From Asticcacaulis sp. (GTDB lineage: Bacteria; Pseudomonadota; Alphaproteobacteria; Caulobacterales; Caulobacteraceae): a stretch of DNA of 35,142 bases. The notes under the pieces were generated by a model. The model saw only the letters and a list, made by a program, of their open reading frames with translations, was not told where the DNA came from and searched no databases. Within the stretch, counting starts at the first letter, position 1, and each line of letters opens with the position of its first letter. Positions 1 through 35,142 of this stretch are shown one piece after another. A program made the translations under genes and the position numbers. The DNA lies in contig NZ_JAIXSV010000064.1 in the NCBI RefSeq assembly GCF_027484505.1, forward strand, positions 1 through 35,142. Reading direction: 5' to 3'.

Positions 1-2
1 AA

Positions 3-215
3 CTGACCCTGCTGATCGGGGCCTATGCGCAGGGCTATTATCTCAATGACCGCCTCAGCCTGACCGAACGCGTGCGGCGGGCGGATGAGTACGGCGCGTT
101 TTTTCCGCTGGTGCACCCTTCGCCGCGCAACCGCCTGTGGCTGAGCCGTCACCCTTGGCTCGAAGCCGAGATAGTGCCGCGATTACGCGCGCGTTTGCGG
201 GGTTTGGGCCTATAA
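3..215 (+). CDS. Uracil-DNA glycosylase family protein (C-terminal part)
   Basis: The gene enters from the left edge and ends at TAA 213-215, leaving about 70 residues. The fragment contains LLIGAYAQGYYL, and then HPSPRNRLWLSRHPWLE. The HPSPRN segment is the conserved DNA-intercalation/active-site loop at the C-terminus of uracil-DNA glycosylase superfamily proteins. From the family, the protein would excise uracil or related damaged bases from DNA. The N-terminal catalytic motif lies outside the window, so the exact subfamily cannot be decided. It converges on the CDF transporter gene across a short palindromic spacer. Confidence 0.8.
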   Translation: MTLLIGAYAQGYYLNDRLSLTERVRRADEYGAFFPLVHPSPRNRLWLSRHPWLEAEIVPRLRARLRGLGL

Positions 216-251
216 TCTCCTCCCTGTAACGAAGGCATAGGGAGAGAGATT
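214..251. terminator. Imperfect hairpin between convergent genes
   Basis: AATCTCCTCCCT is followed after about 13 bases by AGGGAGAGAGATT, which can pair with it apart from one extra base. The hairpin sits exactly between the stop codons of the glycosylase (+) and the CDF transporter (-), so a bidirectional terminator is plausible. It may also be a degenerate copy of the CCTCCC repeat family seen elsewhere in the window. Confidence 0.4.
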
Positions 252-918
252 ATTGCCCCTTCAATTCGGTCAAGGCCTGCTGCGTGATGCGCGTCGCGGC
301 CTGAAGCCCCATCGCCACCATGATCAGGGCGACAATGGCGTCGGGTAGCGTGTTCTGTGTGAAGTACACACCGACCGCCGCCGCCAGCACCATCAGATTG
401 CCGATGGCGTCGTTGCGCGTACACAGCCACACCGACATCACGTTGGAGTCGCCTTCGCGGTACTTCCACAACAACAGCGCCGAACCGACATTGGCCGCGA
501 CCGCCAGAAGACTGATCAGGCCCATCACCTCAGCGCGCGGCACATCCCCCGTATAGACCTGCCACAAGGTCGTGCCCATGATCCACAAGGCAAACCCGAA
601 CATACTGGCCGCCTTGAGCAGCGAGGCTTTGGCGCGAACCTTAACCGCCGCCGTGAGGACAAACAGGCTGAGCGCGATATTGGCCGCATCCCCGGCAAAG
701 TCGAGCGAATCGGCCAGCAGCGCTTTCGACTGACTTTGCAGGCCGGCGCAGATTTCGACGAAGAACATCACGGCATTGATGGCCATCACCCACCACAGGG
801 CGCGGCGATAGGCCGGATCGGTGGCCGGACCTATGTCGTGGCTGTGGCTGTGATGATCGTGCCCGTGATTGTGAGGGCTGTGATCATGATCATCATGATG
901 ATAGGAATGCGCGGACAT
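250..918 (-). CDS. Short cation diffusion facilitator (CDF) transporter
   Basis: This 222-residue protein has a His/Asp-rich cytoplasmic N-terminus (residues 5-27, many HDH/HSH motifs) followed by about six hydrophobic helices. Helix 2 holds the metal motif D73-x3-D77 (within ADSLDFAGDAAN). Helix 5 holds D170-x3-N174 (within RNDAIGN), where family members normally have D/H-x3-D. The usual C-terminal ferredoxin-like metal-sensing domain is absent, because the protein ends soon after helix 6. CDF proteins export Zn, Co, Cd or Mn by proton antiport across the inner membrane. A GAGG ribosome binding site precedes the ATG at 918. It is divergent from the FMN reductase gene. The transported metal cannot be told from sequence. 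Confidence 0.85.
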   Translation of the reverse strand: MSAHSYHHDDHDHSPHNHGHDHHSHSHDIGPATDPAYRRALWWVMAINAVMFFVEICAGLQSQSKALLADSLDFAGDAANIALSLFVLTAAVKVRAKASLLKAASMFGFALWIMGTTLWQVYTGDVPRAEVMGLISLLAVAANVGSALLLWKYREGDSNVMSVWLCTRNDAIGNLMVLAAAVGVYFTQNTLPDAIVALIMVAMGLQAATRITQQALTELKGQ

Positions 919-1017
919 AGGACCTCATTCAGCAGGCAAACAGCTTGCGCCTTTTCATCTGCCGGGTGCAAGCTATTATCCCGTTCAGGGTTGCAGCCCC
1001 GTCAGGCCCGGCCTATG

Positions 1018-1031
1018 TGTAGCTAACTACA
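1018..1031. promoter_or_regulatory. TGTAG-N4-CTACA inverted repeat, candidate operator
   Basis: A perfect 5-bp inverted repeat with a 4-bp spacer (CTAA) lies in the divergent intergenic region between the CDF transporter and the FMN reductase, 25 bases before the reductase start. Position and symmetry suit a dimeric repressor (HxlR- or ArsR-type sites are similar in layout), but no regulator gene is adjacent. Confidence 0.35.
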
Positions 1032-1055
1032 TTACAGATCACGCGAGGTACTGCC

Positions 1056-1610
1056 ATGTCCAGCCCTAAGCTCATCGCCATTTCCGGTTCGCTGCGCAAA
1101 GCGTCCTATACGACGGCCCTGCTGCGCACCCTGGCGGCCAATGCCCCGGCCGGTGTCGAGATTGAAGTCGCCGAAGTGGCCGATATTCCCGTCTACAATC
1201 AGGACCTGGATGTCGAGCCCTATCCGGAAGGCGTGGCGCGTCTGCGCGCTCAGGTTCTGGCGGCGGACGGCGTGCTGATTGGCAGCCCGGAATATAACTA
1301 CGCCATGCCGGGGTCGATCAAGAACCTGCTCGACTGGCTGTCGCGTCCCTATGGCAAGGCCGCGCTGGCGGGCAAACCCGCCCTGATTATCACCACCTCA
1401 CCGGCTTCGACCGGCGGCGTGCGGGCGCAATCGCAGATCCGCGGCACTCTGGCGGCCATTGGCGCGCATCCGCTGGGCGGCGCTGAGGTGGTCGTGCCCT
1501 TTATCGACAAAAAGACCACCGACGGTGTGTTTACGGATGAAGGCACGCTGAGCTTTATCGAAGCGCAGGTCAAACGACTGGTCGATGAGATCGAGGTGCG
1601 TAAGAAGTAA
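1056..1610 (+). CDS. NADPH-dependent FMN reductase / quinone reductase
   Basis: This 184-residue flavodoxin-like protein carries the FMN phosphate-binding loop near its N-terminus (SGSLRKASYTTALL, residues 10-23). The second signature is GSPEYNYAMPGSIKNLLDW (about 77-94), typical of the ChrR/YieF/azoreductase-like FMN_red family. Such soluble dimers use NAD(P)H to reduce quinones, chromate or FMN by two-electron transfer, mainly as protection against oxidative stress. The length matches the family. The start is supported by GAGG seven bases upstream of the ATG. The natural substrate is not readable from sequence. Confidence 0.9.
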   Translation: MSSPKLIAISGSLRKASYTTALLRTLAANAPAGVEIEVAEVADIPVYNQDLDVEPYPEGVARLRAQVLAADGVLIGSPEYNYAMPGSIKNLLDWLSRPYGKAALAGKPALIITTSPASTGGVRAQSQIRGTLAAIGAHPLGGAEVVVPFIDKKTTDGVFTDEGTLSFIEAQVKRLVDEIEVRKK

Positions 1611-1618
1611 GTATTTTA

Positions 1619-1909
1619 GCCACGAAAAGCACGAAAAGGCTGTCCCGCTGATATTGCCCGAAGGGCTTTTACCGTCTGTGCGGCAAGCCCAAGTGAGGGG
1701 CTTGGCGCTCCGAAGGGCTTTGAACCACAGATTACACAGATTTCACAGATTGGCGCTGCGCGCCGCTGCGTGACGCAGACACGGATAATTTGTGAAATCT
1801 GTGTAATCTGTGGTTTCTATAATCTGACGTGGCTTAACGCTGTATTTGATACGTCAGGCGCAGACCCGTGCCACAAACCCCCGTTCGTGCTTTTTGTGTT
1901 TTTCGTGGC
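1619..1909. repeat. Nested inverted repeats filling the intergenic region
   Basis: An outer pair (1619-1638 and 1890-1909) matches at 18 of 20 positions and is built on GCCACGAAAA. An inner perfect 25-bp pair lies at 1723-1747 and 1791-1815, built on AACCACAGATTACACAGA. The two pairs are concentric and fill the 306-bp gap between the FMN reductase and the next - strand gene. No credible gene was seen in it. Confidence 0.8.
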
Positions 1910-1917
1910 CAATTCTT

Positions 1918-2487
1918 TCAAACCAGCCGCACCGACTTTGCGCCGGATTCGTTCAGCAGCAGGAACAGGTCAATGACCGCCTTGGGCGGGGCCGAGCCGA
2001 AGTCGATGCGGAACTGCCCGTCTTCGAAGCGGAAACTGTGCAGCACATTGGCCAGTGCCTCGCGGTGTTCGTCCTCGCCTTCGCGCGGCGTGGTCCAGTC
2101 TTCGAACCACACCTGCAAATCGGCCTTTGACGGCAGGGCCACGTCGCTCAACACCACCACATCGTCCCAACGCAGGCGTTCAATGACAATGTCCATGCCG
2201 GTAATCGTCACGGTGATCGGCTTGAAGCTCAGCATCCGTGACGGCTCAAAGCGCACGACGCGCGGGTCAGAGTCGGTGATCAGATAATCGGCCACCAGAA
2301 GGCCGTCGAACAGGGCCGCGTCTTCGGCCTCCAGCAGCACTTCGGGCTCACCGGCATTGCCCGCCATGCGGTGATTTTCGATAAATGAGCGATATTGCTC
2401 AAGGTAATGGGTGCGCGCCTGCTGGAGAAAATTCACCAGAGGCCGCAGGCCGTGCTGGGTGTAGCGTTCAGAAGCGGTATCGGTCAT
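1918..2487 (-). CDS. Conserved hypothetical protein
   Basis: A 189-residue soluble protein with no signal peptide or membrane segment. The composition is acidic, with an N-terminal helical part (residues 1-45) followed by a predicted beta-rich region (VRFEPSRMLSFKPITVTITGMDIVIERLRWDD). I do not recognise the family and see no catalytic motif. Codon use and GC content match the neighbouring housekeeping genes, so it is likely a real gene rather than a shadow. It lies upstream of, and on the same strand as, the outer repeat pair at 1619-1909. Confidence 0.65.
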   Translation of the reverse strand: MTDTASERYTQHGLRPLVNFLQQARTHYLEQYRSFIENHRMAGNAGEPEVLLEAEDAALFDGLLVADYLITDSDPRVVRFEPSRMLSFKPITVTITGMDIVIERLRWDDVVVLSDVALPSKADLQVWFEDWTTPREGEDEHREALANVLHSFRFEDGQFRIDFGSAPPKAVIDLFLLLNESGAKSVRLV

Positions 2488-2539
2488 GTCTGCCGTGATA
2501 GCGGTTTCAGGCGACGGACGCCAGACCTACCTGCCCTGT

Positions 2540-2665
2540 CTACCGCGTCGATTTATCGAGCGCTTCACCTACCGACTCGATGTCGCGGCCGACGCCCTTG
2601 ATGGTGTTACAGGCCGACAGCACCGGCAAAATGGCGATCAGCGACAGAATGACAAGACGCTTCAT
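2540..2665 (-). CDS. Entericidin A/B-family small lipoprotein
   Basis: This 41-residue ORF begins MKRLVILSLI, with a hydrophobic stretch and a lipobox LSAC (Cys19), followed by NTIKGVGRDIESVGEAL. That pattern (short signal, lipidated Cys, NT..G.G.D....G.A.) is characteristic of entericidin-like lipoproteins. The mature lipopeptide would have about 23 residues and be anchored to the membrane. Entericidins of enterobacteria are linked to stationary-phase/osmotic stress, while in alphaproteobacteria the role is largely unknown. The start ATG reads 2665-2663 and the stop TAG 2542-2540. Confidence 0.8.
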   Translation of the reverse strand: MKRLVILSLIAILPVLSACNTIKGVGRDIESVGEALDKSTR

Positions 2666-2775
2666 GGCAACGAATCCTTCTCAAAAACAGGACAGATGCG
2701 AGACGGTTAATCCGAAGCTGCGCCGCTGGCAATGAAGGAGTCATGCCGGAAGATAAGGGCAAAATAAAGAAGCCA

Positions 2776-2982
2776 TCAATGACTGTGGAACAGGCTCAGC
2801 TTTTCCGGCGCCTTGCGCTCCCACAGATACTCATGCAGCGGGAAGACAAGGGTCTGCACCACCGGCTCCAGCAGGCCGATGCCCAGCGCAATGGCCCAGT
2901 TGCCGGTCAGCACAAAGGCGACGGTCGAAGCGACCAGAACGTGAATGGTCCCGTAGGACAGGGTTTTGGCAATCAGACGCAT
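2776..2982 (-). CDS. DUF2061 small membrane protein
   Basis: A 68-residue protein with the opening RLIAKTLSYGTIHVLVA, a second hydrophobic helix (WAIALGIGLLEPVVQTLVF) and the ending HEYLWER. This layout of KTLSYR-like start, two membrane helices and H-E-x-x-W matches the DUF2061 family of predicted inner-membrane proteins. Function is unknown. It is downstream of and on the opposite strand from a half copy of the CCTCCCC repeat. Confidence 0.75.
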   Translation of the reverse strand: MRLIAKTLSYGTIHVLVASTVAFVLTGNWAIALGIGLLEPVVQTLVFPLHEYLWERKAPEKLSLFHSH

Positions 2983-3084
2983 GACGGGTCTCCTGCGGAG
3001 CGATCTCCGGTGTGCCCTGAGAATAGGCGCGGAGGGCGTAAGAGGGAAATTGATCCTCTTTGAGTTTTAAGTAAGTTAAATCTA

Positions 3085-3132
3085 TACCTCCCCGCTGGCG
3101 GGGGACCGCGAAGCGAACGGGGGTGGGGTGGA
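3085..3132. repeat. Half copy of CCTCCCC palindromic repeat
   Basis: ACCTCCCCGCTGGCGGGGG forms a short hairpin and is followed by the GCGAACGGGGGTGGGGTGG tail seen in the complete element at 5588-5720. Only one arm is present, so this is a half element located just before the flavoprotein gene. Confidence 0.8.
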
Positions 3133-3209
3133 CTTTCCGCCCGCTCACATCAAACCCAAGACTCAAACGGCGGCTTGCCTTAAGGCGAAGCATAGGCCTA
3201 AACAGCCTT

Positions 3210-4415
3210 ATGACCGCCTCCCCTTCCATCGCCGTGATTGGCGCCGGCCCCGCCGGGCTGATGCTGGCCGAACGCCTCAGCGCCGCGGGCCTGCGGGTTG
3301 ATATCTATGACCGTATGCCCTCGGTGGCGCGCAAGTTTCTGATGGCCGGGCGCGGCGGGCTGAACCTCACCCATTCCGAGCCTCTGGCGGCCTTTATTGG
3401 GCGCTATGGGGCGCAGGCGGCGACGCTCAGACCCGCCATCGAGGCCTTTCCACCCAAAGCCTTGCGCGACTGGGCCGACGGGCTTTCGGCCGACACCTTC
3501 GTCGGGACCAGCGGGCGGGTCTTCCCGAAGGCGTTGAAGGCCTCGCCCCTGTTGCGCCAGTGGCTGGCGCGACTGGAAGCCCCAAGTTCTGGCATGGGGG
3601 TCCGCTTTCATCTGCGCCATACGTGGACCGGCTGGGACGGATCGGCACTGATGTTCGATCATCTGGGCCAAAGCGTGCGCGTCGAAGCCGATGTGACCGT
3701 GCTGGCGCTGGGCGGGGCCAGTTGGCCGCGACTGGGCTCAGACGGCGGCTGGACCCGCTTGCTGAGCGAAAAAGGCGTGCCCGTCGCGCCGTTGCGCCCG
3801 GCCAATATGGGCTTTCGCGTCGGCTGGAGCGCCCTGCTCCGCGACAAATTCGCCGGGGAGCCGTTGAAAAACGTCGCCCTGACCTTTGATGGCCGCACGC
3901 GCAAGGGCGAGTTGATGCTGACCCGCGACGGGGTCGAAGGCGGGCTGGTCTACGCCTTTGCCGCCGCCCTGCGCGACGCGGTCGAACGCAAGGGCGCGGC
4001 GGTGGCGTCGTTAGACCTCAAGCCCGAATGGTCGGAGGCGCAAATCCAGAACCGCCTATCGCGCGGGGCCAAAAACGACAGCCTGAGCAATCGCTTACGC
4101 AAGACCCTGAACCTGACCCCGGCGCAGATTGCCGTGCTGCGCGAAGGCGATCAGGCGGTTACCCCGGCCCTGATCCCAAGTCTTATCAAAGCCGTGCCGC
4201 TGACTCTGACCGGGGCGCAGGGGCTGGAGCGCGCCATATCGAGCGCCGGGGGTATCCGCTTCGACGCACTGACGGCAGATTACGAACTGAAGGCCCTGCC
4301 CGGTGTCTATGCCATCGGCGAAATGCTCGACTGGGAGGCCCCAACCGGCGGCTACCTGCTTCAGGCCTGTTTCAGTCAGGCGGTGTGGACGGCTGAGGCG
4401 ATCTTGCGTAAGTAA
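3210..4415 (+). CDS. TIGR03862-type FAD-binding flavoprotein (HI0933-like)
   Basis: A 401-residue protein with an N-terminal dinucleotide-binding fold (IAVIGAGPAGLMLAERL, residues 6-22). It continues with ARKFLMAGRGGLNLTHSE, the signature loop of HI0933/YhiN-like flavoproteins, and ends with GEMLDWEAPTGGYLLQACFSQA, the FAD-contacting C-terminal motif. This places it in the TIGR03862 subgroup of putative NAD(P)/FAD-dependent oxidoreductases, whose substrate is unknown. I chose the ATG at 3210 because the Rossmann strand starts six residues later. The in-frame extension to 3123 overlaps the repeat and has no homology-like features. A phosphatase gene follows after 6 bases. Confidence 0.9.
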   Translation: MTASPSIAVIGAGPAGLMLAERLSAAGLRVDIYDRMPSVARKFLMAGRGGLNLTHSEPLAAFIGRYGAQAATLRPAIEAFPPKALRDWADGLSADTFVGTSGRVFPKALKASPLLRQWLARLEAPSSGMGVRFHLRHTWTGWDGSALMFDHLGQSVRVEADVTVLALGGASWPRLGSDGGWTRLLSEKGVPVAPLRPANMGFRVGWSALLRDKFAGEPLKNVALTFDGRTRKGELMLTRDGVEGGLVYAFAAALRDAVERKGAAVASLDLKPEWSEAQIQNRLSRGAKNDSLSNRLRKTLNLTPAQIAVLREGDQAVTPALIPSLIKAVPLTLTGAQGLERAISSAGGIRFDALTADYELKALPGVYAIGEMLDWEAPTGGYLLQACFSQAVWTAEAILRK

Positions 4416-4421
4416 AACGTC

Positions 4422-4745
4422 ATGCAACGCGTCCTGTTCCTTTGTACGGCGAATAAACTGCGCAGCCCTACGGCTGAGCAGGTGTTTTCACAGTACCCTA
4501 ATCTCGAAGTGTCATCAGCGGGACTTGGCAATGACGCCGCTGAGCCATTGACGCCTGAGCATCTCGAAAGTGTGGACACCATCTTCGTTATGGAAAAAGC
4601 GCATCGTAACAAGTTGAGCCAAAAGTTCAAAAAGCACATTGGCAACGCCAGGGTCATTTGCCTCAACATTCCGGATGAGTACGCCTATATGGACCCGGAG
4701 CTTATCACCTTGCTCAAGACCCGCGTGGGTCCGCACCTGCGCTAA
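4422..4745 (+). CDS. Low-molecular-weight protein tyrosine phosphatase-like protein
   Basis: This 107-residue protein opens with VLFLCTANKLRSPTAE, the C-x5-R-S phosphate-binding loop of LMW phosphatases and arsenate reductases. It is shorter than classical LMW-PTPs (about 150 residues). The C-terminal part LNIPDEYAYMDPELITLL supplies an Asp in the position expected for the general acid (DP motif). Members of this short subgroup probably dephosphorylate phosphotyrosine or a small phosphoester. It is probably co-transcribed with the flavoprotein 6 bases upstream. Its TAA overlaps the TAG of the convergent gene. Confidence 0.8.
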   Translation: MQRVLFLCTANKLRSPTAEQVFSQYPNLEVSSAGLGNDAAEPLTPEHLESVDTIFVMEKAHRNKLSQKFKKHIGNARVICLNIPDEYAYMDPELITLLKTRVGPHLR

Positions 4746-5575
4746 AACTCCGGCTTGAATATCCCCGGCTCATAGCCGAAATCGCGCGTGGCCGCCGTGT
4801 GATCAAAAATCAGATCGGTATTCATGCGCAAGGCCATATGCACATTGCCTTTCAGCGCCGAACCGGGCCGCAGTAGACCCAAGACCCCGAACCCCAGCCG
4901 CCACGCCCCTTCCGGCAGGCTGAGGATACGCGCCGGTTTACCCTTAGACGCAAATATCCGCGCCACCATCTCGCGATAGCTGAGCGTCTCCCCGCCCGAC
5001 AGGTCATAGGCACGATTGGCCGTGGCCCCGGTCGCAAGCACCTCCACAGCGGCTTTGGCCAGATCACGGGCATGGACCGGCTGCCGCAGGCCTGACGCAG
5101 GCCCGCACACCGGAAACACGCCCAGCCGGTCGATGGTGGCGGCGATGCGGCTTATGTTCTGATCGCGGCCTTCATCATAGATCAGGGTGGGCCGCAGGAT
5201 CGTCCAGTCCACGTCGTGCGTGGCGCAAAAGGCTTCGATGCGCGCCTCGGCCTCGCTCAGGAGTTCGACGACGCGGCGTTCTTCCGGCTGCGGCGAATAG
5301 GTCTTAGAAAAGCGCGAAGTCGAGGAAAAGGCGACGACGCGCTTCATGCCCTGCGCCCACAAGACCTCCAGCACGGCCTCGGTGATCAGCCAGAGAGGCG
5401 AGGTCACAATGACATGCGCAAAGCCTTCGCCCTCAAAGGCCTGGGGGTGCATCAGATCGAGGCACAGGTCATTGGCCTGTTTTGGCTTGCGCGTGGTGAA
5501 TGCGGCCTGCGGCACGATGTCGCGCAGCCTTTGCCCCACAAGGCTTGTCGAACCGATGACTAATATCTTGCTCAT
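4742..5575 (-). CDS. NAD(P)-dependent epimerase/dehydratase-like protein (atypical SDR)
   Basis: A 277-residue protein whose N-terminus KILVIGSTSLVGQRL is a variant GxxxxxGxxL nucleotide-binding loop. It continues with WTILRPTLIYDEGRDQNI (the RPTLIYG-like substrate-loop motif of extended SDRs) and RAYDLSGGETLSYREM, usual in NmrA/complex-I NDUFA9-like epimerases. It probably binds NAD(P), but the usual catalytic YxxxK is not evident. It could therefore be a binding or assembly factor rather than an enzyme. I place the start at 5575 because AGGA lies 6 bases upstream, instead of at 5590. It converges with the phosphatase gene, sharing bases 4742-4745. Confidence 0.8.
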   Translation of the reverse strand: MSKILVIGSTSLVGQRLRDIVPQAAFTTRKPKQANDLCLDLMHPQAFEGEGFAHVIVTSPLWLITEAVLEVLWAQGMKRVVAFSSTSRFSKTYSPQPEERRVVELLSEAEARIEAFCATHDVDWTILRPTLIYDEGRDQNISRIAATIDRLGVFPVCGPASGLRQPVHARDLAKAAVEVLATGATANRAYDLSGGETLSYREMVARIFASKGKPARILSLPEGAWRLGFGVLGLLRPGSALKGNVHMALRMNTDLIFDHTAATRDFGYEPGIFKPEF

Positions 5576-5587
5576 ACGGCTTCCTAT

Positions 5588-5720
5588 CATACCTCCCCGC
5601 TGGCGGGGAGGGGGACCATGAGGGGAGCGAACGGTGGTGGGGTGGCATATTCAGGCACCTTTATCCACCCCACCCGTCATCGCTTCGCGATGCCACCCTC
5701 CCCGCCAGCGGGGAGGTATG
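5588..5720. repeat. Complete CCTCCCC palindromic element (reference copy)
   Basis: Perfect 22-bp outer arms at 5588-5609 and 5699-5720. Each arm is itself a hairpin (CCTCCCCGCTGGCGGGGAGG). Inside are the partly complementary segments GGTGGGGTGG and CCACCCCACC. The whole 133-bp unit is a two-level palindrome with no coding potential, placed between two divergent genes. It is the best-preserved copy in the window. Confidence 0.9.
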
Positions 5721-5794
5721 AGATTTGTTAGACTTGCCTCCTTTCCCTCATCGGCCTATGTCTCGCAGCCGTATTCCCAAAAAGAGTCCCGGTC

Positions 5795-7327
5795 ATGAGC
5801 GCCTACAAATCCCTGCGAGATTTCATAGCCAAGCTCGAGCGCGAAGGCGAGCTGGTGCGGGTCACGGAGCCCGTCTCCACCCACCTCGAAATGACCGAGA
5901 TCCAGACCCGTCTGCTGGCCGAAAAAGGCCCGGCGGTCCTGTTCGAAAACGTCATCATGCCCGATGGCTCAAAGTCCGACATGCCGGTGCTGGTCAACCT
6001 GTTCGGCACGGTCAAGCGCGTCGCCATGGGCGTCACACTCGAAGGCAAGGACCGCACCAATCCGCAGGACCTGCGCGAAGTGGGTGAGCTTCTGGCCTTC
6101 CTGCGGCAACCCGAACCGCCGCGCGGCTTCAAGGACGCCCTCAGCATGCTGCCGCTGGCCAAGACGGTGATGGGGATGCGTCCCAAGACCGTCTCGAAGG
6201 CCCCCGTACAGGAGGTGGTGCAGACGGGTGATCAGATCGACCTGACGCGTCTGCCGGTGCAGGGCTGCTGGCCCGGTGAGCCGGCGCCGCTGATCACCTG
6301 GGGCCTTGTGGTCACCAAGGGGCCGTCGGAAGCGCGCGAAGACGATTTCAACCTCGGCATCTATCGCATGCAGGTGCTGGGCAAGGACCGTGCCATCATG
6401 CGCTGGCTGGCCCACCGCGGCGGGGCGCAGCACCACGCCCGCTGGAAGAAGGCCAAAAAGAAAGAGCCCCTGCCCGCCTGCGTGGTGCTGGGGGCCGATC
6501 CGGGCACCATGCGCGTCGCCGTGACGCCGGTGCCGGATACGCGCAGCGAGTATCAGTTCGCGGGGCTCTTGCGAGGGGCCAAGGCCGAGCTGGTGCCGGC
6601 CAAGACCGTGCCGTTGATGGTGCCTGCCGAAGCCGAAATCGTCCTCGAAGGTCATGTGCTGCTCGATGACTATGCCGACGAAGGCCCCTATGGCGACCAC
6701 ACCGGCTATTACAATTCGGTCGAAAAATTCCCGGTGTTTCAGGTGTCGGCCATCACGCGGCGCAAGCAGCCCATCTATCTCTCGACCTTCACCGGCCGCC
6801 CGCCCGATGAGCCGTCTGTGCTGGGTGAAGCGCTAAATGAGGTGTTTATCCCGCTGATCCGTCAGCAGTTTCCGGAGATTGTCGATTTCTGGCTGCCGCC
6901 CGAAGGGTGTTCGTACCGCATCGCCGTCATTTCGATGAAGAAGGCCTATCCGGGCCACGCCAAGCGCGTGATGATGGGCGCGTGGTCGTATCTGCGGCAG
7001 TTCATGTACACCAAATGGCTGATCGTCGTGGATGATGACATCAACTGCCGCGACTGGAAGGACGTGATGTGGGCGATTTCGACGCGCATGGACCCGGCGC
7101 GCGATATTACGGTGATTGAAAACACGCCGATCGACTATCTCGACTTCGCCTCACCGGAAAGCGGTCTGGGGTCGAAGATCGGTCTCGACGCCACCAATAA
7201 GTGGGAGCCGGAAACCCACCGCGAATGGGGCGAAAAACTGTATATGGAACAGGACGTCATCGACCGCGTCAGCGAAAAATGGGCAGCCATGGGCCTGCCG
7301 GGGACGGGTAAGCCGATCTGGAAATAG
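5795..7327 (+). CDS. ubiD: UbiD-family prenylated-FMN-dependent decarboxylase
   Basis: A 510-residue protein of typical UbiD length. The signature [12 protein letters not shown] is present in [19 protein letters not shown], where the catalytic acidic residues of the family lie. Also present are an N-terminal [18 protein letters not shown] and the region [20 protein letters not shown]. UbiD removes the carboxyl group from 3-polyprenyl-4-hydroxybenzoate in ubiquinone synthesis, using prenylated FMN supplied by UbiX. Other UbiD relatives act on different aromatic acids. No ubiX or other ubi gene is adjacent, so the ubiquinone role rests on family similarity. A membrane-protein gene follows after 8 bases, suggesting co-transcription. 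Confidence 0.9.
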
Positions 7328-7335
7328 GAGGGGTT

Positions 7336-7752
7336 ATGCGGGGGGTATGGCTGCTTCTGTTCAGCATCACGGCGGTGATCGGCAACGGTATTTTTGCCTT
7401 TACCGATCTCGCCTGGCGGCTCTCAAGGTCTCCTACGGAAAGCTATCCGGAGATACTTTATGCGGCGTATTTCTTTCCGACCTCTGTGCTGCTTCTGATC
7501 GACTCTGTACTTCTGCTGTGGGCGAAAAAGCCGTCGCCCCAGAACGAGCTTTGGCTTGCTGCGGATGCAAAACTGGCCGGTTTGGGCCTGCTGAGCCTGT
7601 TGTTTGTACTGCCGTTCAATGGAAAATGGTCGTTCGTGCAATCAGTTGGACAAGTCGTTATCGACTGTTATGTGTTTGTCGCCTACCCGCTTTATCTCTA
7701 TTTGACTGCACGCGGGATCAGGCAGATTTGGCGTTTTCAGGTGTCAAATTAG
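7336..7752 (+). CDS. Four-helix membrane protein, unknown function
   Basis: A 138-residue hydrophobic protein with about four predicted membrane helices (residues 3-22, 42-62, 78-95, 105-127). I recognise no family. The start is strongly supported by AGGAGGGG four bases upstream of the ATG, and the gene begins 8 bases after the UbiD stop. It is likely translated from the same transcript. Base composition is slightly more AT-rich than its neighbours. Confidence 0.7.
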   Translation: MRGVWLLLFSITAVIGNGIFAFTDLAWRLSRSPTESYPEILYAAYFFPTSVLLLIDSVLLLWAKKPSPQNELWLAADAKLAGLGLLSLLFVLPFNGKWSFVQSVGQVVIDCYVFVAYPLYLYLTARGIRQIWRFQVSN

Positions 7753-7867
7753 CGACCTGCATCGCCTCATCGTCATTGACTGGTTAGGCCTGTCGATCTG
7801 GAAACGCCTCTCCTACCTGTGCCGGAAGCATGGGTTGGATAGAGTGCGCAATAATCTCTGAAAAGGC

Positions 7868-7996
7868 TTATCTGACGTCCTGTGCGGATGTCGGTAGCTC
7901 TATTTGGATACTGACTTTCGCCAGCACAAAGAAAGCGATGATAAAAACTATCACCGCCAAAATCAGAAAAAGCCAACTTCTGTTTTTCTTCTGCAT
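7868..7996 (-). CDS. Very small single-pass membrane protein (42 aa), putative
   Basis: A 42-codon ORF starts MQKKNRSWLF and runs into a clean hydrophobic helix (LFLILAVIVFIIAFFVLA) before a short polar tail ending in DVR. The positive N-terminus followed by one helix is typical of real single-pass small membrane proteins. A G-rich stretch (GGGGGTCGGG) lies just before the ATG but is not a strong ribosome binding site. No family is recognised. It sits alone in the gap between the four-helix membrane gene and the repeat at 8075-8285. Confidence 0.45.
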   Translation of the reverse strand: MQKKNRSWLFLILAVIVFIIAFFVLAKVSIQIELPTSAQDVR

Positions 7997-8074
7997 CCCG
8001 ACCCCCTGCTGAACGGGTCTTGTATATCTCAGCCTCGGGCAGATTCAATATCTGGATGGATCGCGGATAAACCT

Positions 8075-8285
8075 CTCTCCTCCCTGTCGCGTCAGCGATG
8101 GGGAGGTGGATCCGAGTGAAACGAGGAGACGGAGGGGGATTGCGCCGTTGGTCGTCACATGTACGGCACTTTGGAGGTACGCACAACAAAGGCAGCAGCC
8201 AGCCCGTCTTCCGAGTCTCCCCCCTCCGTTCGCGATCATCCGCACCAGCGGCCCGGTCCCCACGGCAAGGCCGCAGGGAGGAGAG
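8075..8285. repeat. CCTCCC palindromic element abutting a stop codon
   Basis: 12-bp perfect outer arms (CTCTCCTCCCTG at 8075-8086, complement at 8274-8285) enclose degenerate inner arms (GACGGAGGGGG near 8130 and CCCCCCTCCG near 8219). The right end touches the TAA (8286-8288) of the next - strand gene. Confidence 0.75.
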
Positions 8286-8798
8286 TTAGCCTGACTTCTT
8301 ATACGGCGTACCGTCGGGCCATTTGCCTATGCGGGCGGCGCGTTGTTCGCGCATCTGCGCCTGTTTGTCGGCCCAGCCCTTTGACCACTCGCTGTGCGGA
8401 TTGGCGGCGGGCGTTACCCCCTCCACCCCTTCGGGGTCCCCCTCCCCCGCTATCGCAGAGGAGGATGTTATGCCTTTCTCCTCCCCTGTAAGCCCGTCAG
8501 GGCGCAACGGGGGAGGTGGATCGGCGCGGGAGCGGCGAGACGGAGGGGGCGCTTCAGTCGGCACCATTTCCTTGACGGGCTTCGGTTTTGCCTTCAGCAG
8601 CGGCGTGTAAAGCGCGCGCAACATCCGCTCGACGGCCATGATGGCGCGGGCGGTGCGGCCGATCTCTATGGCCGTGGTCGGGCGCGGTGCGGTTTCGAGC
8701 GCGGTCAGAATCTGATCCGCGAGACGCATCAGGCGGTCATAGGCCGCTGTGGGGTCAGCGGTGTGAGCGGCGGGGATGTGGGGGGCAATCTGTGTCAT
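8286..8798 (-). CDS. Hypothetical protein with an in-frame palindromic repeat insertion
   Basis: A 170-residue protein of unknown function. The N-terminal 75 residues (DRLMRLADQILTALE, TARAIMAVERMLRALY) look like a conserved amphipathic helical domain. The last 35 residues (WADKQAQMREQRAARIGKW) look like a conserved basic tail. Between them, residues of about 82-131 are low-complexity (PPPSRRSRADPPPPLRPDG, EGDPEGVEGVTP) and are encoded by a copy of the CCTCCCC palindromic element (8405-8553). The repeat stays open and in frame. The ORF has no signal peptide or membrane helix. The start at 8798 has no strong ribosome binding site. Confidence 0.6.
   Translation of the reverse strand: MTQIAPHIPAAHTADPTAAYDRLMRLADQILTALETAPRPTTAIEIGRTARAIMAVERMLRALYTPLLKAKPKPVKEMVPTEAPPPSRRSRADPPPPLRPDGLTGEEKGITSSSAIAGEGDPEGVEGVTPAANPHSEWSKGWADKQAQMREQRAARIGKWPDGTPYKKSG
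8405..8553. repeat. CCTCCCC palindromic element inside a coding region
   Basis: The stretch contains ACCCCCTCC near 8416, a second CCTCCCCC at 8440-8448, then CTCCTCCCCTG near 8478 with its partner GGGGGAGGTGGA near 8509. It ends in GAGACGGAGGGGGCGC, as in the intergenic copy at 8075-8285. It shares the base pattern of the intergenic elements but lies wholly within the ORF at 8286-8798. Confidence 0.75.
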
Positions 8799-8898
8799 GG
8801 GCTCAGCATGACAGAGGTTTCTGCGGCGGGGACAGATGCCTCGAAAATGCGATTAAGCGGTTGAAATTGTGTATGTCTGAGCGGGGATAGATTTTTTC

Positions 8899-9228
8899 GC
8901 CACGGATAGACACGGATGGCGGGCTTCGCCCGCCTGACACAGATGGTCCGCGCACCGACCCTCTCAAATGCACCATTAGATCGGATGACTTTTAATGGAC
9001 TCTCCGTTCAAGCACCTCCCCTGATTTCAGGGGAGGTGGATTTGACGCCGCTCAGGCGTCAAAGACGGTGGGGTTAATACCACCGCATTAACCCCACCCG
9101 GCGCTGCGCGCCACCCTCCCCTGAAATCAGGGGAGGCGCTGTAGCGCTATGCCGTTTCCACCTAAAATCATTTCACCTACATCCGTGCAGGCCGCGCATA
9201 AGCGCGGCCATCCGTGTCTATCCGTGGC
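8899..9228. repeat. Nested palindrome: CCACGGATAGACACGG arms around a CCTCCCC element
   Basis: Perfect 22-bp outer arms lie at 8899-8920 and 9207-9228. Within them a complete CCTCCCC-family element spans 9013-9136, with hairpin arms CACCTCCCCTGATTTCAGG at one end and its counterpart at the other. The central segments GGTGGGGTTAAT and ATTAACCCCACC are complementary. The 500-bp gap between flanking genes (8799-9298) holds no credible gene. Confidence 0.85.
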
Positions 9229-9298
9229 TAACTCAAACCCTGTTTCCCTAATGCGCAAAATCGCGTTAGATGCGCGCTAAAAGGTCAAGGGAGTCGTC

Positions 9299-10543
9299 AT
9301 GTCCATTCTGAACCGCCGCGCGCTGATGTCGGGGCTGACCGCCGCCGGAGCCGCGCTCACCCTTCCTGCGCTGGCTCGAACAACCCCGCACTGGACGCCC
9401 TCATGGTACGCTGCACCGGAACCCTCCGGCAACAAGGCGCAGGCGCAGGACCTCACCCTGCGTCAGATCGTGCGCCTCAGCGCGGGTGGCAATGCTGTGC
9501 GTATCCGCCTGTCCAATGCCTATGGCGACACGCCGCTGCGCATCGACGCGTTGCGCGTCGCGCACCGCCTGTCCGGCGCGCGTATCGACCACCAAAGCGA
9601 CCGCGCCGCGACCTTCGACGGCCAGACCGCTGTGATGATCCCGCCGGGGGCCTATGTCCTCAGCGACCCGATGACCCTGACGGTGGCGGCCCACAGCGAC
9701 CTCGCCGTCAGCCTGTACGTCAAAGGCCCCGCCCCCCTGACCACCCTGCACGAAATCCAGCGCAGCGCCCTTTACGTCGCCAACGGGCAGCAAACGGCGG
9801 CCGCCGAACTGCCCACCGCCAAGACCGATATTGGCATCGGCAATGCCTTCCCGTGGGTGTCAGGCGTCGAGGTCGCCACCCCCAACACGCAGGCACTGGT
9901 GGCCTTTGGCGACTCGATCACCGACGGCTATGGTATCACGCCGGATCAGGGCAGGACCTGGCCGGACGTGCTGAGCCAGCGCCTCAGCGCCGCCCGCATC
10001 CCTCTGAGCGTTGTCAATGCCGGCATCAGCGGCAACCGGCTTCTCAATCACGGCACCTGGGCGCGGTTCGGTAGCGGCGCTCTGGCGCGCTTTGACCGCG
10101 ACGTGCTGGCGCAGCCCAATGTCGCCGCTGTGGCGCTGCTGATCGGCATTAACGACCTCGGCCACGCGGGCGGCCCGGACAGTGCCGGTTACGCTCCGCT
10201 GGACGACCTGAAGATGGGTCTGAGCCAGATCGCTGCGCGCGCGCAGGCGCACGGCATCCGCACCTATGCGGGGACGCTGACGCCGTTCAAGGGCACGGCC
10301 TTCAAGGACTATTACAGCGACGAGAAGGAGACGCGGCGCGTGGCGCTGAATGCGTGGCTGCGCGGCACCGATGTCTTTGATGGCCTGTTTGATTTCGACA
10401 AGGCGCTGGAAGACCCGGCGCGTCCCGGTTGGCTTCTGCCGGGGCTGGGCATGGCCGACAACCTGCACCCCAATGACGCCGGGGCGGCGAAGATGGCGCA
10501 GTCGATCCCGCTCGATTCTTTCGGATGGGCGCGCAAAGCCTGA
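9299..10543 (+). CDS. Exported SGNH/GDSL-family hydrolase
   Basis: A 414-residue protein with a twin-arginine-like signal (LNRRALMSGLTAAGAALTLP, cleavage likely after ALA near residue 26). The four SGNH blocks are visible: block I AFGDSITDGYG (nucleophile Ser206), block II SGNRLLNHG, block III IGINDLGH, block V DNLHPNDAG carrying the catalytic Asp and His. The first 190 residues form an extra N-terminal beta domain, seen in polysaccharide-acting carbohydrate esterases of this group. It probably deacetylates or de-esterifies plant or bacterial glycans in the periplasm or outside the cell. The start ATG at 9299 follows AAGGGAG. The signal resembles that of the GH27 gene at 25607. Confidence 0.85.
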   Translation: MSILNRRALMSGLTAAGAALTLPALARTTPHWTPSWYAAPEPSGNKAQAQDLTLRQIVRLSAGGNAVRIRLSNAYGDTPLRIDALRVAHRLSGARIDHQSDRAATFDGQTAVMIPPGAYVLSDPMTLTVAAHSDLAVSLYVKGPAPLTTLHEIQRSALYVANGQQTAAAELPTAKTDIGIGNAFPWVSGVEVATPNTQALVAFGDSITDGYGITPDQGRTWPDVLSQRLSAARIPLSVVNAGISGNRLLNHGTWARFGSGALARFDRDVLAQPNVAAVALLIGINDLGHAGGPDSAGYAPLDDLKMGLSQIAARAQAHGIRTYAGTLTPFKGTAFKDYYSDEKETRRVALNAWLRGTDVFDGLFDFDKALEDPARPGWLLPGLGMADNLHPNDAGAAKMAQSIPLDSFGWARKA

Positions 10544-10581
10544 TTAGGCTGCGGTGACGATTTAAGATTTAATGCGGTTCT

Positions 10582-10742
10582 TTTCTCCTCCCTACGAAGT
10601 GGGGTATAGCGTAGCGAAAGTATAGCTTTCGCAAGCGATGGGCAGCGAGCGAAGCGAAGCTGACGGAGGGGTACACTTACCTGAGAAGATACTCCTCCGC
10701 CTCGTAAACTCGGCACCTCCCCATAAAATGGGGAGGAGGAAG
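10582..10742. repeat. CCTCCC palindromic element, diverged copy
   Basis: The left arm TTCTCCTCCCTACGAAGTGG and the right arm CACCTCCCCATAAAATGG plus GGAGGAGGA are partly complementary. The middle contains the AGCGAGCGAAGCGAAGCTGA and CGGAGGGG segments typical of the family. It occupies most of the gap between the hydrolase (+) and the GGDEF-EAL gene (-), which converge here. Confidence 0.7.
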
Positions 10743-10778
10743 ATCGAGAAGGTTATTTCGTCACCACGGTGTAAACAC

Positions 10779-12743
10779 CTAACCCGCCTTTTTCAGCCCC
10801 TCGCGCCACGACTCCGCGTCCAGATAGGCGTTGATCGCCTCGTTACGCATGGGCTGTGAGAAATAATAGCCCTGAATATAGCGCGCGCCGATCTCTTCCA
10901 GACGGCACAGTTCCGCCGCCGTCTCGACGCCCTCGATGACGTGATCGAGCGACAGGTTACCGCACAGGTCGATCAGCGTCTTGACGATCTTTACCGTCGA
11001 GTCGTGGCGCAGAAGCTGGGTCACGAAGCTGCGGTCGATCTTGATCTTGTCCACCGGCAGGCGATGGATATAGCCGAAGCTGGAATAGCCTGAGCCAAAG
11101 TCATCGAGCGCGATGCGGCTGCCCATGCCTTTCAGCAGGGCCAGCGCCTCCAGCGCCTGATCGAAATCGCTGAGCATGGCGGTTTCGGTGATTTCGAACT
11201 CGATGCGCTTCGGATCGACGCCCGACGCCTGCACCGTGTCGCAGATGCGCGCAATGGCCGGCAGCGAGCGCAGGTCGCGCGCCGACAGGTTGAACGACAC
11301 ACGCATATCGTTCGGCCAGTCGCGCACCGCCACCAGCGCCTTGCGCAGCAAAATCAAAGTGATGTCGCTGATCAGGCCCGAGCGTTCGGCGGCGCGGATG
11401 AAGATGTCCGGCCGCACCGGCCCCAGCTTTTCCGACTGCCAGCGGGCGAGCGCCTCGAAGCTGACCGTGCGCTGCGCCTTGAGGTCGATCTGCGGCTGGA
11501 AGACGATATAGAGTTCACTTTCGAGATCGGACGATCGCAGCGTCTGATCCACGGCGCCGAAATCCTGCATCTCGTTTTCGTGGCGGCGGTCAAAGATAAC
11601 CGGCGCGCCGCGCAGGTTCTGCTTGGCGTAATAAAGCGCGTAGTCGGCGCGCTCCAGCATCTGCGAAGCGTTCCACTGGGCGTCGGGGTCCGAATGCACG
11701 AAGCCGACCGAACCGGAAATATTGGCGCAGACGCCGCCGCCAAGCACATAGGTTTCGCGCAAGGTATCGCAGAGGTCTTCGCCAAAACGGCGCAGATCGT
11801 CGTCAGGCATCTGCCCGTTGAGAATAAGGGAAAACTCATCGCCGCCCAGCCGCGCTACGACACCGCGCGACCCCACAACGGCGCGCAAACGCTTGCCGAC
11901 CTCGATCAGCAGGGCATCGCCAACGCTGTGCCCATAGAGGTCATTGACCGGTTTGAAGCCGTCGAGATCAATCAGTCCCAGATCAAAGGCGTGCCCGTTT
12001 TTGGCCCCCACCAGCGCCACATCCAGCTCGGTGAAAAAGCTGCGGCGGTTGGGCAGACCGGTCAGGGCGTCGTAATGGGCCAGAATCTGCGCCTCGTGCC
12101 GGTGCTTTTCCGCCACCAGCCGCGCATGAACGGCGCGAAAAATCGTGCTGCGCATAATGCCGGCCATGCCCAGCGCCGTGACAATACCGCCGATACCGAC
12201 CCAGATGTGCTGCTTGAGCACCGGGAAACCGGCGTGATGGGCCATGACAAACATGGTGCCAGTAGCCAGAAACGACGTCGGCACCACAACCCGCAGCGAC
12301 ACCGCCGAGGTGGCGAAGACCAGGGTCATCAGCACAAAATAGATCAGCTTGGCCGGTACAAAGTGCAGGTACTGAGACACCACCACATTGGTGTACATCA
12401 AAAGACTGACGATCAAAGTGACGATTTCCAGCCGTTGCACGCTTTCGGTCCAGCGCGTCCAGCGGAAAAAGGACAGGCAGGTCACAGCCGTCAGCCCCCC
12501 CAGACCGGCCATGATCGGCAGGTCCATCCCTTTTTCATAGAAAAAGTGAGAGATAAAAATGACGATATAATAGCTGCCGACCACCCCGCACAGACCACGC
12601 ACGACCGGGCGCAACGCAATCGCGCGCTGACGCCTCAACTCCGCCGTATCGACTTCGCTCTGTCTGTGACTCGCCTTCAGACGGCGCAACAGCCGGTAAG
12701 CATACCGACGCAAGTCTCCGGTGCGTTCGGCCAGTGACAGCAT
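10779..12743 (-). CDS. Membrane-anchored GGDEF-EAL cyclic-di-GMP enzyme
   Basis: A 654-residue protein. Residues 42-205 form about six membrane helices, a GGDEF domain follows (LTGLPNRRSFF at 228, GGDEF at 300-304), then an EAL domain. The EAL active-site residues are intact: E430-A-L in FEALARW, N485, E520 in ITETA, DDFGSG 547-552, K568 and E604. The inhibitory RxxD I-site five residues before GGDEF is absent (GSRG instead). The protein can therefore plausibly both make (diguanylate cyclase) and hydrolyse (phosphodiesterase) cyclic-di-GMP, and the dominant activity is unknown. It is divergent from the pmbA gene. No sensory domain is obvious beyond the membrane part. Confidence 0.92.
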   Translation of the reverse strand: MLSLAERTGDLRRYAYRLLRRLKASHRQSEVDTAELRRQRAIALRPVVRGLCGVVGSYYIVIFISHFFYEKGMDLPIMAGLGGLTAVTCLSFFRWTRWTESVQRLEIVTLIVSLLMYTNVVVSQYLHFVPAKLIYFVLMTLVFATSAVSLRVVVPTSFLATGTMFVMAHHAGFPVLKQHIWVGIGGIVTALGMAGIMRSTIFRAVHARLVAEKHRHEAQILAHYDALTGLPNRRSFFTELDVALVGAKNGHAFDLGLIDLDGFKPVNDLYGHSVGDALLIEVGKRLRAVVGSRGVVARLGGDEFSLILNGQMPDDDLRRFGEDLCDTLRETYVLGGGVCANISGSVGFVHSDPDAQWNASQMLERADYALYYAKQNLRGAPVIFDRRHENEMQDFGAVDQTLRSSDLESELYIVFQPQIDLKAQRTVSFEALARWQSEKLGPVRPDIFIRAAERSGLISDITLILLRKALVAVRDWPNDMRVSFNLSARDLRSLPAIARICDTVQASGVDPKRIEFEITETAMLSDFDQALEALALLKGMGSRIALDDFGSGYSSFGYIHRLPVDKIKIDRSFVTQLLRHDSTVKIVKTLIDLCGNLSLDHVIEGVETAAELCRLEEIGARYIQGYYFSQPMRNEAINAYLDAESWREGLKKAG

Positions 12744-12932
12744 AAGACCCCTGCAGGATGACGCGCAGTCAACAGAGCCTGCGCCACAGAGGTCACAACC
12801 TAGAGGAATGCCCTAAAGATTATACTAATCTGTAGGAAATAATCCTGTAAAACAAGGTTATAATATGCTTTGCGGGGAATCGTTCCAATTGAGACTTGCG
12901 CCCCGCCCCCCGGCGCGCCTAAGAAAGACCTT

Positions 12933-14300
12933 ATGCTGCACACGCAAACAGACACCCCCGCCCGCACCGATTCTACGGCGTTGCTTGCGCACGTCATCGG
13001 TCTGGCACGGGCGCAAGGCGCAGATGCCGCCGAAGCCGTCTATTCTCAAAGCCGCTCACTCAGCGTCGGCGTGCGCAAGGGGGCGGTGGAAACCGTCGAA
13101 AGCGATGAGGCCACCGATCTGGGGCTGCGCGTGTTTGTCGGTCGGAAACAGGCCGTCGTCTCCGTCTCCGAATTTTCCGAGCGCACGCTGGCGCGGCTGG
13201 TCGAACGCTGCGTCGCCATGGCGCGGCTGGCCCCGGATGACGCCTATGCCGGTCTGGCCGATCCGGCGCTACTGTGGCGCGGCGACGGTGTTGATCTGGA
13301 TATTTTCGACCCCACCGAACTGAGCGCCGACGCTTTGCGCGAACGGGCACTGGCCTGTGAGGCCGCGGGCCTGATCGACCCGCGCCTGCAAAGCGATGCG
13401 GCCAGCGCGGGCCAGAGCTTCACCCGCTGGCAGCTTCTCACCTCGGACGGCTTTGAAGGCCACCACCGCACCAGCCTGTCGTTTCAGTCGGCGCGCCTGA
13501 TCGCCACGGACGAAACCGGCGGCATGGAGCGCGATGGCGAAGGCCGCTCGACCCGCTACCTGTCCGATTTGCCCACCCCCGAAGCCACCGGTGCCCTCGC
13601 CGCCGAACGCGCCTTGAAAGCCTTGGGCGCGCGCAAGATCGACAGCCGCACGGCCCCGGTCCTGTTCGAACCGCGCACGGCCAAGTCGCTGATCGGCCTG
13701 TTTCTGGGGGCCATTTCCGGTCCGTCCGTGGCGCGCGGCTCCAGCTATCTGAAAGACAAGCTGGGCCAGCGCCTGTTCGCACCCGGTGTGCACATCATCG
13801 ACGATCCGTTGCGCCCGCGTGGTCTGAGCTCGTGCCTCTATGACGACGAAGGCGTGGCCGTGCGGGAACGTCACCTGATCGAAGACGGCGTCCTGACCAC
13901 CTGGCTGCTCAACAGCGCCGCCGGGCGGCAACTGGGCATGGCTTCGACCGGCCACGCCTCGCGTTCTCTGGCGCATCCGGCAGGGGTTTCGGCGCACAAT
14001 GTGACGCTCAGCCCCGGTACGCGCTCGCCCGCCGACCTGATGAAAGCGGCCGGTTCGGGGGTGCTGATCACCTCGATGTTCGGCCCCAGCGTCAATTCGG
14101 ACACCGGCGACTGGTCCGCCGGGGCATCAGGCTTTGTGTTTGAAAACGGCGAACTGACCCACCCGGTCAATGAAATCACCGTCGCCGGCAATCTGATCGA
14201 CATTTTCGCGCGCCTTGAGCCCGCCTCAGACCTTGAGATCAAGGGGACGCTCGATACCCCCTCGATTCTGGTCGATAGCCTGAGCATCGGGGGCAAATGA
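12933..14300 (+). CDS. pmbA: PmbA/TldE, TldD-partner metalloprotease subunit
   Basis: A 455-residue protein of the TldD/PmbA family. Visible family blocks are the N-terminal AEAVYSQSRSLSVGVRKGAVETVE, the GLRVFVGRKQAVVSVSEFS strand, and the C-terminal GVLITSMFGPSVNSDTGDWSAG...FVFENGELTHPVNEITVAGN. The HExxxH zinc motif of TldD is absent, as expected for PmbA/TldE. In the known heterodimer TldE pairs with TldD to trim unfolded peptides. No tldD is in the window. I prefer the start at 12933 over 12870 because homology-like sequence begins there. The stop overlaps the next gene's ATG by 4 bases (ATGA), indicating translational coupling. Confidence 0.88.
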   Translation: MLHTQTDTPARTDSTALLAHVIGLARAQGADAAEAVYSQSRSLSVGVRKGAVETVESDEATDLGLRVFVGRKQAVVSVSEFSERTLARLVERCVAMARLAPDDAYAGLADPALLWRGDGVDLDIFDPTELSADALRERALACEAAGLIDPRLQSDAASAGQSFTRWQLLTSDGFEGHHRTSLSFQSARLIATDETGGMERDGEGRSTRYLSDLPTPEATGALAAERALKALGARKIDSRTAPVLFEPRTAKSLIGLFLGAISGPSVARGSSYLKDKLGQRLFAPGVHIIDDPLRPRGLSSCLYDDEGVAVRERHLIEDGVLTTWLLNSAAGRQLGMASTGHASRSLAHPAGVSAHNVTLSPGTRSPADLMKAAGSGVLITSMFGPSVNSDTGDWSAGASGFVFENGELTHPVNEITVAGNLIDIFARLEPASDLEIKGTLDTPSILVDSLSIGGK

Positions 14301-15112
14301 TGAGCCGGGCCGCGCCGACGCTTCAGGACGAGCTTGATCTGCTGATCGACCGGGCGCGGCGCGCCGGGGCGCTGGCCCAGCACCTCAAGGCGCAGGGGCT
14401 GAATATCTCTTATAAATCCGACGGCTCCATCGTCACCAATGCCGATCTGGAGGTCGATCTGTGGCTGAAGGAGGCGCTTTTGGACGCGCGCCCCGGCTAT
14501 GGCTGGCAGAGCGAGGAATCGCCCGACACGCCCGCGCGCCTGACGCAGTCACACCTGTTCGTGCTCGACCCCATCGACGGCACGATGGGCTTCACCAAAG
14601 GCTCCCCCTACTGGACCATCGCCCTGTGTCTGGTGCAGGCGCGACAGCCCGTCGCCGCCGTGGTCTATGCGCCCGACGCTCAGGAAATGTACAGCGCCGG
14701 CAAGGGGTTGGGCGCGTTTTTGAACGGTGAGCCCATCCGCGCTTCCGCCACCACCGACCTCAGCGTGGCGCAGGGTATCGGCGATGCCCGCCTGTTCGGC
14801 CGCGACATCTGGCCGGAGCCGTGGCCGAAGATGAGCATAACCTCTCGCCCCTCGGTCGCCTATCGGATGGTGTGCGTGGCGGCGGGCCGTGCCGATTTCA
14901 CAATGGCCCTGACGCCCAAGCGCGACTGGGATGTGGCGGCGGCCACCCTGATCTGCCATGAGGCCGGGGCCATCGTCTCCGACCATCTGGGGCAGGCCTA
15001 TGACTTCAATGCGCCCGACAGCCTCAAGGCCTCGCTGATCTGCGCCAATGCCGGTCTTTACCCCGAAATCCGGCGCCGTTGCGCCGCCCTTCCCTCCCTC
15101 GAAACCCTCTGA
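14297..15112 (+). CDS. CysQ-like 3'(2'),5'-bisphosphate nucleotidase / inositol monophosphatase family
   Basis: A 271-residue protein with all inositol monophosphatase signatures. The metal-binding Glu lies in GWQSEESPD, the motif DPIDGTMGFTKGSPYWTIAL contains DPIDGT, and the C-terminal WDVAAATLICHEAGA contains the conserved WDxAA. The family is Mg2+-dependent and Li+-sensitive. CysQ-type members hydrolyse 3'-phosphoadenosine 5'-phosphate. The position between pmbA and DUF4170, just before lipid A genes, is a conserved alphaproteobacterial arrangement as I recall it. It begins inside the pmbA stop codon (ATGA) and is 10 bases upstream of DUF4170. Confidence 0.88.
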   Translation: MMSRAAPTLQDELDLLIDRARRAGALAQHLKAQGLNISYKSDGSIVTNADLEVDLWLKEALLDARPGYGWQSEESPDTPARLTQSHLFVLDPIDGTMGFTKGSPYWTIALCLVQARQPVAAVVYAPDAQEMYSAGKGLGAFLNGEPIRASATTDLSVAQGIGDARLFGRDIWPEPWPKMSITSRPSVAYRMVCVAAGRADFTMALTPKRDWDVAAATLICHEAGAIVSDHLGQAYDFNAPDSLKASLICANAGLYPEIRRRCAALPSLETL

Positions 15113-15122
15113 GAGTTTGACC

Positions 15123-15347
15123 ATGAGCGACAAACAACTGCTTCACATCGTTATCGGCGGCGAACTGCAAGCCCCCGGCGGCACAGACTTCAAAGACCTC
15201 AAGGCGGTCGAATTTGTCGGCGCCTATGCCAGCTACGAAGAAGCCAAAACCGCCTGGCGCGCCAAGGCGCAATCGACGGTCGATAACGCCCTGATGCGCT
15301 ATTTCGTCATCCACGCCCATCGCCTGCTGAACCCGGCCAACGATTAA
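15123..15347 (+). CDS. DUF4170 family small protein
   Basis: A 74-residue soluble protein with the pattern LLHIVIGGEL, VEFVGAYASYEEAKTAWRAKAQ, TVDNALMRYFVIHAHRLL, which matches DUF4170. Function is unknown. In alphaproteobacteria the family sits in lipid A/LPS neighbourhoods next to an inositol monophosphatase and waaA, as here, so a regulatory or accessory role in envelope biogenesis is possible. The start chosen is 15123 (ATGAGCGAC), 10 bases after the CysQ stop; an in-frame start at 15048 would lie inside cysQ. Confidence 0.85.
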   Translation: MSDKQLLHIVIGGELQAPGGTDFKDLKAVEFVGAYASYEEAKTAWRAKAQSTVDNALMRYFVIHAHRLLNPAND

Positions 15348-15352
15348 TTCTT

Positions 15353-15382
15353 CACCTCCACATCGAAAGCGATGTGGAGGTG
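15353..15382. terminator. Bidirectional hairpin terminator
   Basis: A perfect 13-bp stem (CACCTCCACATCG, loop AAAG, complement) lies between the convergent DUF4170 (+) and lipoprotein (-) genes, 5 bases after the DUF4170 stop. On the + strand only three T residues follow the stem, so a canonical U-tract is weak. Confidence 0.65.
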
Positions 15383-15390
15383 GTTTGACC

Positions 15391-15705
15391 TCAGTTCTTC
15401 GTCGGAGTCACCGCCGTGCCGCGCGGCAGCGGCTCCGGGCGTGAGCTATTGTCCTTCCACATCAGCGTGTTGAGACAGTCGGCGTCGCCCAGCACCAAAA
15501 GCGCCGATTGCTGACACTTGGCCTGCGCCTCGGTGACGCAATAGGCCTTGCCGTTGGCGTCCTTGGTAAAGACCAGATCGCGCGCCTTGCACGCCTTGGG
15601 CGACGGCAGGGTGGCCTGCGGGCTGCCCGCCATGGGTTCGGGCGTCGAAGCACAGCCCGTCAGGGCCAAAGCCGTCAACGTCATAGCGATGAATTTCAGC
15701 GACAT
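15391..15705 (-). CDS. Small lipoprotein
   Basis: A 104-residue protein beginning MSLKFIAMTLTALALTGCAS, with a signal peptide and lipobox LTGC. The lipidated Cys is about residue 18. The mature part has several Cys (KACKARD, AYCVTEAQAKCQQS, DADCLNTLMW), suggesting disulfides in the periplasm. No family recognised. I chose the ATG at 15705, where GGGG lies about 8 bases upstream. The alternative ATG at 15711 also gives a signal peptide. It is divergent from no gene and lies downstream of the phosphatase. Confidence 0.75.
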   Translation of the reverse strand: MSLKFIAMTLTALALTGCASTPEPMAGSPQATLPSPKACKARDLVFTKDANGKAYCVTEAQAKCQQSALLVLGDADCLNTLMWKDNSSRPEPLPRGTAVTPTKN

Positions 15706-15774
15706 GGCCATACCCCGTTTCGATGAACCTAAGCCGAAAACGTGCGCGAAAAAGGGCGAAGGCGCAACCACCAC

Positions 15775-16467
15775 CTACTCCCGGCGGAAAATCTTTTCGG
15801 TCAGAAGCGTGCCCCACCACGCCGCTTTGAAGTCCGACTTGATCTTCACCGGATCATACAGGTCCGACTGCGTCCATTCGACAAACGACATCCCACGCGG
15901 TTCGCCCTCGGCAAAATAGCAGTCGAAAATATAGTCGAGCACGCCCGTCTTGCCCGCCTTCATATGCAGGGTGCGCAGGCCCAGTTCGGAAACCGCCTCG
16001 CGCAGGGGGTGTTTGAGGTGCAGGTGACGGTACAGGACGCTCATGATCCCGGCGCGGTCCGCCCCGGATTTACAGTGCATCAGGGCCGGATACTGGATGC
16101 TGTCAAACAGCTTTTCAGCCTCAAGGATCGCTTCGGCGGAGGGCACATCGCGCGAAGTGACGATGAAATCGACCAGATCGAGCCCTAATGTTTGACAGGC
16201 ATGTCGTTCCAGCGCGAAAAACGCCCCCTGCCCGCCGCGCAGATTGATCACCGTGCGGATGCCGTCGTGCTTTTTGAACCAGGCGAGCTGAAACGGCCAC
16301 GGCTGGTTGGTGCGCACCATCTTATCGTCGATCCAGTGAGCATTGGTGAAGCCCAGCCGCAGATAGGCGTGGTCGTTCCACAGAAAGGCCAGATAGGTCC
16401 TGAACAGGCCCCATTGCGTTGAGGTGTCGAAAACCTTGGGCGTTTTACGTTTCTTGAACAGCTTCAC
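15775..16467 (-). CDS. Dual-specificity/tyrosine phosphatase, CtpA-like (inferred)
   Basis: A 230-residue protein with the phosphatase loop HCKSGADRAG (C132-x5-R138) and a candidate general-acid Asp (D107, RDVPS). This is the fold seen in DSP/PTP proteins such as the Caulobacter CtpA group. In C. crescentus, CtpA is a tyrosine-phosphatase homolog essential for envelope integrity and linked genetically to lipid A modification. Here the gene sits, on the opposite strand, between DUF4170 and msbA in the lipid A cluster. Its role in lipid A dephosphorylation is therefore plausible but not proved. There is no signal peptide; the N-terminus is basic and the body soluble. Start at 16467. Confidence 0.75.
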   Translation of the reverse strand: MKLFKKRKTPKVFDTSTQWGLFRTYLAFLWNDHAYLRLGFTNAHWIDDKMVRTNQPWPFQLAWFKKHDGIRTVINLRGGQGAFFALERHACQTLGLDLVDFIVTSRDVPSAEAILEAEKLFDSIQYPALMHCKSGADRAGIMSVLYRHLHLKHPLREAVSELGLRTLHMKAGKTGVLDYIFDCYFAEGEPRGMSFVEWTQSDLYDPVKIKSDFKAAWWGTLLTEKIFRRE

Positions 16468-16498
16468 GGGGTACCAGACTGAAAAGAAAGCCCTTTCC

Positions 16499-16670
16499 TA
16501 TACACCCCCGGCGTGCCGGGGGTGGTGGCACGCCACAGGCGTGACGGAGAGGACGCGCCCGTCATCCGCCTGCCGTGCAGACTGAAACAGAGGCTTACCC
16601 CCACCACCGCATCTCACCGGCCTGCGGCCGTTTCGTGCGGTCCCCCTCCCCGGCACGCCGGGGAGGTATA
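16499..16670. repeat. CCTCCCC palindromic element upstream of msbA
   Basis: The left arm (CACCCCCGGCGTGCCGGGGG) and the right arm (CCTCCCCGGCACGCCGGGG) share complementary cores (GGCGTGCC/GGCACGCC). Between them are the GACGGAGAGG and ACCCCCACCACCGCATC segments. It occupies half of the 350-bp gap between the phosphatase (-) and msbA (+). The remaining 150 bases are promoter-like, but no clear promoter was seen. Confidence 0.8.
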
Positions 16671-16817
16671 AGACAGGACAGGTCCGCTTCCTTTATACAG
16701 AAGACGACGGGTTGAGCGCGCCATATACAGATTTCCACGCCGGAAGACAAACTATTGGCTTTGCCCGTCAGGGGCATATCCCTATATAGTTTGAGGTTCA
16801 GAGAGTTACACGTTTTC

Positions 16818-18653
16818 ATGACCCCCATTGCCGCCGATACCCCTGCCCTGCCGGAGACCGGCTCGCGCGCCGTCATGGCGCGGGTGTGGCGCGATTATCT
16901 GCAAAAATACAAAGGCTTTCTGGGGCTGGCGCTCGTTTGCGCCGTGATGGTCGCCGTCTCGACTTCGTTTGTCATCTGGTGCCTGAAACCCGGCATCGAA
17001 CTGTTGTTCGGCGAAAGCGATTCGGCAGCGGCCTCCGAAGTCCCGGCCTTTGTCGCCGCCCACCCGCTGATCTGGGTGCCGGCAGTGATGATCGCCGCGA
17101 CGCTGGTGCGGCTGGTGTCGCAACTGGGCTTAGCCACCTCGGTCAACCGCGTCGGGCATCAGCTTGTGGGGCGCATCCAGTCGCAACTGTTCGGCAATAT
17201 GGTCCATGCCGACCTCGGCCACCTCAACAAGGCGCATTCGGGCAGCTACCTGTCCTCGGTGCTGTTTGACGCCGGGCTGATGCGCGAAGCCACCACCAAT
17301 GGCGTCGTCAACTATGTGCAGCACGGCGGCATCGTCATCGGCTCTCTGGGCTTTATGGCCTTTATCGACTGGCGCATGACGCTGGGCGTGCTGATCGCCG
17401 GACCGGTCATCGCCGCCGTTCTGGGGCAGTATAACCGCCGCACCAAAAAAGCCGCGCAGGGGGCGATGGACGAGACCTCGTCCCTATCGACCGCCATCAT
17501 GGAAAGCCTCGATGGCGTCAAGATCGTCAAGATCAACAACCGCGAAGCCTATGAGCAAGGCCGCGTCGATGCCGTTATCGCGCGCCGTCAGAAGCACATC
17601 ATCAAGGGCGCCAATGCCCGCGCCGCCGCCGCCCCGGTGACCGAGGCCCTGACCACCATCGTGCTGGCGCTCGTTGTCGTCTATGCCGGCTGGCGCGCCC
17701 AGTCGGGTGCCATGACGCTGGGCGGCTTTACGGCCTATATCTCCTATCTGGGCGCGGCCGGGCAGTCCCTGCGGCAACTGGCCAATCTGCAAACCGTGAT
17801 GGCCGAAGGCTTTACCGCCGCCCGCCGCCTGTTTGCCGCGCTGGACGTCGCGCCGGAAATCGCCGATGCGCCGGGCGCGCAAGCGCTGAAACCCTTTGAC
17901 CGCGTGACCTTTGACAATGTGGCCTTCGCCTATGGCGACAAGCCGGTGCTGGACGGGGTGAGTTTCGAGGCCCGCGCGGGTCAGTCGGTGGCGCTGGTCG
18001 GGCCGTCGGGATCGGGCAAATCGACCCTATTGAACCTCATTCCGCGCTTCTACGATTATACGGGCGGCGAAATCCGTTTCGGCGACACGCCGCAGCGCGC
18101 CGTGACGCTCAAATCCCTGCGTGCGCACATCGCGCTGGTGTCGCAGGACCCGTTTTTGTTTGACGATACCATCCGCGCCAATATCGCCTATGGCCGCCCC
18201 GACGCCACCGAGGCGGAAATCGTACAGGCGGCGCGCGATGCCGCGGCGCTGGAATTTATCGACGACCTGCCCGATGGTCTTGATACCCGCGTCGGCGAAG
18301 GCGGCTCGCGCCTGTCCGGTGGGCAGAAGCAGCGCATCGCCATTGCGCGTGCCTTCCTGAAAGACGCGCCCCTGCTACTGCTCGATGAAGCGACCTCCGC
18401 ACTCGACACCCAGTCCGAGGTCAAGGTACAGCAGGCGCTGGAGCGGCTGATGGCCGGGCGAACCACCCTGATGATCGCCCACCGCCTTTCGACCGTGCGC
18501 CACGCCGACCTGATCCTTGTCCTGCGCGACGGGCGCATCTCTGAGCGCGGCACGCACGACGACCTGCTGGCGCGCGGCGGCCTCTATGCCGAGCTTTACC
18601 GCACGCAGTTCGAGCGGGTGCCAGAGACGGTTGACGCAGAGGTCCGCGCATGA
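16818..18653 (+). CDS. msbA: MsbA-type lipid A ABC exporter
   Basis: A 611-residue half-transporter: an N-terminal membrane domain with six helices (residues about 35-330), then an ATPase domain. Walker A is GPSGSGKST, Q-loop LVSQDPFLF, signature RLSGGQKQR, Walker B LLLLDEATSALD and H-loop IAHRLSTV. MsbA flips core-lipid A from the inner to the outer leaflet of the inner membrane. Location upstream of an acyltransferase, waaA and lpxK supports this identity over generic multidrug exporters. The start is placed at 16818 (ATGACCCCC), since the upstream in-frame TTG (16755) lacks support. The stop overlaps the next start (ATGA), so translation is coupled. Confidence 0.92.
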   Translation: MTPIAADTPALPETGSRAVMARVWRDYLQKYKGFLGLALVCAVMVAVSTSFVIWCLKPGIELLFGESDSAAASEVPAFVAAHPLIWVPAVMIAATLVRLVSQLGLATSVNRVGHQLVGRIQSQLFGNMVHADLGHLNKAHSGSYLSSVLFDAGLMREATTNGVVNYVQHGGIVIGSLGFMAFIDWRMTLGVLIAGPVIAAVLGQYNRRTKKAAQGAMDETSSLSTAIMESLDGVKIVKINNREAYEQGRVDAVIARRQKHIIKGANARAAAAPVTEALTTIVLALVVVYAGWRAQSGAMTLGGFTAYISYLGAAGQSLRQLANLQTVMAEGFTAARRLFAALDVAPEIADAPGAQALKPFDRVTFDNVAFAYGDKPVLDGVSFEARAGQSVALVGPSGSGKSTLLNLIPRFYDYTGGEIRFGDTPQRAVTLKSLRAHIALVSQDPFLFDDTIRANIAYGRPDATEAEIVQAARDAAALEFIDDLPDGLDTRVGEGGSRLSGGQKQRIAIARAFLKDAPLLLLDEATSALDTQSEVKVQQALERLMAGRTTLMIAHRLSTVRHADLILVLRDGRISERGTHDDLLARGGLYAELYRTQFERVPETVDAEVRA

Positions 18654-19360
18654 AGTCCCTGCTCGAATCCGATGGTTTTCAGGCCTTTATGGCGCGGTTG
18701 ATCGTCGGCTATCTGAAATTCTGCTACCGCACGACGCGCTGGACCCATCAGGGCCGTGAAGCCGCCGAAGCCGTGTGGGCTCAGGGCGGCCCGGCGCTTT
18801 TGCTGCTGTGGCATCAGCGCGTGCACTATGCCCCCGCCTGCTGGCCGCTCGACCGCGCGCAGAAGATGGCCATACTGGTCTCTTTGTCAAAAAGTGGTGA
18901 GTTTTCAGTCCGTACCAACACCCTCTTCGGCTATCACATTATCCGCGGGTCGGCCGCCAAAAAGACCGACCCGACCAAGCAGAAGGGCGGCGCGCAGGCC
19001 TTCCGCGACATGCTGCGCTGGATACGCGGCGGCAATGCCGTAGCCCTGACGCCCGACGGCCCGCGCGGGCCGGCGCGCGACATGACCGAGGGGTCGCTGA
19101 AACTGTCGCAGATGTCCGGCGCGCCCATCATCCTGATCGGGCAGTCCTCATCGCGCTATCTGTCGCTAAAGAGCTGGGACCGTCAGCGCATTCCCCTGCC
19201 CTTCGCCGTGGGGGCCATGCTGTGGGAGGTGCACCCGCCCATCGCACCCGACGCCGACGAAGCCCAGCTTGAGGCGCGCCGGGTCGAGCTGGGCGAACGT
19301 CTGAGCGCCCTGACTGACCGCGCCGACACCCTGACCGGTGCCGCTTCGGGGGCCGCATGA
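18650..19360 (+). CDS. DUF374 lysophospholipid acyltransferase family protein
   Basis: A 236-residue protein matching DUF374, a branch of the lysophospholipid acyltransferase-like superfamily. Visible blocks are LLLLWHQRVHYAP (HxxxxD-like region replaced by WHQR), SGEFSVRTNTLFGYHIIRGS and VALTPDGPRGPARDM, with conserved TPDGPRGP. It is probably an inner-membrane-associated acyl transfer protein acting on lipid A precursors, as suggested by its position between msbA and waaA. The reaction itself is not established. It overlaps both neighbours by 4 bases. Confidence 0.88.
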   Translation: MKSLLESDGFQAFMARLIVGYLKFCYRTTRWTHQGREAAEAVWAQGGPALLLLWHQRVHYAPACWPLDRAQKMAILVSLSKSGEFSVRTNTLFGYHIIRGSAAKKTDPTKQKGGAQAFRDMLRWIRGGNAVALTPDGPRGPARDMTEGSLKLSQMSGAPIILIGQSSSRYLSLKSWDRQRIPLPFAVGAMLWEVHPPIAPDADEAQLEARRVELGERLSALTDRADTLTGAASGAA

Positions 19361-20694
19361 CCCTGATGCTCCGCCTCTACGCCGCCGCCATGCAGGCCTT
19401 TCACGCCATCGCGCCCAACCTGTTGTGGCACCGCGCGGCGCGCAATAAGGAAGACCCGGCGCGCCTCAATGAGCGGCTGGGCATCGCCGGAAAGCCGCGC
19501 CCGGACGGGCCGCTGATCTGGCTGCACGGCGTCAGCGTCGGTGAAAGCCTGTCGGCCCTGCCGGTCATCCATCAACTGTTGAACGACCACCCGGACCTGC
19601 ACATTCTTATTACCACCGCCACCACCACCTCGGCGGAAATCCTGTCGCAGCGCCTGCCGGAACGCGCCGCGCATCAGTATGCGCCGCTCGATACGCCGCA
19701 GGCGGTGACGAAGTTCCTCGACCACTGGCACCCCGATCTGGCCATCTTTATCGAAAGCGACCTGTGGCCGAACCTGCTGAAAGGGCTCGATCAACGCGGC
19801 ATCACCCGCCTGCTGATCAGCGCGCGCATCACCGCCAAAACGCATCAGGGCTGGCAGAATATCCGCCGCTCGATGCAGAGCCTGCTGAAAGGCTTTGCCC
19901 TGATCCTGCCGCAGGACAGCGGCTCTGATCAACGGTTGAAGGATATGGTCGGGACCGAGGCGGAGCAGATGGGGCCGCTGGCTAATCTGAAAACCATCGG
20001 CGCCCCCCTGCCCGATGACGCCCAAAAGCGCGAGGCGCTGGAGGCCCTGTTTGCCGGGCGCACGGTCATCCTGGCCGCCAGCACTCACCCCACCGAAGAG
20101 GCCTATATCGCCACAGCGCTGGAAGACATTCTGCGCCAGACGGGGGCGCTGCTGGTCATCGTGCCGCGCCACCCGGTGCGCGCCGAAGCCATCCGCCTCG
20201 ATCTGGAAGCCCTCGGTTTTCGCGTCACCCAAAGATCAAAATTGGGATCAAAACTGGACAGCCCGACCGCAGAGACGCATATTTATCTGGCCGACACGCT
20301 CGGCGAACTGGGCGTGTTTTTCCGGCTGGCGGACATGGTCATCATGGCAGGAAGCTTCTCCGAAAAGATCGGCGGCCACAATCCGCTGGAGGCCGCGCGG
20401 CTGGGTAAGGCCGTGATCACCGGCCCGGACCTGTATAACTGGGACGCCGTCTATCAGCAGATGTTCGACGCCGGCGCGGCCTTCCGCGTCACGGGGCGGC
20501 AGGAGCTGGGCTTTCTGGCGCAGGGGCTGATCGACAATCCGGCGGCCCTGCTCGACGCGCACCGCATCGCTCAGGCGCTGGCGCAGCGTGAGGCCGGGAC
20601 GCTCGACACCGTCATGGCGCACCTCAAACCCTTCCTGCCCGGCGAGGCCCCCACCCCGGACGACGAGAGTCATGAGGCGGTGGATGCCGCTTAA
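19357..20694 (+). CDS. waaA: 3-deoxy-D-manno-octulosonic acid transferase
   Basis: A 445-residue Kdo transferase (WaaA/KdtA): a membrane-anchoring N-terminal helix (residues 2-20), then the family block LIWLHGVSVGES containing the acceptor-binding Glu region. The later segment GHNPLEAARLGKAVITGP is the donor-binding loop of GT-B glycosyltransferases, and a Pro/Arg pair occurs in VPRHPVR. It adds Kdo to lipid IVA on the cytoplasmic face of the inner membrane. Two Kdo residues are usual, but the number added here is unknown. Length fits the family. It starts inside the DUF374 stop and its end overlaps lpxK. Confidence 0.93.
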   Translation: MTLMLRLYAAAMQAFHAIAPNLLWHRAARNKEDPARLNERLGIAGKPRPDGPLIWLHGVSVGESLSALPVIHQLLNDHPDLHILITTATTTSAEILSQRLPERAAHQYAPLDTPQAVTKFLDHWHPDLAIFIESDLWPNLLKGLDQRGITRLLISARITAKTHQGWQNIRRSMQSLLKGFALILPQDSGSDQRLKDMVGTEAEQMGPLANLKTIGAPLPDDAQKREALEALFAGRTVILAASTHPTEEAYIATALEDILRQTGALLVIVPRHPVRAEAIRLDLEALGFRVTQRSKLGSKLDSPTAETHIYLADTLGELGVFFRLADMVIMAGSFSEKIGGHNPLEAARLGKAVITGPDLYNWDAVYQQMFDAGAAFRVTGRQELGFLAQGLIDNPAALLDAHRIAQALAQREAGTLDTVMAHLKPFLPGEAPTPDDESHEAVDAA

Positions 20695-21727
20695 AGCCCG
20701 ACGTCTTAAAACCCCCGACTGGTGGTACAAGCGCGAGGCGAAGGGCGCGCCGCTCACCCGCTACGCTTTGGCCCCTTTGGCGTGGATCTGGGAGGCGGTG
20801 ACGATCACGCGCTTCCTGACCGCCAAACCCTATCGCTCGCCCGTCTGCGTCATCTCGGTCGGCAATGCGACGCTGGGCGGGTCGGGCAAGACGCCAATAG
20901 AGCGCGAACTGCTGCGCCGCCTGAAAAAGCTGGGTCATAGGGCCAGCGGCCTGTCGCGCGGCTATGGCGGGTCGCTGAGTGGCCCGGTCAGGGTCGATCC
21001 GGCACTCCACAGCGCCGCCGAGGTGGGCGACGAAGCCCTGATGCTGGCGCGCGACTACGATATGGTGATTGCGCGCGACCGCGCCGAAGGCCTGCGCCTG
21101 ATCGAAGGCGAAGGCTTTGAGATCGCCATTGCCGACGACGCACATCAGAATGTGAAGATCGCCAAGGATATTCATCTGCTGGTCGTCGATGGCGACACCA
21201 CGAATGACGGCTGGCCGTTTGGTGACGGGTCTGTGTTCCCGATGGGTCCGATGCGGGAACCTCTGGCCATCGCGATCAAACGCGCCGACATCGTGGTGCT
21301 GTGGTTACCCGATGAGAAATCCATCGTCGATCAGAAGCTCTTACGCCTGTTTGGCGACCTGCCGGTCTTTGTGGCGCGCCTGATCCCAATGCCTGCGGGT
21401 GACCCGGGCAAGGTGGTGGCCTTTGCCGGCATCGCCAAGCCGTGGAAGTTCCGCGCCACGCTGGAAGGGCTGGGCTATGCGGTGGCCGATTTCCACGCCT
21501 ATGCCGACCACGAACCGCTGAGCGACGCCGACCTGACGGCGCTGGAAACACAGGCGCAGGCGCGCGGGGCGACCCTGATCACCACAGAAAAGGACTGGGT
21601 GAAGCTCAGCCCGGCGTGGCGCGAAAAGATCGCCTTCCTGCCGATTACGGCGCGCTTTGACGATCAGGCGGGCTTCATGCGCGCTCTTACCGCGCGGATG
21701 CCGGGGACACAGATCGGCGAAAATTAA
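20684..21727 (+). CDS. lpxK: Tetraacyldisaccharide 4'-kinase
   Basis: A 347-residue LpxK: N-terminal membrane-associated helix region (LAPLAWIWEAVTITRFL), then the P-loop VGNATLGGSGKTP and the downstream LSRGYGG motif. Also present are VGDEALMLA and the catalytic block IADDAHQN, corresponding to the DDGFQ-type Asp motif of the family, here with H instead of F. The enzyme phosphorylates the 4' position of the lipid A disaccharide. I place the start at 20684, because GAGG lies 6 bases upstream. It overlaps waaA by 11 bases, so translation is likely coupled. Confidence 0.92.
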   Translation: MPLKARRLKTPDWWYKREAKGAPLTRYALAPLAWIWEAVTITRFLTAKPYRSPVCVISVGNATLGGSGKTPIERELLRRLKKLGHRASGLSRGYGGSLSGPVRVDPALHSAAEVGDEALMLARDYDMVIARDRAEGLRLIEGEGFEIAIADDAHQNVKIAKDIHLLVVDGDTTNDGWPFGDGSVFPMGPMREPLAIAIKRADIVVLWLPDEKSIVDQKLLRLFGDLPVFVARLIPMPAGDPGKVVAFAGIAKPWKFRATLEGLGYAVADFHAYADHEPLSDADLTALETQAQARGATLITTEKDWVKLSPAWREKIAFLPITARFDDQAGFMRALTARMPGTQIGEN

Positions 21728-21838
21728 TGACAAATCGTTCACTTGGGCCGCGTGCCGCTCTGTGAGAAAGAGGTTTCAAAGGTGAGATAGATCATTCGTC
21801 GGCTCGGTTGAGCCTCCGGATGATTTGTTTTTTGCAAC

Positions 21839-21884
21839 GCCTCATGTTTTTCCGAAAAGTGGTACCCACTTTTCGGCATGAGGC
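21839..21884. repeat. CCGAAAAGTGG palindrome upstream of the TonB receptor
   Basis: CCGAAAAGTGG (21852-21862) and its complement (21866-21876) form a hairpin with a 3-base loop, flanked by GCCTCATG and CATGAGGC, which also pair. It lies about 27 bases before the receptor start and could be a dispersed repeat or a hairpin affecting expression. A second copy of the core is at 32228-32271. Confidence 0.75.
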
Positions 21885-21910
21885 TCTACCCTCTTTCCGA
21901 CAGGATGTTC

Positions 21911-23935
21911 ATGCGCTTCCCCAAGGCCCTGATGTGCGCCACCGCCCTTGTGTGCGGTCTGCCGGTCATTGCACAGGCTCAGACCGCCGACGCCCCCGCC
22001 TCGCGGCAGGTCATCCCCTATGATCAGGCCTTTTTCAGCGCCTTTCAGGTGCAGTCGGCACTGGACATGGTCAATCGCGTGCCGGGCTTTACGCTGAAAA
22101 ACGTCGATCAGGTGCGCGGCTTTGCGGCGGCGGCGGGCAATGTGCTGATCGACGGTCAGCGCCCGACCAGCAAGAGCGACAGCCTGAACGACATCCTCAA
22201 CCGCATCCCGGCGGGCACGGTGGAACGCATCGACCTGATCATCGGCGGGGCCGAAGGCATCGACATGCAGGGTCAGACCCAGGTGGTCAACATCATCCGC
22301 AAGGCCTCGGCAAAGCCGACCCTGACCGTCATCGCCAACGCCCGTTTCCTGAGCAATGGCTGGGTCAAGCCGACGGGCCGCATCACCTATAGCCGCAATG
22401 CCGGGGACAAGACGCTGGAGCTGTCGGCCACTGTGTTCAACAGTTTTGACGAAGAGGCCAGCCCCGGTGATAAGACTGTCTATCCGGCCAACGGCAGCCC
22501 CCCTCGTCGCACCCAAATCCTCAGCGAAGCCGGCGGCAAGGGCGTCGAACTGAACGCCATCGCCTCGCATCCGTTGTGGGGCGGCAAGCTGACCGTCAAT
22601 GGCAAGTGGACGCCCGACACCTACACCGGCAATTACCGTTTCATCACCGACACGACGGCGGTAGAAAATCTCGACTATAGCGAAGACCTGCGCGAAGGGG
22701 GTTTTCAGTACGTCCGCCCGCTGGGCAAGGCCTTCACGCTGAAACTCAACGGTCTGGCCAAATATACGCACGAAGAGGGCGACGACCTCTATATCAGCCC
22801 TTCGGAAGAGACGCGCTTTCGCGAGGACTCGGTCGAGACGGAAAACATCGTCTCCGGGCAACTGATCTGGACGCGCAGCGAGCGGCTGACCTATGAGGTC
22901 GGGCTTGAAAAGGCCTATAATTCGCGCGACAGCGACACCGGCCTGACGGTCAATGGCGCGGCGGTGGACCTGCCCGCCTCGCGCGTCAAGGTCGAGGAAG
23001 ACCGCACCGAAGCCTCGTTTCTGGCCACCTGGCGCGCCACACCGGCGCTCAGCGTTGAAACGGGCCTGAAATACGAATGGTCCACCCTGTCGCAGACCAG
23101 CGAACGCCCGGACGAAAAGCGCTTTGGCTACGCCAAGCCCAAGGTGCAGGTGACGTGGTCACCCAAGGGGCCGTGGCAATATCTGCTGCGCGTTGAGCGC
23201 GTGCTGGGTCAGCTCGATTTCGACGATTTCGTCTCCTCGATCGACCTGATGGACTCCACCGTCAAGGCGGGCAATGTCAGCCTTGAGCCCGACAAGCGCT
23301 GGGAGACGGAGCTGAACGCCAGCTACCGCTTTGGGGACAAGGGCGCGCTGGTGCTGAAATTCATCCATAAGGACGTGTCGGACGTCATCGACCGCGTGCC
23401 CATCGTCGCCGCCGACGGCAGCGTCTTCGACGCCAAGGGCAATATTGGCGACGGCACGGCCGAAGAGATCGGGGCCACCCTGACCCTGCCGATGGACCGT
23501 TTTCGTATCCCCGGCGGCCTGCTGAAATTCAACGGCAGCGTCTTCCTGTCGGAAGTCACCGACCCGGTGACCAAGGAAAAGCGCCGCCTGTCGCGTCAGA
23601 CCGAAACCGATTGGCTGCTGGAGTTTTCGCAGGACCTGCCGGTGCGCCGCACCCAATGGGGCTTTTCGGTGTGGAACGGCTATGACGAAAAGGTCTATCG
23701 CGCCTCGGAAATCTCCTACGCGCGCGGCAGCGCCAAGCTGAACCTGTTTGCCGAATATAAGCCCACCCCGAAGCTGTTATGGCGCGTTGAGCTGAACAAC
23801 CTGCCGGGCCGCGTCTATGACTACGACCGCGTGCGCTATGACGGCGACCGCGCCACGGGCACGGTGCGGGCGCTGGAACTGACGCGCAACCGCTCAAAGC
23901 CGTGGCTGTTTATCCGCGTGCGCAAGGAGTTGTAG
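21911..23935 (+). CDS. TonB-dependent outer-membrane receptor
   Basis: A 674-residue protein with signal peptide (MRFPKALMCATALVCGLP then AQA cleavage). An N-terminal plug domain follows (FFSAFQVQSALDMVNRVPGF, GNVLIDGQRPTSKSDSLNDI, then VERIDLI). The long beta-barrel part is rich in alternating aromatic strands (WRATPALSVETGLKYEW), and the protein ends in a C-terminal strand. These receptors import chelated metals, vitamins or oligosaccharides using TonB energy. The substrate is not readable. The DUF-like plug (no TonB box seen near residue 30) is somewhat short. Start 21911 is preferred to 21878 because AGGA lies 5-6 bases upstream. It is the only gene between lpxK and purD. Confidence 0.88.
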   Translation: MRFPKALMCATALVCGLPVIAQAQTADAPASRQVIPYDQAFFSAFQVQSALDMVNRVPGFTLKNVDQVRGFAAAAGNVLIDGQRPTSKSDSLNDILNRIPAGTVERIDLIIGGAEGIDMQGQTQVVNIIRKASAKPTLTVIANARFLSNGWVKPTGRITYSRNAGDKTLELSATVFNSFDEEASPGDKTVYPANGSPPRRTQILSEAGGKGVELNAIASHPLWGGKLTVNGKWTPDTYTGNYRFITDTTAVENLDYSEDLREGGFQYVRPLGKAFTLKLNGLAKYTHEEGDDLYISPSEETRFREDSVETENIVSGQLIWTRSERLTYEVGLEKAYNSRDSDTGLTVNGAAVDLPASRVKVEEDRTEASFLATWRATPALSVETGLKYEWSTLSQTSERPDEKRFGYAKPKVQVTWSPKGPWQYLLRVERVLGQLDFDDFVSSIDLMDSTVKAGNVSLEPDKRWETELNASYRFGDKGALVLKFIHKDVSDVIDRVPIVAADGSVFDAKGNIGDGTAEEIGATLTLPMDRFRIPGGLLKFNGSVFLSEVTDPVTKEKRRLSRQTETDWLLEFSQDLPVRRTQWGFSVWNGYDEKVYRASEISYARGSAKLNLFAEYKPTPKLLWRVELNNLPGRVYDYDRVRYDGDRATGTVRALELTRNRSKPWLFIRVRKEL

Positions 23936-24053
23936 GTTCTGATCGCTGACTCCTGAATGGCGAGATTTGAGTCGAGACGCAGGAGGCTAGCGCCGCCGGT
24001 ACATTACATACCGGCAAGCGACGCCGACGCACGCATCGGCCAAAGACCGCCGT

Positions 24054-25319
24054 TCAGAGTGCGCGCCAGCCGATGTCCGAGCGATAAAACCCCATCGGCC
24101 AGTCGATTTTGGCAATGGCGTCATAGGCCGCGTCGCGCGCTTCCTGAATCGTCGCCCCACGTGCGCAGATATTGAGCACGCGCCCACCGGCGGCCGCCAG
24201 ACGACCGTCGTCCAGCCGCTTGGTCCCGGCGTGGAAGACGCTGACGTTCGGACCGAAATCCTGCTCGGCACCGCGGATGATCGAGCCACCGACGGGGCTG
24301 TCCGGATAGCCATTGGCGGCATAGACGACGCAGACGGCGGCGTCTTCGTACCATTCCGGGGCCGGCATGTCCTTCAGGCGGCCCGTGGCGGCGGCCAGCA
24401 GATAGGGCACCAGATCGCTTTTGAGGCGCAGCATCAGCACCTGACATTCCGGGTCGCCGAAGCGCGCATTGTATTCGACCAGACGCGGGCGGCCATTTTC
24501 GATCATCAGACCCGCATAGAGGACGCCGGTATAGGCGTTCCCTTCCGCCTTCATGCCCGCCATGGTGGGGGCCAGAATCTCACGCTCGGTAATGTCGAGA
24601 ATATCCTGAGTGACCACCGGCGCGGGGCTATAGGTGCCCATGCCGCCCGTATTGGGCCCCGCATCGCCGTCAAAGGCGCGCTTGTGGTCCTGCGCATAGC
24701 CGAACAGGAGGGCCGTTTCGCCGTCAGCAATGGCGAAGACCGAGGCCTCTTCGCCCGCCATAAACTCTTCGATGACCACGGTTTGCGACGCCGCGCCGTA
24801 GCGCCCGCCGAACATGGCCTCCAACTCGGCATAGGCGTCGGGCAGGTCGGGCGAAATGGCCACGCCCTTACCGGCCGCCAGACCGTCGGCCTTAATGATA
24901 TAAGGCGCGCTCTGGGTCTTCAGATAGGCCTTGGCGGCATCAAGGTCCGTAAAGGTCTCGTAAGCCGCGGTGGGGATATTGTGACGCTTACAGAAATCCT
25001 TGGTGAAGGCCTTGGAGGATTCGAGCTGCGCCGCCTTTTGCGTCGGGCCGAAACAGGGGATGCCCACGCGCTTTAAGGCATCGGCAATGCCTTCGGCCAG
25101 CGCCGCCTCCGGGCCCACCACGACCAGATCGGCCTGCATTTCGACCGCCAGCGCCGTCAGGCCCGCCACATCGGTCACCTTGAGGTCGTGCACCTCGCCC
25201 AGCGCCGCCATGCCGGGATTACCCGGCGCAATGGCCAGACGCGCCACGCGCGGCGACTGCCGGATTTTCCACGCGAGGGCGTGTTCACGGCCGCCCGAAC
25301 CGATCAGCAGGATGTTCAT
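24054..25319 (-). CDS. purD: Phosphoribosylamine--glycine ligase
   Basis: A 421-residue GARS: N-terminal MNILLIGSGGREHALAWKI with the GSGGREHA signature, central ATP-grasp region (VVIEEFMAGEEASVFAIADG), then GGMGTYSPAPV. The C-terminal domain (ARFGDPECQVLMLRL) is also present. It joins 5-phosphoribosylamine to glycine in step 2 of de novo purine synthesis. I chose the start at 25319; the ORF extends upstream to 25517 but that region lacks homology and overlaps hairpins. It is divergent from the GH27 gene. Confidence 0.95.
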   Translation of the reverse strand: MNILLIGSGGREHALAWKIRQSPRVARLAIAPGNPGMAALGEVHDLKVTDVAGLTALAVEMQADLVVVGPEAALAEGIADALKRVGIPCFGPTQKAAQLESSKAFTKDFCKRHNIPTAAYETFTDLDAAKAYLKTQSAPYIIKADGLAAGKGVAISPDLPDAYAELEAMFGGRYGAASQTVVIEEFMAGEEASVFAIADGETALLFGYAQDHKRAFDGDAGPNTGGMGTYSPAPVVTQDILDITEREILAPTMAGMKAEGNAYTGVLYAGLMIENGRPRLVEYNARFGDPECQVLMLRLKSDLVPYLLAAATGRLKDMPAPEWYEDAAVCVVYAANGYPDSPVGGSIIRGAEQDFGPNVSVFHAGTKRLDDGRLAAAGGRVLNICARGATIQEARDAAYDAIAKIDWPMGFYRSDIGWRAL

Positions 25320-25464
25320 GGGGGTGACTTCCGACAGGACGGCCCCTGGGTCAAGCGGAAAATCGCTGCGTTGGCCAATGTCTGACCCGATGGTCCGCTT
25401 CGACTGTGAAAGCGGAAAAGAGTCTGGACAGCCGCGAACCACTGCCCATATAGTCAGACAAATT

Positions 25465-25497
25465 ATACCAAGGGTCATTGAAAATGACTCTTGGTAT
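25465..25497. repeat. Hairpin 1 in the purD-GH27 gap
   Basis: The arms ATACCAAGGGTCATT (25465-25479) and AATGACTCTTGGTAT (25483-25497) pair with one mismatch and a 3-base loop GAA. This is the first of three consecutive inverted repeats in this gap. Confidence 0.8.
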
Positions 25498-25503
25498 TCC
25501 ATT

Positions 25504-25544
25504 CGATAATTTCTCATGTCACTGATACATATGAGAAATTATCG
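25504..25544. repeat. Hairpin 2 in the purD-GH27 gap
   Basis: A perfect 14-bp inverted repeat, CGATAATTTCTCAT (25504-25517) and its complement (25531-25544), separated by a 13-base loop. AT-rich arms make a transcription-factor operator or a small dispersed palindrome both possible. Confidence 0.8.
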
Positions 25545-25550
25545 TTTCTT

Positions 25551-25584
25551 CAACGGCCGGATGCGGTCAGCATCTTCGGCCGTT
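25551..25584. repeat. Hairpin 3 just upstream of the GH27 gene
   Basis: AACGGCCGGATGC (25552-25564) and GCATCTTCGGCCGTT (25570-25584) pair, with a two-base bulge, around a short loop. The downstream flank TTGGTATT resembles that of hairpin 1. It ends 23 bases before the GH27 start. Confidence 0.6.
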
Positions 25585-25606
25585 GGTATTATAAGAGGAA
25601 TCCGCC

Positions 25607-26953
25607 ATGTCCACGCTGAACCGTCGCGCCCTGTTTGCCGCCCCGGCCCTGATCGGAGCCGCCACCGTCCCCGCCGTCGCCGCCACACAGCCGAAGTCGT
25701 CAGCCTTACGCGCCCCCAAGCCGCCCATGGGCTGGAACAGCTGGAACAGCTTTGCCACCACGCTGACCGAAGCGCAGGCGCTGGAGACGGCGAAGATCAT
25801 GGCCGACAAGCTCTTGCCCGCTGGCTATGACGTGTTTACCGTTGATATTCAATGGTATGAGCCCAATGCCACCGGCTATGAATACCGCCACGGGGCGGAA
25901 CTGGCCATGGATGGCTATGGCCGTCTGCTGCCCGCGCCCAACCGTTTCCCGTCGGCCGCCAATGGCGCAGGTTTCAAGCCGCTGGCTGACAAGGTGCACG
26001 CCATGGGCCTGAAGTTCGGGGTCCATCTGATGCGCGGCATTCCGCGTCTGGCCTATGAAAAAAACCTGCCGATTCTGGGGACCAAATACACGGCGCGCGA
26101 CGTGGCCAACCCCAACTCCGTCTGCACCTGGAACACCGACATGTACGGCGTCGATATGTCGAAGCCAGGGGCGCAGGCCTATTATAATTCGGTGTTCAAG
26201 CTGTTTGCCGATTGGGGCGTGGATTTCGTCAAGATGGACGATATGAGCCGCCCCTATGACATCAACTGGCCCGAAATCGAAGGCGCGCAGGCCGCCATCG
26301 CCGCGTCGGGCCGCCCGATCGTGCTTAGCCTGTCGCCCGGCGAGACGGACCTCAAATGGGCCGTCCATGCGCAAAACAATGCCCAGATGTGGCGCATTTC
26401 CGATGACTTCTGGGATAGCTGGGACATGCTGAAGGCGCAGTTCAAGCGGCTGGCCGACTGGAGCCCCTATCGCCGTCCGGGGGCGTGGCCCGATGCCGAC
26501 ATGCTCCCGCTGGGCCTGCTGGCGCTGGGCCAGCGCAAGACCAAGTTTACGCCGGATGAGCAGCAGACCCTGATGACCCTGTGGTCGATCGCGCGCTCAC
26601 CCCTGATCATGGGCGGCGACCTGCGGGCGCTGGATGAGGCGACGCTGAAACTCCTGACCAATAAGGAGGTGATCGCCCTCAATCAGGACAGCGTGAACAA
26701 TCTGCCCGTCTCGAACGACGGCGCGCAGGTGGTGTGGACGGCAGAAACCGCGGACGGAAAAGCGCGCTATCTGGCCCTGTTTAACATCTCTGACCACCCG
26801 CAGGTGGTGACCCAGCCGTTCAAGGCCATCAATACCCCTGAAAAGGTCCGCGTGCACAATCTGTGGACCGGGGCCGTTTCGACAGCAGACGAAGAGATTT
26901 CGCTGGAACTGCGCGGCCACGCCAGCGTCCTGTACAAATTGACTCCGATTTAA
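25607..26953 (+). CDS. GH27-family alpha-galactosidase-like glycoside hydrolase, exported
   Basis: A 448-residue protein with a twin-arginine-like signal (LNRRALFAAPALIGAATVPA). A GH27 barrel follows, starting APKPPMGWNSWNSF (residues 36-49). The catalytic nucleophile is probably D211 (DFVKMDD), and the acid/base D267 in RISDDFWDSW. The C-terminal beta domain (LFNISDHPQVVTQ...) is present. GH27 enzymes release terminal alpha-galactose (or alpha-N-acetylgalactosamine) from glycans. Substrate specificity cannot be told. It lies between three hairpins upstream and a half repeat downstream, and is not co-transcribed with a neighbour. Start at 25607 after AAGAGGA. Confidence 0.88.
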   Translation: MSTLNRRALFAAPALIGAATVPAVAATQPKSSALRAPKPPMGWNSWNSFATTLTEAQALETAKIMADKLLPAGYDVFTVDIQWYEPNATGYEYRHGAELAMDGYGRLLPAPNRFPSAANGAGFKPLADKVHAMGLKFGVHLMRGIPRLAYEKNLPILGTKYTARDVANPNSVCTWNTDMYGVDMSKPGAQAYYNSVFKLFADWGVDFVKMDDMSRPYDINWPEIEGAQAAIAASGRPIVLSLSPGETDLKWAVHAQNNAQMWRISDDFWDSWDMLKAQFKRLADWSPYRRPGAWPDADMLPLGLLALGQRKTKFTPDEQQTLMTLWSIARSPLIMGGDLRALDEATLKLLTNKEVIALNQDSVNNLPVSNDGAQVVWTAETADGKARYLALFNISDHPQVVTQPFKAINTPEKVRVHNLWTGAVSTADEEISLELRGHASVLYKLTPI

Positions 26954-27009
26954 GCGCGAGATTAACTTATCGGCTGTGGTGATAGGTTGATCTTTAACAC
27001 GGCTCTTTT

Positions 27010-27060
27010 CTCCTCCCCATATCATGGGGAGGTGGCAGCGAGCGTAGCGACGCTGACGGA
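27010..27060. repeat. Half copy of CCTCCCC repeat after the GH27 gene
   Basis: CTCCTCCCCATATCATGG with its partner GGGGAGG is followed by GTGGCAGCGAGCGTAGCGA and CTGACGGA, the same tail as in the copy at 10582-10742. The opposite arm is missing. The remainder of 26954-27275 (about 320 bp) holds no credible gene, and the sequence becomes AT-rich from about 27170. Confidence 0.75.
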
Positions 27061-27275
27061 AGTTTCGCTCACACCGAGCCCTCAACAAAATGTGGTCCCC
27101 GGACGCTCACGATCTGGACAACGCGCACCAGTGCACTGCATTTTTAAAGTGGCGGCTCAGCATGAGCTGTGGTGCTTGATAGCAAAACTGCAATCACAAG
27201 CAAATTGATAGCTACACATGCAGCATTAAACACATTTTGCTCCGAAAATGAATTGATCTTTAGCACTTATAAATA

Positions 27276-27737
27276 TCAATTATTTTTATAAATTAAATTT
27301 TTTGGCTTCTTAATTTTATTTAAAAGCATCTTGTCAAAAAAATCTGGCTCATAATATCTATCCCATGGCGAGTTTCCGAAATAAGCATTCAAAAAATTTT
27401 CGACAATTTCGGCACCATATACAGTTACACCCACAAATCCATTTTTCCTATCGGCGGAAAGCATCCTCTCAATATTAATTACTGGATTTTTATTTTCCAA
27501 CACGTTCCATTTAAAATTATTAAAATATTGATTTGTTGTATAAATTATAGATATTGCTCTATTTTTAAATTCACTCGTATTTTCTATATTGATTTGGTTA
27601 AAATCAAAAAACACACAAACAACACCTCCCAAAGCTTCTCCTTCATAGGAGAGAATTTGTCCGAATGCTAAGTCACCATTTGAATTGAGTGGAATGGAAA
27701 AAAAATCTCCGACATTCCAATTTTGTTTCTTTTTCAT
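27276..27737 (-). CDS. Imm26-type immunity protein
   Basis: A 153-residue protein with the pattern WNVGDFFSIPLNSNGDLAFGQIL and GGVVCVFFDF at the N-terminus, which fits the Imm26 family. These immunity proteins are found next to polymorphic toxin C-termini and are thought to neutralise them in the cytoplasm. The gene is strikingly AT-rich (13 G/C in the 60 bases from 27481) and uses many AAA/TTT codons, unlike its neighbours, which is evidence of transfer. It lies 8 bases downstream of an RHS toxin tip in the same direction, the order expected of a toxin-immunity pair. Confidence 0.75.
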   Translation of the reverse strand: MKKKQNWNVGDFFSIPLNSNGDLAFGQILSYEGEALGGVVCVFFDFNQINIENTSEFKNRAISIIYTTNQYFNNFKWNVLENKNPVINIERMLSADRKNGFVGVTVYGAEIVENFLNAYFGNSPWDRYYEPDFFDKMLLNKIKKPKNLIYKNN

Positions 27738-27745
27738 GAATACAA

Positions 27746-28042
27746 CTACTTTCGTTTAAACCAAGGTGCAAATATTTTTCCACCTGCGGTTTTATAGCGC
27801 TTATCATTCATTTGAACTCGCTTGTTAACCAAGGGCCCAGCTTTCGATTGAGGGCCACCATACGCCATAACGATCTCATATCGGCGTTCTGGAGACCTTT
27901 CTTTCGATAATAAATGTTCGGCCTGCTTGTGACCAAGCCAAAAGCCTGCTTTTTCAGCCAGATAAGCGCCGGCTTCACTTTCACCTGACGGATCTGTTTT
28001 GTTTATTGGATCGCCCTTAACAATAGCGCTTCCCCTGGACAT
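27746..28042 (-). pseudogene. C-terminal tip of an RHS/polymorphic toxin (remnant)
   Basis: A 98-residue ORF whose N-terminus VKGDPINKTDPSGES matches the end of the RHS core (…DPINKTDPSG). This is normally the conserved junction just before the variable toxin domain in proteins of 1000 or more residues. The following about 75 residues (LAEKAGFWLGHKQAEHLL, KRVQMNDKRYKTAGGKIF) would be the toxin domain. I recognise no toxin family or catalytic motif. The upstream core is missing: an in-frame TGA lies four codons before the ATG. Composition is intermediate between the immunity gene and the host. It is therefore annotated as a remnant, though expression from the ATG (28042) is possible. Confidence 0.7.
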
Positions 28043-28074
28043 CAAGAGAGGTGCTCAAACGATTTTGCCCCACC

Positions 28075-28995
28075 TCACGCCGCTATAGATTTACGTCCCG
28101 TCACGTCCTGAAGCACGCCGAACAGCGACAGAGGCTGCCCCGCCTCGTCGCATTCGACCGAGCCCTGACTGAAGACCGTGCGGATGTCACCATCGGCGCG
28201 CACCAGCCGCGCTTCGAAGCTATAGCCCTCACCGCGGTAGGCGGCAGCTTTCACGCAGTCGCTGACGCGCTGACGGTCATCGGGGTGATAGCATTCCAGC
28301 GCATTGGTCAGGTTGGGGTGGAAGATTTGCGGCGTCAGACCGTGGATGCGGTAGACGCCCTGCGACCACTCGACCGTCTGGTTTTCCAGATCAACGTGCC
28401 AGTAGCCGACCCCGGCCACCGCCTCCATCATCTCCAGCTTCTTTTGATTTTCGTTGCAGCGACGCACAATGGTCTTCTGCATCTGGGCGTCCTTGCGCAG
28501 CGTCATCAGCGACGACACCGTAGCTGCCAGCGTGGCCAGACGCGCCTGGTCGCGGTCGCTGAAGTCGGCGCGCGGCTCAGTGTCGATAACGCACAGGGAC
28601 CCCACCAGCACCTCCCCGAAGCGGATCGGCGCACCGGCATAGAAGCGGATATGGGCCTCCCCCAACACCATGGGGTTATTGGCAAAGCGGGGGTCTTTGG
28701 TGGCGTCCAGCACCACCATCACCTCATCGCGGCAGATGGTATAGTCGCAAAAGGCTTGCTCGCGCGGCGTTTCATAGACCGACAGGCCGACGCTCGATTT
28801 AAACCACTGGCGAATCGCGTCGATCAGCGAGATCGCCGCCATGGGGGCATCGAACACGTCGGCGGCCAGTCGGGTGACCTGATCAAATTCGGGCTCAGCC
28901 TCGCTGTCGAGAATCTCCAGAGTGCGCAAGGCGTTCAGGCGCTGGGCCTCCCGCCGCTGGACCTCGGAAACCGGTGCGTCTGTTTCGGTTATCAT
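28075..28995 (-). CDS. GAF-PAS sensory protein without output domain
   Basis: A 306-residue protein: a GAF domain of about residues 25-165 (LDSEAEPEFDQVTRLAADVF..APMAAISLID, FCDYTICRDEVMVV, PIRFGEVLVGSLCVID). A short linker helix follows, then a PAS/PAC domain of about 195-300 (GVGYWHVDLENQTVEWSQGVYRIHG, ARLVRADGDIRTVFSQG, GVLQDVTGRK). Proteins of this layout normally continue into a histidine kinase or GGDEF domain. Here the chain stops right after PAC (RKSIAA). The stop lies 33 bases from the RHS remnant start. It may be a natural single-domain sensor or a truncated gene. The ligand of the GAF domain is unknown. Confidence 0.8.
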   Translation of the reverse strand: MITETDAPVSEVQRREAQRLNALRTLEILDSEAEPEFDQVTRLAADVFDAPMAAISLIDAIRQWFKSSVGLSVYETPREQAFCDYTICRDEVMVVLDATKDPRFANNPMVLGEAHIRFYAGAPIRFGEVLVGSLCVIDTEPRADFSDRDQARLATLAATVSSLMTLRKDAQMQKTIVRRCNENQKKLEMMEAVAGVGYWHVDLENQTVEWSQGVYRIHGLTPQIFHPNLTNALECYHPDDRQRVSDCVKAAAYRGEGYSFEARLVRADGDIRTVFSQGSVECDEAGQPLSLFGVLQDVTGRKSIAA

Positions 28996-29080
28996 CAGGT
29001 GCCTTCCTCTTTTTTATCGCTCTAGTTTAGCACAAATTGAAGAAAACAACGTTATTTCCACGCGCACAACCGGTCATTTC

Positions 29081-29090
29081 GTCACGTGAC
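29081..29090. promoter_or_regulatory. GTCACGTGAC palindrome upstream of xseA
   Basis: A perfect 10-bp palindrome lies 31 bases before the xseA start in the gap divergent from the GAF-PAS gene. It could be an operator, but no matching regulator is known to me here. Confidence 0.25.
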
Positions 29091-29120
29091 AGTTTTACGC
29101 GTCAGAGGTAAACGGGTGAC

Positions 29121-30767
29121 ATGTCCGAAGACCTGCTCAGCCCCGTCGATTCGCAGTCCAACAGCCCGCCCTGGTCGGTATCCGAACTGGCCGGCGCGCT
29201 GAAACGCACGATTGAAAGCGCCTATGACCATGTGCGGCTGCGGGGCGAAATCTCCAAGGTCACGCGGCATACGTCGGGCCACGTCTATCTGACGCTGAAG
29301 GACGACCGCGCCGCCATCGACGGCGTCATCTGGAAGGGCAATGTCAGCCGCCTGAAAGCGCAACCGCAGGCCGGGCTTGAAGTCATTGTAACCGGTAAGC
29401 TGACCACCTTCCCCGCCTCGTCCAAGTATCAGATCGTGATCGAGAGCTTAGAGGCCGCCGGAATCGGCGCGCTGCTGGCGCAGCTCGAGCGCACCAAAGC
29501 AAAGCTGCACGGCGAAGGGCTGTTTGCAGCGGAACGCAAAAAACGCCTGCCCTTTGCGCCGAAAACCATCGGGGTGATTACCTCACCGACCGGAGCGGTG
29601 ATCCGCGACATCCTGCACCGTATCCGCGATCGCTGGCCCTGCCGCGTCATCGTCTGGCCCGTCATTGTGCAGGGTGATGCCGCCCCGCCGCAGATCATTC
29701 AGGCCCTGAATGGTTTTCAATCGGGGGCTGTGCCGCGTCCGGACGTGCTGATCGTGGCGCGCGGCGGCGGTTCGGTCGAAGACCTGTGGGCCTTTAACGA
29801 CGAAGGGCTGGCGCGCGCCGTCGCCGCCTGTACCCTTCCCGTTATTTCCGCCGTCGGGCACGAAACCGACACCACCCTGATCGACTTTGTGTCGGATCGC
29901 CGCGCCCCTACACCCACCGGGGCGGCGGAAATGGCGACGCCCGTCCTGAGCGAACTGCGCGGCTTTGTGCTCGATCTGGAGCGCCGCCGTCTGGGCAGCT
30001 TTGATCAGGCCCTGCGCAACCGGCGTGAGCGCGTGGCCTTGCTGGGGCGTGCCCTGCCCAAGCCGCAGGACCTGATCGACGCCGCGCAACAGAGGCTCGA
30101 CTATGCGGCGCACCGGCTGGGCGGCGGTCTGTTGCGCAATCTTAATGCCCACGACACGGCCTTTGCCCGCACGGCGGCGCGCTTTTCGCCTGCCTTGCTG
30201 GAGCGCCCGCGTCAGCTCAAGGCCGAGCGCGTGACGCAACTGTCCGAACGCGCCACGGCGGCCCTGACGCGCGGCGTGGAGCGACAAAGGCTGGAGTTTA
30301 CACGCCTGTCGGCGCGCCTGACCCCGGCCCTGACCCTGCGCCCGCTCGACCTGAAGCGCGAGGCGCTCAACCGCCTGACCCAACGTTTCGACGCGGCCCT
30401 CAACCGTCGCCTCGACGACAGCGCGCGCCGCGCCCGGTTGCCTGAGTTAGAGCAACGTCTGGCCGCCGCTTTCGCGCGCCTCTTGGGTCAGAAATCCGAA
30501 CGCCTGCACCGGCTGGATCAGTTGCGGCTCAGCCTCGACCCCGACCGGCCGCTGAATCTGGGTTTCGCCCGTGTCAGCCGCACCGACGGCCACCTCATCA
30601 CCTCACCCGACGGCGTGAGTATGGGTGAGGCCCTGACCCTGACCTTCAAGGGCGACCGCACGCTGGACGTTGTGGCCAGCGACGGCACCATCGCACTTCC
30701 GGCTCCCAAACCCGCGCCGAAGCCCAGACCGACCCCGCTCAAACCCGAACAGGGCAGTCTGTTTTAG
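29121..30767 (+). CDS. xseA: Exodeoxyribonuclease VII large subunit
   Basis: A 548-residue protein. An N-terminal OB-fold ([25 protein letters not shown]) is followed by the catalytic region with [17 protein letters not shown] and [15 protein letters not shown]. Then come a long alpha-helical coiled-coil stretch rich in Arg/Leu (about 270-480) and a Pro/Lys-rich tail ending in GSLF. XseA is the nuclease subunit that, with several XseB subunits, degrades single-stranded DNA from both ends. xseB is not in the window. Start 29121 (ATGTCCGAAGAC). It converges with the esterase gene, the stops being 10 bases apart. Confidence 0.95.
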
Positions 30768-30777
30768 GCCTCAAGAT

Positions 30778-31881
30778 TTAGTTCGGCGCGGGAAAGACGG
30801 CTTTCAGGGTGTCAAGCAGGGCGAGGTTCCACACGAAGGGGTCGTGCCCCGCATACAGTCCCGTGAAATGGCAACTCACTCCAGCCGCCTGCGCCTTCAG
30901 GCAGGTTTTTTCAGCACCGCTGTAAAACGGATCATAGCGTCCGGCACTGATGTAAAGTTTGACATCTTCCGTGCCAGAAAAAGTGAAGTTGCCGGGGCCT
31001 GCGCTCATACCGGCAGACGCCCCTTGCGCGAACGCATCCGGATGCCTGAGCGCGAAGGACAAAGACCACGATCCGCCAGCGGAAAAACCGTAGGTCAGGC
31101 GATCCGCCCGTCGCGTACTGACCCCATAACGCGCCTCGACGAGCGGCATGACGTCTTTCAGAACGAAGGCTTCATGATCGGCATAGGCCTGCGGATCGAC
31201 CTTCGGCGAGGGTAGGTATTCGCGGTTACGCTGATCAAACCCGCCGTTAGTGGCAGGGCCTTCGCCGCTCCAGATTCCCACCAGTACGACCGGGCGGATG
31301 ACGCCCTCGTCTATCAGGCGTTCCACGATCCGTGCAAACCGGCTGACCGCGCGGCCATCGGCCATATAGACCACGGGATAGCCTTGCGACGGGGGCGGGC
31401 GTTTCGGTCTGTAGAGGGTCAGCTTGCGCCGGGCTTTTAGATGGGCGCTGTCTATCTCCACCTCTTCGAGGCTTCCACTCAGTTTTGCCACCGCCTCAAG
31501 CTCAGCAGGTGCCTCAGGCCCGCGCCAGTAAAGCCGCGTGGTCGTATCGGCGGATGTCTGCAACCCAATGACCGAACGGTTCAGATCCGGAAACACCAAT
31601 GTCAGGCCCCATAGCCCTTCACCTAAGGCCTGCATGTCGGGCTGAACCGTGCAGCACAACCGCACACCCGGTGTAGCGGCGCGCGCGGCGACCCGCAGAA
31701 GGATGCCGTCTACCCAATAGGTCAGCGAGGCGCTGCCCAATCGGCGCGCCGCTTCGGCGGCTGTGAAATCAGGGGCCTTAACGGAATAGCCGAAGGTTTC
31801 GGACGGGGCCGACTGGGCCTGAACCGCCGGCGAAGCCGGGATCAGCCCCAGCGCCATGATCACACCTGACACATACCGCAT
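30778..31881 (-). CDS. Exported alpha/beta-hydrolase (enterochelin-esterase-like)
   Basis: A 367-residue protein with signal peptide (MRYVSGVIMALGLIPASPAV). An N-terminal beta-sandwich-like part (about 30-165) is followed by an esterase-D/enterochelin-esterase domain. Motifs are YMADGRAVSRFARIVE, YGFSAGGSWSLSFALRHPD with the nucleophile Ser in G-x-S-x-G, and the C-terminal YAGHDPFVWN with the catalytic His. Family members hydrolyse siderophore or polysaccharide esters in the periplasm. The exact substrate is unknown. Start 31881 is supported by GGAGGGG seven bases upstream; the ATG at 31908 is less likely. Confidence 0.83.
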   Translation of the reverse strand: MRYVSGVIMALGLIPASPAVQAQSAPSETFGYSVKAPDFTAAEAARRLGSASLTYWVDGILLRVAARAATPGVRLCCTVQPDMQALGEGLWGLTLVFPDLNRSVIGLQTSADTTTRLYWRGPEAPAELEAVAKLSGSLEEVEIDSAHLKARRKLTLYRPKRPPPSQGYPVVYMADGRAVSRFARIVERLIDEGVIRPVVLVGIWSGEGPATNGGFDQRNREYLPSPKVDPQAYADHEAFVLKDVMPLVEARYGVSTRRADRLTYGFSAGGSWSLSFALRHPDAFAQGASAGMSAGPGNFTFSGTEDVKLYISAGRYDPFYSGAEKTCLKAQAAGVSCHFTGLYAGHDPFVWNLALLDTLKAVFPAPN

Positions 31882-32007
31882 AATACCCCTCCCCAGCCCG
31901 GGGGTCACAACCTATCCGCAAATCAGCAACAGGCGCAATCCGGCTTTTATGACGTGGACACGGTGCAGACGCTTGATCCTCTCACGCAAGCGGCTTATGT
32001 TTTAGAC

Positions 32008-32226
32008 ATGAATATGCATGCCAAGCCGCCCCTCCCCGATCAGGCCATCCTCCATTACGGAGACGGTGAGTACGCCGTTATGCGTCCGGGCAAGTTCGTG
32101 ATCTGCGCCGTGTCGGGCAAGCAGATACCGCTGGAGGCCCTGCGCTACTGGAACCCCCGCACGCAGGAGGCCTATGCCGGGCCGGAAGAGGCCACGGCCC
32201 GATGGAAAACCCTGAACGGGCGCTAA
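32008..32226 (+). CDS. DUF2093 family small protein
   Basis: A 72-residue soluble protein matching DUF2093: ILHYGDGEYAVMRPGKFVICAVSGKQIPLEALRYWNPRTQEAYAGPE, with the conserved LRYW and P-I-P-L-E-x-L. Function is unknown. It is commonly found near lpxK/xseA in alphaproteobacteria, as in this window. I chose the ATG at 32008 rather than the in-frame GTG at 31954, because the family begins at about this point. Confidence 0.85.
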   Translation: MNMHAKPPLPDQAILHYGDGEYAVMRPGKFVICAVSGKQIPLEALRYWNPRTQEAYAGPEEATARWKTLNGR

Positions 32227-32227
32227 A

Positions 32228-32271
32228 GCGCATCCCGAAAAGTGGGACGCACTTTTCGGATCCAGATGCGC
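32228..32271. repeat. CCGAAAAGTG palindrome between DUF2093 and M23 peptidase
   Basis: CCGAAAAGTG (32235-32244) and complement (32250-32259) with a 5-base loop, flanked by GCGCATC (32228-32234) and GATGCGC (32265-32271), which also pair. It is the second copy of the core seen at 21839-21884 and ends 11 bases before the peptidase start. Confidence 0.75.
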
Positions 32272-32282
32272 GACAAGCCACA

Positions 32283-33158
32283 ATGAAGCGGAGAGACATT
32301 CTGGGGGGCGGGCTTGCGCTGAGCCTCGCCGGTAGCGTCACGCCCGGTCTTCTGAACGCCGATCCGCGGCCCTATGGCTCGGTGTGGGCGCGCACCCTCA
32401 AAAGCGGTCCCTATAATCTGACCGGTAAGTTTGTGCAGGGCGGCTTTGCCATCGGCCGCGCCGAACCGCGTCAGGAGATTATCGTCGATGGCACGGCGCG
32501 CGGCCTGACCTCGGCGCAGGGCGATTTCGTCATCGGCTTTGACCGAGACGCGCCGCCCATGGCGCGGCTGGCCATCGGGTCCGACCCGGTCATGGATTTT
32601 GAAATCCTGCGCACCCCCTACGACATTCAGCGCATCGACGGCCTGCCCCCTGATCAGGTCAGTCCCTCGGACCCGGCGCTTCTGGAGCGCATCGCCAAGG
32701 AGCGCGACCTTAAAAACATCGGCTTCGCCAGCCGCGAAGACGCCATCTGGTTCACCCATCCGTTTCAGTGGCCCTTGCGCCGGTTTATCAATTCCGGGCG
32801 CTTTGGCAATCAGCGCATCCTCAATGGTGAGCCCAAAAGCCCGCACTACGGCTTCGACATGGCGGCCCCCGAAGGCACGCCCGTCTATGCCCCGCAAACG
32901 GCGCGCGTGGCGCTGGCCGAACCCGACCTGCATTTCGAAGGCGGCCTGATTCTGCTCGACCACGGGCAGGGCCTGATCAGCATGTATCTGCACCTGTCCA
33001 CTCTGACCGTAAAGGCCGGCGATCTCGTAACAAAGGGGCAGATTATCGGTCAGGTGGGGCAGAAAGGCCGCGCGACGGGGCCGCATCTGTGCTGGCGGTT
33101 GAAGTGGCGCGACCGCGCCCTCGACCCGTCGTTGTGGGTTGTGTCCAGCGCGACATAA
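32283..33158 (+). CDS. M23-family (LytM-like) peptidase, exported
   Basis: A 291-residue protein with a twin-arginine-like signal (KRRDILGGGLALSLAGSV). A presumptive substrate-binding N-terminal half is followed by an M23 domain (about 195-285). Zinc ligands visible are H and D in HYGFDMAAPEGTPVYAP, then YLHLS and GPHLCWRLKW (H-x-C-W variant of the H-x-H motif family). M23 enzymes cut peptidoglycan cross-links. With the first H, D and later H all present, this may be active, though the second H-x-H is altered to H-L-C. Start 32283 avoids the upstream hairpin overlap. Confidence 0.83.
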   Translation: MKRRDILGGGLALSLAGSVTPGLLNADPRPYGSVWARTLKSGPYNLTGKFVQGGFAIGRAEPRQEIIVDGTARGLTSAQGDFVIGFDRDAPPMARLAIGSDPVMDFEILRTPYDIQRIDGLPPDQVSPSDPALLERIAKERDLKNIGFASREDAIWFTHPFQWPLRRFINSGRFGNQRILNGEPKSPHYGFDMAAPEGTPVYAPQTARVALAEPDLHFEGGLILLDHGQGLISMYLHLSTLTVKAGDLVTKGQIIGQVGQKGRATGPHLCWRLKWRDRALDPSLWVVSSAT

Positions 33159-33174
33159 AAGGGCACATATTACC

Positions 33175-33197
33175 ATACGACAGATCGTTTATCGTAT
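33175..33197. promoter_or_regulatory. ATACGA-N11-TCGTAT inverted repeat upstream of the CheY-like gene
   Basis: A 6-bp inverted repeat with an 11-base spacer in the AT-rich 234-bp gap (33159-33392) ahead of the response regulator. It may be an operator, but short symmetric motifs occur by chance in AT-rich DNA. No gene was seen in the gap. Confidence 0.2.
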
Positions 33198-33392
33198 AAT
33201 AATATTCTTGATTTTCAAATTGCTTGCGACATTTCGCCGCTTAGGGCCATTGCCCCAAAAATCGGATGCTTATTTAGGCTTGATCTCGCTGCGCCTTCAT
33301 CGTAACAGCGCTACTCTTTGTCACAGGTTTGCAAAAACAACGCCGCCTTTACATAACACCATAGGCAGAGCGTTATCCGGACTTTGGGGGAT

Positions 33393-33890
33393 ATGGCAGA
33401 TTACGGTGCCCTGAAAATTCTGCTGGTTGAAGACAATCAGCATATGCGTTCCATCGTGCTGGCCATCCTTAAGGGGTCGGGCATCCGCGACGTGCGCGAA
33501 GCGCGCGATGGGGCGGAGGCCTTCGATCTGCTGCGTCAGTTTCCCGCCGATATCGCCCTGGTCGATTTCAACATGTACCCTATCGACGGGGTCGAGTTCA
33601 CGCGGATGCTGCGCACGGCCAGCGACTCGATCAATCCCTACCTGCCCGTGGTGATGATCACCGGCCATTCCGAACGCTCACGCGTGGTCGAAGCGCGCGA
33701 CGCGGGCGTCAATGAGTTCGTGGCCAAGCCGCTGACGGCGCGCGCCCTGCTCAGCCGTCTCGACGCCGTGGTCATGCGCCCGCGCCCCTACATCCGCTGC
33801 GCCAGCTATTTTGGCCCCGACCGTCGTCGCAAGACCGATCAGCCCTATAACGGTCCCCTGCGCCGCGCCAGCGACGGGCTCCTCGCTTAA
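33393..33890 (+). CDS. CheY-like response regulator with a short C-terminal extension
   Basis: A 165-residue protein with a single receiver domain: ILLVEDN acidic pair at the N-terminus, phosphoacceptor Asp in ALVDFNMYPIDGVEF, Thr in MITGHSE, and Lys in FVAKPLT. The C-terminal tail FGPDRRRKTDQPYNGPLRRASD is basic and not a DNA-binding domain. Such stand-alone regulators pass phosphate or bind partners. The gene ends 102 bases before TipF, so a role in flagellum or cell-polarity control is possible. I chose the ATG at 33393, with GGGGG 3 bases upstream, instead of the TTG at 33384. Confidence 0.85.
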   Translation: MADYGALKILLVEDNQHMRSIVLAILKGSGIRDVREARDGAEAFDLLRQFPADIALVDFNMYPIDGVEFTRMLRTASDSINPYLPVVMITGHSERSRVVEARDAGVNEFVAKPLTARALLSRLDAVVMRPRPYIRCASYFGPDRRRKTDQPYNGPLRRASDGLLA

Positions 33891-33901
33891 CCGGTTGTTC
33901 A
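33887..33901 (+). promoter_or_regulatory. TTAA-N7-TTCA, near-match to a CtrA site before tipF
   Basis: TTAA at 33887-33890 and TTCA at 33898-33901 are separated by 7 bases, 7 of 8 matches to the TTAA-N7-TTAA CtrA box of Caulobacterales. It begins within the stop codon of the response regulator and lies about 90 bases before tipF, consistent with cell-cycle-controlled expression, but the match is imperfect. Confidence 0.3.
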
Positions 33902-33991
33902 TAAATATTAACGCGCACTTGGCTTAGCCCCCAAATCGCCGCATAGTCGCCTCTGGCGCGATTCGGCGCGGCTGTTCGACAGGGACACCTG

Positions 33992-35142
33992 ATGGGAAGA
34001 CTGACCTCCATATTGCTGATGGGAACCTATCTGTTCCTGTCCATGGGCGCGGCTATGGCCCTCTACACGGGCGGGTCGGACACCGGCGCGTGCATCGCGG
34101 CGGCGCTGGCGACGATGGCGGTGTGTTTCGCCATCCATAATTTCGTCAATCAGTACCTGTCCGAACGCCGCCTCTCCAAAGAGATTGATCTGGTGCGCGA
34201 CGCCCACCGCCTGATGGTCGAAGCCATTGATGTCACTCAGAAAGACATGGTTGAGCTGGCCGATCAGATGCAGCATCAGCGCGTCGGCCGTACCGACGAA
34301 CTGACCACTGAGGTCAAGATGCTGGAAAACCTGGTGCTCAAGCTGGGCGAAAGCATCGAGGAGCGGCTGTCCGACTGGAAGGCCGGACCGGCGCAGGTCG
34401 CCGTCGCCGCACCCCTGTCGCGTCAGGAACAGCAAGCCATGGCCCTGATCGAAACGGTGCGTCAGGCCCTGATCGAAAACCGCGTGGACCTCTATCTCCA
34501 GCCGGTCGTTTCCTTGCCGCAGCGCAAGACCATCTATTACGAAAGCTTCTCGCGTCTGCGTGATGCCACCGGGCGCGTGCTGATGCCGGCGGAATATCTG
34601 TCGGTGGCCGAACCCGAAGGTCTGGTGCCCTCCATCGACAACCTGCTCCTGTTCCGCTGCGTGCAGATCGTGCGCCGTCTGGCCAAGCAAGACCGCCGCA
34701 TCGGCATCTTCTGTAATATTTCGCTGACCTCGCTGCGCGATGAGGTCTTCTTCCCGCAGTTCCTGGAATTCCTCAACGAAAACCGTGATCTGGCCGATTC
34801 GGTGATCTTCGAGCTGGGGCAGGACGCCTACGCGGCGCGCGGGGCCATGGAAGCGCGCCACATGGCGCGACTGGCCGATATGGGCTTCAAGTTCTCGCTG
34901 GACAAGATCACCTCGATCGACCTCGACCTGACCGACCTGCAACGCTCGGACGTGCGCTATGTGAAGATCGGGGCCAATGTCCTGCTCGATCAGCTGATGA
35001 ATATCGACGGCAAGCCGGCCTTGCGCTTCCTCAAGGACATCCACGCGGGCGACTATGCCAACCTTCTGGCGCGCTATGGCATCGACGTCATCGCCGAAAA
35101 GGTCGAGAACGAGCGTCAGGTGGTGGACATCCTCGAAATCGA
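33992..35142 (+). CDS. tipF: TipF-like EAL-domain flagellar polarity protein (partial, right edge)
   Basis: An open reading frame runs from ATG 33992 off the right edge (383 full codons). It starts with two membrane helices (about 4-25 and 30-48), followed by a coiled-coil part (residues 50-130), then an EAL domain. In the EAL motif the sequence is YYESFSRLR, so the catalytic E-A-L is replaced by E-S-F, and the later DDFG is also altered (SLDKITS). This matches TipF, which in Caulobacter binds cyclic-di-GMP, localises to the new pole and recruits flagellar parts, without phosphodiesterase activity. The C-terminus is missing from the window. The gene follows the CheY-like regulator on the same strand. 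Confidence 0.85.
   Translation, partial: MGRLTSILLMGTYLFLSMGAAMALYTGGSDTGACIAAALATMAVCFAIHNFVNQYLSERRLSKEIDLVRDAHRLMVEAIDVTQKDMVELADQMQHQRVGRTDELTTEVKMLENLVLKLGESIEERLSDWKAGPAQVAVAAPLSRQEQQAMALIETVRQALIENRVDLYLQPVVSLPQRKTIYYESFSRLRDATGRVLMPAEYLSVAEPEGLVPSIDNLLLFRCVQIVRRLAKQDRRIGIFCNISLTSLRDEVFFPQFLEFLNENRDLADSVIFELGQDAYAARGAMEARHMARLADMGFKFSLDKITSIDLDLTDLQRSDVRYVKIGANVLLDQLMNIDGKPALRFLKDIHAGDYANLLARYGIDVIAEKVENERQVVDILEI

Follow-up and report, generated by a model that had tools for sequence, protein, structure and literature searches.

The best-known palindromic repeats that are translated as parts of proteins are those of the intracellular genus Rickettsia. The genus considered here, Asticcacaulis, is presumably a free-living relative of Caulobacter, and a dispersed repeat of its family is treated below as a case of the same kind. 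Among the described systems, Rickettsia palindromic elements are presented as palindromic repeats of about 150 bp that stand in frame in unrelated genes (PMC10969869). REPs tagged with GTAG or CGTC are portrayed as dispersed stem-loops that occur mostly in pairs of one orientation; the CGTC-tagged forms are placed mainly in alphaproteobacteria and are given no known transposase, and for several genera both groups are reported to lie inside genes at times, including genes for tRNA synthetases (PMC3733652). A CGTC-tagged REP, in the description of the same source, has a stem of 8-9 bp that opens with A-T pairs, a CGTC tag and a CCA tail (PMC3733652). The CIR element of Caulobacter crescentus is characterized as CcrM-associated and strictly intergenic (Chen and Shapiro, 2003, as cited in PMC10969869), and the enterobacterial RU/ERIC elements are depicted as small mobile repeats that are intragenic and readable as parts of proteins (PMC2759123).

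The DNA analyzed here, referred to as the window, is the whole stretch of 35,142 nucleotides from an Asticcacaulis sp. genome. Very probably, a REP/MITE-like palindromic repeat that is spread over the Caulobacteraceae has entered a small two-part protein encoded in this window by in-frame insertion into its linker, and is tolerated there as a coding linker. The repeat works like the Rickettsia palindromic elements and the intragenic REPs and is of the same kind, not of a new kind. As with the Rickettsia elements, the family is found both outside and inside genes, and several unrelated genes carry in-frame insertions, with relatives that lack them at some of the sites; an earlier note on this DNA had pointed to this resemblance, and the in-frame behavior is indeed much as described for Rickettsia. 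However, the host group differs, the half-units of the present repeat come and go separately, the repeat is also found at the two paralogous loci of a protein specific to one genus, and the likeness is one of description.

The predominance of one pair orientation is shared with the CGTC-tagged REPs, whereas the stem of the present repeat is CCTCCCC/GGGGAGG with no adjoining CGTC tag, and only the TGG/CCA flank agrees. Identity with the CGTC-tagged REP as described (PMC3733652) is set aside because of the stem and tag in the half-unit consensus. CIR is likewise a repeat of a bacterium from the same family; identity with it is set aside on the basis of its description, as the present pairs contain 0.14 GANTC each and occur in genes. 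RU/ERIC elements come from an unrelated host group, and their likeness to the present repeat is by description only (PMC2759123). Among the literature matches listed, a scope that leaves most subscription papers outside, there is no earlier report of such a case for Asticcacaulis or of this repeat in frame.

Structure and Distribution of the Repeat

Aligned copies indicate that the repeat is modular, consisting of half-units that are usually paired and measure 49-77 bp among the copies used. Every half-unit has the hairpin TCCTCCCC-loop-GGGGGAGG; in form a, TGG comes next, then a variable second stem and ACGGAGGGGGC, and in form b the hairpin is succeeded by GGGGACC..GGTGGAGGGGGC. Among 78 stretches, which were chosen from the best matches and from the gene loci of six genomes and are not a random sample, 57 pairs are convergent, 5 are divergent and none is tandem, that is, the convergent orientation predominates and the others are rare. 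Pairs average 134 bp with 0.14 GANTC per pair, as calculated over 56 pairs (57 of the 62 pairs lie outside coding insertions, and the one omitted, at 3268-3395 of locus L189, stands outside IleRS). The repeat is G+C-rich and stop-poor, with 3.27 open frames of six compared with 2.71 in shuffles, which is weak evidence.

In the genome that holds the window (G000; the other genomes compared are G001-G024), a search with the 149-bp stretch finds 23 places, the query itself included, and a palindrome pattern gives 57 matches as against 7 with a backwards control. At E <= 1e-4, the half-unit model matches at least 95 of 119 Caulobacteraceae genomes and at least 18 of 22 genera; these are lower bounds from at most 150 or at most 46 scored candidates per genome. 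As evidence on the linker, the half-unit models are mildly circular, since their training copies had been picked out by resemblance to this element or its motif. One such model, R1, was built from 22 of 26 half-units. The REP-type Y1 tyrosine transposase (PF01797) has no match in the window's own genome, a draft of 369 contigs, and the same search is positive in 5 of 14 control genomes; this transposase was set aside as the mover. The halves of most pairs are inverted, and no target duplication is apparent by eye at one insertion in a paralog pair. The lack of a transposase and of a target duplication counts against the explanation by insertion.

A Genus-Restricted Protein Family

The host gene was earlier described as unrecognized, and this holds: its frame on the minus strand is open over 170 residues (Table 1), and no library names the protein. 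In Pfam, no match rises above the curated cut-off (DUF1315, at E 0.11-0.16, lies below it), and searches against Pfam, NCBIfam, PHROGs and PDB return chance-level values only (E 0.018 and above); four longer distant relatives also have nothing above the cut-off in Pfam. An origin from a plasmid or phage was rejected, as tblastn gave no match in the plasmid or phage collection. Of 25 genomes of the genus, 17 contain matches to the protein at E <= 0.001, and several of these matches are weak or involve nothing but the repeat. Its profile matches 17 of 199 Caulobacteraceae genomes, all of one genus out of 22. The family is restricted to this genus, presumably Asticcacaulis.

Table 1. Features of the 170-residue gene, its linker and its surroundings (positions in the window unless another contig is given)
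Feature	Position	Strand	Basis
Gene of unnamed protein family, copy A, 170 aa (G000:C54:8286-8798)	8286..8798	-	Open frame, homologs in genus
Copy B of the same gene in the same genome	G000:C225:13530-14030		
N-terminal helical domain, residues 16-76	8571..8753	-	dN/dS 0.07, helices in AF2 model
Older half-unit, form a, antisense to gene, residues about 83-107 (contains SRRSRADPPPPLRPDGLTGEE)	8479..8550	+	nhmmer E 8.3e-10 on window
Second half-unit, form b, sense to gene, residues about 112-128 (contains SSSAIAGEGDPEGVEG)	8417..8465	-	nhmmer E 6.2e-12 on window
Conserved C-terminal region, residues 132-170 (GWADKQAQMREQRAARIGKWPDGTPYKKSG)	8289..8405	-	dN/dS 0.06, invariant alignment columns
Separate half-unit of the same repeat family, past the stop codon, outside the gene	8078..8138	+	nhmmer E 2.4e-5
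Upstream region conserved between both paralogous loci, several species	8799..8893	-	DNA alignment, A/B upstream matches

An AF2 model calculated from the single sequence (mean pLDDT 62) contains helices at residues 16-36, 43-69 and 134-156, and residues 70-133 appear in it as low-confidence coil. The linker is probably disordered in the cell, and the protein is presumably made. Fifteen gene copies were translated, of which 14 are open over the available part (two G015 copies end at the end of a contig); the remaining one, the locus-A copy of G006 (L029), is decayed, with one TAG and a broken frame. The C-terminal end differs in a single copy, that of G007 at locus A.

The close relatives occupy two orthologous loci, A (that of the window) and B, which are both present in six genomes including the window's own; across species, the flanks of A match those of A and the flanks of B those of B. 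Locus B adjoins a gene whose translation reads as a putative RarA. Over the domain codons, copies A and B of G016 resemble each other at 0.89 and the G000-G004-G007-G015 clade at 0.74-0.81, and the A/B resemblance signal is mixed inside that clade. The gene pair may evolve in concert, given that the loci are orthologous, yet the G016 copies are closer to each other than to the neighboring clade.

Two Half-Units in the Linker

Translated in frame, the repeat yields a Pro/Arg/Gly-rich linker that joins two conserved regions, as the earlier note had proposed. What that note took for one 149-bp element (8405-8553) is actually two divergent half-units, 8417-8465 and 8479-8550, which lie 13 nt apart, and the rest of the stretch is this spacer and short edges. 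The claim that a dispersed repeat lies inside the gene is borne out by the genome search given above and by the scores in Table 1, which were obtained by searching the window with half-unit models from other loci of the same genome. Models built without any gene copies also find both half-units (E 1.7e-10 and 1.2e-12), R1 matches the older one at E 2.1e-8, and the second is 88-94% identical over 49 bp to six other places in the same genome. Apart from these and the half-unit past the stop codon, the window has only weak half-unit matches (E 0.009 and above).

Ten close gene copies from five genomes (G000, G004, G007, G015 and G016) can be aligned over the segment of the older half-unit, so that residues 82-131 or thereabouts are not missing from the close homologs. 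Nor is the insertion unique to this gene copy: the older half is strong in both G000 copies and both G016 copies, and G007, G004 and G015 have it in decayed form, with weaker scores (E 7.6e-4 to 0.54), at the corresponding position of the alignment; five of the ten close copies score only E 1.4e-3 to 0.54. Presence of the segment in homologs had been named as a sign of an ordinary linker. This sign is seen in part, but the segment is still repeat-derived, because it scores against models from other loci and its rate of evolution is far above that of the domains. Of the 15 gene copies scored, 8 contain one or more half-units at E < 1e-3. In the four G001 and G013 copies scored, the older half-unit was not found; three of them have a sense half-unit (E 2.3e-6 to 2.3e-4), and the fourth, at locus B of G001, has no detectable half-unit. 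Two further G013 copies reach only E 0.1 and 0.17 inside the gene, and the G006 copy has no half-unit match at E <= 10.

At a distance of 13 nt behind the older half-unit, a form-b half is found in the window's copy and a form-a half in copy A of G016, and the other close copies have a non-scoring stretch of similar or shorter length at this place. Form b at this place is confined to the window's copy among the close copies scored, and the second half-unit may be either old and refreshed here or new. The G016 paralog pair is the clearest case of a half-unit difference. From the ATG to the insert, its copies agree at 174 of 187 bases (93%); copy B then has a 63-nt sense half-unit, in frame, before the old one, which is absent from copy A, and the sense half-unit of copy A lies at the opposite end of the old one. 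Half-unit content thus differs between paralogs and between species.

Within G000, G004, G007 and G015, dN/dS is 0.07 in the N-terminal domain and 0.06 in the C-terminal region, compared with 0.52 in the older half-unit and 0.71 in the stretch behind it; two parts under purifying selection are joined by a fast-evolving linker. In comparisons with G016, the corresponding values are 0.27, 0.14, 0.42 and 0.46, and in those with G001/G013, at high divergence, they are 0.86, 0.24, 0.77 and 0.51. The contrast shrinks with more distant copies, which counts against the explanation by tolerated insertion.

In-Frame Copies in Other Genes

For the rest of the window, the repeat had been placed only between genes, which is true of the window and not of its genome or genus, where in-frame copies occur. 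In a scan of 150 elements from 14 genomes, seven are open in frame with both flanks scoring 0.13 or more, a threshold that was read off the sorted list and applied to a codon model trained on the window; the stretches are non-random, and some had been chosen for containing the gene. The hosts are a membrane protein (in G000, G006 and G016), IleRS (G016), a DUF2126 protein (G023), TilS (G016) and copy B of the 170-residue gene (G016); copy A of the latter genome falls below the threshold. All seven are among the 103 elements from the genus, as against none of 47 from other genera of the family. The identities of IleRS and TilS, two proteins that act in protein synthesis, are confirmed by both Pfam and NCBIfam, and that of DUF2126 (amidoligase) by Pfam. 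A GT87 identity was considered for the membrane protein and finds no support in Pfam or NCBIfam; its name rests on hydrophobic stretches.

The IleRS site is readable in all 25 genomes and measures 19-21 residues in G001, G013, G024 and G004, 28-49 residues in most others and 65 in G016. Half-units occur there in four of the genomes: G006 has one, G008 and G016 have that one and another, and G019 has a different pair. The site in the window's own genome has 43 residues and no detectable half-unit, which means that such sites lengthen by other means too. The insertion place corresponds to residues 217-225 of the best-scoring solved IleRS, which we take to lie near the start of the editing domain, and short chains that align from this place onward fit that position. 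In the membrane protein, a pair is present in 3 of 14 readable genomes (22 loci, 8 of them unreadable), where the site has 59 residues, and sites without the pair have 19-30 residues in the ten genomes measured (one of the 14 sites was left out of the length count). Both in IleRS and in the membrane protein, the site is distinctly shorter in relatives free of half-units. TilS has a half-unit pair in 3 of 8 readable genomes (25 loci, 17 of them unreadable), with 61-71 residues, and the five readable genomes without half-units have 46 residues, 15-25 fewer. Because this difference is smaller than the length that a pair would add, a clean gain is not established for TilS, and replacement or decay is as likely.

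The same gene is available with and without the repeat, within one genome and between related species, and in enzymes such as IleRS and TilS. With such gene versions, it becomes testable how a repeat moves without a known transposase, and whether loops merely tolerate it or the protein or mRNA is changed by it.

Origin and Maintenance of the Linker

According to the explanation preferred here, one half-unit is old and common to the close relatives, this copy has a second one next to it, and halves have been gained, lost or exchanged in other gene copies. Selection would remove insertions that break the frame or strike folded parts, and those in loops or linkers whose length keeps the frame would survive, so that repeats become coding linker; G+C-rich, stop-poor repeats would be the ones tolerated in flexible stretches. 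Most likely, the disordered linker tolerates insertions, and the added peptide probably has no selected function.

It is possible, though not the course that we expect, that the second half-unit arrived not by insertion but by gene conversion, an exchange with the paralog or a copy elsewhere in the genome. The form-b half of the window's copy stands where the paralog has a stretch of similar length, so that a clean gain is not established there, and although the loci are orthologous from species to species, the copies of one genome are alike, most clearly those of G016. On the other hand, copy B of G016 has gained 63 nt relative to copy A with its extra half-unit, and IleRS and the membrane protein, which have no known paired locus here, still differ by whole elements between genomes.

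A wider version of the process, which we consider rather unlikely, is that half-units recurrently supply linkers (in the 170-residue gene, in IleRS near the start of the editing domain and in TilS), with the halves independently gained, replaced or lost and some palindromes kept because the mRNA or DNA hairpin is useful. More generally, the palindromes could be kept as RNA or DNA hairpins, for example to slow translation between the two parts or as a protein-binding site, and not merely tolerated, which seems improbable. The mRNA strand of this copy folds strongly (-83.4 kcal/mol, z -3.3), and the core of the older palindrome, 12 codons, has no nucleotide change between G000 copy A and both G016 copies. 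Segments without a difference are found at that core only (1 of 108 and 2 of 94 overlapping segments, with domain averages of 8.5 and 7.4 differences), but this core was examined since it had been noticed beforehand. Such constancy is not required of a merely tolerated linker and counts against tolerance alone; it would be compatible with a hairpin function as well as with exchange. Within the four species, pS is also lower in the older half-unit (0.19) than in the domains (0.26 and 0.30), whereas in comparison with G016 it is no lower (0.45) than in the N-terminal domain (0.44). Furthermore, the core has drifted in the copies of G004, G007 and G015, which are nearer relatives than G016, and the locus-B copy of G001 does without a detectable half-unit.

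Finally, it is very improbable that the linker is an ordinary Pro/Arg-rich one that resembles the repeat by convergence from G+C-rich composition: the older segment is present in all ten close copies, half of them scoring poorly, and the G006 copy, the G001 locus-B copy and the two further G013 copies have weak scores or none, but the linker's matches to genomic copies elsewhere (the E values of the models without gene copies and the identity of the 49 bp to six other places) largely refute this reading, and the spacing and hairpin order of the genomic pairs in the linker and the paralogs that differ by a whole half-unit speak against it.

Neighboring Features

Between the UbiD gene and the 170-residue gene, an ORF of 138 residues (7336-7752) has no Pfam match above the cut-off and no NCBIfam match. 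The conserved upstream region, which covers about 95 bp before the start codon, contains two copies of a TCTRTCCCCG motif and is possibly a shared promoter or regulator site. Beyond it lies an inverted pair of a CCACGGATAGACACGGATGGC repeat (8896-8920 and 9207-9231), which in other species likewise precedes several copies of the gene. The window and the genome also contain two further subfamilies of dispersed palindromes (9011-9140; 10547-10741 and 26972-27060), the ends of one being CCTCCCCTGATTTCAGGGGAGG and those of the other CTCCTCCCCATATCATGGGGAGG-like.
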